Source: Solidesulfovibrio alcoholivorans DSM 5433 (lineage in GTDB: Bacteria > Desulfobacterota > Desulfovibrionia > Desulfovibrionales > Desulfovibrionaceae). From it: 64,000 nucleotides of DNA. The translations under genes and the position numbers were made by a program. Within the stretch, counting starts at the first letter, position 1, and each line of letters begins with the position of its first letter. Of the stretch, positions 1 to 64,000 are shown piece by piece. The notes beneath the pieces were generated by a model. The model saw only the letters and a list, made by a program, of their open reading frames with translations, was not told the DNA's origin and searched no databases. The DNA lies in assembly GCF_000702665.1 (NCBI RefSeq), contig NZ_JNJA01000014.1, positions 1-64,000 of the forward strand. Reading direction: 5' to 3'.

Positions 1-58
1 CTCTCCCCCCAGACCCCCCTCACCTTCCCCAAAAACTTTCAAAGGGGGGGATAAAGAG

Positions 59-272
59 TCCTTTCGAAAAATTCTTCCTTCGCCGAAGGCGACGGGCCTG
101 CGGTGCCGGAATCGGGCCGGCGAGCCAGGAGCGTAGCGACGGCATCGCCGGCCCGATTCCGGCACCGCCGACGCACTCCCGCGAACCACCACGCCTCCAC
201 CCGCTTCCCCAATTCCCCGTCCAGGGGGCCCGGGGGGGATGATCCCCCCCGGCCGCCGGAGGCATCTTCCCT
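59..272. repeat. Long intergenic repeat, copy 1 (23-bp hairpin plus short palindromic module)
   Basis: This stretch fills the 302 gene-free bases before the tyrS stop. A stem at 101-123 pairs perfectly with 145-167, leaving a 21-nt loop at 124-144. About 60 bases further on is the short module, with the palindrome CCGGGGGGGATGATCCCC (and its remaining Cs) near 225-252, followed by GGCCGCCGGAGGCATCTT. The same layout recurs at 28880-29090 and 32600-32830. In all three cases it lies just beyond the stop codon of a minus-strand gene, so in gene orientation the short module comes first. Function is unknown; a role in transcript 3' ends is inferred. Confidence 0.75.
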
Positions 273-302
273 CTTCTCTTGATTTTCTCTCCCCTACTCG
301 CC

Positions 303-1577
303 CTACCCCAGCGTCACGACGCCGTAGTGCTTCTTGCCCTTGCGCAGGATGAGCAGATCGCCGCCGAGGAAGTCTTCGGGAGCGAGCGCCCGGTCTTCGG
401 CGGTGACGCGCACGTTGTTGATGGAGATGGCGCCGGCCTTGATGTCCTTGCGCGCCTGGGAGTTGGAGGGGCAAAGGCCCATGTCGGCCAGGAGCCTGGG
501 CAGGGGCGGCATGTCGGCCAGGGATTCGAAGGAGAGGCCCGGGGCGGCTTCCAGGGCGGCCTTGAGAGTCTTGGGATCGACGGAGGCCAGGTCGCCGCCG
601 CCGAAGAGCGCTCCGGTGACGGCCTCGACCTTGGCCAGTTCGGCTTCGCCGTGGATCATGGCCGTGGTTTCGCGGGCGAGGCGTTTCTGGGCGGCGCGCA
701 GGTGCGGCGCGGCCTCGGTCTGGGCAGCCAGGGCGTCGATCTCCTCCCGGGTCAGGAAGGTGAAGTAGCGCAGGTAGTTGACGACATCGCGGTCGTCGGC
801 GTTGATCCAGTACTGGTAGAAGGCGTAGGGCGAGGTGAGCTCGGGGTTCAGGTAGATGGCCCCTTTCTCGCTTTTGCCGAATTTCGCGCCGGTCGCCGTG
901 GTGATGAGCGGGAATGTCAGCGCGTAGGCCTGGTTGCCGGACTTGCGGCGGATGAGTTCGAGGCCGGCGGTGATATTGCCGAACTGGTCGCCGCCGCCGA
1001 TCTGCAAGGTGCAGCCGAGGGTGCGGTTCAGGTGCTCATAATCCATGGACTGGAGGATCATGTAGCTGAATTCGGTGTAGGAAATGCCGGTTTCCTCGCG
1101 GCCGATGCGCGATTTCACGGAATCCTTGGCCATCATGTAGTTGATGGTGAAGTGCTTGCCGATGTCGCGCAGGAATTCGATGACGGAAAGCGGCCGTGTC
1201 CAGTCGAGGTTGTTGACGGGCGTGACCTCGCCCGCGACGCCGAGGTTCTCGAAGAAGGCCATGGCCTGGGCGCGGATCTTGGCGGCCGAGGCGGCGACGA
1301 GGTCGGCGGTCTTGAGCTGGCGCTCCTTGTCCTTGCCGCTGGGGTCGCCGATGAGGCCCGTGGCCCCGCCGAGGAGGAACAGCGGCTTGTGCCCGGCCTT
1401 GGCGAAGCGGGCCAGGGCGAGCAGCGGCACGAGATTGCCGATGTGCAGGCTGTCGGCCGTGGGGTCGAAGCCGCAGTAGAGCACGCGGCCGGGCGTCTCG
1501 AGGTGTTCGCGCAATCCGGCCTCGTCGGAAGTCTGGTGCACGAGGCCGCGCCAGGAGAGTTCGTCGTAAATATTCAA
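303..1577 (-). CDS. tyrS: Tyrosyl-tRNA synthetase
   Basis: Class I aminoacyl-tRNA synthetase that charges tRNA-Tyr with tyrosine in the cytoplasm. The 424-residue product is of normal length. It shows the HIGH-type motif HIGN inside CGFDPTADSLHIGN (about residue 45), the KMSKS-type loop as KFGKS, and a C-terminal S4-like RNA-binding domain. I place the start at a TTG codon (1575-1577) because AAAGGA precedes it at good spacing and the protein then begins at the conserved N-terminus; upstream codons in the same frame run into the neighbouring lipoprotein gene. It is the last gene of a minus-strand run, and an intergenic repeat follows its stop. Confidence 0.95.
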   Translation of the reverse strand: MNIYDELSWRGLVHQTSDEAGLREHLETPGRVLYCGFDPTADSLHIGNLVPLLALARFAKAGHKPLFLLGGATGLIGDPSGKDKERQLKTADLVAASAAKIRAQAMAFFENLGVAGEVTPVNNLDWTRPLSVIEFLRDIGKHFTINYMMAKDSVKSRIGREETGISYTEFSYMILQSMDYEHLNRTLGCTLQIGGGDQFGNITAGLELIRRKSGNQAYALTFPLITTATGAKFGKSEKGAIYLNPELTSPYAFYQYWINADDRDVVNYLRYFTFLTREEIDALAAQTEAAPHLRAAQKRLARETTAMIHGEAELAKVEAVTGALFGGGDLASVDPKTLKAALEAAPGLSFESLADMPPLPRLLADMGLCPSNSQARKDIKAGAISINNVRVTAEDRALAPEDFLGGDLLILRKGKKHYGVVTLG

Positions 1578-1633
1578 GGCGAATCCTTTTGCCGCAGGGG
1601 CGGTTGTACGGAGACGACGGGGACGGCGGCCGG

Positions 1634-1999
1634 TCAGATGTCCTTGGCGGGCACGGCCTGAACGGCCTTGGCCGGCGCGGCCTTGTCGGACTTGGGACCG
1701 CGCAGGTAGGGCTTGACGCCGCTGATGCGTTCGAGCCGCGTCAGGGTGTCCGGCGCGTGGTCGTACACGTCCACAAGCACGTTCAGGTAGAACTGGCCGT
1801 TTTTGATCTCGGTCTCGATACGGCTGTCGAAGCCATTTTTCTGCAATTTGCCTTTGAGCTCTTCGGCATTCTGGTATTTGCTGAACGAGCCCACCTGGTA
1901 GGTGTCGTGGGGGCGCTGCCAGTCGTAGACCGTTTCGTCGGCGCAACCGGCCAGACTCAGGGCGGCAAGGATCACGGCAAGCGCGAGCAGACGTCGCAT
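1634..1999 (-). CDS. Small lipoprotein with SPOR-like domain
   Basis: The 121-residue protein begins with MRRLLALAVILAALSLAGC, a lipoprotein signal peptide with the lipobox LAGC, so it is expected to be membrane-anchored on the periplasmic side. The mature part (YQVGSFSKYQNAEELKGKL, then a second half ending in VYDHAPDTLTRL) resembles one SPOR repeat, the fold that binds denuded peptidoglycan at division sites. It lies between tyrS and a secreted protein gene in the same direction. SPOR domains diverge strongly, so the family call is moderate; the lipoprotein call is firm. Confidence 0.7.
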   Translation of the reverse strand: MRRLLALAVILAALSLAGCADETVYDWQRPHDTYQVGSFSKYQNAEELKGKLQKNGFDSRIETEIKNGQFYLNVLVDVYDHAPDTLTRLERISGVKPYLRGPKSDKAAPAKAVQAVPAKDI

Positions 2000-2009
2000 G
2001 GAGACTCCC

Positions 2010-2483
2010 TTAAGGTTTGCCGGAACGACGCTGCTTGTCGTTGTATTCGATGATTTCGGTGCGGCCGTTCTGCTTTTCGGTGACGAGCAGCAGCTTGTCG
2101 CCGTCCACATTGATGTTGACCAGGCGCGAGCACTTGTTGATGCCCGGCACGACGGCGAAGTTCTTGTCCGCGCCCACGGTCACCAGGTCGTAGGTGATGG
2201 GGCATTCGGCGTTGCCCACGCCGTGGCGCAAAAGCAGCGCGTCGAAGCCGTCGCTCGGTTCGCCCACGCTCATGTAGGACTGGGCTGTGAGCGCCGCGCC
2301 GGGGGCCTGGTGGATGGGCCGGCCGTTCAAGGTAATGGAGGAGGACCCGCCGTCGCGGATGACCTCCAAGGGCCCGGCCACGGTCATGTAGATGGCCATG
2401 CGTTCGGGCGCGGCCCAGGCGGCAACAGCGACGAGGCTCAGGCAGACGGCGGCGACGAGGGTCGCGGCGCGGCGCAAGTTCAT
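2010..2483 (-). CDS. Exported protein of unknown function
   Basis: I do not recognise this family. The 157-residue product has a cleavable-looking signal peptide (MNLRRAATLVAAVCLSL, ending AAWA) and a mature part of about 130 residues with two cysteines, probably a small periplasmic beta-rich protein. The ATG is chosen because GGAGGAA lies a few bases upstream. Its start overlaps the stop of the ymdB-type gene by four bases, which suggests translational coupling, and the SPOR lipoprotein gene follows 10 bases after its stop. Confidence 0.75.
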   Translation of the reverse strand: MNLRRAATLVAAVCLSLVAVAAWAAPERMAIYMTVAGPLEVIRDGGSSSITLNGRPIHQAPGAALTAQSYMSVGEPSDGFDALLLRHGVGNAECPITYDLVTVGADKNFAVVPGINKCSRLVNINVDGDKLLLVTEKQNGRTEIIEYNDKQRRSGKP

Positions 2484-3289
2484 GGCGATTCCTCCGTTTG
2501 CCGGCGGCCGTTTTCCGGATGCCGCCAAGCAGCGATAGTTACGACCTTGCCCGTGGCCGCGTCAACATCCAGCAGCGCGCCCTCGAAGCGCGGCGCGGCG
2601 CGCGATACCGTAAAGCGCGCGGGCAGGCCCGTCAGGTAGCGGGCGATGACCTCCTCGGGGTCCATGCCGAGGGCCGAATCCGCCGGACCGGTCATGCCGC
2701 AGTCGGAGAGAAGCGCCGTGCCCCGGGGCAAAAGCTGGGCATCCGCGGTCTGGACATGGGTGTGGGTGCCGAGCACGGCGCTCACCCGGCCGTCCAGGTA
2801 GTAGGCCAGGGCCTTTTTCTCGGAAGTGGCCTCGGCGTGAAAATCCACGAGGCGCACGCGCACGTCGGCCGGCAGTTCGGCCAGGATGGCGTCCGCGGCG
2901 CGAAACGGGCAGTCCACGGCCTGCATGAAGACCCGGCCGAGCAGATTTATGACCGCGTACGGCGGCTTGTCCTTGGGGCGGTAGACCTGCCAGCCGCGCC
3001 CCGGCGCGCCCGGGGGATAGTTGGCCGGGCGCAGCATGCGCTCCTCGGTTTCCAGGAAGGCCGCAACGTCCTTGTGGCGAAAGGAGTGGTTGCCTCCGGT
3101 GAGGACATCGATGCCGGCGTCCAGCAACTGGCGCGCCGCCTTGGCCGTGACGCCGATGCCGCCCGAGGCGTTTTCGCCGTTGGCGACGACGAGGTCGCAG
3201 TCGCAGTCCCGGCGCACCTGGCGCAGGCGCTCGAAAACGATGCCCCGGCCCGGCCGGCCCACGATATCGCCGAGAAACAAAATCCGCAT
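2480..3289 (-). CDS. YmdB-type metallophosphoesterase (TIGR00282 family)
   Basis: 269 residues, the family's usual length. The N-terminus MRILFLGDIVGRPGR carries the GDIVG metal-binding motif; VANGENASGGIG, GGNHSFRH (family form GNH) and the late GTHTHVQTAD supply further metal ligands of the calcineurin-like fold. Members are dinuclear-metal phosphodiesterases that hydrolyse 2',3'-cyclic nucleotides; Bacillus YmdB lies next to rny. Here the RNase Y gene is also upstream in the same direction, separated only by a DnaJ-like gene, so the association of YmdB with RNase Y is preserved. Confidence 0.9.
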   Translation of the reverse strand: MRILFLGDIVGRPGRGIVFERLRQVRRDCDCDLVVANGENASGGIGVTAKAARQLLDAGIDVLTGGNHSFRHKDVAAFLETEERMLRPANYPPGAPGRGWQVYRPKDKPPYAVINLLGRVFMQAVDCPFRAADAILAELPADVRVRLVDFHAEATSEKKALAYYLDGRVSAVLGTHTHVQTADAQLLPRGTALLSDCGMTGPADSALGMDPEEVIARYLTGLPARFTVSRAAPRFEGALLDVDAATGKVVTIAAWRHPENGRRQTEESP

Positions 3290-3316
3290 GGCGCGTGTGT
3301 CCCTTCTTTCCGTACC

Positions 3317-4060
3317 TCAATCCCGCCCGGCCCGGTTAAGGACCCTGGCCGCGAGCAGCAGGTCGCCGGATGGCGCGCCGCCCCGGCCCGGCTCCCCCGC
3401 GCCCGGGACCACGAGGGTGTCGCCCGTGGCCGTGCCGGCGGGCACGTGGACCACCACGACGCCCGGACCGAACGCCCTGCCACTCCCCCGGCAACTGGTG
3501 CAGGGTGTGCGGTCGAGCCCCTTGCCGGCGCAGGCCGGACAGGTGCGCAGGAGTGTCACCGGACCGGAGGGCTCGGCGATGCTCCCCCGGCCGCCGCAAA
3601 CCCAGCAGACGGCCAGTCGCACGCCCGTGCCGGCGCAGGCCGGGCAGGTCAAGGCCGACGCGGCGCCGATATACAAGCGGCCGCCATCGTCGGCCACGTT
3701 TGCCGGAATGTCGAGGGTCCAGCGCACGTCGGCCCCGCGCCGGGGCAACGACGGCGCGACCACGAAAAAGCCGTCATCGACAGGGGGGGGCGCTCCGTCT
3801 TGCGCCGCTTCGAAGCGCACGACCGGGGCAGGCAGGCCACGCTCCATGTCGTAGGCGGCCCGGCGCAACGGATCGGCGAGCATGGCGTAGGCTTGCCCCA
3901 GGGCAAGGAAGCGTTCCACGGCCCGGGGATCGTCCGGGTGGACGTCGGGATGGCAGGCAAGCGCCCTGGCCCGGTAGGCCCGGCGAATGGTGGCGGCGTC
4001 GGCGTCGGCCGCTACGCCGAGCAGCGCATACGGGTCGTCCGGCACCCCATCCCCTTGCAC
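3317..4060 (-). CDS. DnaJ-like protein with J-domain and zinc-finger motifs
   Basis: 247 residues. A J-domain occupies about residues 8-72 (DPYALLGV, HPD as CHPDVHPDD, YDMERG). A cysteine-rich region with four CxxC motifs in CxxCxGxG style follows (CPACAGTG, CWVCGGRG, CPACAGKG, CTSCRGSG), then a short substrate-binding-like segment. It lacks the Gly/Phe linker and the complete C-terminal domains of canonical DnaJ (about 375 residues), so it is a specialised DnaK co-chaperone rather than the housekeeping one. The start is taken as GTG at 4060; another GTG lies five codons inside. It sits between rny and the ymdB-type gene. Confidence 0.85.
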   Translation of the reverse strand: MQGDGVPDDPYALLGVAADADAATIRRAYRARALACHPDVHPDDPRAVERFLALGQAYAMLADPLRRAAYDMERGLPAPVVRFEAAQDGAPPPVDDGFFVVAPSLPRRGADVRWTLDIPANVADDGGRLYIGAASALTCPACAGTGVRLAVCWVCGGRGSIAEPSGPVTLLRTCPACAGKGLDRTPCTSCRGSGRAFGPGVVVVHVPAGTATGDTLVVPGAGEPGRGGAPSGDLLLAARVLNRAGRD

Positions 4061-4111
4061 CGACCCGGGAGACGCGGCCGCGCCCCCCGGGGATTGCGGC
4101 CTGCGGCCGGG

Positions 4112-5671
4112 TTATTTTGCGAATCCCACCGCGCGTTTCTCGCGGATGACCGTGACCCGGATCTGGCCGGGATAGGTCAGGTTGTCCTCGATGCGCTTGG
4201 CGATATCCTTGCAGAGCAGGAACGTCTTGTCGTCGTCCACGTTCTCGGAATCGACGACCACGCGGATCTCGCGGCCGGCCTGGATGGCGTAGGCCTTGGC
4301 CACGCCGTTGAAGTCCATGGCCAGGTTCTCGAGTTCCTCCAGGCGCTTGACGTAGCTTTCGAGCAGTTCCTTGCGCGCGCCCGGACGCGCGCCGGAGAGG
4401 CTGTCCGCGGCCTGGACCAGGGTCGCCAGCACGGACTTGGGCGGCACGTCCTCGTGGTGGGCCTGGATGGCGTGCAGGATGTCGGCGGGTTCGCCGTACT
4501 TCTTGGCGAGGTCCGCGCCGATCATGGCGTGGGGGCCTTCGATCTCGTGGTCCACGGCCTTGCCGATGTCGTGGAGCAGGCCGGCGCGCTTGGCGCGTTT
4601 GACGTCGAGACCGAGCTCGGCGGCCATGATGCCGGCGAGAGTGGCCACCTCGAGGGAGTGCTGGAGCACGTTTTGCGAATAGCTGGTGCGGTACTGGAGC
4701 TGGCCGAGCAGACGCACGAGTTCGGGATGGATGCCGTGGACGCCGCTGTCGAAGGTGGCCTGTTCGCCGATCTCGCGAATCTTGATGTCGAGCTCCTGCT
4801 CGCACTTTTTCACGATGTCCTCGATGCGCGCGGGATGGATGCGGCCGTCGGTGATGAGGCGTTCGAGCGCCATTTTGGCGATCTGGCGCTTGAGCGGCGA
4901 AAAGGCCGAAAGAATGACGGTCTCGGGGGTGTCGTCGATGATGAGGTCCACGCCCGTGGCGGCTTCCAGGGCGCGGATGTTGCGGCCTTCGCGGCCGATG
5001 ATGCGGCCCTTCATTTCCTCGGAGGGCAGGGTCACGGCGGTGACGGTCTGCTCGGCCACGAAATCGCCGGCATAGCGCTGGATGGCCAGGGCGAGGATCT
5101 TCTTGCCGCTCTTGTCCGCGGTCTCCTTGGCTTCCATTTCGATCTGGCGGATCATGCGCGCGGCGTCGTGGCGGGTCTTGGACTCGATCTCGGCCATGAG
5201 GCGTTTTTTGGCCTCTTCCATGGTGAGGCCGGAAATTTCCTGCAGGCGCTTGTCGTGTTCCTCGGCCAGGCGGCCGAGTTCCTCGTTTTTCTCGTCGAGT
5301 TCGCGCTCCTTGCCGGTGAGGCGTTTTTCCACGGCGAGCAGCTCGGTTTCCTTCTGGACGATCTGTTCCTGCTTTTCCTCCAGGCGTTCGCGGCGGCGCA
5401 GCACCTGCTCCTCTTTTTCCTCCACGGAGGCGATCTTGTCGCGGAACTCCTTTTCCAGGTCCTGCTTCTGGCGGAACAGTTCGTCCTGGGCGGCGAGCAC
5501 GACTTCCTTCTTGTGGGCGGAAGCCTCCTTGCGCGCCTCGTCGAGGATGCGGTCGGCGAGCGTTTTGGCCTCATTGAGGGTTTTCTGGGAAATCCACTTG
5601 TCGAGGTAGTAGCCGGCGGGGAGGCCGAGGCCCACGCCGAATATGCCCATGAATATGGTCGAGAATTCCAT
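4112..5671 (-). CDS. rny: Ribonuclease Y
   Basis: Membrane-anchored endoribonuclease that initiates mRNA decay. The 519-residue product has an N-terminal hydrophobic anchor ([20 protein letters not shown]), a long charged coiled coil (about 30-190), a KH domain with [15 protein letters not shown], and an HD domain with [12 protein letters not shown] that carries the metal-binding catalytic His-Asp. Length and order match the family. The ATG at 5669-5671 is chosen because the membrane anchor then starts the protein. The 6S RNA gene and zapA lie just upstream in the same direction. Confidence 0.96.
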
Positions 5672-5841
5672 AGGTTCTCCCGAAGCGGGGAGAGGAAAGG
5701 GCACGCATGAAAAGAGTCGGATCCCGGGGGAATCCTGAGAGCAGGCCTTTGGTGGCCGCACGGGGAGTGGCGCGCTTCCAGGTGCCGCGTCCGCCGGCCG
5801 CCGCAAAGGCCGGGGTGCGGGGGTTCCTGGTTTATATAAAA

Positions 5842-6012
5842 GCCCCGGAGCGCCGTGTCGTTAATTCTTTTGAACCTTGGCAACCAAGGTGGACGCCCCT
5901 GTTTGACCTTCAGGCCACCCGGACGAAGCCGGGCACGCTCACCGGCCACGCGTCGCGGCATCCTATTTTTGAGTATCGGCTCAAAAATAAATTAACGATC
6001 ACGCACACCCCA
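5842..6012 (-). ncRNA. ssrS: 6S RNA
   Basis: The minus strand between zapA and rny carries a sequence that aligns by eye with E. coli 6S RNA: GAGCCGATA, then GGTGAGCGTGCCCGG, CGTCCGGGTGGCCT, and CACCTTGGTTGCCAAGG. The outer ends pair, with CGTTAATT near 5995 against AATTAACG near 5862, giving the rod with a central bubble typical of this RNA, which mimics an open promoter and traps sigma-70 polymerase. A T-stretch follows the 3' end near 5840. Location next to zapA is conserved across proteobacteria. The exact ends are estimates. A small hairpin at 6011-6027 precedes the 5' end. Confidence 0.88.
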
Positions 6013-6049
6013 GGGAACTTTTCCCTGTAGCGCCGCCGTCCGGCGGCGT

Positions 6050-6304
6050 TCAATCTATCTTTGTCAGCAGCCTGGAGACCCGGGATTCCAGGTCGCCGAG
6101 CTGCCGGTGCGACATGAGCACATCGTCGGCCAGACCCAATGCGACAAAGGCCAGCAATTTCTCCTTGCCGAGAGCTTTCCCGCCCGCCTTCAACATGTTG
6201 TATCGTTGTTCCACCAATTCCTTGGCGGAATCGACGCGCTCCTGCGGCGCGTCCGTCTTAAACGACAAATCTAGGCCCAAAATGGACAAATTGTAGCTGG
6301 GCAT
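6050..6304 (-). CDS. zapA: Cell division protein ZapA
   Basis: 84-residue protein beginning MPSYNLSILGLDLSFKTD, with the ZapA N-terminal beta-strand region (about 1-45, including a VEQRYNML helix) and a C-terminal coiled coil ending SRVSRLLTKID. ZapA crosslinks FtsZ filaments at the division ring. An in-frame upstream codon would add seven residues, but the shorter start gives the family's usual N-terminus. A tiny zapB-like gene lies immediately upstream and 6S RNA downstream. Confidence 0.88.
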   Translation of the reverse strand: MPSYNLSILGLDLSFKTDAPQERVDSAKELVEQRYNMLKAGGKALGKEKLLAFVALGLADDVLMSHRQLGDLESRVSRLLTKID

Positions 6305-6349
6305 CGACGTACCGGGAAGACCCACCCGACCGGCCTGCCGGCCTGGCGC

Positions 6350-6529
6350 TTACGAATCGAGTTCCGTCTGGAGCTTTTCCAGGAGGCTGTCGATCCTTTG
6401 AGCCACGGCTTTTTTCTCTTCGGCAAGCCGCGACGCCTCGGCTCGAAGCGCGGCGTTTTCCTCTTCCAGGGCCTTTTTACGGGCCAGAAGCTGTTCCACC
6501 CGATCTTCAAGCGTATCGAAAATGTCCAT
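6350..6529 (-). CDS. Small ZapB-like coiled-coil protein
   Basis: A 59-codon gene starting MDIFDTLEDRVEQLL. It is almost entirely coiled coil: heptads run from the VEQLLARKKALEEENAALR segment to the LLEKLQTEL end, with no cysteine and no membrane segment. Size, composition and position directly upstream of zapA fit the ZapB/cell-division coiled-coil family, which layers on ZapA at the FtsZ ring. A purine-rich AGGAAGGGAC stretch precedes the ATG. The functional call rests on context and coiled-coil character, since such sequences are low in specificity. Confidence 0.75.
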   Translation of the reverse strand: MDIFDTLEDRVEQLLARKKALEEENAALRAEASRLAEEKKAVAQRIDSLLEKLQTELDS

Positions 6530-6572
6530 GTCCCTTCCTACAACGCAATGTCCCGAAAAGCAAGCAGCGGCC

Positions 6573-7934
6573 TCAATTGCGGGGTTTCGTCACCTGCCTG
6601 CCGCGCCCCAGGGCCAGCGCGCCTTCCGGCACATCGGAGGTAATCACGGAACCGGCCCCGACAAGGGCCCGGGCGCCAATGGTCACCGGCGCGACCAGGG
6701 CGCTGTTGGAACCGATGAACGCCCCCTCCCCGATGACCGTCTTGTGCTTGTGCGCGCCGTCGTAGTTGCAGGTGATGGTGCCGGCCCCGATGTTGCTTCC
6801 CGCGCCCACCTCGGCGTCGCCGAGGTAGGTCAGGTGGCTGGCCTTGGCGCCCTTGCCCAGGGTGGACTTTTTCATTTCCACGAAATTACCGACGCGCGCA
6901 TCCTCTTCGAGCACCGCTCCCGGCCGCAGCCGGGCGTAGGGGCCGACCTGCGCGCCGCGCGCCACGCGGGCGTTTTCCAGGTGACAAAACGATTGCACGG
7001 TGACGTTTTCGCCGATTGCGGCGTCGATGAGGACATTGTGTGACCGCAAGATCGCGCCGGCGGCCACGGTCGTCGCGCCGTAGAGCTCGAGCGGCCCGCA
7101 CAGTTCCACCCCGGGCGCGACGGAGGCTCGCGGCCCCACGCGCACGCTGTCCGCCGCGCGCACGAGGACGCCCGCGTCCAGCAGCCCGGCCACGATGCGC
7201 CTGCGCAGGCACTCTTCGGCCGCGACGAGCTCCGCCGGGCTGTTGATGCCGAGGTAGGCTGGATCGTCGCCCCGGTTGACGGCCAGCACCTTGCCGCCGG
7301 CGGCCTGGGCCAGGCCCACGAGGTCGGTGATGTAGTATTCGCCGCTTTTGTTGTCATTACCGAGTTGCGACAGCAGCGGCGCGATGGCGGCAAGGCGCAG
7401 CAGATAGACGCCGGCGTTGATCTCGCCGGTCGCCGGCCCGTCGCGGGAAGCGTCGTAGTCCTTGGCCTCGACGATGCGCACGGTTTCGCCCTGGCGCACG
7501 ACACGGCCGTAGGCCCCGGGTTCGGGCAACTCGATGGAGACGAAGGCCACGTCGCTTGCGGCGGCTAGGGCGGCGTCGAGGAATGCGGCCAGGCTTTCCG
7601 GCGTGACGAGCGGCGCGTCACCGTTGACCACGAGCACGTATTCGTGGCCTTCCTGCGCAAGACGCGGCATGGCGGCCATGAGCGCATGCCCGGTGCCGCG
7701 CTGCTCTGCCTGGAGCACGAAACGCTCGGCGAGCTGCGGAAAAGCCGCCGCGACCATGTCCGCGCGGTGGCCGACCACGGTCAGCACGCGCGCCCCGCAA
7801 AGCGCGTGAAGCGCCTGCTGGCCGTACCACAGCATGGGCTCGCCAAGCAGGGTCTTGAGCACCTTGGGCGCGTCGCTCTTCATGCGCGTGCCCTTGCCCG
7901 CGGCCAGGATCAATGCGCCGATACGCTCGTACAT
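6573..7934 (-). CDS. glmU: Bifunctional UDP-GlcNAc pyrophosphorylase / glucosamine-1-phosphate N-acetyltransferase
   Basis: 453 residues, full length. The N-terminal uridyltransferase domain shows LILAAGKGTRMKS (residues 8-20) and NGDAPLV; the C-terminal half is a left-handed beta-helix of hexapeptide repeats with KKSTLGKGAKASHLTYLGD and GAGTITCNYDGAHKHKT, which hold the acetyltransferase site. It makes UDP-N-acetylglucosamine for peptidoglycan and lipopolysaccharide. It lies 43 bases upstream of the zapB-like gene, same strand, linking precursor synthesis with division genes. Confidence 0.96.
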   Translation of the reverse strand: MYERIGALILAAGKGTRMKSDAPKVLKTLLGEPMLWYGQQALHALCGARVLTVVGHRADMVAAAFPQLAERFVLQAEQRGTGHALMAAMPRLAQEGHEYVLVVNGDAPLVTPESLAAFLDAALAAASDVAFVSIELPEPGAYGRVVRQGETVRIVEAKDYDASRDGPATGEINAGVYLLRLAAIAPLLSQLGNDNKSGEYYITDLVGLAQAAGGKVLAVNRGDDPAYLGINSPAELVAAEECLRRRIVAGLLDAGVLVRAADSVRVGPRASVAPGVELCGPLELYGATTVAAGAILRSHNVLIDAAIGENVTVQSFCHLENARVARGAQVGPYARLRPGAVLEEDARVGNFVEMKKSTLGKGAKASHLTYLGDAEVGAGSNIGAGTITCNYDGAHKHKTVIGEGAFIGSNSALVAPVTIGARALVGAGSVITSDVPEGALALGRGRQVTKPRN

Positions 7935-7981
7935 GTCATTCTCCGAATGCTGTTGAACTGCTCGAAAAGGAGGGGAACCGC

Positions 7982-8428
7982 CTAGGCATGCCGGGGGAGA
8001 CGCACCGCGCCCAGGCCCGAGGCGGAAAGTTCGTGCACCTTGATGCGGGTGACGGCCCGCTCGAGGGCGGCCTTGGCCCGGGCGTAGTCGACCTCTTCCT
8101 TGTGCATGGCCAGAATCCTGGCCAGAGCGCGCTCGCGGGCCTTGCGGGCGCGGTCCACGTCGATCTCCTCGGGAAGCTCGGCCACCTCGGCCAGGATGAG
8201 CACCTTGTCGCGCGTAACGTCGGCGAAGCCGCCGCTGACGAACACCGAGCCGTTTTGTGCCGCGTCTCGGTAGTGCAGGGACCCGATGCGCAGGGCGCTC
8301 AGAAACGGAATATGCAGGGGCAGGACCGTGAATTCGCCGACGACGCCAGGGGCGGTCACTGCGACGGCGTCACACTGGAGCACGACCTTGTCCGGCGTCA
8401 CGATTTCAAGGCGTAGCGTCAGGGGCAT
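7982..8428 (-). CDS. Second ATP synthase epsilon-subunit paralog
   Basis: 148 residues, clearly homologous along its length to the AtpC encoded next door at 8562-8987: both share LEIVTPDK near the start, [16 protein letters not shown] and a C-terminal two-helix region starting EIDV. The N-terminal beta-sandwich and C-terminal inhibitory hairpin are both present, and the C-terminal tail is slightly longer. A strong terminator separates it from the atp operon, so it must be expressed by read-through or from its own promoter in 8429-8502. It may be an alternative epsilon subunit that changes ATPase inhibition; this is inferred only from homology and position. Confidence 0.88.
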   Translation of the reverse strand: MPLTLRLEIVTPDKVVLQCDAVAVTAPGVVGEFTVLPLHIPFLSALRIGSLHYRDAAQNGSVFVSGGFADVTRDKVLILAEVAELPEEIDVDRARKARERALARILAMHKEEVDYARAKAALERAVTRIKVHELSASGLGAVRLPRHA

Positions 8429-8502
8429 AACACACCTTCGGGTGGATTCATTTCCCGCACGCTAACAGGAAAAGGAGGCGGACAAAAGACGGCGCGACCC
8501 CG

Positions 8503-8534
8503 AAAAAAACGGGCGGATCCGAAGATCCGCCCGT
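8503..8534 (-). terminator. Intrinsic terminator of the F1 ATP synthase operon
   Basis: Read on the minus strand, ACGGGCGGATC, a TTCG tetraloop and GATCCGCCCGT form an 11-bp perfect stem, followed directly by a run of Ts (the A-run at 8503-8509 of the plus strand). It lies 28 bases after the atpC stop and ahead of the second epsilon-like gene. Confidence 0.93.
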
Positions 8535-8561
8535 TGTCGACGCGTATTTTGCCCGATGCGG

Positions 8562-8987
8562 CTAGTGGGCGGTGGAGGCGATCGTGCCGGCGGTTTCCCG
8601 CACTTTCATGCGGTAGAACGCGCGCTGCATGGCGGCCTGCGCCCGGGCGAAGTCGACCTTCTCCTTCTCGCGTTCCAGGCGCTGCTTGGCGCGATCCTGG
8701 GCTCTGCGGGCGCGTTCGACGTCGATGTCCTCGGGACGCTCGGCCACTTCGGCCAGGACCGTCACCTTGTTGCCGGACACTTCCGCGAACCCGCCGGAGA
8801 CGAAGACATAGTTCGCCTTGCCGCCGACCTTGTACATCAGGCTGCCGATGCCAAGGGCGGACAGAAACGGGATGTGGTTGGCCATGACGCCGAATTCGCC
8901 AAGCAGACCCGGCGCGCCCACGTACTCCACGTCCTGGGACAAGACGAGCTTGTCCGGAGTGACGATTTCAAGGAGAAGTTGGGCCAT
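8562..8987 (-). CDS. atpC: ATP synthase F1 epsilon subunit
   Basis: 141 residues with the epsilon beta-sandwich ([43 protein letters not shown]) and the C-terminal helical hairpin ([15 protein letters not shown]). It forms the foot of the rotating central stalk and can inhibit ATP hydrolysis. Five bases separate it from atpD, and the operon terminator follows it, so this is taken as the canonical copy; a paralog lies beyond the terminator. Confidence 0.95.
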
Positions 8988-8992
8988 GGCGT

Positions 8993-10423
<1,431 letters not shown>

Positions 10424-11308
10424 TTATCCCTTGAGTGCTTCGGAACCGCCGACGATGTCCATCAGTTCCTTGGTGATGGCCGCCTGCCGGGCCTTGTTGT
10501 AGACCAGGGTCAGCGAACTGACGAGGTCGTCGCAGTTCCTGGTGGCATTGTCCATGGACCGCATGCGGGCGGCATGCTCGCTGGCCGAGGTGTCAAGCAG
10601 CCCACGGTAGAGCTGGACATTGATGAACCGGGGCAGCAGTTCGGCCAGCAGGCCTTCCACCGACGGTTCATACAGGTACTCGGCCTTGGGTCCGCTCGGC
10701 TCCGCCGCCACCTCGCCGGCCTCGGCCGGGGACAGGGGCAAAACCGGCAGCAGGGTGGCTTCCTGCCGGGCAAGGCTCACGAACTTGCCGAAGGCCATGA
10801 TCACTTCGTCGTAGGTGCCGCCGACGTACCCGCCTATGACATCGCTGCCGATGCGGGTGGCCAGCGAGAAGTCGAACGAACCCATCTCGTTGACGTAGGC
10901 GGTCACGATCTCGAACTCGCTGTGGCGGAACACGTCGCGGCCCTTGCGGCCCACGCACAGCACCTTGACGGTTTTGCCTTCGGCGGCTTTGGCCTTGGCC
11001 ACCTTGAGGGCGGCCGAAGCGATGTTGTGGTTGAAAGCGCCGCACAGGCCGCGGTCGGAGGTGATGACGACCATGAGGACGGTCTTCACTTCCTCGCGGG
11101 CTTCCAGCAGCGGATGGACCGAGGGATCGGCCCCCTTGGCCAGTTCGCCGAGCATTTCGTAGAACTTGTCGGCATAGGGGCGAAACCGCTCGATGCGCGC
11201 CTGGGCGCTGCGCAGCTTGGCCGAGGCCACCATGTTCATGGCCTTGGTGATCTGCTTGGTCTTTTTGACCGCGGTGATCTTGTTTTTTACGTCTTTGAGC
11301 GCAGGCAT
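10424..11308 (-). CDS. atpG: ATP synthase F1 gamma subunit
   Basis: 294 residues. The N-terminal helix starts MPALKDVKNKITAVKKTKQITKAMNMVA (first part given by residues 1-28), with SDRGLCGAFNHN near residue 85 and the C-terminal helix containing ATRNCDDLVSSLTLVYNKARQ. These helices form the rotating shaft inside the alpha-beta ring. Position between atpA and atpD is standard. Confidence 0.97.
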   Translation of the reverse strand: MPALKDVKNKITAVKKTKQITKAMNMVASAKLRSAQARIERFRPYADKFYEMLGELAKGADPSVHPLLEAREEVKTVLMVVITSDRGLCGAFNHNIASAALKVAKAKAAEGKTVKVLCVGRKGRDVFRHSEFEIVTAYVNEMGSFDFSLATRIGSDVIGGYVGGTYDEVIMAFGKFVSLARQEATLLPVLPLSPAEAGEVAAEPSGPKAEYLYEPSVEGLLAELLPRFINVQLYRGLLDTSASEHAARMRSMDNATRNCDDLVSSLTLVYNKARQAAITKELMDIVGGSEALKG

Positions 11309-11371
11309 GGCTCCCCCTTTAGGCCTGTCGTTGCGTTGCGAAAAACGCGCTTGTTTTCGGCAACAGCCCGA

Positions 11372-12880
<1,509 letters not shown>

Positions 12881-12884
12881 GGCC

Positions 12885-13436
12885 CTACTCACCCCTCTTG
12901 ATTTGTTCTTTCAATATTTCAAGTTGGGCGCGAAGGCTCGCGTCCAACACCTTGTCGCCGACCTTGAGGAGCACGCCGCCGAGGATGGCGGGATCGACGC
13001 CGAAGGACAGCACCAGCTTCTTGCCGGACTGTTTCTCGAGCTTGGCCTTGATCTGGTCCTGACGCTGATCGGACAGCGTGTAGGCGGTGACGAGCTGCCC
13101 GCGCAGCACGCCCTCTGCCTCGTCCAGCAGGGTCCGGTAGTAGGCGGACACCTCGAGGACGATCGCCAGACGCTCCTTGTCGGCCAGAAGCGACAGGAAG
13201 TTGACCACCATGGGCTTCAGGCCCAGCTTGCCCACCACACCGGCCAGCACCGCCTTCTTGTCTTCGGCGGCAACGACGGGGTTGGCAAAGACCTTCAGCA
13301 GGTCCGGGGACGCCTCAAGGACGGAGGCGAACGCCTCCATGTCCTTGCCGTACTCCGCCGGAGCCTTCTTGCCGGCCTTCTTGGCCAGCGCGAAGAGCGC
13401 CTTGGCGTAACGGCGCGCGACGATGTTGCCGGTCAA
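12885..13436 (-). CDS. atpH: ATP synthase F1 delta subunit
   Basis: 183 residues of the OSCP/delta family: N-terminal [15 protein letters not shown] helix bundle and the C-terminal motif region ending [20 protein letters not shown]. It joins the peripheral stalk to the top of F1. Its start overlaps the atpF stop by four bases, consistent with coupled translation. Confidence 0.96.
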
Positions 13437-14017
13437 TTGAACACCACCTTTGTTAAGTATTCATCCACAAGCTTTTCCTGGTCCTTGGCAGTCAGCTTCT
13501 TCTCGAGCATGGCGCTGGCGGCACCGACCACGGCGTCGGCCAGCTCGGCGCGCAGCTTCTGCGCGGCGACGCGGCCTTCGGCCTCGGCGGCGGCGACGGC
13601 CTGCTCGCGGATCTGCACGGCCTTGGCTTCGGCGGCGGCGATGATGGAGTCGCGAAGGGCCTCGCCCTGCCGGCGATACTCTTCCTCGATCTTCGCCTTC
13701 TCCTCGGCCAGGTTGCTGATGGAAGCCTCGATGTCGGCCAGGCGCTTGGCAGCGTCGGCCTTGCGGACGTCAAGGTCGGACAGCTGGTTCTCGATGCCCT
13801 GGCTGCGCCCGCGGAAGAAGCCCACGATCTTCTTGCCCGCCAGCTTGGCGATGACGCCGAACACCAGCACGAAGTTGATCACCCGAAACAGGAAGTCCTT
13901 CCAGTTGAGCCCGTGATGTGCCGCTTCCGCGCCGCTCTCGGCGTCCCCCGAGGCGTAGGCCACGGCGGCCACGCCGAGGACGAGGGCCACGACGGCGATG
14001 AGGTGGAGCCTTTTCAA
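13433..14017 (-). CDS. atpF: ATP synthase F0 b subunit
   Basis: About 194 residues: an N-terminal signal-like hydrophobic segment (KRLHLIAVVALVLGVAAVAY), a membrane helix (FLFRVINFVLVFGVIAKLA), then a long alanine/glutamate/lysine-rich peripheral-stalk coiled coil. I take TTG (14015-14017) as the start because GGGAGG lies six bases upstream; a GTG ten codons earlier is possible but would sit before that ribosome site. Together with the b' protein next door it makes a heterodimeric stalk, as in photosynthetic bacteria and desulfovibrios. Confidence 0.9.
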   Translation of the reverse strand: MKRLHLIAVVALVLGVAAVAYASGDAESGAEAAHHGLNWKDFLFRVINFVLVFGVIAKLAGKKIVGFFRGRSQGIENQLSDLDVRKADAAKRLADIEASISNLAEEKAKIEEEYRRQGEALRDSIIAAAEAKAVQIREQAVAAAEAEGRVAAQKLRAELADAVVGAASAMLEKKLTAKDQEKLVDEYLTKVVFN

Positions 14018-14063
14018 TTGAACCCTCCCTTTCCTTGAGAAATCCACGTAAACCCCCGGAACC

Positions 14064-14483
14064 CTAGGCCGCCAACACTTTGGCCACAGCCTTGGAAGCC
14101 AGACCCGACACTTTGCCCTTGAGCGCCTTTTCCGCGGTCTCCGACTGGGCGGCGATGTCCGCCCGGGCGGCCTGCACCTTGGAGGCCGCTTCGGCGGCCG
14201 CGGCGTCCAGAATCGCCTTTTCCTTGGCCTGTCCCTCTTCCTTCATGGCCATGCGCCCGGCCGTGGCGGCCGCGCGCGCGGCGTCAAGGGCCGCTTCGTA
14301 GTCCCTGAGCTTGCCATCGGCGGAGGAGGTGAACGATTCGATGCCTTCCAGCTGGGAGGCCATGAATTCGGCCCGTTTCTTGAGCATGCGACGGATGGGC
14401 CCGATGAGGATGACGTTGAGCAGGATCAGGATGAGCAGAAAATTGACGACTTGGACGAAAAACGTGGCGTTTAAGTCAATCAT
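14064..14483 (-). CDS. ATP synthase F0 b' subunit
   Basis: 139 residues starting MIDLNATFFVQVVNFLLILI, a single membrane helix, followed by a charged coiled coil. It is the second b-type stalk subunit and the first gene of the F1/stalk operon. GGAGG stands seven bases before the ATG. Upstream, at 14501-14518, is a Rex-like operator, placing the whole operon under probable NADH/NAD+ control. Confidence 0.92.
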   Translation of the reverse strand: MIDLNATFFVQVVNFLLILILLNVILIGPIRRMLKKRAEFMASQLEGIESFTSSADGKLRDYEAALDAARAAATAGRMAMKEEGQAKEKAILDAAAAEAASKVQAARADIAAQSETAEKALKGKVSGLASKAVAKVLAA

Positions 14484-14500
14484 CGGCACCCTCCGGGAGG

Positions 14501-14518
14501 TTGTGAAAATTTTTGCAA
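14501..14518. promoter_or_regulatory. Rex-like operator in front of the F1 ATP synthase operon
   Basis: TTGTGAAAATTTTTGCAA lies 18-35 bases upstream of the b' start codon. The half-sites TTGTGAA and TTTGCAA are separated by four bases, close to the Rex consensus TTGTGAAnnnnTTCACAA (two mismatches in the second half). A rex gene lies at 29119 in this window beside the F0 operon, and ATP synthase genes are known Rex targets in Desulfovibrio. A repressor here would cover the promoter or early leader. Confidence 0.7.
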
Positions 14519-14625
14519 AGTCAGCAAGCGGCTGTAGCGAATTTGGCCCGACCTGTCCAGCCCTTTTTGACAAAATTCGCGACGGCCCCCGGCCGCTAAA
14601 CCCGTATCCTGCAAGCCTTTACGAC

Positions 14626-15018
14626 TTATTCTTCAAGGGGTTGCGGCGTTCCGGCGGGCAGGGACGCCTCCGGCGCGGACGCCGTCCGGCGAGCCGCATC
14701 CATGACAACGGCCCCCTCCAGGAAACCGCCTTCCTCCACTTCCAGAACCGGCGTGCGCACCGACCCTGTGAGCCGGCCCGTGCGCGTGACCGTGACCTTG
14801 GCCGCGGCGGCGACCTCGGCCGCGACGTCGCCGCCGCAGGACAGACGCCCCACCGCGACGCTGCCCGTGACCCTGGCGCTGCTGCCGACGATGAGCGTGC
14901 CGCCGGAGACGATCTCCCCGTCGAACACGCCGTCCAGACGCACCACGCCCTCAAACGCCAGCCGGCCCGTGAAAAACGTCCCGGCGCCCAGAAAGGCGTT
15001 GATGTCGTGCTTGCCCAC
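14626..15018 (-). CDS. Bactofilin
   Basis: 130 residues of the bactofilin (DUF583) family. The core is a right-handed beta-helix built from short repeats rich in G, V and I (FTGRLAFEGVVRLDGVFDGE, IVGSSARVTGSVAVG), flanked by unstructured ends. Bactofilins polymerise without nucleotide and scaffold cell-shape enzymes. The start is a GTG (15016-15018) preceded by GGAGG within a small GC palindrome. Position after rodA and the mre genes supports a cell-shape role. Confidence 0.85.
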   Translation of the reverse strand: MGKHDINAFLGAGTFFTGRLAFEGVVRLDGVFDGEIVSGGTLIVGSSARVTGSVAVGRLSCGGDVAAEVAAAAKVTVTRTGRLTGSVRTPVLEVEEGGFLEGAVVMDAARRTASAPEASLPAGTPQPLEE

Positions 15019-15080
15019 GGAGGTCCTCCGGCAGCCGGCGTGGCGAACCACCCCGTGCGCCGTGCCGGACCCCTCCCGTG

Positions 15081-16193
15081 CTAGCTTTTCTTGAAAAGAA
15101 AACGCCGCATGGAGACGTTGACGACGATGCCCACGAGGGTGAAGTTCACGATGGTGGCGCTTCCCCCGTAACTGATGAACGGCAGGGGGATGCCAACGAC
15201 CGGCATGATGCCGAGCACCATACCCATGTTGATGAGGATTTGCCAGAAGAAATAGAAAAAGACCCCGGCTGCGAGATAGCTGCCGAAACGGTCTTTCGCG
15301 TTCCTGGCCGTCATGTAGAACTGAAGCAAAAACAGGCAGAAAAGCGTGAGCAAGACAATGCCGCCGATAAAACCCCATTCCTCGGCGAAGACGGCCACGG
15401 CGAAGTCCGTGTGTTTTTCCGGCAGGTAGCGCAACTGGCTCTGCGTACCTTCCAGAAAGCCCTTGCCCCACATCTGTCCCGAGCCGATGGCGATCTGGGA
15501 CTGGATGATGTGGTAGCCCGCGCCGAGCGGGTCGCGCTCGGGATCGAACAGCGTCAGGATGCGGCCCTTCTGGTAGGGCTTGAGGAAGAACCAGCCGCAG
15601 GGGATGAGGATCGGCCCGGCTATGGCCAGGGTCTTGAACACCGGCCCGGTCAGGCCGCGGTAGAGGATCAGGCCGCACACCAGCAGCAGGACGTTGAGGC
15701 CCGTGCCGAGGTCGGGCTCGACGATGATGAGCCCGGCAATCGGCAGCGACGCGGCCAGAATGCCGGCCAGCTCCAGCCAGCCCAGGCGCTCGGAGCGTTT
15801 GGAAAGCAGCTTGGCCGCCAGCAGGAGCATGGCAATCTTGGCCAGCTCGCTCGGCTGGAAGGCGTAGCCGCCGATCGGCAGCCAGCGCTTGGCCCCGGAC
15901 ACGGTCTTGCCGAAGATGAGCACCATGGCCAAAAGCACGGCCACGGAGAGGGCCAGGGGCCAGGCGATGGTGCCAAGGTGCCGGTAGTCGAACAGCACCA
16001 TGCCGACCATGCAGCACAGCCCTCCGAGACCCCAGATAAGCTGCTTGTTGTAGAAGGGCTGGAGCGACAGCTCGTCACCCATGCGGAAACCGCTGGCCGA
16101 ATAGAGGTTGAGCACACCCACGCCGAAGAGCAGCGCGGTCAGCCCCAGAAGCGGCCAGTTGATGCAAAAGATGAGTCGTCTGTCGAACGGCAT
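15081..16193 (-). CDS. rodA: Rod shape-determining peptidoglycan polymerase RodA
   Basis: 370 residues, a polytopic SEDS-family membrane protein with about ten helices. Recognisable stretches are LYSASG near residue 30, GAKRWLPIGGYAFQPSELAK (about 98-117), EPDLGTGLN and GIPLPFISYGGS near the C-terminus. It polymerises glycan strands together with PBP2, whose gene is directly upstream (21 bases). Confidence 0.96.
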   Translation of the reverse strand: MPFDRRLIFCINWPLLGLTALLFGVGVLNLYSASGFRMGDELSLQPFYNKQLIWGLGGLCCMVGMVLFDYRHLGTIAWPLALSVAVLLAMVLIFGKTVSGAKRWLPIGGYAFQPSELAKIAMLLLAAKLLSKRSERLGWLELAGILAASLPIAGLIIVEPDLGTGLNVLLLVCGLILYRGLTGPVFKTLAIAGPILIPCGWFFLKPYQKGRILTLFDPERDPLGAGYHIIQSQIAIGSGQMWGKGFLEGTQSQLRYLPEKHTDFAVAVFAEEWGFIGGIVLLTLFCLFLLQFYMTARNAKDRFGSYLAAGVFFYFFWQILINMGMVLGIMPVVGIPLPFISYGGSATIVNFTLVGIVVNVSMRRFLFKKS

Positions 16194-16214
16194 GGGTCTT
16201 CCTGAAAAAGGCGG

Positions 16215-18074
16215 CTAATCGCCCACGTCGCCGGGTTCGGCGGCTGCCGGCTGGGCCTCCGGGGCCGGCGCGGCGGCGCGGGATCTGGCCGGGGCCGGTC
16301 CGAACAGCTGCTCGAAGATCTTGCGCTCGATGGGGCCGCAGATCTCGCCGCCGTGGCCGCCGCCGTGCTCCACGATGCAGACCACGACGTACGTCTTGCC
16401 GTCCTTCTTGCCCCAGCTCGCCATCCAGGCGTGGTCGCGCTGCTCGTAGGGCATGAACTTGCCCTTGATGCGCACGTCGGGGTTGATGAGCTTGACCACC
16501 TGCGCCGTGCCGGTCTTGGCGCCGGTCACCACGTCGGAACGGTAGAGCGACTTGCCCGTGCCGCGCTCGACCGTGGCGACCATGGCGTCGAGGATGAACT
16601 GGCGGTCGCCCTCCTTGAGCGGCAGCAAGGCGTCCACCTTGGGCTCCTCGGTTTCCACCAACTCCGGCTTGCGCAGCTTGCCGTCGCCGACCAGGGCCGA
16701 GAGATAGCGCGCGACCTGCAACGGCGAAGTGAGCACGTAGCCCTGGCCGATGGAGGCGATGACGGTCTCGCCCCGGGACCAGGCCGCGCCGAAACGCTTG
16801 CGCTTCCATTCCTTGGACGGGATGAGCCCGGCCTTCTCGTGGGGAAGGTCGATGCCCGTGCGCGCGCCGAAACCGCTGGCCAGGGCGTACTCGTGGAGGT
16901 TGTCAATGCCCATCTTGTCGCCGAGCTTGTAGAAATACACGTCGCAGGAGTGCACCAGGGCGTCTTTCATGGCCAGCGCGCCGAACCCGGACTTCTTCCA
17001 GTCGTGGAATTCCCGGTTGCCGACCTTGTACGCCGGCGGGCAGCTCACGACGTCGCCCGGTTTGATGAAGTTGCCGGAAAGCCCGGCCGCGGCCATGAGC
17101 AGCTTGAACACCGACCCGGGCGGATACACGCCCTGGGTGACGCGGTTCTGGATGGGATGGCGCGGGTTGTCGCGCAGTTCCTTCCACTTGTCGACCGGCA
17201 CGCCGAGCACGAACATGTTGTTGTCGTAGCTCGGTTCGCTGACCATGGCCCGTATCTTGCCCGTGTCGGGCTCCATGACGATGATGGCCCCGGCCTGGCC
17301 TTCGAGGAGCTTGGCGCACTCGCGCTGGAGGTTGATGTCGATGGCCAGGCGCACGTCGCTGCCGGCCTGCGGCGGTTCCAGGATCTGTTCGTTGTGCTGG
17401 CGGCCGAAGGCGTCCACCTCGACCTGCTTGCGGCCCTTGGACCCGCGCAATTCGTCCTCCAGAGTGTACTCCAGGCCCTGCTTGCCCACGGAGTCGCCAA
17501 GGGAGAGGTCCGGGCGCTTTTCCAGCTCCTCCTCGTTGGCCTCGGCCACGTAGCCGAGCACGTGGGCCATGAGCGGACCGGTGGGATAGAAACGCTTCTG
17601 GCGGATGACGATCTCGAGGCCCGGGTAGAGCATGGCGTTGGCCTCGATGTGGGCCAGGGCCTCGTAGGAGAGGTCGGTGATGAGCGTGAGCGGCTCGAAG
17701 GGTTTGACCCGCTTCTTGCCGCGGCGAAACGTCTCGAGCAACTGCGCCTTGTCCACGCCGGTCCACTCCGAGACCTTGGCCAGGGTGGCGTCCACGTCGG
17801 CGCAGTCCTCGCGCACGAGGCCCAGGGCGAAGGAGGGCTCGGACACGGCCAGGGGCACGCCGTTGACGTCCACGATGCGGCCCCGGGCGGAATTGATGCG
17901 CACCTGGCGCAACTGGTTGTCCCGGGCCATTTCCGCGAACTTGCCCCCTTTGTGCACCTGCAGATACCACAGGCGCAGGGTGAACAGGCAGAAAAGCCCG
18001 AGCACCAGCACCTGGAGCAGGATGAGCCCGGAACGGGGGGCGTGTTGTTGCGGGGTTTCGGTTTCAAGCCGCAT
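16215..18074 (-). CDS. mrdA: Penicillin-binding protein 2 (peptidoglycan transpeptidase)
   Basis: 619 residues. One N-terminal membrane helix (SGLILLQVLVLGLFCLFTLR) precedes the PBP dimerisation domain and a transpeptidase domain with the three active-site motifs: SVFK (catalytic serine, in PPGSVFKLLMAAAG), SCD, and KTGTAQV. It crosslinks lateral-wall peptidoglycan with RodA. The ATG at 18072-18074 is chosen by N-terminal homology; it overlaps the mreD stop by 11 bases. The tail is alanine/proline rich. Confidence 0.96.
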   Translation of the reverse strand: MRLETETPQQHAPRSGLILLQVLVLGLFCLFTLRLWYLQVHKGGKFAEMARDNQLRQVRINSARGRIVDVNGVPLAVSEPSFALGLVREDCADVDATLAKVSEWTGVDKAQLLETFRRGKKRVKPFEPLTLITDLSYEALAHIEANAMLYPGLEIVIRQKRFYPTGPLMAHVLGYVAEANEEELEKRPDLSLGDSVGKQGLEYTLEDELRGSKGRKQVEVDAFGRQHNEQILEPPQAGSDVRLAIDINLQRECAKLLEGQAGAIIVMEPDTGKIRAMVSEPSYDNNMFVLGVPVDKWKELRDNPRHPIQNRVTQGVYPPGSVFKLLMAAAGLSGNFIKPGDVVSCPPAYKVGNREFHDWKKSGFGALAMKDALVHSCDVYFYKLGDKMGIDNLHEYALASGFGARTGIDLPHEKAGLIPSKEWKRKRFGAAWSRGETVIASIGQGYVLTSPLQVARYLSALVGDGKLRKPELVETEEPKVDALLPLKEGDRQFILDAMVATVERGTGKSLYRSDVVTGAKTGTAQVVKLINPDVRIKGKFMPYEQRDHAWMASWGKKDGKTYVVVCIVEHGGGHGGEICGPIERKIFEQLFGPAPARSRAAAPAPEAQPAAAEPGDVGD

Positions 18075-18530
18075 GTGCGCTGTCCGGCAGGTAGTGGTGG
18101 ATGAGATAGACGACACCCCATTCCACCGGGAAAATCAAGGCTTGCAAGGCGCTCTCCGTCAGCAGCCGCTCGACCGGCACGGTCTGGTCCTGGAGCAGGA
18201 CCATCACACCGATGAGCAGGAAATGCATCGCCCCGAGGCTCGCGCCGAGGATGAACACGAACAGGAAGTTGCGCGCCTCGAACAGGCAGTGGCCGAAGAA
18301 ATACAGCCCGGCCAACGTCCCGTACCACAGCAGGCTCGCCCCGAACGGCAGACTGCCCGTACCCTCCTGGAGAAAAAGCCAGAGCACGCCCAGCCACAGG
18401 GGCACGGTCCATTTCTCTTCCTGCATGGCGAGGATAAGGCCGGGCGCCAGGAAGTCCACCCCCGGCATGACGTTTTGGAGCCACAGGCCGCACAGGGTGA
18501 AGACCGCCCAGAAGGTGATGCGGGCCGGCT

Positions 18531-18534
<4 letters not shown>
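18064..18534 (-). CDS. mreD: MreD-like membrane protein
   Basis: 156 residues, about five membrane helices, starting MKPARITFWAVFTLCGLWLQ. MreD proteins diverge strongly; the call rests on size, hydrophobicity and location between mreC and mrdA with short overlaps on both sides (4 and 11 bases). It is thought to link MreC to the RodA-PBP2 elongation complex. Confidence 0.82.
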
Positions 18535-21692
<3,158 letters not shown>

Positions 21693-21790
21693 GCGAAGGG
21701 GACCGTTCCCTCCCTGGCGCGCCGGGACGAAGTCGCGTAAGCTGTATCCAGCTGCCTGTCGCAACCGCAACGGCGGCACCGGAGGCCGAC

Positions 21791-22279
21791 ATGACCCACG
21801 CGACCGAAACCTGTCTGGCCGGTCCCCTGGCCCTGACCATTCAGTGGCGGGACGGGGAAGTCGCGAACATGTCCTTAACCTGGTCCAAGGGGAAAACCCG
21901 CACCCTGGCCACGGAAGACGGCGAGGCGATGCAGGCGGCGCTCGAACGCTACGTCGCGGGCGAGGAACCGCGCTGGCCCGATCTCCCCTACCGCTGGCAA
22001 GGGCTGTCGGAGTTCGCCCGCACGGTGCTGGACGCGCTTTCCCGCGTGCCCCGGGGACAGATGGTCAGCTACGGCTGGCTGGCGGCCAAGGCGGGACGCC
22101 CCAAGGCGGCCCGGGCCGTGGGCCGGATCATGGCGCAAAACCCCTTTCCGCTCGTCATCCCTTGCCACCGGGTCGTGGGCGCAAACGGCGCGCTTACGGG
22201 ATTCGGTCCGGGGCTCGACATGAAACGCTATCTGCTCGGGCGCGAGGGCGCGCCGACGGACAAGCTGCAAAAGGATTGA
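21791..22279 (+). CDS. ogt: Methylated-DNA-[protein]-cysteine S-methyltransferase
   Basis: 162 residues. The active-site motif PCHRVV (acceptor cysteine 125) lies in FPLVIPCHRVVGANGALTGF, with the DNA-binding helix region RVPRGQMVSYGWLAAKAGRP upstream. The enzyme repairs O6-alkylguanine by a suicide transfer to the cysteine. Seven bases separate its stop from ribE, so the two are probably co-transcribed. Confidence 0.94.
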   Translation: MTHATETCLAGPLALTIQWRDGEVANMSLTWSKGKTRTLATEDGEAMQAALERYVAGEEPRWPDLPYRWQGLSEFARTVLDALSRVPRGQMVSYGWLAAKAGRPKAARAVGRIMAQNPFPLVIPCHRVVGANGALTGFGPGLDMKRYLLGREGAPTDKLQKD

Positions 22280-22286
22280 CCCGACG

Positions 22287-22940
22287 ATGTTTACCGGACT
22301 GGTGATGGGACTTGGCCGCATCCTGGAGGCGAAAGCGCGCGGCGGGGAGACCCGCTTCCGCATCCGCACGCTTTTCGACCTCGACACAATTGTCCTTGGA
22401 GAATCCATCGCCGTAAACGGCGCCTGCCTGACCGTGGAAACGGCGGGCAAAAACGAGTTCACGGCCTACGCCTCGGCCGAGACGCTTTCCAAGACGGGAC
22501 TCGGAGCGCTGCGGCCCGGGGACACGGTCAACCTCGAACGCGCCCTGGCCCTGGGCGACCGGCTCGGCGGACATCTGGTCGCCGGGCACGTGGACTGCCA
22601 GGCCGTGATCGAATCCGCCGTGCCCGACGGCCAGTCCACGCGGTTCCGCCTGACCTTTCCGGAGGAATTCTCGGCCTACGTCGTGCCCAAGGGCTCGGTG
22701 GCCCTGGACGGCATCAGCCTCACGGTCAACGACTGCGGCGAGGGCTATCTCACGGTCAACATCATTCCTTCGACCATGGGCGCCACGACCATCGGCTCCT
22801 GGAAGCCGGGCCTCACGGTCAACATGGAGACGGACATGCTCGGCAAGTATGTGCTGCGCATGCTCGGCCCCTGGCGCGCGGCCGGCGAGGACAAGACCTC
22901 GCGCATCACCGAAGACTTCCTGCGCGACAACGGCTTCTAA
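22287..22940 (+). CDS. ribE: Riboflavin synthase alpha chain
   Basis: 217 residues made of two lumazine-binding repeats, first MFTGLVMGLGRI... with GACLTVE, second from GGHLVAGHVDC with GISLTVND. It converts two 6,7-dimethyl-8-ribityllumazine molecules to riboflavin. No FMN riboswitch is visible upstream; transcription probably comes from the ogt side. The convergent FliD-like gene follows after an intergenic repeat. Confidence 0.95.
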   Translation: MFTGLVMGLGRILEAKARGGETRFRIRTLFDLDTIVLGESIAVNGACLTVETAGKNEFTAYASAETLSKTGLGALRPGDTVNLERALALGDRLGGHLVAGHVDCQAVIESAVPDGQSTRFRLTFPEEFSAYVVPKGSVALDGISLTVNDCGEGYLTVNIIPSTMGATTIGSWKPGLTVNMETDMLGKYVLRMLGPWRAAGEDKTSRITEDFLRDNGF

Positions 22941-22965
22941 CTCCCGCCTCTATCTCTTTCCCTTT

Positions 22966-23024
22966 CGGGGTGGGCCAGGAGGGGCCCTCGGCCCCTCCTG
23001 GCCGCCGGAGGCATTCTCCCCTCC
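22966..23024. repeat. Short palindromic repeat module (AGGAGGGG variant)
   Basis: GGCCAGGAGGGG and CCCCTCCTGGCC form a perfect 12-bp stem, followed by GCCGGAGGCATTCT. It is the same module as at 217-272, but the G7/C7 stem is replaced by AGGAGGGG paired with CCCCTCCT. It lies between the convergent ribE and FliD-like genes and may terminate one or both transcripts. Confidence 0.75.
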
Positions 23025-23026
23025 CC

Positions 23027-25123
23027 CTACGCTCTGCCATCGACCAGCCAGTTCGTGCGTTCGAGGTCCGCGGCCGTGCGGCGCACGGCGACGCGGCCGA
23101 GGTGCGTCGTCTCGGGCGTAAGATACTGCGACGCCCCGTCCGCGCGCAGGCTTGCCACCGTGCGTTTCCAGGCCGGCACGAGGCTTTCCGGCGTGCCCGC
23201 GAGCGTTTGCCCGGTCCTGTCGGCCTCGTTGTAAAACGCCCGCCAGAATTCGCTCGACGACACCCAGAGCAGATCCGCTTTGCCAATTTTAGCAAAACCC
23301 ATGGCGGCAAGCCCGTCCCAGTTCGCGATCACGGGTTGGGCGAGGCTTTCCGCTATCGTCCCGGAAAACACGTCGGCATTGGCGGCAAGGTATTTGCGCA
23401 GGTCGTTGTAGGCATCGACCACCGCATCGAGGCGCGAGGACACGGCGTCCATGGAGCGGGTGACGGCAAGGGGCAGCGCCACGCCCGTTTCCGCCTGGGC
23501 CGATAGCGCCACACGGCCGGATTGCAGGCCGTAGGCGTCGTTTTCCGAAGCCTGCGCCTTGCCGTTGACGGTAATCTGTCCGTCCTGCCCGGGCAGGCCG
23601 ACGTCCATGCCTAGGGCTTCGAGCAATCCCGAGGGGCCGTCGGTAAGCGTCATGGATTCGCCCAGGCGGCGATTGAGCAGCGTCAGCGAGGCGACGAGGT
23701 CCCGGGTTGGCAGGCGCGCCCCGGCCACGGCGTACGACGGCACGGTGGCTTCCTGCGCCGTTGCCGCAACGCGCGCCGTGGTTAGCGCCGTCTCGCTTTT
23801 CACCGTGCCGAGCACGTCCTCCCAGGTGTCGCCGGCGGCCACGGGCACGGACACGACCCGCCCCGTATACGCCGTGGTCAGGCCCAGGGCCGCAAGCAGG
23901 CCGCCGGAACCGTCGGCAAGGCGCAGCGGCTGGTCCGTATAGTCCGAGGCCGTGGTCACGGCGAGTTCGCGCGCGGACACGGTCTTTCCGTCCGCCGTGG
24001 GCAGCGTCACGGCGTGCAGCGACGACGTAAGCCCCGGCAGGGAAAAGCCCGACGTGCCCACGAGTTCCGTGGACTGGCCGTCCGCCGCCCAGACGCCCGT
24101 CGGCTGCCCGTTGAGCTGGGCATTGACCGCGGCGAGCACGCTGCCCCAGGTCCAGCCGGATTTCACGGTGACAGCAAGCTCCCGCGACGCGTCGCCGACG
24201 CTCGCGGTAAACGTGTATTTCCCCGGCGCAAGGGTCGTTGCCGTATCGGGATCGAGGGCCGTGGACACATAGGACGTGTGCTGCGCGCCGGTTCCTGTGG
24301 CCACGGAAAAGCGGTGCAGGCCCACGTCCGGGGTCGCGGCCGCGCCGGAATCGAAGGACGAGGAATGGACGAAGGCCGGCTGGGCCAGCCGGTCCACGGA
24401 CGTTTCGTAGACGGCCTGCGCCGCCGGCGCGGCCACGTTCGCCGCAGCGCGCATATCGAGCGTCTCCAGGAGATCGCCCTTGACGTCGGCGAGCCTCACG
24501 TCCTGCGCAAGGTGCGCCCGGTTGACGGAGAGCGCGAGCACCGTGCCCGTGGCGGCAAGCGACGGGTCCAGGCTGAAGGCCTGCTGCTGCCGCGTGACCG
24601 TTGCGCGCACGCTGAGCGCTTCCGAGCCGTTTACGGCGTCGGCCACCTTGCCGAGCACCGTGCGCCAGGTGTCGTGCGCACCGACCGTGACGGAAAAATC
24701 CTCGCTGACCGAGCCCTGCCGCACGCGGAAGCGGTAGGTGCCGGCATCGACTCCCGAGGCGGCGAGGCCGCTTTTGCCCGTGGAGAAAAACTTGTTCGGA
24801 TTGACCGCCGTGCCGGCATCGACGGTTGCGACGCCCAGGCGACCGGTCAGGCCGTCGTCGCGCAGGGCCAGACGGGCATTGAAAAGCGACGAGGTGTCGG
24901 AAGGCCAGACGAAGCGCGCCAGCGCCGTCTCGAAGCGGGCCAGACGTGCGTCCAGGCCGGCGGCCAGGGCGCTGACAACCGCCTCATGACCGGTGGAAGT
25001 GTCACTTGTGGAAATCGTCGCAGCGGCACGCCGCAGGCGCGCCGGCGCGGCAGCCTCCGCGACGGATTCACCCTTGGCCAGCCGCAAGCTGGTGAAGTAG
25101 ATGTCGCTTACGCCCCCGGCCAT
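23027..25123 (-). CDS. FliD-like (flagellar hook-associated) protein
   Basis: 698 residues. I see no enzyme motif. Repeated segments of the type VSVPVAAGDTWEDVLGTVKS and VTVGAHDTWRTVLGKVADAV resemble hook-IN motifs of FliD/flagellin-type proteins, and the C-terminal VVDAYNDLRKYLAANADVF resembles the FliD coiled-coil end. Glycine, serine, threonine and valine are abundant, as in secreted filament proteins. Its start lies 56 bases inside the 3' end of truA. Nearby fliJ and motE support a flagellar role. It may be a second cap-like protein rather than FliD itself. Confidence 0.65.
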   Translation of the reverse strand: MAGGVSDIYFTSLRLAKGESVAEAAAPARLRRAAATISTSDTSTGHEAVVSALAAGLDARLARFETALARFVWPSDTSSLFNARLALRDDGLTGRLGVATVDAGTAVNPNKFFSTGKSGLAASGVDAGTYRFRVRQGSVSEDFSVTVGAHDTWRTVLGKVADAVNGSEALSVRATVTRQQQAFSLDPSLAATGTVLALSVNRAHLAQDVRLADVKGDLLETLDMRAAANVAAPAAQAVYETSVDRLAQPAFVHSSSFDSGAAATPDVGLHRFSVATGTGAQHTSYVSTALDPDTATTLAPGKYTFTASVGDASRELAVTVKSGWTWGSVLAAVNAQLNGQPTGVWAADGQSTELVGTSGFSLPGLTSSLHAVTLPTADGKTVSARELAVTTASDYTDQPLRLADGSGGLLAALGLTTAYTGRVVSVPVAAGDTWEDVLGTVKSETALTTARVAATAQEATVPSYAVAGARLPTRDLVASLTLLNRRLGESMTLTDGPSGLLEALGMDVGLPGQDGQITVNGKAQASENDAYGLQSGRVALSAQAETGVALPLAVTRSMDAVSSRLDAVVDAYNDLRKYLAANADVFSGTIAESLAQPVIANWDGLAAMGFAKIGKADLLWVSSSEFWRAFYNEADRTGQTLAGTPESLVPAWKRTVASLRADGASQYLTPETTHLGRVAVRRTAADLERTNWLVDGRA

Positions 25124-25883
25124 CGTTTCCGTACTCCACGGCGACGAGGCACAGCCCCCGTGCCGGCGCGGTCCCCGGGGCGAGCCTTCTTTGCCCTGAC
25201 GTCAATACGGATCGGATGTCCTCGGGGGAAACTTTACCGCTGCCCACGGCCACGAGCGCCCCGGTCAGGTTGCGCACCATCTGCTTGAGAAAGCCTTCGG
25301 CGCGAAATTCCCAGACCATCTCCCCGGGCGACGCGGACGGGATGCGGCAGACGGCATGGACCTGCCGCGCGGTGGTGCGCACGGCAGAGCCGGCGTTCTG
25401 GAACGCGGCGAAGTCGTGAAAGCCGACGAACAAGGCGGCGCAGGCGTCCATGGCCGCGACGTCGAGGGGGCAATAGCGCCCCACGTCCCAGACATAGGCC
25501 CGCCGCCAGGGCAGGATATGCCCGGGCGCGATCCAGAGCGTATAGCGGTAGATTTTGCCCGTGGCTGAAAAACGGGCGTGGAAATCGTCGGCAACCGGCG
25601 CGGCGTCCACGACGGACACGTCGTCCGGGAGCAGGGCGTTGAGCGCGCGCTGCCAGGGGATGGCGGCACGGTGTTCGGGCACGTCGCAGTGGGCCACCTG
25701 GGCCATGGCGTGGACGCCGGAATCGGTGCGCCCGGCCCCGTGCACGCGCACGGGTGCGCCGCAAAGCCGTTCCAGAGCCTCTTCCAGGCAGCCCTGGACC
25801 GTGCGGCCGCCGCCCGGGGCCTGCAACTGCCAGCCGGCGAACTGCGTGCCGTCGTAGGCAAGGGTCAGGCGAAGGCGCGGCAT
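25068..25883 (-). CDS. truA: tRNA pseudouridine synthase A
   Basis: 271 residues. The catalytic aspartate is in GAGRTDSGVHAMAQ (about residue 53); the N-terminus RLTLAYDGTQFAGWQ and the later FLKQMVRNLTGALV are family hallmarks. The enzyme makes pseudouridine at positions 38-40 of the tRNA anticodon arm. The last 56 bases overlap the FliD-like gene in another frame, and motE lies 41 bases upstream on the same strand. Confidence 0.95.
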   Translation of the reverse strand: MPRLRLTLAYDGTQFAGWQLQAPGGGRTVQGCLEEALERLCGAPVRVHGAGRTDSGVHAMAQVAHCDVPEHRAAIPWQRALNALLPDDVSVVDAAPVADDFHARFSATGKIYRYTLWIAPGHILPWRRAYVWDVGRYCPLDVAAMDACAALFVGFHDFAAFQNAGSAVRTTARQVHAVCRIPSASPGEMVWEFRAEGFLKQMVRNLTGALVAVGSGKVSPEDIRSVLTSGQRRLAPGTAPARGLCLVAVEYGNDGRGRKRHLLHQLAAGQG

Positions 25884-25924
25884 GCGCTGCTTCTATCCGC
25901 GCCTTCGCCGTAGTGCAACCGGTG

Positions 25925-26695
25925 CTACCCGTTGGGCCCTGCGGGATTGTCCGTCGTGGGCAGTTGCAGCTTGGTGAGCATTTCCGTGAGCCCGGCCGCC
26001 TTCTTGGCTTCCATGTTGTTGAGGATGTCGCCGGCCTGACGCCCGCGCATGCCCGCCAGAATTTTGACCGCGATGGTGTTGTCGAGGGTCTCCAGCACCT
26101 TGGCCGCCTGCTTGGCGTTCATGTTGGAGTAGACGTCGATCAGGTGCTTGAGCTTCTGGTCCTTGACGCCCTTGGCTTCTTCCAACAGCTGCTTGATGCT
26201 CGTCTCCATCTCCTTGAGCTTGGCCACGCGCGTGTTGAGGTCGGTTTCCAGGGCCTTGAGCGCCTGTTCGCGCTGGTCGAGCTCATCCTGGCGTTTGAGC
26301 AGCGCCTGGGCGTCGGGGGTTGCCGCAACGGGCGCGGCCTTGGCCGGAGCGGCGGCGGGCGCGGCGGCCGGAGCCTGTTGGGCCAGGGCCGTCGCCGGGC
26401 CGGGCAGGACCACGGGCAGGGTCACGGACGGCGCGGCGGCAACCTGCGCGACGTTCCGCACCGGCGGTTCGGGCAATAGCATGTCCAGGCCCATGAAAAC
26501 GAGGATGCCGATCTTGACCGCGGCGATCATGACGAAAACGCCCAGCACCTTGGTGGCCCGGGGCGCGATACGCCCGGCCAGGCTGTCCCAGCGCGAATGG
26601 AGCCCCGAAAACAGCTTAATACGCGGGCGGCTGGTAACGAACCGAAGCCATTTCGTCGTTTTCGTTTTGTTCCGCGATGTTTTGTTCGATGACAT
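25925..26695 (-). CDS. MotE-like flagellar stator chaperone
   Basis: 256 residues if started at ATG 26693-26695. A membrane helix (VLGVFVMIAAVKIGILVFMG), a Pro/Ala linker, a coiled coil (about QALLKRQDELDQREQALKAL) and a C-terminal MgtE-N-like domain (SNMNAKQAAKVLETLD, MRGRQAGDILNNME) match MotE, a periplasmic partner of the MotC/flagellar disk. The start is uncertain: this ATG overlaps fliJ by 80 bases, a GTG at 26546-26548 would begin just at the helix, and an ATT overlapping the fliJ stop lies between them without a clear ribosome site. Confidence 0.75.
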   Translation of the reverse strand: MSSNKTSRNKTKTTKWLRFVTSRPRIKLFSGLHSRWDSLAGRIAPRATKVLGVFVMIAAVKIGILVFMGLDMLLPEPPVRNVAQVAAAPSVTLPVVLPGPATALAQQAPAAAPAAAPAKAAPVAATPDAQALLKRQDELDQREQALKALETDLNTRVAKLKEMETSIKQLLEEAKGVKDQKLKHLIDVYSNMNAKQAAKVLETLDNTIAVKILAGMRGRQAGDILNNMEAKKAAGLTEMLTKLQLPTTDNPAGPNG

Positions 26696-27059
26696 GGCGG
26701 GCCGCCTTCTTGGTTTTGAGTTTGTCGAGGAGCTTGCGTTCCTTGGACCGGGCCACGGCCGCCTCGCGGCAACGCTCACGGGCTTGGGCCAGTTTTTCCA
26801 GCTTCAATTCCGCCTGGGCGATGTCGTAGACCAGCCGTTCGCGGTAGGCCCGCCACAGCCAGAAATCCCCGGGCGTGGGGTCCTTTTTCTGCGCCATGGA
26901 CGCCTCGCGCGCGGCCAGTTCGTTTCTAAGGCGCTGGACTTCGCGCTCCTGGGCGTGATGCGCGGCAATGGCCTTGCCAAGCTCCATCCTGGCCCGCTCC
27001 TCAAGCTGGGTGCGGATGTCCAGGATGCGTTCGAGATTGAAGCGAAACGGCTTGGCCAT
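26616..27059 (-). CDS. fliJ: Flagellar export protein FliJ
   Basis: 147 residues, nearly all coiled coil, beginning MAKPFRFNLERILDIRTQLE, the typical FliJ N-terminus. FliJ is the central-stalk-like component of the flagellar export ATPase complex. Proteins of this kind have little sequence specificity, but the N-terminal pattern, size and neighbouring motE-like gene agree. Confidence 0.85.
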   Translation of the reverse strand: MAKPFRFNLERILDIRTQLEERARMELGKAIAAHHAQEREVQRLRNELAAREASMAQKKDPTPGDFWLWRAYRERLVYDIAQAELKLEKLAQARERCREAAVARSKERKLLDKLKTKKAARHVIEQNIAEQNENDEMASVRYQPPAY

Positions 27060-27131
27060 GCGCGGTCGGTCTCCCTGTGGCGACGGTTTTCCGTCGGTCG
27101 GGCGGTAAACAGCAATTCCCGGGCCAGTCCG

Positions 27132-27857
27132 TCAGAAGAGGCACCCGGCCGTCAACGCCGCCAGCTCGCAGCCGACGATGGCCGCGCCCAGGAAATCGCC
27201 GTTGACGCCGCCGTTTCGCCGCGCAAGCCGCGCGAGCTTCCAGACGACCACCGAGCCGATAATGCACGCGGTTACGGTCGTCGCCGCCCCGGCCCAGAAA
27301 AAACCCAGCACCAGCGCCACGGTGCAGGCGACCAGCGTATTGGCCCAGGTCGCGCCGGGCAGGCACAACGACCCGAGCCCGGGCCGCGCCAGATCGCGAC
27401 AGGCGCGCATGAGCGCCACCGCTCCGGCCCGGCCGAACACAGGCGCGAAAGCCAGCGTCCACACCCGGCCCGCGGCAAGCAGCTCCGCTCCGAGCAGAAA
27501 CGCGCCGCCCATGGCCGCAACCAGCGCCATGCCGCCGAACGCCCCGATGCGGCTGTCCTTCATGATGGCGAAAAACCGCTCCCCACTCGTGAAACTGCCC
27601 CAGGCGTCGGCCACGTCGGCAAAACCGTCGCAGTGCAACCCCCGCGTCAGCCAGACATTGGCCAAGCCGTAGTAGAAGCCGCCGGCCAACGGATGCCCGG
27701 CGAAAAGCCCGAGCGCCAGCGGCGCGGCCAGCACCAGTCCCAGCGTCGCGCCGACCACCGGGAAAAGCGGCACGCACGCCGCCATGTCCGGGTCGCGCAC
27801 AGCCGGCCCCATGCGCGTGAGAAACCCGAGTGCGGCAAGATAATGACGGAAAATCAA
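27132..27857 (-). CDS. cobS: Adenosylcobinamide-GDP ribazoletransferase
   Basis: 241 residues, about six membrane helices. GLHCDGFADVADAW (family HxDGxxDxxDg motif) and MKDSRIGAFGG are diagnostic of cobalamin synthase, which joins adenosylcobinamide-GDP to alpha-ribazole in the last step of B12 assembly. No cobalamin riboswitch was seen ahead of it; 12 bases separate it from the preceding gene. Confidence 0.94.
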   Translation of the reverse strand: MIFRHYLAALGFLTRMGPAVRDPDMAACVPLFPVVGATLGLVLAAPLALGLFAGHPLAGGFYYGLANVWLTRGLHCDGFADVADAWGSFTSGERFFAIMKDSRIGAFGGMALVAAMGGAFLLGAELLAAGRVWTLAFAPVFGRAGAVALMRACRDLARPGLGSLCLPGATWANTLVACTVALVLGFFWAGAATTVTACIIGSVVVWKLARLARRNGGVNGDFLGAAIVGCELAALTAGCLF

Positions 27858-27869
27858 ACGTCTTCCTCC

Positions 27870-28715
27870 CTATGGCCAGGCGAGCGTCACCGCGTCGCGC
27901 ACGCCGAGTCCCAGTCGTGCCGCCGCCGAGCCGCCATTGACCGCCAGTTCCAGATAGCCCTGGCTGCCGGCCAGTATGCCCACCGCGCCGGACGGAATCT
28001 CGCCATACGTGCGCGACGGCGCAAGAACCTGCCCCACGGGCGCAACCAGCGCAACCCCCTGCGGCACCTCGCCGAATCGCCCGAGATCGAGACTCAAAAT
28101 GCAGTTGCCGAACCGGTCCACGGAAAGCACCCGCGCAGTCACCCGCCCGCCTTCGCGCACCGGCTCGAGCCCCTCGAGCAAGAACGGCTCCACGCCATCG
28201 AGCACCGTGGCCACGTCGCGCGCCTCCTCGCCCATAGCCAGCCGCGCGGCCAGAGGCGCGAACACGTCGCGGCCATGAAACGTGGCGCTCGCCGGCACGT
28301 ACCGCGGCGTGGCGTCAAGGATGCGGCACCCCTCCGCCCGCCCGAACACCAGCGTCAGCAAGCCGTTGTCCGGAGCCAGTATCCGCCGCGACGCCGTCTC
28401 CACGAGCAACACCCGGCGCTGCGTGCCGACGCCCGGGTCCACCACGGCGCACACCACCGAACCCGGCGGCAGCCAGGGCAATGTCGCGGCCAGGAAAAAC
28501 CCCGCCTGCCAGACATCCCCGGGCGCGACCTCGTGGCTGACGTCGAGCAGCGGCACCCCGGGCGCGGCCGCCAGCAGCACCGCACGCATCTGCGCCACGT
28601 ACGGGTCCGCACGGCCGAAGTCGGTGAGCAAGGCGATCAGCGGTGCGGGGGAGGAGGAAGAGGGATGAGGGGAGGACGATGGGCGGGAGTTGGGTGTAGG
28701 TATGGGTATGGGCAT
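27870..28715 (-). CDS. S-adenosyl-L-methionine hydroxide adenosyltransferase (DUF62 family)
   Basis: 281 residues. LIALLTDFGRADPYVAQM near residue 26, VVDPGVGTQRRVL, APDNGLLTLVF and FHGRDVFAPLAA match the SAM hydroxide adenosyltransferase/duf62 family, which splits SAM to adenosine and methionine. The first 25 residues are a low-complexity Pro/Ser run, so translation may start later. It precedes cobS. A short palindromic repeat lies directly upstream of the start and contributes the nearby GGAGG. Confidence 0.85.
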   Translation of the reverse strand: MPIPIPTPNSRPSSSPHPSSSSPAPLIALLTDFGRADPYVAQMRAVLLAAAPGVPLLDVSHEVAPGDVWQAGFFLAATLPWLPPGSVVCAVVDPGVGTQRRVLLVETASRRILAPDNGLLTLVFGRAEGCRILDATPRYVPASATFHGRDVFAPLAARLAMGEEARDVATVLDGVEPFLLEGLEPVREGGRVTARVLSVDRFGNCILSLDLGRFGEVPQGVALVAPVGQVLAPSRTYGEIPSGAVGILAGSQGYLELAVNGGSAAARLGLGVRDAVTLAWP

Positions 28716-28723
28716 AGGAAAGA

Positions 28724-28778
28724 TGCCTCCGGCGGCCGGGGGGGATAATCCCCCCCCGGACCCCCTTGATGGGGACGT
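28724..28778. repeat. Short palindromic repeat module (inverted orientation)
   Basis: GATGCCTCCGGCGGCC followed by GGGGGGGATAATCCCCCCC and a GGACCCCCTTGATGGGG end. It is the reverse orientation of the module at 217-272. It lies directly upstream of the SAM hydroxide adenosyltransferase start. Together with the long repeat at 28880-29090 it fills the roughly 400-base gap before rex; nothing else is visible there apart from a short A/T-richer stretch near 28845-28885. Confidence 0.8.
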
Positions 28779-28879
28779 GCGGGGGAACGTCGGGACCGTC
28801 AGGCGGCGTTGCGGCGGACCATGTGGTCGCCAGCGGCGAAACGCCGCATTTTAAGAAATAAGGTCAGTAAAATTCCTTC

Positions 28880-29090
28880 AAACTCGCCCCGGAGGGGCGA
28901 CGGGCCTGCGAGGCCGGAATCGGGAAGGCGAGCCAGGAGCGCAGCGACGGCATCGCCTTCCCGATTCCGGCCTCGCCGACGGACTCCCGCCCGCGCCGAC
29001 ACTTCCGCCCGCCTCCCGCTCCCCCGTCCAGGGGGTCCGGGGGGGATGATCCCCCCCGGCCGCCCGAGGCGTCTTCACTTCGCCTCGCCT
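28880..29090. repeat. Long intergenic repeat, copy 2
   Basis: The stem 28909-28931 pairs perfectly with 28953-28975 around a 21-nt loop (28932-28952) that differs from copy 1 by one base. Relative to copy 1, two adjacent stem pairs change from C-G to A-T on both sides, and a T-A/G-C swap occurs nearer the base. The short module (CCGGGGGGGATGATCCCC) follows at about 29033-29072. In the rex gene's orientation it begins about 30 bases after the rex stop. Confidence 0.78.
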
Positions 29091-29118
29091 CGTCTCGCCT
29101 CGCCTCGCCGCGATTCGA

Positions 29119-29790
29119 CTACGCGTCGTCGTCGGACGGGTCTGCGCCGGGGCGGTCCTGATTGCGGTCGATGGTAATGGAGAAGGCGACGGAATAGAAG
29201 TGGTGAAAGAAGTCGACGTATTCGACGAAGACGTCGCTCGGCACGGAGAGCATGGCCGGGGAGTAGTTGATGATGCCTTTGACGCCGGCTTCGATGAGGA
29301 AATTGGCGGCGCGCTGGGCGCGGTTGACGGGCGTGGTGATGAGCCCGATTTCGATGCCGAGTTCCTTGACGGCGTCCTTGAGACGACGGGTACAGACGAC
29401 TTCGAGGCCGGAGACTTCCTCGCCGATCTTGAAGGGGTCGCAGTCGAAGGCACCGACGATGTCGAAGCCGCGAAATTTGAAGTCCTGGTGGCGCAGGAGG
29501 GCCTTGCCCAGGTTGCCGACGCCGACGAGGGCGCATTTCCAGACGCGATCGACGCCGAGGGAGTGCTTGATGGAGTAGATGAGGTCCTGGACGTGGTAGC
29601 CTACGCCGCGCACGCCGAATTCGCCGAAGTATGCAAGGTCCTTCCGGATCTGGGAAGGATTGACGCTGCAGGCCCGTGCGAGGAGTTCCGAGGAGACGAC
29701 CTGGGAGCCTTCGCGCTTCAGGGTTTCCAGCACTTGCACGTACATGGCCAGGCGCTTGATGGTGGCCTTTGGGATGTGCTCGCTCTTCAA
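29119..29790 (-). CDS. rex: Redox-sensing transcriptional repressor Rex
   Basis: 223 residues. An N-terminal winged helix (about 1-80, with SSELLARACSVNPSQIRKDL) precedes a Rossmann domain with VGVGNLGKALL that binds NAD(H). Rex leaves DNA when the NADH/NAD+ ratio rises. In Desulfovibrio it controls energy genes including ATP synthase. Here it lies directly after the F0 operon (terminator in between), and a Rex-like site fronts the F1 operon at 14501. Confidence 0.94.
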   Translation of the reverse strand: MKSEHIPKATIKRLAMYVQVLETLKREGSQVVSSELLARACSVNPSQIRKDLAYFGEFGVRGVGYHVQDLIYSIKHSLGVDRVWKCALVGVGNLGKALLRHQDFKFRGFDIVGAFDCDPFKIGEEVSGLEVVCTRRLKDAVKELGIEIGLITTPVNRAQRAANFLIEAGVKGIINYSPAMLSVPSDVFVEYVDFFHHFYSVAFSITIDRNQDRPGADPSDDDA

Positions 29791-29831
29791 GGCGTCATCC
29801 TTTGGTGCGTGCTGGTGAGGCGGGTTCTTCC

Positions 29832-29871
29832 AAAAAGAAAGGAGGCCGGAAACATGGCCCGGCCTCCTTTC
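29832..29871 (-). terminator. Intrinsic terminator after atpE
   Basis: On the minus strand GAAAGGAGGCCGG pairs with CCGGCCTCCTTTC over a nine-base loop and is followed by CTTTTT. It ends the F0 operon (atpZ-I-B-E) about 17 bases past the atpE stop and separates it from rex. Confidence 0.92.
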
Positions 29872-29887
29872 CGGGACGAGTCGTTAC

Positions 29888-30253
<366 letters not shown>

Positions 30254-30291
30254 TTAAAGTTACGGTCCTAAGGACCATTTCCCCCGGAATT

Positions 30292-31008
30292 CTAGTGGGC
30301 GTGTTCCAGCGAGCCCTTGAGGTAGATCATGGCCAGCATGAAGAACACGAAGGCCTGGATGCAATCGGCCAGCGAGAACAGGAAGTACATCGGGAAGGTG
30401 CCGACGACAGGAGCCAGGGCAAAAAGGAGCACCAGGACGATTTCCTCACCGCGCACGTTGCCGAAAAGACGGAGCGTGAGCGAGAGCGGCCGGGCCAGGT
30501 GCGAAATGATTTCGATGGGCAGCATCAGCGGCACGAGCCACCAGAACGGGCCCATGAAGTGTTTGATGTAGCTCGGGCCCCACATACGGATGCCCCAGAA
30601 GTTGTAGTAGACGAACACGGTCAGCGCCATGGCGGCGTTGGTGTTCACATTGTTGGTCGGGGAGTCGAGGCCGGGCACGAGGCCGATCAGGTTGCCCGTG
30701 ATGATGAACAGGAACAACCCGCACAGGAACGGGAAGACCTTGCGGCCTTTCTCGCCGATGTTCTCGACGACGAAGGATTCGAGACCGCCGACCACGACCT
30801 CGAAGAAATTCTGGAATCCGCCGGGAACCATCTCGAGCTTGCGGGTGGCCAGCATGCCCAGGATGATGAGCAGGATCATGGCGAACCAGGCGTAGATGAC
30901 GTTGGAATCGATGACCTGGGCGTGGAAAGCGTCGTTGAGCTTGTAGAGCCCAACGGCCTTCGCGGCCTCGTCGACGAGAAGAACCGGATGCGGCAACCCA
31001 CCAGCCAT
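30292..31008 (-). CDS. atpB: ATP synthase F0 a subunit
   Basis: 238 residues, five to six membrane helices. The essential arginine lies in the ISHLARPLSLTLRLFGN segment (RLFGN form), with a conserved downstream FVFFMLAMIYL helix. It forms the ion half-channels beside the c-ring. It is followed by atpE (62 bases) and preceded by the AtpI-like gene with only a few bases between. Confidence 0.96.
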   Translation of the reverse strand: MAGGLPHPVLLVDEAAKAVGLYKLNDAFHAQVIDSNVIYAWFAMILLIILGMLATRKLEMVPGGFQNFFEVVVGGLESFVVENIGEKGRKVFPFLCGLFLFIITGNLIGLVPGLDSPTNNVNTNAAMALTVFVYYNFWGIRMWGPSYIKHFMGPFWWLVPLMLPIEIISHLARPLSLTLRLFGNVRGEEIVLVLLFALAPVVGTFPMYFLFSLADCIQAFVFFMLAMIYLKGSLEHAH

Positions 31009-31011
31009 GTC

Positions 31012-31464
31012 CTATGCCTCCTTTCCCGTAAGCGTTTGGTGCGTCTTGGAGCCGGCATGGCGCCACACGCCCCAGACGAGGAAGTTAACCACCACCGTCG
31101 TGATGCCGGCCAGAAGCGGCAACGGCGCAGCCCCGAACCATACGATGCAGGCGAAAAGCGCCGCTCCCGAGAGGGCCAGCCGGAAATAGAACCGAGCCAG
31201 CACGGCCGCCACGGCTTCGCGCCTGTTTGCGTATCCCGTGATCCGCTGGCCGAACTTGGCCAGGGAGCAGAAATTGGCCGAGATGATGACCGTGCCCGCG
31301 GCCAGCGACCAAGCCGCCACGGACACTCCCGCGAACGGCAAGGTGGCCACGAGCACCAAAGCGGTCAGGAGCAGCTGGTTGCGCACAAGCTCCCGCACCT
31401 CAGGGTGGACATACCCCCGGCGCAGCAGCCAGCGATCCAGCTTGTCCCTAAGATTTTTCATCAT
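31012..31464 (-). CDS. atpI: AtpI-like ATP synthase subunit I
   Basis: About 150 residues with four predicted membrane helices (LLLTALVLVATLPFAGVSVA; AAGTVIISANFCSLAKFG; ALSGAALFACIVWFG; ITTVVVNFLVWGV). Subunit I proteins assist c-ring assembly. The family is poorly conserved, so the call comes from topology and the position between atpZ and atpB. It starts at the first of two tandem ATGs and overlaps the atpZ stop by 17 bases. Confidence 0.8.
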   Translation of the reverse strand: MMKNLRDKLDRWLLRRGYVHPEVRELVRNQLLLTALVLVATLPFAGVSVAAWSLAAGTVIISANFCSLAKFGQRITGYANRREAVAAVLARFYFRLALSGAALFACIVWFGAAPLPLLAGITTVVVNFLVWGVWRHAGSKTHQTLTGKEA

Positions 31465-31720
31465 CCCCGCCCTGCTTTTCCTGTTCGCCCGCGTCGGCCT
31501 TCTGGATCTTCCTGACTTCCACAATCACGTTCTTGAATCCCGCGACGATGCCCAGGATCAGAAACGCAAGCAAAAGCCATGGCTTGGTATCCAGCCATTT
31601 GTCCAGCCACCAGCCGATGAAAAGACCGACGAACGTGGCCGACACGAGATTGAGCCCCACCACCGAAGCCGAGGCGATGGACTCGCGAACGCTTTTATCC
31701 TTGATGAGTCGGCCGAACAC
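31448..31720 (-). CDS. AtpZ/AtpQ-type small membrane protein
   Basis: 90 residues with two membrane helices (SASVVGLNLVSATFVGLFIG and PWLLLAFLILGIVAGFKNV) and a charged C-terminal tail. This is the gene 1 family at the head of F0 operons, implicated in ATP synthase assembly or magnesium handling. A GTG at 31718-31720 with GGGAGGG upstream is the preferred start. It is the first gene of atpZ-I-B-E. Confidence 0.82.
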   Translation of the reverse strand: MFGRLIKDKSVRESIASASVVGLNLVSATFVGLFIGWWLDKWLDTKPWLLLAFLILGIVAGFKNVIVEVRKIQKADAGEQEKQGGDDEKS

Positions 31721-32034
31721 CCTGTCCCTCCCGTCCTGCGACAGTCCCCGGACCCGCCTGGGCCGGACCCAAACGAGCGGGCGCTCGTGCACAACTTCAC
31801 AAGTCGCGATCGACTAGCACGGCACCCCGGCAAAAGTCAACGGGCCTAGCCCATTTTCAACCGGTTTCCCCGCGCGCCGACACCTGCGAACCAAGGTCGT
31901 CTACGCCCGAGCCTGCTCCGCCACAAGACTTTTTCATGGAAGCTTTCCCGATTTTGTGATTCCCTCATGACAACGTCAACGACTTCCCGTAGGAAACGAC
32001 ATAGCGGAAGCCTTTGCCCGCAAGGAGGGAAAAC
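31721..32034. other. Divergent intergenic region, atpZ / cysteine-rich protein
   Basis: About 314 bases without a gene, holding the promoters of the F0 operon (leftward) and of the exported protein (rightward). I see no clear Rex site here: TTGTGATTCCC near 31953 has only one good half. A GGAGG precedes the rightward ATG. Confidence 0.6.
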
Positions 32035-32460
32035 ATGAAACGTCCCCTGTTCATCGCCCTTGTCCTCACCCTGGCCCTGGCCGCCGCTTCGGCCGCCCTG
32101 GCCCAAACCCAGCTGTATTGCGTCAAGCCCGACGGTTCCGCCGTCGCCGCGATCTCCCTGCCCTACGGCGACCGGCACGACCCGAGCGTGGTCTGCAACG
32201 CCGTGGTGCCCCAATGCTACCTGACGTGCAGCGCGGTCATGCAGGTCCAGGACGGCTACGCCGCCCAGGCCGCCAATGTGCCCGTCATCCAGGTCACACA
32301 ACAAATGCTCCAGCGCCTGGGCAACCCGGCCCCGGAAACCCCGGCCATGTGCGCCCAGCAATACCAGCAGTGCGTTTCCCAATGCCGCGGCGACAAGGCC
32401 TGCATCGCCTACTGCAAGTCCGTGCGCTCCGGCTGCGGCACCGGCAATCGCGGCCAGTAG
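32035..32460 (+). CDS. Exported cysteine-rich protein of unknown function
   Basis: 141 residues with a strong signal peptide (MKRPLFIALVLTLALAAASA, cut near ALAQ). The mature part holds ten cysteines in paired spacings (CNAVVPQCYLTC; CAQQYQQCVSQC; CKSVRSGC), suggesting disulfides or metal binding in the periplasm. I do not recognise the family. CAAGGAGGGA lies before the ATG. It stands alone: divergent from atpZ and convergent with the pseudokinase gene, with repeat elements after its stop. Confidence 0.8.
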   Translation: MKRPLFIALVLTLALAAASAALAQTQLYCVKPDGSAVAAISLPYGDRHDPSVVCNAVVPQCYLTCSAVMQVQDGYAAQAANVPVIQVTQQMLQRLGNPAPETPAMCAQQYQQCVSQCRGDKACIAYCKSVRSGCGTGNRGQ

Positions 32461-32489
32461 GAGGAGAGGGAAGATCGGGGCGCTGCCCC

Positions 32490-32540
32490 GAACCCCGCCG
32501 GGGGGGATCATCCCCCCCGGCCCCCCTGAGCGGGGGGAAC
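32490..32540. repeat. Palindromic repeat half-module
   Basis: CCGGGGGGGATCATCCCC plus further Cs forms the same perfect palindrome as the other short modules, flanked by AACCCCG and CCCCCCTGAGCGGGGGG. It begins about 30 bases after the stop of the cysteine-rich protein gene and could act as its terminator, although no T-run follows. Confidence 0.7.
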
Positions 32541-32599
32541 GGGAAGCGGATGGAAGCGCCGCATTTGAAGAACTGTCTTTTAAGGTCTTTTGCCTGCAA

Positions 32600-32830
32600 C
32601 AGGCTTCCAAAAAAATTCCTTTGAATTCGCCCCGCAGGGGCGACGGGCCTGCGAGGCCGGAATCGGGACGGCGAACCAGGAGCGCAGCGACGGCATCGCC
32701 GCCCCGATTCCGGCCTCGCCGACGCATTCCCGCCCACGCCCACGCCTCCACCCGGCCCCCGTCTCCCCGCATCCCCCGTCGAGGAGGTCCAGGAGGGGGT
32801 CACCCCCTCCTGGCCGCCGGAGGCATCTTC
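32600..32830. repeat. Long intergenic repeat, copy 3
   Basis: The stem 32652-32674 pairs with 32696-32718 with one mismatch (A32668 opposite C). The 21-nt loop is at 32675-32695. The short module at its right end is the AGGAGGGG variant (CCAGGAGGGGG / CCCCCTCCTGG at about 32781-32812). The 3' end of the pseudokinase gene extends into this module, so its last codons are made of repeat sequence. Confidence 0.78.
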
Positions 32831-34404
32831 CTCTTCTCCCCTCCTTCTTCCCCTCCCCCTCCCCTGTCCCGCTCATGACGGGCGGCGAGGCAGGCGGCGA
32901 CCATGGCCGCGGCGGCTTCGCTCAGTTCCGGCAGGCTGGTGCGGTTGTTGAAATCTCCGAGATGCGGCCCGGTTTCGAGCGCCACGTCGGCTTCGCCGCG
33001 GCGGTGGCGGGCGGCGGCTGCGGGGGACAGGCCGCGCGAGGTCAGAAACGCCGCAAAGGCCGCGTCGGTCATGCCCTCCTGGTCGGCCACGCGCAGCAGT
33101 TCGGTCATGTGGCGGTCCACGCCCATTTCTTCGACCATGCGCCGGGCGAGCGCCTCGGGGCACAGGGGCATGACGGCGGGCGGCGCGCCGACGAAGCCTT
33201 CGTGGTAGCCGGCGAATACGGCGGCCACGATGCGGGAGAGAAGCGGCGGATCGAACAGATGGCGGGCGTCCACGGGATGGCCCTTCCCGTCGCGGCCGAC
33301 GAGGGCCGGGTCGCGCATGCGGAAAGCGCTGCCGGCCACGAGCAGCAGGCTGACCACGTGGTCGCCCATGCGGCGGTAGAGCCTGCCGCCGCCCGTCGTT
33401 CCGGGGGAAACGGCGGCGAGGTGTTCGAAATCGCGCAGGCCCGACGCGCCGAAATTGGGGTGCGCCGCCGAGTACAGCCAGCGGTCCAGACGGCCGGGCA
33501 GGCGCCAGTCGTAGACGCCGCCGTCGTCGCGCCGTTCGCGCTGGACCCGGTTGTGGAAAAGGGGAATGGCCGCCTCGTGCACGATGCCCCGTCCGGCCAG
33601 CCAGCCGAGGAGCAATGCGGCCCGGGCCATGACGGCGACGAGCGCCTCGCCGTCCAGGGGCCGGCCCGGCTCGTTGGGATAGCGGAAATAGTCGGTCGTC
33701 GCGCGGTAGGCCAGGCAGCGGCCTTCGGGATCGAGGCCGGGCAGCGCGTGGGGAGCGTCGGCAACGGCGAAGAGCCGCGCCGCACCGTCGCGGCAGGGCG
33801 TCGGCACATGGCAGGGCGCGGGAAAGGGCAATCCGGCGCAATGCTCCATCCAGGCCGCTTCCAGGGCCAGGCCGCGCGGATCCTCACCGCGGCGCAGGCG
33901 CTTTATGACCACAAGTTCCCCGGGGGCGCGACCGGGGACGAGGAGGCTCCTGCCGGCGACGCGCGGCGGGGCGTCGGGGGCGGCCCCGGCCCGGCCCAGC
34001 AGCATGGCGAAGGTCGCGGGCGCGGCCTCGGCGGTCGCCTCGGGGGATTGCGGCCCGCGCACGCCCGGCAGCGGCAGCGCACCCACGGCTTCGGCCGTGG
34101 CCAGCCGGGGCTTGCCCGGCACGGCCAGGGCCTTGCACAGGGCGTCGCGCGAGGCCGCGGCCAGGGGGGCCGGGCCATGGGCGAGCAGCGCCACCAGTAC
34201 GCCGGCGGCATCGCGGTAAAGGATGCGCGCCTGGGTCTGGCGCGCGTGGTCGTTGCGGGAAAGCAGCCCGGCCAGGGCGTCCACGGCGGCCAGGGACACG
34301 CTCGCTGGGTCGCGTGCGGCCATGTCGGCCACACGCCGCGCGGCGAGATAGGCGGCGGTGAAGTCGCCGTCCAGGCCAAAGGCCTCGAAGCCCGGTCCGG
34401 TCAA
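32800..34404 (-). CDS. SidJ-like pseudokinase-fold protein
   Basis: 534 residues. VVIKRLRRGEDPRGLALEAA looks like a kinase N-lobe lysine and helix, and GIVHEAAIPLFHNR plus HPNFGASGLRDFEHL resemble the SidJ-related pseudokinase family; SidJ itself is a Legionella glutamylase with a kinase fold. The first ~140 residues are an alpha-helical extension without a recognised domain. The stop lies inside an intergenic repeat, so the last ~20 residues (Arg/Gly/Glu-rich) are probably not functional. Its start overlaps a response regulator stop by four bases. The enzymatic activity is unknown. Confidence 0.6.
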   Translation of the reverse strand: MTGPGFEAFGLDGDFTAAYLAARRVADMAARDPASVSLAAVDALAGLLSRNDHARQTQARILYRDAAGVLVALLAHGPAPLAAASRDALCKALAVPGKPRLATAEAVGALPLPGVRGPQSPEATAEAAPATFAMLLGRAGAAPDAPPRVAGRSLLVPGRAPGELVVIKRLRRGEDPRGLALEAAWMEHCAGLPFPAPCHVPTPCRDGAARLFAVADAPHALPGLDPEGRCLAYRATTDYFRYPNEPGRPLDGEALVAVMARAALLLGWLAGRGIVHEAAIPLFHNRVQRERRDDGGVYDWRLPGRLDRWLYSAAHPNFGASGLRDFEHLAAVSPGTTGGGRLYRRMGDHVVSLLLVAGSAFRMRDPALVGRDGKGHPVDARHLFDPPLLSRIVAAVFAGYHEGFVGAPPAVMPLCPEALARRMVEEMGVDRHMTELLRVADQEGMTDAAFAAFLTSRGLSPAAAARHRRGEADVALETGPHLGDFNNRTSLPELSEAAAAMVAACLAARHERDRGGGGEEGGEKRKMPPAARRG

Positions 34405-34778
34405 GGCGCGACGGCTCCGGAGAGGCGGTCCATGAGCGCGTGCAGGTCGTACTCGTCGAGGGGCTTGGGAATGAAGGCAAAGGGACGGGTTGCGGCGGCG
34501 CGGCTGCGGGTTTTCTCATCCACGTAGGCGGAGACGAAGACCACCGGCACATCGCTGTCGCGCCGGATGACCAGGGCGGTTTCGATGCCGTCCAGCTCGC
34601 CGTCCAGGCGGATGTCCATGAGCACGAGATCGGGAGTCTGGCGGCGAAAGGCCTCCAGCGCCGCCTCGCCGGACGAGACCGAAGCCGTGACCACATGGCC
34701 CAGGCGCTTGAGCATCGCGCCGGTGGCCATGGCCGTAATGGCTTCGTCTTCCACGATCATCACCCGTGCTTGCGTCAT
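34401..34778 (-). CDS. Stand-alone response regulator receiver protein
   Basis: 125 residues, a single receiver domain: VMIVEDEAI (acidic pocket), phospho-acceptor Asp in LVLMDIRLDGELDGIE, Ser in FVSAYVDE and Lys in FIPKPLDE. There is no output domain. The insert GELDGIE after the Asp is typical of receivers partnering with HWE or hybrid kinases. The ATG follows GAGGCGGGG. It is translationally coupled to the pseudokinase-like gene, suggesting a shared signalling pathway. Confidence 0.9.
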   Translation of the reverse strand: MTQARVMIVEDEAITAMATGAMLKRLGHVVTASVSSGEAALEAFRRQTPDLVLMDIRLDGELDGIETALVIRRDSDVPVVFVSAYVDEKTRSRAAATRPFAFIPKPLDEYDLHALMDRLSGAVAP

Positions 34779-34864
34779 GGCCCCGCCTCCCCCGGGCAAG
34801 CGATAGAACATGCCTTGTCAGATAGGGATGCTTCGCGAGGAAGGTTTTGTCAATGCGCCGCGCA

Positions 34865-34906
34865 CAAAAAAAGCCGCCGCCCGAACCGGGTCGGGTGACG
34901 GCTTTT
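34865..34906. terminator. Terminator after dctA
   Basis: An A-run, GCCGCCGCCCGA, ACCGGG, TCGGGTGACGGC, then TTTT. On the minus strand the GC-rich stem is followed by seven or more Ts, making a strong terminator for the carrier gene, with weaker potential in the other direction. Confidence 0.88.
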
Positions 34907-34949
34907 CTCCTGGCCGGCGCAAGGTGCCGCCAACCCTCGGGGTATAGTC

Positions 34950-36299
34950 CTATTTCGCGTCGCCGGCGGCTTCCTCGTCGATGAGGGCATCTTCGGGATC
35001 GTCGGCGTATTCGTCGTCGCGGCCGGCGAGCACGGCAGCCAGCTTCCGTTCGTCCAGGGCGTTTTCCCACTTGGCAACGACGATGGTGGCGATGCCGTTG
35101 CCGATGAGGTTGGTGATGGCCCGGGCTTCGGACATGAAACGGTCGACGCCAAGGAGCAGCGTGAGCGAAGCAACGGGAATGGTGCCCACGGTTTGCAGCG
35201 TGGCGGCCAGCGTGATGAAGCCGCCGCCCGTGACCGCGGCCGCACCCTTGGAGGTCAAAAGCAAAATGAAGAGCAGGTAGAGCTGGTGGCTGATGTCGAG
35301 CGGCGTGTTGGTGGCCTGGGCCAGAAACACTGCGGCCATGGTCAGGTAGATGCAGGTGCCGTCCAGGTTGAAGGAATAGCCCATGGGCAGGCACAGCCCC
35401 ACCACGGACTTGTCGGCCCCGGCGATTTCGAGCTTGGCCATCATGCGCGGCAATGCCGCCTCGGACGAGGACGTGCCGAGCACGAGGAGGATTTCCTCCT
35501 TGATATAGCAGAGGTAGCGCCACAGCGAGAAACCGGCCAGCTTGCAGACCACGAAGAGCACGCCGAAAATGAAGAGGATGCAGGTCGTGTACACGCCGAG
35601 CATGAGGTACAGCAGCTTGAACAGCGCCTCCGCCCCCTGGGAGGCGACCACGTAGGCCATGGCGCCGAAAGCGCCGAACGGCGCGAAATACATGATGTAA
35701 TGGACGACTTTAAAGAGTCCTCTTGAGAACTCGTCGATGATCTTCACGAAATTTTTCGCTTTTTCACCAAGCTGCGCCAGCGCGACGCCGAAGAGGATGG
35801 AGAAGAAGAGCACCTGCAGGATTTCGCCCTTGGCAAAGGCGTCCACGACCGAGGTCGGCACGATGTTCATGAGGAAGTCCACGGTGGACATCTTCTTGGC
35901 CTTGCCGGCGAAGTCCTCGACCTTGGCGATTTCCTTTTCGTTGGACTGCATCTTGGCGGCGTAGTCGTCCATGCCCGAACCGGGCTTGTAGAGGTTGACC
36001 ACCACCATGCCGATGGCCAGGGCAAAGAGCGTCATGGTCCAGAAGTAGAGCATGCACTTGATGCCCACGCGGCCGACCTTGCCCATGTCGCCCATCTTGG
36101 CGATGCCCGTGACCACGGTGCAGAAAATGATCGGTGCGATGATCATCTTGACCATGCGGATGAACGCTGTGCCGAACGGCTGCATGCTTGTGGCGAAGGA
36201 TTTCGTGGCCGGGACAAGGCCCAGCACGACGCCGAGAACAATACCGAATATAACCCAGAAGTAGAGAGACTTGTAGATCGGTCTGCTGCCGATGGACAT
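34950..36299 (-). CDS. Dicarboxylate/amino acid:cation symporter (DctA/GltP family)
   Basis: 449 residues, about eight membrane helices plus two re-entrant loops. The serine-rich loop [14 protein letters not shown] and the [16 protein letters not shown] motif are diagnostic of the family; the second loop [20 protein letters not shown] also fits. Likely substrates are C4-dicarboxylates or glutamate/aspartate with H+ or Na+. The ATG follows AGGAG. A ~60-residue upstream extension lacks homology and is excluded. Confidence 0.94.
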
Positions 36300-36749
36300 G
36301 CGATTGCTCCTCGTGCTTCTTTTCGTTCGACGCATCGTTGGATGATCATGGTGCTCGGACGACAAATCGGTAACGGCGACTCGCGCGTCAGGACCTTCCC
36401 CATCCTTCAGCCTTTGAAACGCGTATGCTTGTGAAATCCTCCTTGTCGAGACATCCATCATTCGGCATGCTGTCACGGCACTCCGTAGAGTCGACAGTGT
36501 TTTAATGCGTTAGCATATTCCTGTCCCTTGTAAAATTCCCATCCCACTGCGCTCAGGTCATCTGATGATTCACCATTCCAACCGATTCTTCTATTGCTTG
36601 CGCGGATTCACGCATCCGTTGCAACGATTACGAGGCTCGCCTCGCCTTCATTTCATTTCTGCAATAATACAGTCGCAAGCGGACACTGCCCCAAACAAAA
36701 CGGCCCGCCGCTTGCGCGACGGGCCGTCGAAACGAAAAGGCCGGCCGGA
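36300..36749. other. Intergenic region between dctA and the transaldolase gene
   Basis: About 450 bases without a gene. The left part must hold the leftward dctA promoter; no good sigma-54 site was found by eye. The right end holds the transaldolase terminator. The stretch 36480-36680 is more AT-rich than its surroundings, with no repeat or ORF worth reporting. Confidence 0.55.
36693..36727 (-). terminator. Terminator after the transaldolase gene
   Basis: On the minus strand ACGGCCCG, a loop, CGGGCCGT, then TTTGTTTGG. An eight-base perfect stem followed by a T-rich run, about 23 bases after the stop codon. Confidence 0.85.
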
Positions 36750-37622
36750 TCAGGAGGCCATGTCGATCAGGGAGTTCCAGTCCGCCGCGAACTTGGCCAG
36801 ACCCGCATCGGTGAGCGGGTGGCCGATGGCGTAGGAGGCGTAGGGTGCGTCGAGGCTCAGGGGTTCGTAGGGAATGGGTTTGAGCCCCGGGGCCTCGTAG
36901 ACGTAGGTGCTGCCGGGAATGGGCATGCCGGCCTCGACCCACTCCAGGAGGATGGACGCGGGCGCGGTGATGATGTCACTGCCGTAGGCCAGGGCGCACA
37001 GGAAATGCTCCATGGAGCGCACGCTTGCCGTGAGCACCTCCACGTGGCGGTCGCCGCCGGCGTACAGCTTGAGGATGTCAGCGATGAGTGCCATGCCGTT
37101 TTCACCCCGATCGTCGAGACGGCCGACGAAGGGCGAGAGGAACACGGCGCCGCGCGCCGCGCCTTTCGTGGCGGCGTAGACCGCAGCGGCCTGGGCCTGG
37201 GTGAAGACGAGGGTCATGTTGACGCGCCGGCCTTCCCCGGTGAGGATGTTCGCGGCTTCGAGGCCGGCGGTGGTGGTCGGCAGCTTGATGTGGGCGTTTT
37301 TGATCCAGGTGTCGAATTCCCGGGCCTGTTCGAGCATGGCCGCCACGGTGGTGGTCTCGTCGGCATAGACCTCGATGGAGACGGAGCCGTCCGGCAGAAG
37401 GCCGGAAAGCTCCTGGCAGAGTTTCTCGTAGAACTGGTAGATGGCCTTGGCGGAGAATTTGTTGCCGTCCACCTTGTGGGACTGGGCCTCGGGATTCTTG
37501 GCCAAAAGGCTCGGATTGGTGGTCTGGCCGTCCAGGAAGCCCAGGGCTTTGATGACCCGTCGGGTCTCCTCGGGGTCGGCCCCGTCCAGGAAAATGCGCG
37601 TATTGAGGATCTCGGGTCGCAT
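36750..37622 (-). CDS. Transaldolase-family protein
   Basis: 290 residues, an aldolase-type barrel: IFLDGADPEETRRV near the N-terminus, NPSLLAKN, the probable Schiff-base lysine in IKLPTTTAGLEA, VNMTLVFTQAQA, and SPFVGRLDDRGENG. It transfers dihydroxyacetone units in the pentose phosphate pathway, or acts as a related fructose-6-phosphate aldolase-like enzyme. Its divergent neighbour is rpiA, another non-oxidative pentose phosphate enzyme, which supports the assignment. Confidence 0.9.
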   Translation of the reverse strand: MRPEILNTRIFLDGADPEETRRVIKALGFLDGQTTNPSLLAKNPEAQSHKVDGNKFSAKAIYQFYEKLCQELSGLLPDGSVSIEVYADETTTVAAMLEQAREFDTWIKNAHIKLPTTTAGLEAANILTGEGRRVNMTLVFTQAQAAAVYAATKGAARGAVFLSPFVGRLDDRGENGMALIADILKLYAGGDRHVEVLTASVRSMEHFLCALAYGSDIITAPASILLEWVEAGMPIPGSTYVYEAPGLKPIPYEPLSLDAPYASYAIGHPLTDAGLAKFAADWNSLIDMAS

Positions 37623-37793
37623 GGTCGCCTCGCAGCTCGGTTGTTCGGTCGTTTTCGCGACGCCCGCCCATCGGGCGACACGCTTCGAGACTAAACACTC
37701 TTTGGCGGCAAAAGGCAAACCGCAGCGGGCAATTTCCCCGTTTCGAACACGAAAACCTGCTCCGCCGCCGCTTGAATGAGGTATTGCGCAGCC

Positions 37794-38519
37794 ATGAACA
37801 AGACATCCTTCTCCAGTCTCGAGGAAACGGCCGCCTTCAAGCGCGCCGCAGCAGCGCGGGCCGCGACCCTGGTCGCACCGGGTATGGCCGTGGGGCTCGG
37901 CCACGGCTCCACGGCCGTGGCCGCCGTGCCCTTTCTCGGCGAACGCGCCAGGCGCGGCGAGCTTGACGGAACCGTGTTCGTGCCGGCGGCCCATTTCATG
38001 GCCGTGGCGCTACGCCGGGAAGGATTGCCTGTGGCGAGCCTCGACGACGCGCCCGAACTCGCCCTGGCCATCGACGGAGCCGACGAGATCGACCCGGACG
38101 GCAACTGCGTCAAGGGCGGCGGCGGGGCGCTGCTTTACGAGAAGATCGTGGGACAGGCGGCCAGGAGGCTGGTCATCGTCGCCGACGCGGGCAAGCTCGC
38201 GCCGCGACTTTGCACGCGCCACGCCCTGCCCGTGGAAATCACGCCCTTCGCCCTGGCGTCGGAACTGCGTTTTCTCGCGGCGCTCGGCGGCAACCCGGGC
38301 CTGCGCCTGCGCCCGGACGGCGACCCCATGCGCACCGAACGCGGCAACGTCATCGCGGACTGCGCCTTCGCGCCCCTGGCCGATCCGGCGGAACTGGCCG
38401 CGGCATTGGACGCCCGGGCGGGCGTGGCCGGACACGGGCTCTTCGTCGGCCTGGCCTCGCGCATCATCCTGGCCGGGCCGGACGGCGTGCGCGAGATCGT
38501 GCCGCCCGGGAAAGGCTAG
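37794..38519 (+). CDS. rpiA: Ribose-5-phosphate isomerase A
   Basis: 241 residues with the RpiA motifs [12 protein letters not shown] (family GxGTGST, here with His), [20 protein letters not shown] and ALLYEKIV. It interconverts ribose-5-phosphate and ribulose-5-phosphate. The ATG at 37794 gives the best N-terminus, though one six codons upstream is possible. It ends in CTAG, which also serves as the stop of the convergent arsenate reductase gene. Confidence 0.92.
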
Positions 38520-38956
38520 ACGTCCGCTTCGAGGCTTTGCGGCAGCCCGGCCACGAAGACGCGGATGGCGTCGCGCACCTCGCGGTAGCGCGCAAGCGCC
38601 TCCTCTTCGGTCGCCGCGCCCGCGGCCAGCGCCGGCGGGTCCTCGAAGGGCGCATGAACCTTTTTGACCGGCCCCGGGAAAAAGGGGCAAAGGTCGTGGG
38701 CCGAGCCGCAAAGCGTCACAACATAATCGAAGGCGACATCGGGCAGTTCCGCGACGAGCTTGGAAGCCTGCCCGGAAATGTCCACGCCGGCCTCGGCCAT
38801 GACGGCCACGGCCCGGGGATTGACGCCGTGCTTTTCCACGCCCGCCGAATACGCCTCGAGGACGTCGCCCCGGTCGGCCCGGGCGAAACCCTCGGCCATT
38901 TGGCTGCGACACGAGTTGCCCGTGCACAGAAACAGGATTTTTTTCTTGTCGCTCAA
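38516..38956 (-). CDS. ArsC-type arsenate reductase / low-molecular-weight phosphatase family protein
   Basis: 146 residues. The P-loop is [15 protein letters not shown] (Cys-x5-Arg), and [12 protein letters not shown] holds the second and third cysteines, as in thioredoxin-coupled ArsC of Gram-positive type. This enzyme reduces arsenate to arsenite. The start is TTG (38954-38956) overlapping the next gene's TGA, with GGGGGG six bases ahead. Two such genes in tandem followed upstream by CcdA-like and thioredoxin genes make a self-contained redox unit. Confidence 0.87.
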
Positions 38957-39426
38957 ACCGGTCCCCCCTGCTCCCAGGCGTCGCCGGGGCGCCGCCCCTT
39001 GCCGGCCTTGATCTCGTCGGCCAGCACGACCATGCGTTCCTTGATCCGGTCGCGGATGGCGCGCACCTTGGCCAGTTTCTCCTCGTCCGTACCGACCACG
39101 CCGGCGGGATCGGGAAACGGCAGGTGCAGCCGGTGGGTCACGCCCGCAAAAACCGGGCACTGCCCTTCCAGCGATTCCTCGCACACCGTGACCACGTAGT
39201 CGAACAGCCGTCCATCCTTATAGAGATCGAAAACCTTGCGGGTCTTCTTGGCCGAGAGGTCCAGGCCCTCTTCGGCCATGACGGCGACAACCAGGGGGTT
39301 GATGTCCGTCGGAGCGAGGCCGGCGCTCGTCACCTCCGCGGCATCGCCGCAAAATTGTTGCAGATAGGCTTCCGCAATCTGACTTCTCGCGCTGTTGTGC
39401 ACGCAGATGAAAAGCACCCGCATCAT
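38953..39426 (-). CDS. Second ArsC-type arsenate reductase family protein
   Basis: 157 residues with [17 protein letters not shown] (P-loop) and [13 protein letters not shown] (distal cysteines). It differs from the neighbouring paralog by an N-S-A-R loop closer to the ArsC consensus, so this may be the main arsenate reductase. The first of two tandem ATGs follows AAGGAGG. The stop overlaps the paralog's TTG start. Confidence 0.88.
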
Positions 39427-39554
39427 GGTCGTCCTCCTTGGGGAATTCCGTCCTCGCTTCTTACGGACCGGATGTGGCGATTGCGTGGCGCAGCGGACAA
39501 ACAGGCCGCAGGCCCCTCCGGGCCGGAAAACGTCCTGGGGAGGGGGCGTCGCGC

Positions 39555-40268
39555 TCATCCCCCGGCGAGGGTCGTCGTCAGGACATAGGCCCCCATGCCG
39601 AGGACCAGGACGCCGCCGCCGCGCCGCAGCCAGACCGCGCCGTCCCGGACCTCCCGCCTGGCCAGCCACCGGCCGGCCTGTCCGGCGAAAACGCCCGCCA
39701 GGAGCAGCGGCAGGCAGTGTCCCAGCGCGAAAAGCGTCAGCAATGCCATGCCGGATGCAACCCGGCCTTCAAGAGCCACCACGGCCAGCAGCGGGGCCAG
39801 GAACCCGAAGGTGCACGCCCCGGTCGCCCCGCCGTACGTCAACCCGAGCAACAGCGCGCCCGAAGCCCCGCGCAAACGCGGCGGACGGGCCCCGGTCCTC
39901 GACGCATGCCGCCGCCACGGCGCCAGCCCCGCCATCTCGAGGCCGGCCAGGCAAAGCGCCACCCCGACCGCCACGGGCAACACCGCGCCAAGATCGCCGA
40001 GCATGCGGCCCAAGGCGACGCACAGCAGGCCCACCGCCACGATCATCGCGAAAAGACCGCCGACAAAGGCCAGGGAACAGCGTAGCGCGACGGCCCCGGT
40101 GGCCAGGCCTCCCTGCCCGGCCACATAGCCGACCAGGAGCACCATGGCGGCCAGATGGCAGGGACTGAAAAGCACGCTGACCATACCCCATAAAAACGCC
40201 CCGGCAGCGGCGATCCAAAACGCTCCGGACAACCAGCCATGCACCAGGGTGAAAAGCGCTTCCGTCAT
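39555..40268 (-). CDS. CcdA-like thiol:disulfide transmembrane protein
   Basis: 237 residues, about six membrane helices. FSPCHLAAMVLLVGY holds the first conserved cysteine (FSPCH in place of SPC), GGATGACTFGFLAPLLA the second; these shuttle electrons across the membrane. It lies between the arsC pair and the exported thioredoxin, so it probably delivers cytoplasmic reducing power to that periplasmic protein. Confidence 0.85.
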   Translation of the reverse strand: MTEALFTLVHGWLSGAFWIAAAGAFLWGMVSVLFSPCHLAAMVLLVGYVAGQGGLATGAVALRCSLAFVGGLFAMIVAVGLLCVALGRMLGDLGAVLPVAVGVALCLAGLEMAGLAPWRRHASRTGARPPRLRGASGALLLGLTYGGATGACTFGFLAPLLAVVALEGRVASGMALLTLFALGHCLPLLLAGVFAGQAGRWLARREVRDGAVWLRRGGGVLVLGMGAYVLTTTLAGG

Positions 40269-40274
40269 CGCCGC

Positions 40275-40643
40275 CTACTCGGCCAGGAGACGGTCGAGGA
40301 CCGCCGCGATGCCGGGCTCGTCAAGATAGCCCTCGTGCCGCCAGGCCTCCTTGCCGTCCCGGCCGAAAAACACCTGCGTGGGAATCAGGCGGATTCCGTA
40401 AGTCGTAGCCGCGTCCGGTTCCTTGCGGATGTCGATGAACACCACCTCGGCCCGGCCGCCGTACCGGGCGGTTACGGCCTCGAGCACAGGCTGCATCATC
40501 TTGCACGGCACGCAGGCGCCCGAACCGAGATCGACCAGGGTCACGCGTCCGGCCTTGGGCACGTCCCCGCCTGCGGCCCCCGCGCAAAGCGGCGTCAAGG
40601 CAAGGGAAAACAGCATCCACGCCACGACAACGCCCCGCCTCAT
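40275..40643 (-). CDS. Exported thioredoxin-family protein
   Basis: 122 residues with a signal peptide (MRRGVVVAWMLFSLALTPLC) and a thioredoxin domain with active site GSGACVPCKMMQPV and the cis-proline loop RLIPTQVFF. Redox-active in the periplasm. GGAGG lies nine bases before the ATG. It is the first gene of the four-gene redox/arsenate run, with a palindromic operator about 165 bases upstream. Confidence 0.9.
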   Translation of the reverse strand: MRRGVVVAWMLFSLALTPLCAGAAGGDVPKAGRVTLVDLGSGACVPCKMMQPVLEAVTARYGGRAEVVFIDIRKEPDAATTYGIRLIPTQVFFGRDGKEAWRHEGYLDEPGIAAVLDRLLAE

Positions 40644-40956
40644 GCCGCCGCCTCCGCAACGCCAGCACCCGGATACGATTTCCCGGCCACCCCGGCAGGG
40701 GCGCCTTCCCGGGGAACGCCTCCCCTCTCGCGTCGGACAATCCGGGCAACGGGATATCCTGAAACCATGCGGCACCTCCATGCGTGCGGAAGGCATTTAT
40801 TGTTTATTTGGCAAAATTGCCAACAATAATGTCCCACGTCAAGCCTGCCCGTGCCCTTTTCCCTTCCTTCCCAAACGACCCGGGCCGCGCCCCGTCCACG
40901 GAAGACGGCGGCGCGACCCGGGCGGAGTTCCGTCCGGACGGCGAAAAACTCCCGGC
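40644..40956. other. Intergenic region upstream of the thioredoxin/arsC run
   Basis: 313 bases. The AT-rich part (40785-40835) holds the palindrome at 40808-40823. The segment 40840-40956 lies between that and the next lipoprotein gene's stop and has only modest stems. No gene is evident. Confidence 0.55.
40808..40823. promoter_or_regulatory. Palindromic operator candidate of the redox/arsenate cluster
   Basis: TTGGCAAAATTGCCAA is a perfect 16-bp palindrome in a locally AT-rich stretch; flanking ATTGTT and CAAT extend it imperfectly. On the minus strand TTGGCA could be a -35 element with an ATAAAT-like -10 about 17 bases on, so a repressor here would block transcription of the thioredoxin-CcdA-arsC run. 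No ArsR gene is present in the window. Confidence 0.6.
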
Positions 40957-41418
40957 TTATTGCCCCAGATCCTTCTTGGCCGCCTCGTAGGCCTTGCCCA
41001 GGCTGTCCATGGCCGCGTCGTAGCCGGCCTTTATGTCCTTGCCCGCGGCGGTGCTGGCGGTGCCGAGATCCTTGAGCTTGGCCTGCGCCTCGGCGCGCTT
41101 GGCCTTGAGGTCGTCCAGGGCTTTTTGCGCCTGCGCCTTGCCCTGGTCGCCAAGCGTGGCGGCCTTGGCCTGCAGGGCGTCGATGTCCTTGTCCATGGCC
41201 GCCATGCGCGCGGCCGCGTCCTGCCGGGCCTTGGCGAGCTGGTCCGCGGTGTAGGCCGCCGTGGTCTGGGCCGCCTGGCTGATGTCCTTCTTGACGTCCT
41301 GTGCCGTCGGCGTGGCGGATTTGGTTTCCGTCTTCTTTTCCTCTGACTTGCCGCAACCGGCCACAGCCAGGGCGGCGAGGAGCAACAGGGTGGCAAGGAT
41401 CGCAAGCTGCTTTTTCAT
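40957..41418 (-). CDS. Lipoprotein with alanine/lysine-rich coiled coil
   Basis: 153 residues: signal peptide MKKQLAILATLLLLAALAVA with lipobox VAGC, then an Ala/Lys/Asp-rich helical region (QLAKARQDAAARMAAMDKDI, KALDDLKAKRAEAQAKLKDL) predicted to be coiled coil. GGAGG sits before the ATG. Reminiscent of Lpp/Alr-type envelope spacers, but the function is not known. Confidence 0.8.
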   Translation of the reverse strand: MKKQLAILATLLLLAALAVAGCGKSEEKKTETKSATPTAQDVKKDISQAAQTTAAYTADQLAKARQDAAARMAAMDKDIDALQAKAATLGDQGKAQAQKALDDLKAKRAEAQAKLKDLGTASTAAGKDIKAGYDAAMDSLGKAYEAAKKDLGQ

Positions 41419-41774
41419 GAGACCTCCTTTGTGTGGCATGCCCTGCATTGTGGCATGCCCATTATAAGGAACTGGCTCACGGGTAACACATCCCGGCGCG
41501 GCGGCAAACCCGAAACGGGAAAAAGCGGGGTGTGCGGGTGACTGTCCGGACGCGAGCGCGACATGTTTGCGACGTCGCTTCCAGCCGTCCGGCAGGGCGT
41601 TTCCGGCCCCGGGGAAGGCCCCGTGTCATCTTGTCCCGCATGGACAGCAGTGGCGACATTTTTCCAACATACTTGAATAAAACAACTAATTTTGAAGTAT
41701 TTTCGCTCCTGCGGGGACAACTCTACCCCCGGCAGACCCCTGTGACCTTTTTACCCAATCCACGCACGCGTGTG

Positions 41775-41787
41775 GGACAACTTGTCC
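41775..41787. promoter_or_regulatory. Palindrome GGACAACTTGTCC upstream of adh
   Basis: A perfect 13-base inverted repeat with a one-base centre, about 155 bases upstream of the sigma-54 promoter, a suitable enhancer distance. Related sequences TGTCATCTTGTCC near 41625 and GGGACAACTC near 41714 share its half-site. Confidence 0.5.
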
Positions 41788-41840
41788 ATGACGCCGCAAC
41801 CCCCGGAATTGGCCGCTTTTTACCCACCTCTGTTTCGGCT

Positions 41841-41857
41841 GTGTCCCTTTGCGACAC
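41841..41857. promoter_or_regulatory. Inverted repeat GTGTC-N7-GACAC upstream of adh
   Basis: GTGTCCCTTTGCGACAC lies about 86 bases before the sigma-54 promoter. A related segment GACATGTTTGCGACGTC is found at 41560. Enhancer-binding proteins commonly use such spaced repeats, so this is a candidate upstream activating site. Confidence 0.5.
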
Positions 41858-41942
41858 CCAAACGCGGCGCGCAAACGGCCAGACTGCCCCGGCGCGACGG
41901 CGCCGATGCCGATAACACGTTGAAATAACACACCACAAAAAC

Positions 41943-41958
41943 TGGCCCGGGAATTGCT
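41943..41958 (+). promoter_or_regulatory. Sigma-54 promoter of adh
   Basis: TGGCCCGGGAATTGCT matches the -24/-12 consensus TGGCACG-N4-TTGCW with correct GG-GC spacing. It lies 95 bases upstream of the adh ATG. An NtrC-type activator is encoded at 53498 in the same window. Confidence 0.85.
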
Positions 41959-42052
41959 TTACAGGGGGAAGCGTTTACCCAAAAGCCGCAAGGAAATCAG
42001 GTTTGGGGTCCGTTCGCAAAACCATAACCTTAACCCAAGTGAGGTTGGCACC

Positions 42053-43234
42053 ATGGCAGTTCGCGAGCAAGTTTACGGTTTCTTCATTCCCAGCGTGACC
42101 CTTATCGGCATCGGCGCCGCCAAGCAGATCCCTGAGAAGATCAAGGCTCTCGGCGGTTCCAAGCCGTTGATCGTCACGGACAAGGGCGTGGTGAAAGTCG
42201 GCATCTGCAAACAGATCACCGACCTGCTCGACGCCGCCGGCATGAAATATCATGTCTATGATGAGACCATCCCCAACCCCACGGACAAGAACGTCCACGA
42301 CGGCGTCGAAGTCTACAAGAAAGAGGGTTGCGACAGCCTCATCACCCTGGGCGGCGGTTCCTCGCACGACTGCGGCAAGGGCATCGGCCTCGTCGTCTCC
42401 AACGGCGGCAAGATCCATGACTTCGAAGGCGTGGACAAGTCCTCCAAGCCCTTCATGCCCTACCTGGCCGTCAACACCACGGCCGGCACCGCCTCTGAAA
42501 TGACCCGTTTCTGCATCATCACCGACCTGTCCCGCCACGTGAAGATGGCCATCGTGGACTGGCGCGTGACCCCGCACATCGCCATCGACGACCCGGTCCT
42601 GATGGTCGGCATGCCCCCGGCGCTGACCGCCGCCACCGGCATGGACGCCCTGACCCACGCCGTCGAGGCCTTCGTGTCCACCATCGCCAACCCGATGACC
42701 GACGCCTGCGCCATCGAAGCCATCAAGCTGATCTTCAAGTACCTCCGCAAGGCCGTTGCCAACGGTCAGGACATGGAAGCCCGCGAAGGCATGTGCTTCG
42801 CCGAATACCTGGCCGGCATGGCCTTCAACAACGCCAGCCTCGGCCACGTGCACGCCATGGCTCACCAGCTGGGCGGCTTCTACGACCTGCCGCACGGCGA
42901 GTGCAACGCCATCCTGCTGCCCCACGTCGAGAGCTTCAACCTCATCGCGAAGGTCGAGAAGTTCGCCGCGATGGCCGAGATCATGGGCGAGAACATCACC
43001 GGCATGGCTCCTCGCGACGCCGCCGAACTGTGCCTCAAGGCCATCCGCCAGCTGTCCACCGACGTCGGCATCCCGGCCGGCCTGGTCGAGCTCGGCAAGC
43101 GTTATGGCAAGGAAGTCAAGGCTTCCGACATCCCGACCATGACCGGCAACGCCCAGAAGGACGCCTGCGGTCTGACCAACCCGCGCTGCCCGACCGACAA
43201 GGACGTGGCCGCCATTTACACGGCCGCCCTGTAA
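42053..43234 (+). CDS. adh: Iron-containing alcohol dehydrogenase
   Basis: 393 residues, group III ADH. GGGSSHDCGKGIG binds the nucleotide; iron ligands fall in the GMDALTHAVEAFVS, HAMAHQLGGFYDLPHGE region (His and Asp). In D. vulgaris the equivalent is highly expressed and needed for ethanol use. The ATG is chosen by homology and follows AAGTGAGG. Downstream is the hdr-flx operon, which would reoxidise the NADH formed, or supply it in the reverse direction. Confidence 0.95.
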   Translation: MAVREQVYGFFIPSVTLIGIGAAKQIPEKIKALGGSKPLIVTDKGVVKVGICKQITDLLDAAGMKYHVYDETIPNPTDKNVHDGVEVYKKEGCDSLITLGGGSSHDCGKGIGLVVSNGGKIHDFEGVDKSSKPFMPYLAVNTTAGTASEMTRFCIITDLSRHVKMAIVDWRVTPHIAIDDPVLMVGMPPALTAATGMDALTHAVEAFVSTIANPMTDACAIEAIKLIFKYLRKAVANGQDMEAREGMCFAEYLAGMAFNNASLGHVHAMAHQLGGFYDLPHGECNAILLPHVESFNLIAKVEKFAAMAEIMGENITGMAPRDAAELCLKAIRQLSTDVGIPAGLVELGKRYGKEVKASDIPTMTGNAQKDACGLTNPRCPTDKDVAAIYTAAL

Positions 43235-43249
43235 CACGGACGACCACGC

Positions 43250-43277
43250 AAGGGGGGGGCCTTCGGGCCCCCCCTTT
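43250..43277 (+). terminator. Terminator after adh
   Basis: AAGGGGGGGGCC, TTCG loop, GGCCCCCCC, TTT. A very stable hairpin 15 bases after the adh stop; it separates adh from the hdr-flx operon, which must therefore have its own promoter. Confidence 0.88.
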
Positions 43278-43719
43278 GAGCATCCGGCTCCTGCCCGTCC
43301 CAAGGCGGGAAGGCTCTTCGGACGGGGCGGTGGCAGACGCCCCGCAAGAAGGGTGCAGCGACCAGCCTGCACAGGGTCGCCGGGAATGCGGGCGACGGCG
43401 GTCTTGGGCCGACGGACGCGTTTTGCCACCGATTTTTATCCCAGGCAGACATAAAATACGTCCAATAAGCAACGCAATTTTTCACATTTGTTCTAGATCG
43501 ATACAAGGTGGCGAAGGCTAATCAGACTGAGATAATTAGTATTTCTTTGACTTTTTTAGGGAATTTATCCTCCAGGTGCGACACCCGGTCCGGGGTGGTC
43601 AAGTACTGACCGCCATGCTATCCACCCCGGACCGCGGTTGTCGTTTCTCCTGCCTCCGGGCGTCAGGGCGAACCGCTTGAGATAGACCAGTTTCTTTCAC
43701 GTCAACCGGATAGGAACGT
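43278..43719. other. Leader region of the hdr-flx operon
   Basis: 442 bases without a gene. The first part (43280-43435) is GC-rich with several short stems; the middle (43440-43570) is AT-rich and probably holds the promoter (TTGACTTTTTTAGGG near 43547); the last part holds a strong hairpin at 43586-43634. I see no known riboswitch class. Confidence 0.5.
43586..43634 (+). promoter_or_regulatory. Strong leader hairpin upstream of hdrC
   Basis: CGGTCCGGGGTGG pairs perfectly with CCACCCCGGACCG (13 bp) around a 23-base loop. It lies 86-134 bases before the hdrC start and has no T-run, so it is more likely an mRNA leader structure or a protein-binding site than a terminator. Confidence 0.55.
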
Positions 43720-44280
43720 ATGCAGACCATCAATCTCACCCGCGACTACGACGGCGATTTCGTTCACAGGGTGGAGGAAGAGTCCGGGCAGAACGTCAGC
43801 CTGTGCTACCAGTGCGGGAACTGCACGGCCGGCTGCCCGTACACTTTCGCCTACGATATCCCCGTCAGTCAGATCATGCGCCTGGTCCAGGCAGGGCAGA
43901 AAAAGACCGTGCTGGCGTCGAAGTCCATCTGGCTTTGCGCCACCTGCGAATCCTGCACGACCCGCTGCCCCAACAACATCGACGTGGCCTGCGTGATGGA
44001 CGTGCTGCGGCACATGGCCCGCCGCGAGGGCCTGGCCGCCGTACCGCAGGTCAAGACCTTCTGGGACAGCTTCCTGGATTCGGTCAAAGCCCACGGCCGC
44101 GTCTTCGAACTGGGGCTCACCGTCAATTACGTCATGCGCACCGGTCGTTTCTGGACCGACCTTGACCTCGGGCCGAAAATCTTCCCCAAGGGCAAGCTCT
44201 CCATGAAGCCCCACGAGATCGCGGGCAAGGAGCACGTGGCCCGCATCTTCGAGCGTTTCGAGAGGGAGTCCAACTCATGA
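43720..44280 (+). CDS. hdrC: Heterodisulfide reductase-like subunit C
   Basis: 186 residues with two [4Fe-4S] motifs: CYQCGNCTAGCP (about 29-40) and CATCESCTTRCP. HdrC passes electrons between HdrA and the HdrB active site. It is the first gene of hdrCBA-flxDCBA, with starts overlapping or closely spaced throughout, indicating one operon. In D. vulgaris this operon (FlxABCD-HdrABC) works with alcohol dehydrogenase in ethanol metabolism. Confidence 0.94.
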   Translation: MQTINLTRDYDGDFVHRVEEESGQNVSLCYQCGNCTAGCPYTFAYDIPVSQIMRLVQAGQKKTVLASKSIWLCATCESCTTRCPNNIDVACVMDVLRHMARREGLAAVPQVKTFWDSFLDSVKAHGRVFELGLTVNYVMRTGRFWTDLDLGPKIFPKGKLSMKPHEIAGKEHVARIFERFERESNS

Positions 44281-45176
44281 GCGAAGCGATTGCCTACTAC
44301 CCGGGCTGCTCGGGCCTGGGCACTTCCAAGGAATACGACGCCTCCACCCGGGCCGTCTGCCGGGCGCTGGGGCTGTCCCTGGTGGACATCCCGGACTGGA
44401 GTTGCTGCGGCTCCACACCGGCCCATACCAAGGACCACGTGCTCTCCGCCGCCCTGTCCGCCCGCAACCTCCAGCTCGTGGCGGGCATGGGCATCGGCGC
44501 CGCCGCCACCCCCTGCCCGAGCTGCCTGACCAACCTGCGCACGGCCAACCACCGCATGGCCGCGCCGGCCATGGCCGCAAAGGTCAACAAGCTCCTCGAC
44601 GATCCCTACGCCGGCGGCGTGGAAGCCATCTCCATCCTCCAGGCCCTGGTCGAGAAGATCGGCCTCGACGAGATCAAGGCTGCCGTGCGCACGCCGCTTT
44701 CCGGCCTCAAGGTCGCCTGCTACTACGGCTGCATCATGAACCGGCCGCCCGAGCTCATGGCCTTCGACGACTGCGAGAACCCCATGGCCATGGACAACGT
44801 CCTCGCGGCCATGGGGGCGACCATCCTGCCCTTCCCGCTCAAGGTCGAGTGCTGCGGCGCCTCCTACGGCATCCCGCGCCAGGACATCGTGGCCAAACTC
44901 ACGGGCAAGCTCCTGGACGCGGCGCGCTCCATCGGCGCGGACGTGGTCGCCGTGGCCTGCCCCCTGTGCCAGATGAACCTCGATCTGCGCCAGGGACAGG
45001 TGAACAGGGCCCTGGGGACCAATTTCCGCATCCCCGTGGCCTATTTCACCCAGCTCATGGGCGTGGCCCTCAATATCGCGGACGCGGAACTCGGCTTCGA
45101 CAAGCTGTGCATCGACCCGAGGCCCGTCCTCAACAAGGCCCTCTCGGGCGCGGACACCCAGGCGAAGGGAGCATAG
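44277..45176 (+). CDS. hdrB: Heterodisulfide reductase-like subunit B
   Basis: 299 residues with two CCG domains, each ligating an unusual Fe-S cluster: WSCCGSTPAH with CPSC, and VECCGASYG with CPLCQMN; CYYGCIMNRP starts the second. It is the disulfide-reducing catalytic subunit. In sulfate reducers its substrate is not CoM-S-S-CoB but probably the DsrC disulfide. It overlaps hdrC by four bases. Confidence 0.94.
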   Translation: MSEAIAYYPGCSGLGTSKEYDASTRAVCRALGLSLVDIPDWSCCGSTPAHTKDHVLSAALSARNLQLVAGMGIGAAATPCPSCLTNLRTANHRMAAPAMAAKVNKLLDDPYAGGVEAISILQALVEKIGLDEIKAAVRTPLSGLKVACYYGCIMNRPPELMAFDDCENPMAMDNVLAAMGATILPFPLKVECCGASYGIPRQDIVAKLTGKLLDAARSIGADVVAVACPLCQMNLDLRQGQVNRALGTNFRIPVAYFTQLMGVALNIADAELGFDKLCIDPRPVLNKALSGADTQAKGA

Positions 45177-45179
45177 GCC

Positions 45180-47138
45180 ATGCGAATCGGCGTTTTCATC
45201 TGCCACTGCGGCAGCAACATCGAAGGCACGGTGGATACCGCGGCCGTGGCCAAGGCCTCCCTGGAGTTCCCCGAGGTCGTGTACGCCACGGACACCATGT
45301 ACGCCTGCTCGGAACCCGGCCAGGACGGCATCATCCAGGCCATCAAGGACAAACACCTCACCGGCGTGGTGGTGGCCTCCTGCACCCCGCGCATGCACGA
45401 GCCCACTTTCCGCCGGGCCGTGGAGCGCGCCGGGCTCAACCGCTACATGTTCGAAATGGCCAACATCCGGGAGCACGTCTCCTGGATCGGCAAGGACCGC
45501 GAGGCCAACACCAACAAGGCCCTGGACCTCGTGCGCATCGCCGCGGAAAAACTGCGCCGCGACGCGCCGCTGGCCCCGAGCAAGTTCTCCATCAACAAGC
45601 GCGTGATGATCATCGGCGGCGGCGTGGCCGGCATCCAGGCCGCGCTCGACTGCGCCGACGGCGGGCTGGAAGTCGTGCTCGTCGAACGCGAATCCTCCAT
45701 CGGCGGCAAGATGGCCAAGCTCGACAAGACCTTCCCCACGGTTGACTGCTCGAGCTGCATCCTCGGCCCCAAGATGGTGGACGTGGCCCAGCACCCCAAC
45801 ATCACCCTGCACGCCTACTCCGAAGTCGATTCCATCGGCGGCTACGTGGGCAACTTCCAGGTGCAGGTCAAGAAAAAGGCCACCTACGTCGACTGGACGC
45901 TGTGCACCGGCTGCGGGGCCTGCATGGAGAAATGCCCGAGCAAGAAGAACCCCGACCGGTTCAACGAGAAAATCGGGCCCACCACCTCCATCAACATCCC
46001 CTTCCCCCAGGCCATCCCGAAAAAGGCGGTCATCGACCCGACCACCTGCCGCCAGTTCGTCAAGGGCAAGTGCGGCGTGTGCGCCAAGGTCTGCCCGACC
46101 GGGGCCATCAAGTACGACATGGCCGATGAGATCGTGACCGAGGACGTGGGCGCCATCGTCGCGGCCACGGGCTACGACCTCTTCGACATCTCCAAGGTCA
46201 CGGAGTACGGCGGCGGCCGCTACCCCGACGTCATCACGGGCCTGCAGTACGAGCGCCTGCTCTCGGCCTCCGGCCCCACGGGCGGGCACGTCAAGCGCCC
46301 CTCCGACGGCAAGGAGCCCAAGACCGTCGTCTTCATCCAGTGCGTGGGCTCGCGCGACAAGTCCCTCGACCGTCCCTACTGCTCGGGTTTCTGCTGCATG
46401 TACACGGCCAAGCAGGCGATCCTGACCAAGGACCACATCCCGGATTCGCAGTCCTACGTGTTCTACATGGACATCCGCTCGCCGGGCAAAATGTACGACG
46501 AGTTCACCCGCCGGGCCATGGAAGAGTACGGCGCGCGCTACATCCGCGGCCGCGTCGCCATGGTCTACCCGAAAGACGGCAAGATGATCGTGCGCGGCGC
46601 GGACACCCTGGCCGGCACGCAGGTCGAGGTCGAGGCCGATCTCGTGGTCCTGGCCGCCGGCGCGGAAGCCGCCAAGGGCGCGCCCCAGCTCGCCGAGAAG
46701 CTGCGCATCTCCTACGACAAGTACGGCTTCTTCATGGAGAGCCACCCCAAGCTCAAGCCCGTGGAGACCAACACCGCCGGCGTCTACCTGGCCGGCTCCT
46801 GCCAGGGACCCAAGGACATTCCCCAGTCCGTGGGCCAGGGCAGCGCCGCCGCGGCCAAGGTGCTCGCGCTGTTCTCCAAGGACATGCTGGAAAGCGACCC
46901 GCAGATCTCGCGCGTGGACATCAAGCGCTGCGTGGGTTGCGGCAAGTGCATCCTCACCTGCCCGTTCAAGGCCATCAAGGAAGTGGAGTTCCGGGGTCAG
47001 AAAAAGGCCGAGGTCATCGAGACGGTCTGCCAGGGTTGCGGCCTGTGCACCTCGACCTGCCCCCAGGGCGCCATCCAGCTGTCGCACTTCACGGACAACC
47101 AAATCCTCGCGGAGGTCAACGCCTTATGCCAGTCCTGA
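45180..47138 (+). CDS. hdrA: Heterodisulfide reductase-like subunit A (flavoprotein)
   Basis: 652 residues. The FAD-binding Rossmann motif IIGGGVAGIQAALDCADGG lies near 142-160. Four ferredoxin-type cluster motifs follow: CTGCGACMEKCPSKKNP-like at about 242, CGVCAKVCP near 300, then CVGCGKCILTCP and CQGCGLCTSTCP in the C-terminal part. HdrA is the flavin-based electron-bifurcating subunit. The N-terminal FICHCGSNIEGTVD is typical. It overlaps flxD by 13 bases. Confidence 0.95.
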   Translation: MRIGVFICHCGSNIEGTVDTAAVAKASLEFPEVVYATDTMYACSEPGQDGIIQAIKDKHLTGVVVASCTPRMHEPTFRRAVERAGLNRYMFEMANIREHVSWIGKDREANTNKALDLVRIAAEKLRRDAPLAPSKFSINKRVMIIGGGVAGIQAALDCADGGLEVVLVERESSIGGKMAKLDKTFPTVDCSSCILGPKMVDVAQHPNITLHAYSEVDSIGGYVGNFQVQVKKKATYVDWTLCTGCGACMEKCPSKKNPDRFNEKIGPTTSINIPFPQAIPKKAVIDPTTCRQFVKGKCGVCAKVCPTGAIKYDMADEIVTEDVGAIVAATGYDLFDISKVTEYGGGRYPDVITGLQYERLLSASGPTGGHVKRPSDGKEPKTVVFIQCVGSRDKSLDRPYCSGFCCMYTAKQAILTKDHIPDSQSYVFYMDIRSPGKMYDEFTRRAMEEYGARYIRGRVAMVYPKDGKMIVRGADTLAGTQVEVEADLVVLAAGAEAAKGAPQLAEKLRISYDKYGFFMESHPKLKPVETNTAGVYLAGSCQGPKDIPQSVGQGSAAAAKVLALFSKDMLESDPQISRVDIKRCVGCGKCILTCPFKAIKEVEFRGQKKAEVIETVCQGCGLCTSTCPQGAIQLSHFTDNQILAEVNALCQS

Positions 47139-47617
47139 CCGGCAAGGAACTGCGTATCGTCGGATTTCTGTGCAACTGGTGCTCGTACGGCGGCGCGGAC
47201 ACGGCGGGCGTGGGGCGGTTTGGCCAACCCACGGACCTGCGCATCATCCGCGTCCCCTGCTCCGGCCGCATCGATCCGCTTTTCATCGCCAAGACGCTGC
47301 TTAACGGCGCCGACGGCGTGCTCGTCTCCGGCTGCCATCCCCGCGACTGCCACTATGCCGAAGGCAACTTCTACGCCCGGCGTCGCCTGGAAGTGCTCAA
47401 GCGCTTCCTGCCCATCCTCGGCATCGACCCGGGCCGTTTCGACTACACCTGGGTTTCGGCTTCCGAAGGGCAGCGCTGGCAGAAGGTGGTGACGGTTTTC
47501 ACCGAACAGATTCACGCCCTGGGCCCCGCGCCGCGCTTCGACGCCGTTTCGGCGGAGATGCTGGCCAAGGTCGCCGCCGGGGCGCTCGGCCAAGGAGGCA
47601 ACCGTGTCGCGGCTTGA
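47126..47617 (+). CDS. flxD: FlxD / MvhD-type iron-sulfur protein
   Basis: 163 residues of the MvhD family: IVGFLCNWCSYGGADTAG, CSGRIDP and SGCHPRDCHY hold the five or six cysteines for a [2Fe-2S] cluster. It transfers electrons from the FlxABC part to HdrA. The ATG follows GGAGG and overlaps the end of hdrA. Confidence 0.92.
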   Translation: MPVLTGKELRIVGFLCNWCSYGGADTAGVGRFGQPTDLRIIRVPCSGRIDPLFIAKTLLNGADGVLVSGCHPRDCHYAEGNFYARRRLEVLKRFLPILGIDPGRFDYTWVSASEGQRWQKVVTVFTEQIHALGPAPRFDAVSAEMLAKVAAGALGQGGNRVAA

Positions 47618-48575
47618 TGAGCTCAAAACCCGCATCAAGGAGGCCCTGCCCGGCCTTGAATGCGTCATCGGCTGGCAGAAAGGCTTCGATTCCCTCCACA
47701 ACACGCCGCTTTTCATGCGCAGCGACGCGGACGTGGACAAGCTCGAATGGGGGCCGCTCAACGTCCACAACCCCGCCGTCTACCTGCCCCCCTTCCGGGG
47801 CAAGAAGGTCGGCATCGTGGTCAAGGGCTGCGACTCCCGCTCGGTGGTGGAGCTGCTCCAGGAAAACCTCATCGACCGCGGCGACGTGGTCATCTTCGGC
47901 ATGCCCTGTGAAGGCGTGATCGACCTGTCCAAGGTCAAGGCCAGGCTCGCCGCGGCCGGCGCGACCGCCGGCAAGGTCACGGCCGTGGCCGAGGACGGCA
48001 AGACCGTGTCCGTCACGGCCGACGGCCAGACCGTCGCCATGCCCCTGGCCGAGGTCCGGGCCGACAAGTGCGGCCGCTGCCAGTTCCCCAACGCGGTGCT
48101 GGCCGATACCTACGTGGGCGACCCCATCGCCCCCACCGCCCCGGCGACCCCCATGGACGCCGACCTGGCCGCGCTTGACGCCATGAGCGTGCCCGAGCGC
48201 ATGGCCTTCTGGCGCTACCACATGGAGCGCTGCATCCGCTGCTACGCCTGCCGCAACGCCTGCCCCATGTGCGTGTGCCGCGACCACTGCATCGCCCAGA
48301 GCCGCGAGCCGCACTGGCTGACCCAGGAGGACACGGCCACGGAAAAGCTGATGTTCCAGGTCGTGCACGCCCTGCACCTCGCCGGGCGCTGCACGGAATG
48401 CGGCGAATGCCAGCGGGCCTGCCCCATGGATATCCCGATCCTGGCGCTCAAAAAGCACTTGAACCGCACCATCCACGATCTGTTCGACTACCAGGCCGGC
48501 ACCGATCCGCAAGCGATCCCGCCGCTGCTGCAATTCAAGGTCGAGGAAGACAACATCAAGGAGCGTAGCTGGTAA
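47604..48575 (+). CDS. flxC: FlxC iron-sulfur protein
   Basis: 323 residues. An N-terminal domain resembling the coenzyme F420 hydrogenase beta/HdrC-partner type (VGIVVKGCDSRSVVELLQE, FGMPCEG) and a C-terminal two-cluster ferredoxin region: CIRCYACRNACPMCVC and CTECGECQRACP. The start is GTG with AAGGAGG upstream and overlaps flxD by 14 bases. It is part of the NADH-oxidising module. Confidence 0.9.
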   Translation: MSRLDELKTRIKEALPGLECVIGWQKGFDSLHNTPLFMRSDADVDKLEWGPLNVHNPAVYLPPFRGKKVGIVVKGCDSRSVVELLQENLIDRGDVVIFGMPCEGVIDLSKVKARLAAAGATAGKVTAVAEDGKTVSVTADGQTVAMPLAEVRADKCGRCQFPNAVLADTYVGDPIAPTAPATPMDADLAALDAMSVPERMAFWRYHMERCIRCYACRNACPMCVCRDHCIAQSREPHWLTQEDTATEKLMFQVVHALHLAGRCTECGECQRACPMDIPILALKKHLNRTIHDLFDYQAGTDPQAIPPLLQFKVEEDNIKERSW

Positions 48576-49630
48576 TGGCCGCTGTCAAATATATCGCGAG
48601 CGACAAGCTCCCCGATTGGCTCAAGTCCCTGGCCGAGAAAAGCCGGGTGCTCGTCCCTGTCGCGGAAGGCGGCGGCGTGGTGTTCCGGCGCTATGCGCCG
48701 GGCTGCCAGCCCGTCTTCGGCTCGGATGCGACGGCGCCGCCCAAGTCGGCCATCTTCCCGGCCTGCCAGGAACTGTTCCGCTACGAGCAGGGCAAGGACG
48801 CGGAAGACCCGGGCAAACCCACCCTCGAACTGATTCCGAACACCGCGGCCGAACCGACCGTGGTCTTCGGCGCAAAACCCTGCGGCGCACGCGGATTCCT
48901 GATCTTCGACCGCGTCTACATGGGCAAGAAGTACCCCGATCCCTATTACATTGCCGCGCGCGAAGCCACGGTCTTCGTGACCATGGCCTGCTCGACCGCG
49001 AACGTCGAAAACACCTGTTTCTGCAACTGGGTCGGCTCCGGCCCGGCGGACGGGGCGGGTTCGGACGTGCTGCTGACCCCGGTCGCCGGCGGCTACGCCG
49101 TGGAGGCGGTCAGCGACAAGGGCGCGGCGCTGCTCGAGAGCCCGGTCCTTGCCGACGGCGCGGCCAAGGCCGAGGAAGCCGCGGCGGTCAAGGCCGCGGC
49201 CCAGGAAGCCCTGGGCGAGGCTCCGGACATCAGCACCTCCAAGGAAGCGCTGCTCGCCGCCTTCGACGATATGGACTTCTGGCGCGACCAGTCGGACAAA
49301 TGCGTGAGCTGCGGGGCCTGCACCTACCTGTGCCCGACCTGCTACTGCTTCACCATCACCGACGAGGCGGCCGGCATGTCGGGACGGCGCATGCGTTCCT
49401 GGGATGCCTGCATGCACTTCCAGTTCACGCTGGAAGCCTCGGGCCACAACCCCCGGCCGACCAAGGCCCACCGCTTGAAAAACCGCGTCGGGCACAAGTT
49501 CAGCTACTATCCGACCCTGCATGACGGGCTCATCGCCTGCTGCGGCTGCGGCCGGTGCATCAAGAGTTGCCCGGTCTCGGTGGACATCCGCGAGATCGTG
49601 CAAAACGCCGTGGCCAGGGCCAAGGGCTAG
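48575..49630 (+). CDS. flxB: FlxB iron-sulfur protein (AsrA-like)
   Basis: 351 residues, related to anaerobic sulfite reductase subunit A. An N-terminal domain with GAKPCGARGF and NTCFCNWVG cysteines is followed by two [4Fe-4S] motifs, CVSCGACTYLCPTCYC and CCGCGRCIKSCP. It connects FlxA to FlxC. The start overlaps the flxC stop by one base. Confidence 0.9.
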   Translation: MAAVKYIASDKLPDWLKSLAEKSRVLVPVAEGGGVVFRRYAPGCQPVFGSDATAPPKSAIFPACQELFRYEQGKDAEDPGKPTLELIPNTAAEPTVVFGAKPCGARGFLIFDRVYMGKKYPDPYYIAAREATVFVTMACSTANVENTCFCNWVGSGPADGAGSDVLLTPVAGGYAVEAVSDKGAALLESPVLADGAAKAEEAAAVKAAAQEALGEAPDISTSKEALLAAFDDMDFWRDQSDKCVSCGACTYLCPTCYCFTITDEAAGMSGRRMRSWDACMHFQFTLEASGHNPRPTKAHRLKNRVGHKFSYYPTLHDGLIACCGCGRCIKSCPVSVDIREIVQNAVARAKG

Positions 49631-49641
49631 GGGGCACAACC

Positions 49642-50478
49642 ATGACCGATCCGTTCAATCCGTATCTTCCGGAAGTGGCCACCATTCTGGAGACCGTCCA
49701 GGAGACCCACAACATCAAGACCTTCCGGGTGCGTTTCGACGACGAGGCCAAGATGGCCGCGTTTACGTTCGAGCCCGGCCAGGTGGGCCAGCTGTCCGCC
49801 CCGGGCATCGGCGAATCCACCTTCGTCATCAATTCGCCCCCCACGCGCATGGACTACCTCCAGTTCTCGGTCATGCGCGCCGGCGAGGTGACCGCGCGCC
49901 TGCACGGCCTGGACGCCGGCGACAAGGTCGGCGTGCGCGCCCCGCTCGGCAAGCCGTTCCCCTACAACGACATGAAGGGCAAGGACATCGTGTTCGTTGG
50001 CGGCGGCATCGGCATGGCCCCGCTGCGCACGCTGTTCCTCTACATGCTCGACAACCGCGCCGACTACGGCGACATCACGCTCCTTTATGGCGCGCGCTCG
50101 CCGGCGGACATGGCCTTCTCGGCCGAGCTGCCCGAGTGGACCTCGCGCAAGGACGTGAAGACCACGCTGACCATCGACCGCGAGGCCGACGGCTGGGAGC
50201 ACAAGGTGGGGCTCATTCCCAACGTGCTGCTCGAGCTTGCGCCGTCGCCGAAAAACTGCGTGGCCATCACCTGCGGCCCGCCGATCATGATCAAGTTCAC
50301 CCTGGAAGCGCTCAAAAAGCTCGAATTCCAGGACGAGCAGATCTTCACGACGCTGGAAAAACGCATGAAATGCGGCATCGGCATCTGCGGCCGCTGCAAC
50401 ATCGGCTCAAGCTACGTCTGCGTGGACGGGCCGGTGTATTCGTACGCCCAGCTCAAGGCCCTGCCCAACGAACTGTAA
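49642..50478 (+). CDS. flxA: FlxA FAD/NAD(H)-binding oxidoreductase (AsrB-like)
   Basis: 278 residues: an FAD-binding barrel (FEPGQVGQLSAPGIGESTF), an NAD(P)-binding domain (VGGGIGMAPLRTLFLYML) and a C-terminal [2Fe-2S] motif CGIGICGRCNIGSSYVC, as in PyrK/AsrB. It is the NADH entry point of the complex. It is the last operon gene; a repeat module rather than a canonical terminator follows. Confidence 0.92.
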   Translation: MTDPFNPYLPEVATILETVQETHNIKTFRVRFDDEAKMAAFTFEPGQVGQLSAPGIGESTFVINSPPTRMDYLQFSVMRAGEVTARLHGLDAGDKVGVRAPLGKPFPYNDMKGKDIVFVGGGIGMAPLRTLFLYMLDNRADYGDITLLYGARSPADMAFSAELPEWTSRKDVKTTLTIDREADGWEHKVGLIPNVLLELAPSPKNCVAITCGPPIMIKFTLEALKKLEFQDEQIFTTLEKRMKCGIGICGRCNIGSSYVCVDGPVYSYAQLKALPNEL

Positions 50479-50530
50479 ACGGCACGGCTCGACGCAGCGT
50501 ACGCGACGGAAAGACATGGGGGGGCCATAA

Positions 50531-50590
50531 GCCGCCCCTCGCCCGGGGGGTCCGGGGGGGATGATCCCCCCCGGCCGCCGGAGGCCTCTT
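50531..50590. repeat. Short palindromic repeat module
   Basis: GGTCCGGGGGGGATGATCCC and further Cs with GGCCGCCGGAGGCCTCTT, in the same orientation as at 217-272. It sits between flxA and the ferritin-like gene, less than 20 bases before the latter's ATG-proximal AAAGGAG, so it belongs to the leader of that gene or the tail of flx. Confidence 0.8.
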
Positions 50591-50605
50591 ATAAAGGAGA
50601 CGCAC

Positions 50606-51097
50606 ATGGCACGCTTTTTCAGCGCCAGCGATATCGTGGGCACCGCCATCGAAATCGAACGGCGGGGCCGCAACGTCTACAGCAAGGCGGCCGCGGCCGC
50701 GACCAATCCGGACGTCAAAAGCTTCCTCCAGTTCTTCGCCGGCGAGGAAGCCCGCCACCAGTCCATCTTCGAGGCCATGGCCGGACGCATCGCCAAGATC
50801 GAGATCCCGGCCGGCAGCGACGAAGAGGAGTACATGGACTATGTCCAGGCCCTGCTCGACTCCCACGCGCTTTTCTGCGGCGGGGCTCCCGAAAAAGACC
50901 TGGCCGACGCGGCCGACGCCGTGGCGGCCATCGAGCTGGCCAGCCGTTTCGAGAAGGACACCATCCTCTACTTCCGCGAGATGATGGACCTCCTGCCGGC
51001 GGCGGAGTCCAGCATCGTCAAACAGTGTCTCGACGAGGAACGCGGCCACCTGCGGCAGCTTCGCGGCATGCTGGCCACGTTGCAGAAGAAGGCGTAA
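50606..51097 (+). CDS. Ferritin-like (rubrerythrin-type) diiron protein
   Basis: 163 residues, a four-helix bundle. Two ExxH-type motifs, GEEARHQS (about 46-53) and DEERGHLRQL (C-terminal), with additional glutamates in IEIERRG and RFEKDT, would form a diiron site. There is no rubredoxin domain, so this is an erythrin/COG1633-type protein, possibly used in peroxide or iron handling. AAAGGAG precedes the ATG. A strong terminator follows, making it a single-gene unit. Confidence 0.88.
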   Translation: MARFFSASDIVGTAIEIERRGRNVYSKAAAAATNPDVKSFLQFFAGEEARHQSIFEAMAGRIAKIEIPAGSDEEEYMDYVQALLDSHALFCGGAPEKDLADAADAVAAIELASRFEKDTILYFREMMDLLPAAESSIVKQCLDEERGHLRQLRGMLATLQKKA

Positions 51098-51108
51098 CGC
51101 GCGAACGC

Positions 51109-51144
51109 GGCGGGCCGTACCCTTTTGCGTCGGCCCGCCTTTTT
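51109..51144 (+). terminator. Terminator after the ferritin-like gene
   Basis: GGCGGGCC and GGCCCGCC pair over a fifteen-base loop and are followed by TTTTT, 12 bases after the stop codon. Confidence 0.9.
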
Positions 51145-51205
51145 CCACCGCCGTCCGCGCCGGGCGCGCCCCGGGGCCTGCGGCACGAGGCAGGGGGGAG
51201 CTACC

Positions 51206-52054
51206 ATGTACCACGACGAAATCGCTTTCGACGCCATGCCCCTGGCCAACCCGTTCGACGCCGAGGCGCGTCCCGGTCCGGCCGAAGCCCTGGAAGAGGG
51301 TTTCGCCGACCGTTTGGCCGGCCTCGTCCTGGCCTCGGACCTCTTTTCCGCACGCAATCCCGGTCCCCGGACCCGGCTCGAAGAAGCGCCCGTTGCCTCT
51401 TGCTGGGACGGCGCGACCATCCGTTTCTGCGGCGAGCGTCTGGACCAGGACGACCTGGATGCGTTCCTCGGCTGCGTGCTGCTCGCCTTTCGCGAATCCG
51501 GCCGTTCGGGCGCGGCGCGTTTCCGCCTGCGCGACCTCACGCGCCTGATCCGCCCCAAGGGACGGCGCTTCGACGCCAGAAGGCTCGAACGGTCGCTGTG
51601 GCGGCTGGCCAGCGCCCGCATCGAAATCGAGGAGGAGGCCGGATGCGTGCGCATGCAGGCACGGCTGCTGCACACCCTGCTGTGCGACCGCGCCGCCGGC
51701 ATCTGCGCCCTGGACGTGAGCCCGCGCCTCATGCAGGGGCTGCGCAGCGCCCAGGCCGTGGAACGCCTGCTCGCCGCGCGCGCGCCGCTTGGCTCCGCCG
51801 CTTTCCCCCGCTGGCTCGCGGCCCTGCTCCTTAACGGCCCGGCCACCCAGCGCCTGGACATGACCGCCCTGCGCCGCCTGTCCGGACTGACGCGCCAGCC
51901 CATGCCGGCCTTCCGTGTGCGGGCCATCGCCGCCTTGCAGGATTTCCTGGACCTGGGTTATCTTGCCGCCATCGAGCCCGCCGGACCGGACAGACTCGTG
52001 GCCAAGCGCCCCGTGGCCCGGGGCGAGGAGCCGGCCTGCCTGCTTCTGTCCTGA
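51206..52054 (+). CDS. TrfA-like replication initiator homologue
   Basis: 282 residues. The middle (GERLDQDDLDAFLGCVLLAF, then LTRLIRPKGRRFDARRLERS and WRLASARIEIE) and the end (WLAALLLNGPATQRLDMTAL, ALQDFLDLGYLAAI) follow the pattern of TrfA, the winged-helix replication initiator of RK2-type plasmids. No iterons, partition genes or origin are visible beside it, and it lies between chromosomal genes, so it may be a domesticated DNA-binding regulator or a plasmid relic. The identification is by pattern only. Start chosen at ATG after GGGGGGAG. Confidence 0.6.
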   Translation: MYHDEIAFDAMPLANPFDAEARPGPAEALEEGFADRLAGLVLASDLFSARNPGPRTRLEEAPVASCWDGATIRFCGERLDQDDLDAFLGCVLLAFRESGRSGAARFRLRDLTRLIRPKGRRFDARRLERSLWRLASARIEIEEEAGCVRMQARLLHTLLCDRAAGICALDVSPRLMQGLRSAQAVERLLAARAPLGSAAFPRWLAALLLNGPATQRLDMTALRRLSGLTRQPMPAFRVRAIAALQDFLDLGYLAAIEPAGPDRLVAKRPVARGEEPACLLLS

Positions 52055-52068
52055 TCCCACGTGCGCCT

Positions 52069-53497
52069 ATGGACGGCATCATGTCTTCCCAGGAGAACAA
52101 GGAGCATCCCGGACAAGGCGCGTCGCCGCAGCCGTTGCAGGTCGCAAGCTTCGTGGCGGCGTTTCCGCGCACGCTGCCGTTGCGCCGTCTGCCCCTGGAC
52201 GTGGCCCGCGACGGCCGCGAATCCTTCCGGATGCCCTCCCGGCTGCGGGCCTGCCCCTTCCCCCGGGTCCCGGTCTATCTCCCGCCCGAAGCGTCGTCGC
52301 ACCCGACCACGCTCGAGGACCTCATCGGCATCGAACACAGCAAGCTCGGGTTCTACCAGGAACTGCGCCAGAAGGTGCAGGAGCTGCGCGAGGCCCACGA
52401 GGAATCGGAACTGCGCCGCCAGGAGATCGCGGCGATCCTCGACGGCATCACCGACATCATGATGGTGCTCACCAAGGACCTGCGCATCATCTCGGTCAAC
52501 CACGTCTTCCACGAACTCTTCAGCGTGCCGCGCCCCGAAGGCCAGCACTGCTACAAGCTCTTCCGCGACGCCGACCGGCCCTGCCCCGAGTGTCCGGCGC
52601 ACCGCTCGTTCAAGTCCAATGCCGTGTGCCGCTGCGTGGGCAACTTCAAGATCGGGGGTGTGACGCGCCAGTTCGAAATGGTGGCCTCGCCCATCCACAA
52701 CCCCGACAGTCCCGAGTCGCGCATCCTCATCTTCAAGCGCGACGTGACCCTGGAGCAGGAATACCAGGCCAAGTACTACCAGGCCGAAAAGATGGCCACC
52801 ATCGGCATGCTCGCCGCGGGCGTGGCCCACGAGATCAACAATCCCCTGACCGCGGTCTACGGCCTGGCCGAGGGCATCCGCCGCCGCCTGCCGGTCATCC
52901 GCGCCGCCGTGGAGGACGACCTCTACGCCGACGTCTCGGAATACACCGAGACCATCCTCATGGAATGCCGGCGCTGCCGCGACATCGTGCGCTCCATGCT
53001 CTCGTTCTCCCGGCCGCACACCCTGGCCTTCTCGCCGGTGTGCTTAAACGAAGTGGTCACCGACACGCTCAACATCCTGCGCAGCCGGCTGGACGAACGC
53101 GCGAAAAACGGTCTGACGCTTACGGTCAACCTCTACGAGGGGCTGCCCACGGTCCCCGGCGACGAGGCCCAGCTCAAGCAGGTGCTGCTCAACATCCTGG
53201 CCAACTCCATGGACGCCATCAAGGGCGAGGGCGAGATCACCATCACCACCCACCCGGAAAACGACAACACCGTCAACCTGTCCGTGGAGGACACCGGCTG
53301 CGGCATTCCGCCGGAGAACATGGACAAGCTCTTCAATCCTTTTTTCACCACCAAGCCCGTGGGGCAGGGCATCGGCATCAACCTCGCCGCATGCTACAGC
53401 ATCGTGCGCGAACACCACGGCGTCATCGAGGTGGCCAGCGAGGTGGGCCTCGGCACGCACTTCACCGTGAAACTTCCCCTGGACAGCGGCAACACCC

Positions 53498-53505
<8 letters not shown>
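52069..53505 (+). CDS. PAS-domain sensor histidine kinase
   Basis: 478 residues. A soluble N-terminal part (1-110), a PAS domain (about 113-232) holding a cysteine group at residues 161, 172, 175, 187 and 189, then HisKA with the phospho-acceptor in GVAHEINNPLTAVYG (His 254) and an HATPase domain with NILANSMDAI and DTGCGIPPE. No membrane segment, so it senses a cytoplasmic signal; the cysteines could bind metal, a cluster or undergo thiol chemistry. It overlaps the downstream regulator by eight bases, so the two form a pair. Confidence 0.93.
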
Positions 53506-54829
<1,324 letters not shown>

Positions 54830-55768
54830 TCCGCGGCCGGTCGGGCGACGCCCCTCGCCCGGCTTCGCGCCGCCGGCGGCCGCCGGCCGGGAGCCCGACC
54901 CTGCCTGCCCGGCCGGCATGGCCGCATGCCATGCCGCTTTCCGCCACGACGACATCTCCGCCCGCGTTTCCCGTTCTCCTGGAGGAGGGCGGGCGTGGCT
55001 CCCGTCTTTTCCCCACCGGCCACGCGGCCGCGCGCCTTTGCCTCCCGCACGACCCGGGGATCGCCCCGGCAAGGCGACACCCGATGTCGGGCTCGTCTGC
55101 TCTCTTCTTTCCCCGCCGGACGAGCAGCACCGCCGTCAAGTTGTATTTAGTATAACATAGGATATGCAGTGCTTTTGCATATGTTTGCATTAGCATTGCG
55201 ATTGCCGCCATCTGCTCTCCGTAGGCCGTGACGCTTTTTGACCCATTTTTGGAGCCCAAGTGGATCAAAATTTCTTTCCATAATATTTTCACATTATTCT
55301 AGCGTGTTGCCTTTGAAACCATCCCGTTTGGCGTCTCCGGCGCACTGTCAGCGTGTCACACTGGCTGCAATCCTTGCGTGATACTGTGTCGTCAACGCCC
55401 GGGAGGCTCCGTTTTCCTGGCGTCTTTGCTTGGCCTGCTTCTTGCTGCGTTATTGTACCATATGTCGGTCGCAGCGTTTGGAACCAGCAGTGATGCCAAT
55501 TCGCGGGCACCAGTACCGCAGCTGCCAGAGGCGGTGGGGTTTGGGGAACGTAAAAATACTATGTTTATCCTAACACATCAAAGCGCCGCATGCCTCCCTT
55601 CCGCACAGCAAACACTGGGTTCCTTGGCCATGCACGCCTCCAGAAACGCCATTCCATGGTCACGCAAACACAAAAAGCGTGACTCTAGAAATACCGGACC
55701 CGTCCGGGCCGCCGCGCGCCACGCGGTCGCGCCGGCCCTGTGCGGGATGCACAGTTAAGGAGTAGCCC
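54830..55768. other. 939-base intergenic region with an AT-rich core
   Basis: No convincing gene. 54830-55135 is GC-rich with overlapping short ORFs. 55140-55600 is markedly more AT-rich, with TTGTATTTAGTATAACATAGG at its left edge and repeated GCATA/TTGCAT motifs near 55168-55195. An open frame at 55378-55758 has a hydrophobic start but no ribosome site and no homology that I recognise. A sigma-54-like sequence is at 55431. It may be a regulatory region or an insertion relic. Confidence 0.5.
55431..55446 (+). promoter_or_regulatory. Possible sigma-54 promoter upstream of the molybdopterin/mop locus
   Basis: TGGCCTGCTTCTTGCT fits TGGCnnG-N4-TTGCW with the correct spacing. It lies over 320 bases before the first gene, which is far for a leader; chance occurrence is possible. 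Confidence 0.35.
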
Positions 55769-56791
55769 ATGCGCAGCGTCCCCGTCGAAGAAGCCAAAGG
55801 CATGGTCCTTTGCCACGACATCACCCGCATCGTCCCCGGCGAGGGCAAGGGGCCGGCGTTCCGCAAAGGCCACGTCATCGCCGCCGAGGACATCCCCACC
55901 CTGCTGCGCCTGGGCAAGGAACATATCTATGTCTGGGACCTCGCCGAGGGGCTCGTGCACGAGGACGACGCCGCCGCGCGCATCGCCAGGGCCGTGGCCG
56001 GCCAGGGCACGACCCTGACCCAGCCCTGCGAAGGCCGCATCAATCTTCTGGCCGACCGGCGCGGCCTGCTCAAGATCAACACAGAGGCGTTGTTCCGGCT
56101 CAACTCCATCGACGAGGTGACCATCGCCACCATCCACGGCGACGCGGTCGTCTCCCCCGGCCAGATGCTGGCCGGCACGCGGGTCGTTCCCCTGGTTGTC
56201 GCCAAGGAGCGGCTGGAGGCGGTGGAGGCGGTCACGGCCGAAACCGGCGCGGTGGTGTCCGTGCAGCCTTTCCGCCCGCTTCGCGTGGGCGTGGTGACCA
56301 CCGGCGGCGAGGTCTACCACGGCCGCATCGAGGACAAGTTCGGGCCGGTGCTGCGCCGCAAGTTCGATGCGCTGGGCTGTCAGGTCTTCCGCCAGGTCAT
56401 CGTGCCCGACGATCGGGACATGACCGTGCGGGCCATCCGCCAGCTTTTGGCCGAAGGCGCGGAGATGATCGCGGTCACGGGTGGCATGTCCGTCGATCCC
56501 GACGACCTCTCCCCCTCCTCGATCCGGGCCGCCGGAGGCGAAGTCGTGACTTACGGCTCGCCCACCTTCCCGGGGGCCATGTTCATGCTCGCCTACATCG
56601 GCGAAACGCCTGTCGTCGGTCTGCCCGGCTGCGTCATGTACCACAAGGCCAGCATCTTCGACCTGACGGTGCCGCGGCTTGTTGCCGGCGAAAAGCTTTC
56701 CAAGCCCGACATTGTGGCGTTGGGGCACGGCGGGCTGTGCGCCATGTGTCCGGAATGCCGGTATCCGCTGTGCGGATTCGGCAAGAATTAG
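55769..56791 (+). CDS. Molybdopterin-binding MoeA/MogA-like protein
   Basis: 340 residues. The central and C-terminal region (VGVVTTGGEVYHGR, IAVTGGMSVDPDDLSPSSI, VVTYGSPTFPGAMFMLAYIG, VVGLPGCVMYHKAS) is the molybdopterin-binding fold of MoeA/MogA. The N-terminal ~80 residues are unlike MoeA. A cysteine-rich tail (CAMCPECRYPLCGFG) is unusual and could bind a metal or insert cofactor. Next to mop, it is most likely a dedicated molybdenum cofactor insertion factor; this is inferred from context. Confidence 0.82.
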   Translation: MRSVPVEEAKGMVLCHDITRIVPGEGKGPAFRKGHVIAAEDIPTLLRLGKEHIYVWDLAEGLVHEDDAAARIARAVAGQGTTLTQPCEGRINLLADRRGLLKINTEALFRLNSIDEVTIATIHGDAVVSPGQMLAGTRVVPLVVAKERLEAVEAVTAETGAVVSVQPFRPLRVGVVTTGGEVYHGRIEDKFGPVLRRKFDALGCQVFRQVIVPDDRDMTVRAIRQLLAEGAEMIAVTGGMSVDPDDLSPSSIRAAGGEVVTYGSPTFPGAMFMLAYIGETPVVGLPGCVMYHKASIFDLTVPRLVAGEKLSKPDIVALGHGGLCAMCPECRYPLCGFGKN

Positions 56792-56928
56792 GCGTATCGC
56801 GGCCGTCGGCCGCTGACTGGGGAACATCCGCGCGAGGACGATAGCAGGAGGCGCGCTGGGCCACGACCCGATTCCGCGTCCCGCGTCGGCGAAAACGGCA
56901 ATCATCTAACCAGAGCACGGAGAGAAGC

Positions 56929-59679
56929 ATGGAGATCGCAAAAAAAGCGGAAAAAATCTGGGTCGTGAATGGCATTGAGCGCAAGCTCATCGTCGATCCC
57001 GACGCCTTTCTGTCCGAGGTGCTGCGCGAGCAGATGCACCTGGTCGGCACCAAGGTCGGCTGCGGCAAGGGCCAGTGCGGCGCCTGCTCCGTCATCCTCG
57101 ACGGCAAGGTCGTGCGCGCCTGCATCACCAAGGTCCGCCGCATCGAAAACTACGCCAACATCACCACGATCGAAGGTCTGGGCACCCCCAAGAACCTGCA
57201 CCCGCTGCAGGTGGCCTGGGTGGTCAACGGCGCGGCCCAATGCGGCTTCTGCACCCCGGGCTTCATCATGTCCGCCAAGGGCCTGCTGGACGAGAATCCC
57301 AAGCCCACCCGCGAGCAGGTGCGCGATTGGTTCCAGAAGCACAAGAACGTGTGCCGCTGCACCGGCTACATCCCGCTGGTCGACTCCGTCATGGACGCCG
57401 CCAAGGTGCTGCGCGGCGAGATGACCCTCGACATCAACCACAACTTCCCGGCCGACGGCAACATTTTCAACTCGCGTGCGCCGCGTCCCTCCGGCGTGGC
57501 CAAGGTCACCGGCCAGTGGGCCTTCGGCGACGACCAGAAGCTCCAGCTGCCGCCCGACACCCTGCACCTGGCCATTGTCGAAGCCCGCGTGTCCCACGCC
57601 AACATCAAGGGCATCGACGTCTCCGAAGCCCTCAAGATGGAAGGCGTCCACAGCGTCATCACCGCCAAGGACGTCAAGGGCAAGAACCGCATCACCGGTC
57701 TGATCACCTTCCCCACCAACAAGGGTGACGGTTGGGATCGTCCGATCCTGTGCGACGAGAAGGTGTTCCAGTACGGCGACGCCATCGCCCTGGTCGCCGC
57801 CACTTCCGAAAAGATCGCCCGCGCCGCCGCCGAGCTGGTCAAGGTCGATCTGGAAGTCCTGCCGGCCTACATGAACGCCCCGGCGGCCATGGCCGAAGAC
57901 GCCATCGAGATCCACCCCGGCACCCCCAACACCTACTACAAGCAGGGCCTGGTCAAGGGCGACGATCCCGCGCCCTTCTTCAGCAGCCCCGACTGCGTGG
58001 TGGCCGAAGGCAGCTACTACACCCAGCGCCAGCCGCACCTGCCCATCGAGCCTGACGTCGGCTACGCCATGTACGACGAGGACGGCATCCTGCGCATCTA
58101 CTCCAAGTCCATCGGCCTGTACCTGCACCTGTACATGATCGCCCCGGGCCTCGGCGTCGAGCCGGACAAGATCGCCCTGATCCAGCTGCCCACCGGCGGC
58201 ACCTTCGGCTACAAGTTCAGCCCGACCATGGAAGCCCTCGTCGGCGCCGCCACCATGGCCACCGGCCGTCCCTGCCACCTGCACTACAACTACGCGCAGC
58301 AGCAGTACTACACCGGCAAGCGCTCCCCGTTCTGGACCACCGGCAAGGTGGCCGCCGACAAGAAGACCGGCAAGATCAAGGGCACCCAGCACGAGTGGAT
58401 CTGCGACCACGGTCCCTACTCCGAGTTCGGCGACCTGCTGACCCTGCGCGGCGCCCAGTACTTCATGGCCGGCTACGGCATCCCGAACATGCGCGCCGTG
58501 GGCTATTGCGTGTGCACCAACCACGGTTGGGGTTCGGCCTTCCGCGGCTACGGCTCGCCGGAGATCATGTTCCCCTCCGAGGTCCTGATGGACGAGCTGG
58601 CCCTCAAGGGCGGCTGGGATCCGCTGGAACTGCGCTACACCAACTGCTACCGCCCGGGCGACACCACCCCGACCGGACAGGTGCCTGACTCCTTCATGTA
58701 TCCGGAGATGATCGACATCCTCCGGCCCAAGTACAAGGCGGCCCTGGCCAACGCCAAGCGCCACTCCACCGACACCCTGAAGAAGGGCGTGGGCGTGGCC
58801 TTCGGCATCTACGGCGCGGGCCTTGACGGCGCGGACTCCGCCGGCGCCGACGTCGAGCTCAACGCCGACGGCACCATCACGATCTTCAACACCTGGCAGG
58901 ACCATGGCCAGGGTTCCGACCTCGGCACCCTGTGCTTCGCCCACGAGGCCCTCAAGCCCCTGGGCATCCCGGCCTCCAAGCTGAAGATCTTCCTCAACGA
59001 CACCAGCAAGTGCCCGAACTCCGGCCCGGCCGGCGGTTCGCGCTCCAACGTCCTCGTCGGCAACGCCATCATCAACGGCTGCACGCAGCTCGTCGACGCC
59101 ATGCGCAAGCCCGACGGCTCGTTCCGCACCTACGACGAGATGGTGAAAGACGGCCTCAAGACCAAGTACAACGGCACGTGGACCCAGCCGGCCACCGACT
59201 GCGACCCGAACACCGGCCAGGGCAACCCGTTCGCCAACTACATGTACGGCCTGTTCATGGCCGAAGTGACCGTGGACACCACCACCGGCAAGACCCAGGT
59301 CGACAAGATGACCCTGGTGGAAGACATCGGCACCCTGACCAACCGCCAGACCGTCGACGGCCAGAACTGGGGCGGCTTGGCCCAGGGCGTCGGCCTGGCC
59401 CTGTCCGAGGACTTCGAGGACATCAAGAAGCACTCGTCCCTCGCCGGCGCGGGCGTGCCCTACATCAAGGACATCCCGGACGTCATGGAGCTGATCTACG
59501 TCGACTCGCCGCGTGAACACGGCCCGTTCGGCGGTTCGGGCGTCGGCGAAGTGCCGCTGTGCGGTCCGCACCCGGCCATCATCAACGCCATCGCCAACGC
59601 CACCGGCGGCGCTTTCGTCCGTCACCTCCCGGCCTACCCCGAGAAGGTGCTGGCCGCCATCAAGGAGCTTGGCAAGTAA
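56929..59679 (+). CDS. mop: Molybdenum aldehyde oxidoreductase (Mop)
   Basis: 916 residues, xanthine oxidase family, close to D. gigas Mop (907). [2Fe-2S] clusters: CGKGQCGACSV with a later Cys (residues 45, 50, 53, 65) and CGFC with CRC (105, 108, 142, 144). Molybdenum-site regions include GTFGYKFSPTMEALVG, AFRGYGSPE and GSGVGEVPL with the catalytic glutamate. It has no FAD domain, so it oxidises aldehydes to acids with an external acceptor. The terminator after it suggests strong separate expression. Confidence 0.96.
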   Translation: MEIAKKAEKIWVVNGIERKLIVDPDAFLSEVLREQMHLVGTKVGCGKGQCGACSVILDGKVVRACITKVRRIENYANITTIEGLGTPKNLHPLQVAWVVNGAAQCGFCTPGFIMSAKGLLDENPKPTREQVRDWFQKHKNVCRCTGYIPLVDSVMDAAKVLRGEMTLDINHNFPADGNIFNSRAPRPSGVAKVTGQWAFGDDQKLQLPPDTLHLAIVEARVSHANIKGIDVSEALKMEGVHSVITAKDVKGKNRITGLITFPTNKGDGWDRPILCDEKVFQYGDAIALVAATSEKIARAAAELVKVDLEVLPAYMNAPAAMAEDAIEIHPGTPNTYYKQGLVKGDDPAPFFSSPDCVVAEGSYYTQRQPHLPIEPDVGYAMYDEDGILRIYSKSIGLYLHLYMIAPGLGVEPDKIALIQLPTGGTFGYKFSPTMEALVGAATMATGRPCHLHYNYAQQQYYTGKRSPFWTTGKVAADKKTGKIKGTQHEWICDHGPYSEFGDLLTLRGAQYFMAGYGIPNMRAVGYCVCTNHGWGSAFRGYGSPEIMFPSEVLMDELALKGGWDPLELRYTNCYRPGDTTPTGQVPDSFMYPEMIDILRPKYKAALANAKRHSTDTLKKGVGVAFGIYGAGLDGADSAGADVELNADGTITIFNTWQDHGQGSDLGTLCFAHEALKPLGIPASKLKIFLNDTSKCPNSGPAGGSRSNVLVGNAIINGCTQLVDAMRKPDGSFRTYDEMVKDGLKTKYNGTWTQPATDCDPNTGQGNPFANYMYGLFMAEVTVDTTTGKTQVDKMTLVEDIGTLTNRQTVDGQNWGGLAQGVGLALSEDFEDIKKHSSLAGAGVPYIKDIPDVMELIYVDSPREHGPFGGSGVGEVPLCGPHPAIINAIANATGGAFVRHLPAYPEKVLAAIKELGK

Positions 59680-59709
59680 CCTTCGGGGTCTTACACTCCG
59701 CTAAAAACG

Positions 59710-59747
59710 AACAACGGGGCGGGCGCGATGCGCCCGTCCCGTTGTTT
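59710..59747 (+). terminator. Terminator after mop
   Basis: AACAACGGGGCGGGCGC and GCGCCCGTCCCGTTGTT form a long, nearly perfect stem around GAT, 30 bases after the stop. It has only a short T-run, so downstream genes may be partly read through. Confidence 0.85.
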
Positions 59748-59764
59748 CCCACCGGAAGGCATCC

Positions 59765-62065
59765 ATGAATCAGCAGGACCTGCGAGACATCGAGTACAGG
59801 TGCATCGAGGAAGAACATCCGACCTGTCAGGCCGCCTGTCCCATTTCCGTGGACGTGCGCTCCTTCATGGGCAAGATGGCCGCTGGCGACGTCGCCGGCG
59901 CGCGCAAGATCCTCGACCGCACCATGCCCCTGCCTGGCGTCCTCGGACGCATCTGCGACCATCCCTGCGAACTGGCCTGCATCCGGCAAAACGTCGGCGG
60001 CGCGCTGGCCGTCGGCGATCTCGAGCGCGCCTGCGTCATGGCGTCTCCGGCCGGCGGCAAGCCCATGTGCATGCCGTCCAAAGGCAAGACCGTGGCCGCC
60101 CTCGGCGGGGACCTGAGTTCCCTCACCCTCGCCTGGGACCTGGCCAAGAAAGGCTTCGCCGTGACCCTCTACGTCGCCGCGGACGCCCCCGGCGGCAAGC
60201 TCAACGACATTTCCCCCGACGTCCTGCCGCCCGAGGCCCTTGCCGCGGACGTCGCCATGCTCGGCCGCATGGGCGTCACCATCAAGACCGGCCAGACCGT
60301 GGACGCCGCGCTCCTCGACACGCTCGCCGCCTCGTGCGACGCCGTCTACGTCGAATGCGCCAGCCGCGACCTTTGCGGCCTCACCCGGGCCGACGTCGAT
60401 CCCATCACCCTGCAAGGCCCCAAGCCGAACGTCTTCTGCGGCGGCTGGCCCCAGCCCGACGGTTCCCGGTCCGTCATCGCCCTGGTCGCCGAAGGCCGCC
60501 GGGCCGCCATGACCATCGACCGCCTCACCGCCGGCGCGAGTCTCACCACGAGCCGCGAAAAGGAAGGCGTCACCAAGACCCGGACGTTCACGAGCCTCAA
60601 GGGCGTGCCCGCGGTACCGCGCACCGAACCGGCCGACCGCATCGCCGGCTTCCCCCCGGACGCCGCCAGGGCCGAGGCCGCCCGCTGCCTCCAGTGCGAC
60701 TGCATGGAGTGCGTCAAGGTCTGCGAATTCCTCAAGCACTACAAGGGCTACCCCAAACTCTACGCCCGGCAGATCTACAACAACCTGTCCATCGTCCTCG
60801 GCAACCACTATCTCAACCGCATGATCGATTCCTGCACCCTGTGCGGGCTGTGCACCGAGGTCTGCCCCGAGGACTTCTCCATGGCCGAGCTCTGCCTCGA
60901 CTCGCGCCGCGACATGGTCAAGCGCGGCAAGATGCCGCCTTCGGCCCACGAATTCGCCCTGGAGGACATGGCCTTTTCCAACGGCGAGGACTTTGCCCTG
61001 ATGCGAGGCGAACCCGGCAAGGACCGCTGCGCCCATCTCTTTTTCCCCGGCTGCCAGCTCGGCGGCGAACCCGACAGCCGCATTCCCGAAGCCTACGCCT
61101 TCCTGCGCGCCAAGCTCGACGGCGGCGTGGCCCTGTCGCTCGGCTGCTGTGGCGCGCCGGCGCTGTGGGCCGGCCGCGACGCGCTTTTCGAGGAAGTCGT
61201 GGCCGCCTTCAAGCGCCAGTGGGAGGCCATCGGCAAGCCGCGCCTCATCACGGCCTGCGCCTCGTGCCTGTCGGTGTTTCGCCAGGCCGCGCCGGACATC
61301 CCGGCCGTCTCCCTCTGGGAGGTCATCGAAAAGGAAACCGGGCTGCCCGCGGCCACAGGCTACACCCCGGCCGCGCCGGTCGCCGTGCACGACTCCTGTA
61401 CCTCGCGCCACGACGCAGCCAACCAGGCCGCCATCCGGGCCATCCTGGAAAAGCGCGGCGTGCCCTTCGAGGAACTGCCGCTCTCCGGCCGCTACACCGA
61501 ATGCTGCGGCTACGGCGGCCTTGCCGCCAACGCCCACCCGGAACTGGCCAAGGCCATCACCGAGCGCCGCGCCGCCGCCTCGGACCGCGACTTCCTGGCC
61601 ACCTGCGCCATGTGCCGCGACCGCCTGTCCCACGTGGGCAAGCGCGCCTACCACCTGCTCGACATCCTGTTCCCGGGCAAGGACGCCGCCGACCCGGCCA
61701 CGCGCCCCGATCCCGGCTTTTCCATGCGCCACGAAACCCGCGCCCGCCTGCGCCGCGAGTTGCTCGCCTCGGTCTGGAACGAGCGCGTGGACGCCAAGGC
61801 CCCGGTCGGCCCGGATTTCGTCGTCAGCCCCGAAGTGCGCGCGCGCATGGAGGCGCGGCACATCCTCGACGACGACGTGCGGCGCGTTCTCGCCCATGCC
61901 GAAACGACCAACCGCAAGTTCCTCGACCGCGAAACCGGCCGTTTCCTGGCCAGTTTCACCCCCCACCGCGTCACCTACTGGGTGGAATACGTGATGGAAG
62001 AGGGCGTCGCCCGCGTGTTCACGGCCTACAGCCACCGCATGAACGTGGTCGGCGTGGGGAAATAG
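59765..62065 (+). CDS. GltD-like / HdrD-like fusion oxidoreductase
   Basis: 766 residues in three parts. The N-terminal ~100 residues have the GltD-type cluster (CQAACPISVDVRSFMG, CDHPCELACIR). A Rossmann-like domain follows, with the usual GxGxxG degraded to ALGGDLSSLTLAWDLA. Then two ferredoxin motifs (CLQCDCMECVKVC; CTLCGLCTEVCP), CCG-type sites (LGCCGAPALWAG; ECCGYGGLAANAHPE) and ACASC/CAMC cysteines, and a C-terminal domain of unknown fold. Homologues are seen beside Mop genes in Desulfovibrio. It probably carries electrons from aldehyde oxidation to a disulfide or quinone-like acceptor. Confidence 0.85.
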   Translation: MNQQDLRDIEYRCIEEEHPTCQAACPISVDVRSFMGKMAAGDVAGARKILDRTMPLPGVLGRICDHPCELACIRQNVGGALAVGDLERACVMASPAGGKPMCMPSKGKTVAALGGDLSSLTLAWDLAKKGFAVTLYVAADAPGGKLNDISPDVLPPEALAADVAMLGRMGVTIKTGQTVDAALLDTLAASCDAVYVECASRDLCGLTRADVDPITLQGPKPNVFCGGWPQPDGSRSVIALVAEGRRAAMTIDRLTAGASLTTSREKEGVTKTRTFTSLKGVPAVPRTEPADRIAGFPPDAARAEAARCLQCDCMECVKVCEFLKHYKGYPKLYARQIYNNLSIVLGNHYLNRMIDSCTLCGLCTEVCPEDFSMAELCLDSRRDMVKRGKMPPSAHEFALEDMAFSNGEDFALMRGEPGKDRCAHLFFPGCQLGGEPDSRIPEAYAFLRAKLDGGVALSLGCCGAPALWAGRDALFEEVVAAFKRQWEAIGKPRLITACASCLSVFRQAAPDIPAVSLWEVIEKETGLPAATGYTPAAPVAVHDSCTSRHDAANQAAIRAILEKRGVPFEELPLSGRYTECCGYGGLAANAHPELAKAITERRAAASDRDFLATCAMCRDRLSHVGKRAYHLLDILFPGKDAADPATRPDPGFSMRHETRARLRRELLASVWNERVDAKAPVGPDFVVSPEVRARMEARHILDDDVRRVLAHAETTNRKFLDRETGRFLASFTPHRVTYWVEYVMEEGVARVFTAYSHRMNVVGVGK

Positions 62066-62086
62066 GGCGAGCGGAAGAGAAAAAAA

Positions 62087-62140
62087 GATGCCTCCGGCGG
62101 CCGGGGGGATAATCCCCCCCGGACCCCCTTGAAGGGGTGT
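62087..62140. repeat. Short palindromic repeat module (inverted orientation)
   Basis: GATGCCTCCGGCGGCC, GGGGGGATAATCCCCCC, GGACCCCCTTGAAGGGG. It begins about 20 bases after the fusion gene stop, in the gene-orientation order seen at the other 3' ends. Confidence 0.8.
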
Positions 62141-62163
62141 GAAAGGGGACAGGAGATACGTTT

Positions 62164-62379
62164 ATGGCTGAATCGCTCGTTTATCTGCCGCAATCCGGCG
62201 ACTGGACCTGCTGCTCCTGCGGCGATCCGCTTGAGCCCCGGGATGCCTCGGTCACCTATCTCGAAGGCGGCTTCACCATCCAGGTGCTCACCTGCCCCAA
62301 GTGCAATATGGCGCTTTTGCCCGAGTACGTGGCTGTGGGCAAAATGCTGGAAGTGGAGCAGTTGCTGGAGGACAAGTAG
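62164..62379 (+). CDS. Small zinc-ribbon redox protein (DVU_1557-like)
   Basis: 71 residues. CCSCG near residue 16 and CPKC near residue 46 make a CxxC-CxxC knuckle that should bind zinc or iron. It resembles the small protein of the Mop-associated gene set in D. vulgaris. GGAGATACG precedes the ATG; the stop overlaps the methyltransferase start by one base. Confidence 0.82.
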   Translation: MAESLVYLPQSGDWTCCSCGDPLEPRDASVTYLEGGFTIQVLTCPKCNMALLPEYVAVGKMLEVEQLLEDK

Positions 62380-63071
62380 TGCAGGTCGCCGTCGCGCCGT
62401 ATGCGCGGGAGGATTTCCAGCGCGTGGCCGGCGAAACCCTGCGGCCCGGCGGCCTGACCCTGACCGCGCGCGCCCTGGCCGCCTGCCGTTTCGCCCCCGG
62501 GGCCAGGGTTCTCGACCTCGGCTGCGGGCCGGGCGCGACCCTCGGACTCCTGGCCGAAGACGGCCTTTGCGCCGCCGGCCTCGACGCGTCGGAAGAATTT
62601 CTGGCCCAGGCGGCCCTCCGCGGTCCGGTCGTCCGGGGACACGCGCAGGAGCTGCCCCTGCGCGACGGCTGCCTGGACGGCGTCTTTTGCGAATGCGTGC
62701 TCTCCGCAACCGGCGACGCGCCCGCAACCCTTGCCGCCATCGCCCGCGCGCTACGCCCGGGCGGGCTGCTCGCCCTCACCGACCTCTACCTGCGCCCCGG
62801 TCCGCAGCCGGGCAGCGCCGCCGCCGGCTGCGTGGCCGGGGCCGTCCCGCGCGAGGTCCTGACGCGCCAACTGGAAGCCGCCGGCCTCGCCCCGTTATTT
62901 TTCGAGGACCATACGAAGCTTCTGACCGAACTGGCCTGCCGCCTGACCATGGCCCTGGGTTCGGCCCAAAGCGTCGTCGCCATGCTTACGGGCCGCGATC
63001 CGGCATGCGCCGGCGGACCGCGTCCGCGCCTGGGCTACTGCCTGATCCTGGCCGCCAAGGAGACGCCATGA
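62379..63071 (+). CDS. Class I SAM-dependent methyltransferase (DVU_1556-like)
   Basis: 230 residues. VLDLGCGPGATLGLLAEDG (SAM-binding motif I), GLDASEEFL (motif II) and ARALRPGGLLALTDLY (motif III region) define the fold. The substrate is unknown; context suggests a small molecule or cofactor precursor used in Mop maturation. Start GTG at 62379, with GGAGG ten bases upstream; translational coupling to the preceding gene is likely. Overlaps the next gene by four bases. Confidence 0.88.
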   Translation: MQVAVAPYAREDFQRVAGETLRPGGLTLTARALAACRFAPGARVLDLGCGPGATLGLLAEDGLCAAGLDASEEFLAQAALRGPVVRGHAQELPLRDGCLDGVFCECVLSATGDAPATLAAIARALRPGGLLALTDLYLRPGPQPGSAAAGCVAGAVPREVLTRQLEAAGLAPLFFEDHTKLLTELACRLTMALGSAQSVVAMLTGRDPACAGGPRPRLGYCLILAAKETP

Positions 63072-63511
63072 ATCCCGCGATGCTCGACATCATGCCCCTT
63101 GCGGCGAAGAACTACTGTTGCAGCCAGATCCTCATGCTCATGGCGTTGCGCGCCCAGGGGATCGAGAACTGGGAGCTCGTGCGCGCCGCGTCCGGCGTGT
63201 GCCACGGCATGGGCGCTTCGGGCCTGACCTGCGGCATCCTGACCGGCGGCTGCCTGGTGATCGGTCTCTACGTCGGCCGAGGCCGCGAGGAGGAGCTGCA
63301 AAACGACAAGGCCGACCTCCTCGTCACCGAATTCGTGGACTGGTTCCGCGACCGCGTGATTCCCGACTACGGCGACATCACCTGCCAGGCCGTGCTCGGC
63401 GACGGCAAGCCCGACGTCACCCGTTGCGGCGGCCTGCTCGCCGAGGCCTGGGACCAGATCCTGACCATTTTGACCGAAGCCGGCATCGACCCGTCGCAGC
63501 CCCGGGAGTGA
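63068..63511 (+). CDS. C-GCAxxG-C-C-type redox protein (DVU_1555-like)
   Basis: 147 residues. Cysteines in NYCCSQ, GVCHGMGASGLTCGILTGGC, then CQAV and CGGLL follow the pattern of the C-GCAxxG-C-C family of putative redox proteins, with the GCAxxG part modified. One hydrophobic stretch (GILTGGCLVIGLYVG) lies within the cysteine region. Likely a partner of the radical SAM protein that follows one base later. Confidence 0.82.
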   Translation: MNPAMLDIMPLAAKNYCCSQILMLMALRAQGIENWELVRAASGVCHGMGASGLTCGILTGGCLVIGLYVGRGREEELQNDKADLLVTEFVDWFRDRVIPDYGDITCQAVLGDGKPDVTRCGGLLAEAWDQILTILTEAGIDPSQPRE

Positions 63512-63512
63512 C

Positions 63513-64000
63513 ATGACCGCGCCTTCCGGTTCCTTTCCGACCACGAGCCTTTGCCCCGTCTGTCTGCGCCGGGTGACCGCCCGGCGCGAGTGCGACGGCC
63601 CGGACGGCTGGATCGTCAAAACCTGTCCCGAGCACGGGGAGTTTCGCGCCCGCTTCTGGCACGGCCCGCCCGGCCTGACCGGCTGGAACCGGCCCAAGGT
63701 GCCGGGCGCGCCGCCGCCGCGACTCACACAGTCGCACCGGGGCTGCCCCTACGACTGCGGCCTGTGCCCGGAGCATGGCCAGCGCACCTGTACCGCGCTT
63801 TTCGAGATCACCGCCCGCTGCAACCTGCGCTGCCCGGTCTGTTTCGCCACGGCGGGAGAGGCCCCGCCGCCCGATCCTTCCCTTGAGGCCCTGGCCGCGC
63901 GCTTCGAAACCATTTTCGCCGCCGTCGGGCCGGTCAACGTCCAGCTTTCCGGCGGCGAGCCCACCATGCGCGACGACCTGCCCGAGGTGGTGGCCGCCTG
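63513..64000 (+). CDS. Radical SAM protein (TrsS-like), truncated by window end
   Basis: The first 162 residues. An N-terminal CPVC at residue 15 and TCPEHG resemble a zinc-ribbon, followed by GCPYDCGLCPEHG and the cluster motif CNLRCPVC within FEITARCNLRCPVCFA, then VQLSGGEPTMRDD (SAM-binding GGEP). It belongs to the radical SAM branch associated with Mop-type gene sets, some of whose members carry selenocysteine at the CPxC site; this copy has ordinary cysteine. Its product is unknown. Confidence 0.82.
   Translation, partial: MTAPSGSFPTTSLCPVCLRRVTARRECDGPDGWIVKTCPEHGEFRARFWHGPPGLTGWNRPKVPGAPPPRLTQSHRGCPYDCGLCPEHGQRTCTALFEITARCNLRCPVCFATAGEAPPPDPSLEALAARFETIFAAVGPVNVQLSGGEPTMRDDLPEVVAA

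Follow-up and report, generated by a model that had tools for sequence, protein, structure and literature searches.

We describe an operon of Solidesulfovibrio alcoholivorans DSM 5433 in which the gene for a molybdenum aldehyde oxidoreductase (Mop) is followed by genes for a GltD/HdrD fusion protein, a small zinc-ribbon protein, a methyltransferase, a cysteine-containing C-GCAxxG-C-C protein (CGA), a radical SAM protein (TrsS) and a PaaK-like protein. Co-occurrence and gene order across genomes rule out chance as the source of the association between this module and Mop. The interpretation we favor, with somewhat less than even confidence, is that the operon encodes an aldehyde-oxidizing redox complex together with a maker unit that builds or installs a redox group. 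This group would belong to the side of the complex formed by the HdrD-like domain, the C-terminal domain of the fusion (Cdom) and the zinc-ribbon protein, and not to the molybdenum site.

The window is the whole analyzed stretch of 64,000 nucleotides from contig NZ_JNJA01000014.1, and the genes form one operon that extends about 4.9 kb past its end. The continuation of the contig was read as locus L009, where the window position equals the L009 position + 53999. In window coordinates, the features are:

55769-56791, + strand: MoCF/MoeA-like molybdopterin-binding protein, likely for Mo-cofactor assembly (PF00994, 3e-24; under all NCBIfam cut-offs)
56929-59679, + strand: Mop, molybdenum aldehyde oxidoreductase of the MCD type (NF045668, 1567 bits, cut-off 1100; best PDB matches 1dgj and 1sij)
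59765-62065, + strand: GltD-N / dicluster / HdrD-like (CCG) fusion with Cdom (NF045663, 1010 bits, cut-off 530; Fer4_20, CCG, Fer4_17)
61805-62065, + strand: Cdom, the 86-residue C-terminal part of the fusion, encoded by its own ORF in loci without Mop
62085-62137, no strand given: copy of a GC-rich, genome-wide intergenic repeat (46 further match rows in the same genome)
62164-62379, + strand: DVU_1557-type zinc-ribbon protein, 71 aa, ending in LEDK (NF045645, 87.6 bits, cut-off 60; PF24292)
62379-63071, + strand: class I methyltransferase of the DVU_1556 family, GTG start (NF045667, 212-212.9 bits, cut-off 155)
63068-63511, + strand: CGA, DVU_1555 family (NF045669, 165.7 bits, cut-off 103)
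63513-64871 on the contig, + strand: TrsS, with its N-terminal 162 residues in the window at 63513-64000 (NF045646, 630 bits for the full gene, cut-off 490)
64862-65923, past the window: PaaK-like adenylating protein (NF045666, 410 bits, cut-off 300)
65920-66954, past the window: XdhC-family AOR maturation factor (NF045664, 394 bits, cut-off 350)
66951-68198, past the window: MocA-like NTP transferase with HD domain, DVU_1551 family (NF045665, 416 bits, cut-off 315)
68279-68896, past the window, after an 80-base gap: CobC-like phosphatase (under the NCBIfam cut-off)

The genes named in the initial annotation, from Mop to the radical SAM enzyme, are all present where it placed them and above curated NCBIfam cut-offs, with TrsS, which runs over the window end at 64000, scored at full length. 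One correction is needed, in that the stretch 55769-64000 opens with the MoCF-like gene, upstream of Mop. The close packing described there is also borne out: the zinc-ribbon and methyltransferase genes share base 62379, the methyltransferase and CGA genes share 63068-63071 (4 bases), and CGA and TrsS lie 1 base apart. The upstream junctions are wider (MoCF/Mop 137, Mop/fusion 85 and fusion/zinc-ribbon 98 bases), and the last of these contains the repeat copy. Reading the cluster past 64000, as had been proposed, yields the remainder of TrsS and the PaaK-like, XdhC-family, MocA-like NTP transferase/HD and CobC-like genes. MoCF-like, XdhC-type and MocA-like proteins belong to the kinds of protein known to assemble and insert MCD; the MocA-like protein here scores below the MocA cytidylyltransferase model TIGR03310 (116 vs 186 bits).

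Nine of the 11 operon genes match above cut-off the NCBIfam series named after DVU_1551-DVU_1559 of D. vulgaris, and, as the naming of the families makes clear, the cluster around these genes has already been catalogued by NCBI curators. The present operon differs from the series in its MoCF-like and CobC-like proteins, which fall below cut-off, and in the repeat between its fusion and zinc-ribbon genes. A literature search for the DVU_1551-1559 cluster found no paper giving its function; in the accessible parts of the sources searched, DVU1559 appears in table rows only and TrsS in a selenoprotein table. As to a selenocysteine form of TrsS, no in-frame stop was found in the window copy or in the others (33 over-cut-off matches in the phylum sample).

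Two further copies of the repeat lie in the window at about 28719-28774 and 29022-29075, and the copy at 62085-62137 separates two genes which, in several relatives, overlap or almost adjoin. A histidine kinase and a sigma-54-type response regulator are encoded directly upstream of the operon (52069-54829). Control of the operon by this pair through sigma-54 was considered and rejected, as the gap before the MoCF gene holds only two 2-mismatch sites; sigma-54 sites are not enriched in the window (22 found vs 30 expected from shuffles), and a sigma-70 search of 54800-64000 gave one weak match, equal to shuffles.

To follow the module across genomes, we scored 297 genomes of the phylum, taking presence as a match above the NCBIfam cut-off. 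The genome counts were 26 for Mop, 27 for the fusion, 33 for TrsS and 31 for the methyltransferase. Phylogenetic profiling with Mop, which the initial annotation had suggested, thus places the fusion in 26/26 Mop genomes (the 27th fusion genome, G104, has a partial Mop match) and TrsS in 25/26, the exception being G241 (Fisher p = 2e-36 for fusion/Mop and 2e-28 for TrsS/Mop, for genomes that are not truly independent). Eight TrsS genomes, G104 included, have no over-cut-off Mop. The methyltransferase is above cut-off in 29 of the 33 TrsS genomes; in G104, G208, G131 and G252, which also carry TrsS, it scores 143-152 bits (cut-off 155), and the next genome scores 107. Conversely, the methyltransferase occurs without an over-cut-off TrsS in G241 and in G039, where the TrsS gene is split in the assembly.

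Gene order was compared in 40 loci from the phylum sample (32 over cut-off, 8 lower), 80 from named genomes (the best 80 of at least 276 confirmed relatives in a profile search of genome contigs) and the window. A TrsS match of >400 bits was present in 120 of these 121 loci, and 39 were left out for short flanks, leaving 81 whose flanks reach 6.8 kb or more upstream and 1.5 kb or more downstream; the presence of each gene was judged by analysis-specific score thresholds. Mop occurs in 50/81 loci, and all 50 have the full fusion. The zinc-ribbon and PaaK-like genes are each found in 49 of these Mop loci, the methyltransferase in 48 and CGA in 46, followed by the NTP transferase (34), phosphatase (29), XdhC (23) and MoCF (21). 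The strict order Mop-fusion-zinc-ribbon-methyltransferase-CGA-TrsS-PaaK-like is kept in 34/50, spanning Thermodesulfobacteriota, Chloroflexota, Bacillota, Synergistota, Spirochaetota and Pseudomonadota. Three loci (L009, L051, L054) miss it solely through use of the longest ORF start and five (L044, L068, L086, L126, L145) solely by an extra copy, while eight (L067, L073, L084, L096, L099, L133, L136, L142) truly depart, being rearranged, inverted or lacking a gene. Hosts of the Mop-linked module include Desulfovibrio, Clostridium tyrobutyricum, Acetobacterium, Sporomusa, Chloroflexi and Synergistaceae. The 31 loci without Mop comprise Tes-like genes, Mop-less modules, archaeal loci, lone TrsS genes and one fusion-bearing locus.

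Two genomes divide the module in the same place. The S. alcoholivorans genome carries Mop, fusion and zinc-ribbon genes a second time in locus L010 (1700-16104), close to a xanthine-dehydrogenase-like set of three subunits (by eye and Mop profile), and no methyltransferase, CGA, TrsS or PaaK-like gene was found in the 20 kb read there; the one over-cut-off TrsS and methyltransferase of this genome lie elsewhere. In G296, locus L163 combines Mop, fusion and zinc-ribbon genes with those for MoCF, XdhC and the NTP transferase within 16 kb, and the maker genes, including the one over-cut-off TrsS and methyltransferase of the genome, are on another contig (L043). This split suggests a client unit and a separate maker unit acting in trans, though such separate Mop-fusion-zinc-ribbon loci may simply not need the maker unit. 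In G241 (L166), Mop, fusion, zinc-ribbon, methyltransferase, CGA and PaaK-like genes are present and TrsS is missing between CGA and the ligase, so either TrsS may be dispensable or this assembly is incomplete. Two further Mop paralogues of the S. alcoholivorans genome (G000; L011 on C24 and L012 on C6), one with its own MoCF gene, are accompanied by neither the full fusion nor module genes within the 20 kb read.

On the favored interpretation, the fusion, Cdom and zinc-ribbon protein would be the physiological electron acceptor of Mop. Less surely, the methyltransferase, CGA, TrsS and PaaK-like protein would constitute the maker unit, able to act in trans, whose steps might be adenylation of a carboxylate, radical chemistry at an unactivated carbon and methylation, giving a redox-active group. 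That group would serve the HdrD/Cdom/zinc-ribbon side and not the Mo site.

Several features of the presumed client side can be traced through the relatives. The last 80-90 residues of the fusion, Cdom, are an ORF of their own in Mop-less modules, and nine modules in the Mop-less branch of the TrsS tree all have Cdom, zinc-ribbon, methyltransferase and TrsS genes, with a PaaK-like gene in 8/9 and an HdrD-like gene in 7/9, so the link to HdrD is not universal. Some Mop-less modules also include a 238-aa membrane-type protein (L066 2010-2726, L072 11468-12184), of which the L066 copy has no Pfam or NCBIfam match; a 2-hydroxyglutaryl-CoA dehydratase-type gene lies near the module in L059.

In four archaeal loci among the relatives listed, Cdom and a zinc-ribbon homologue that lacks Cys form a single protein. 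The bacterial zinc-ribbon family model scores these proteins weakly (12.8 to 16.6 bits); in the reverse search, with a model of the archaeal C-terminal part, the first 19 non-self matches are bacterial zinc-ribbon proteins (E 4.5e-4 to 0.22). An AlphaFold model of the archaeal fusion (pLDDT 91.4, pTM 0.86) matched no PDB chain at E <= 0.001, a hint from modeling that its fold may not have been seen before. Archaeal TrsS loci with a PaaK-like ligase are L137, L120, L128 and L150; L137 encodes a URO-D/MtaA-like protein and a DUF169 protein, which were also seen by eye in other archaeal TrsS loci.

The bacterial zinc-ribbon protein is itself strongly constrained. Across 74 homologues, the only invariant positions are four Cys, one Glu and one Lys, the Lys being the last residue in 70/74 and third from the end in the other 4. 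A ribosome-binding constraint was rejected as the whole cause of the conserved LEDK end, because an SD-like motif is absent from the last four codons in 33/74 genes, of which 30 nevertheless end in Lys, with mixed synonymous codons.

The main alternative, which we regard as unlikely, is that the operon is a substrate pathway in which TrsS and the methyltransferase produce a carboxylate or an aldehyde, Mop converts aldehyde and acid into each other, and the acid is activated by the PaaK-like protein. PaaK-like proteins do activate acids (NF045666 and PaaK matches), and the TrsS module of G296 (L043, 6156-13001) lies beside an AFOR-type aldehyde oxidoreductase, from another aldehyde-linked family, and Hdr-like genes. 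Against this, the window PaaK-like protein ends 45 residues past its last conserved motif, which makes thioester formation doubtful there. It stops 20 residues after the end of its PDB match, so that the C-terminal domain of phenylacetate-CoA ligase is not found, and it scores 116 vs 646 bits for the phenylacetate-CoA ligase model TIGR02155. Among 68 homologues measured, a count that leaves out 13 rows without the motif, the tail is 25-59 residues long in 15 and 106-155 in 53; 13 of the 15 short proteins belong to the TrsS branch holding the window, and in the D. gigas-like locus the tail is long (128 residues). Spending SAM on both methyltransferase and radical SAM steps would, moreover, suit a low-flux biosynthesis better than a substrate pathway.

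What TrsS does chemically bears on a second alternative, that it is a bacterial relative of the tetraether lipid synthase Tes coupling alkyl chains, with an indirect link to Mop, e.g., through fatty aldehydes; we consider this improbable. The structure model of the window TrsS (pLDDT 86.7, pTM 0.90) finds Tes (GDGT-MAS; 7tol, 7tom) as its closest solved structure (7tol: TM 0.78 by query length, E 9e-41), sharing the fold and the ligands of a rubredoxin-type iron and three [4Fe-4S] clusters. Each Cys/His/Met ligand position of these four metal centers is conserved in 98-100 of 100 TrsS rows, with gaps or single changes in the remainder (rubredoxin and N-cluster motifs and Met439 were taken from the available text of PMC9433317; the other C-cluster Cys are conserved columns). 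Archaeal TrsS genes, furthermore, stand beside genes that by eye look like ether-lipid genes (GGGP synthase, UbiA type). Other observations speak against the lipid reading. TrsS scores 319.6 bits against the Tes cut-off of 450 (NF045702), and at the position of Tyr459, termed strictly conserved in archaeal homologues in the part of the Tes paper available (PMC9433317), Tyr occurs in 0/98 TrsS rows (2 gaps; Val421 in the window) vs 17/19 of the Tes clade. TrsS has an additional invariant Cys93 (100/100 rows vs 3/19 in the Tes clade), its middle region, which links the two parts that align with Tes, is shorter and shows little conservation, and the gene partners differ. TrsS is thus Tes-like in its machinery and, judging from alignment and model, probably differs in substrate. 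The accessible portion of the Tes paper also states that bacterial homologues exist in organisms not known to make such lipids (PMC9433317).

A TrsS tree (119 rows, quick method, midpoint root) separates a Tes branch (19 rows, support 99), an archaeal branch (5 rows, 100), a Mop-less branch (10 rows, 96) and a Mop branch (85 rows, SH-aLRT 99). All 63 TrsS rows from Mop loci fall in the 85-row branch, a placement that separates them from the archaeal modules and from most of those lacking Mop. The other 22 rows of this branch have no Mop in the fetched stretch; they include the Mop-less modules L043, L050 and L110 and most lone TrsS genes (10/11 rows labeled solo, alone as far as the fetched stretch shows). 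Such Mop-free rows and lone genes count against the favored interpretation, and the lone genes might be a system of their own. Two TrsS/Tes-like genes stand in tandem in L115 and in G146 (C42:7624-10356).

The crystallized enzymes of the Mop family (D. gigas AOR, 1sij/1vlb; D. desulfuricans AOR, 1dgj) constrain what the module might do for Mop itself. Over 311 residues, window Mop shares 67.5% identity with 1dgj. The 1dgj protein itself has its gene in G302 (100% identity over 312 residues) and the 1sij protein in G383 (100% over 309), identities from which we infer that these are the species of the crystallized AORs; both genomes carry Mop-fusion-zinc-ribbon-methyltransferase-CGA-TrsS-PaaK-like genes in this order. 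According to the available text of PMC10223205, D. gigas AOR, the first crystal structure of the xanthine-oxidase family, was solved at 2.25 and 1.28 A with an ordinary MCD and two Fe/S centers. Modification of Mop's own cofactor by the radical SAM protein and methyltransferase is therefore unlikely. The least probable of the readings considered, that the module matures or modifies Mop or its molybdenum cofactor, draws on the operon shared with XdhC-type and MocA-like factors and on the near-perfect co-occurrence with Mop in the phylum sample, but is opposed by this plain MCD in an enzyme whose matching genome carries the module and by the modules in loci without Mop. Of the maturation role put forward in the initial annotation, the functional tie to Mop stands, as do the XdhC-type and MocA-like genes that follow past the window; modification of Mop's cofactor finds no support, TrsS modules also occurring in Mop-less loci and Mop-fusion-zinc-ribbon sets lying apart from the methyltransferase, TrsS and ligase genes in two genomes, while an unknown cofactor may still be made for use elsewhere.

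The same source bears on the acceptor side of our favored interpretation. D. gigas AOR passes electrons through flavodoxin in vitro, so the fusion need not be the Mop acceptor. Flavodoxin is still termed a putative physiological partner in the text available (PMC10223205).

A more specific version of the maker-and-client arrangement is a long shot: TrsS and the methyltransferase would build a group with which the PaaK-like protein would acylate the invariant, mostly C-terminal Lys of the zinc-ribbon protein, and the HdrD-like domain and Cdom would oxidize and reduce this group with electrons from Mop. The proposed parallel is the sHdr-LbpA lipoate system, which, in the parts of the two papers available, couples an Hdr-like system to a small protein carrying the group and to a dedicated ligase encoded in the cluster or close to it (PMC6067878) and has the group built by the radical SAM enzymes LipS1/LipS2 (PMC10332631). 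In contrast to that system, the family matches of the operon genes include no lipoyl domain, LplA-type ligase or LipS family. If this version were true, it would represent a protein-bound redox cofactor system working like sHdr-LbpA yet unrelated in its parts, used as well next to an aldehyde oxidoreductase of the tungsten type and, with changes, in archaea.

For the redox complex and maker unit that we favor, the consequence is more general. The operon offers a candidate physiological partner for Mop, composed of the GltD/HdrD fusion, Cdom and the zinc-ribbon protein, and ties this candidate to an uncharacterized Tes-like radical SAM module, so that one group of bacterial Tes homologues gains a context.
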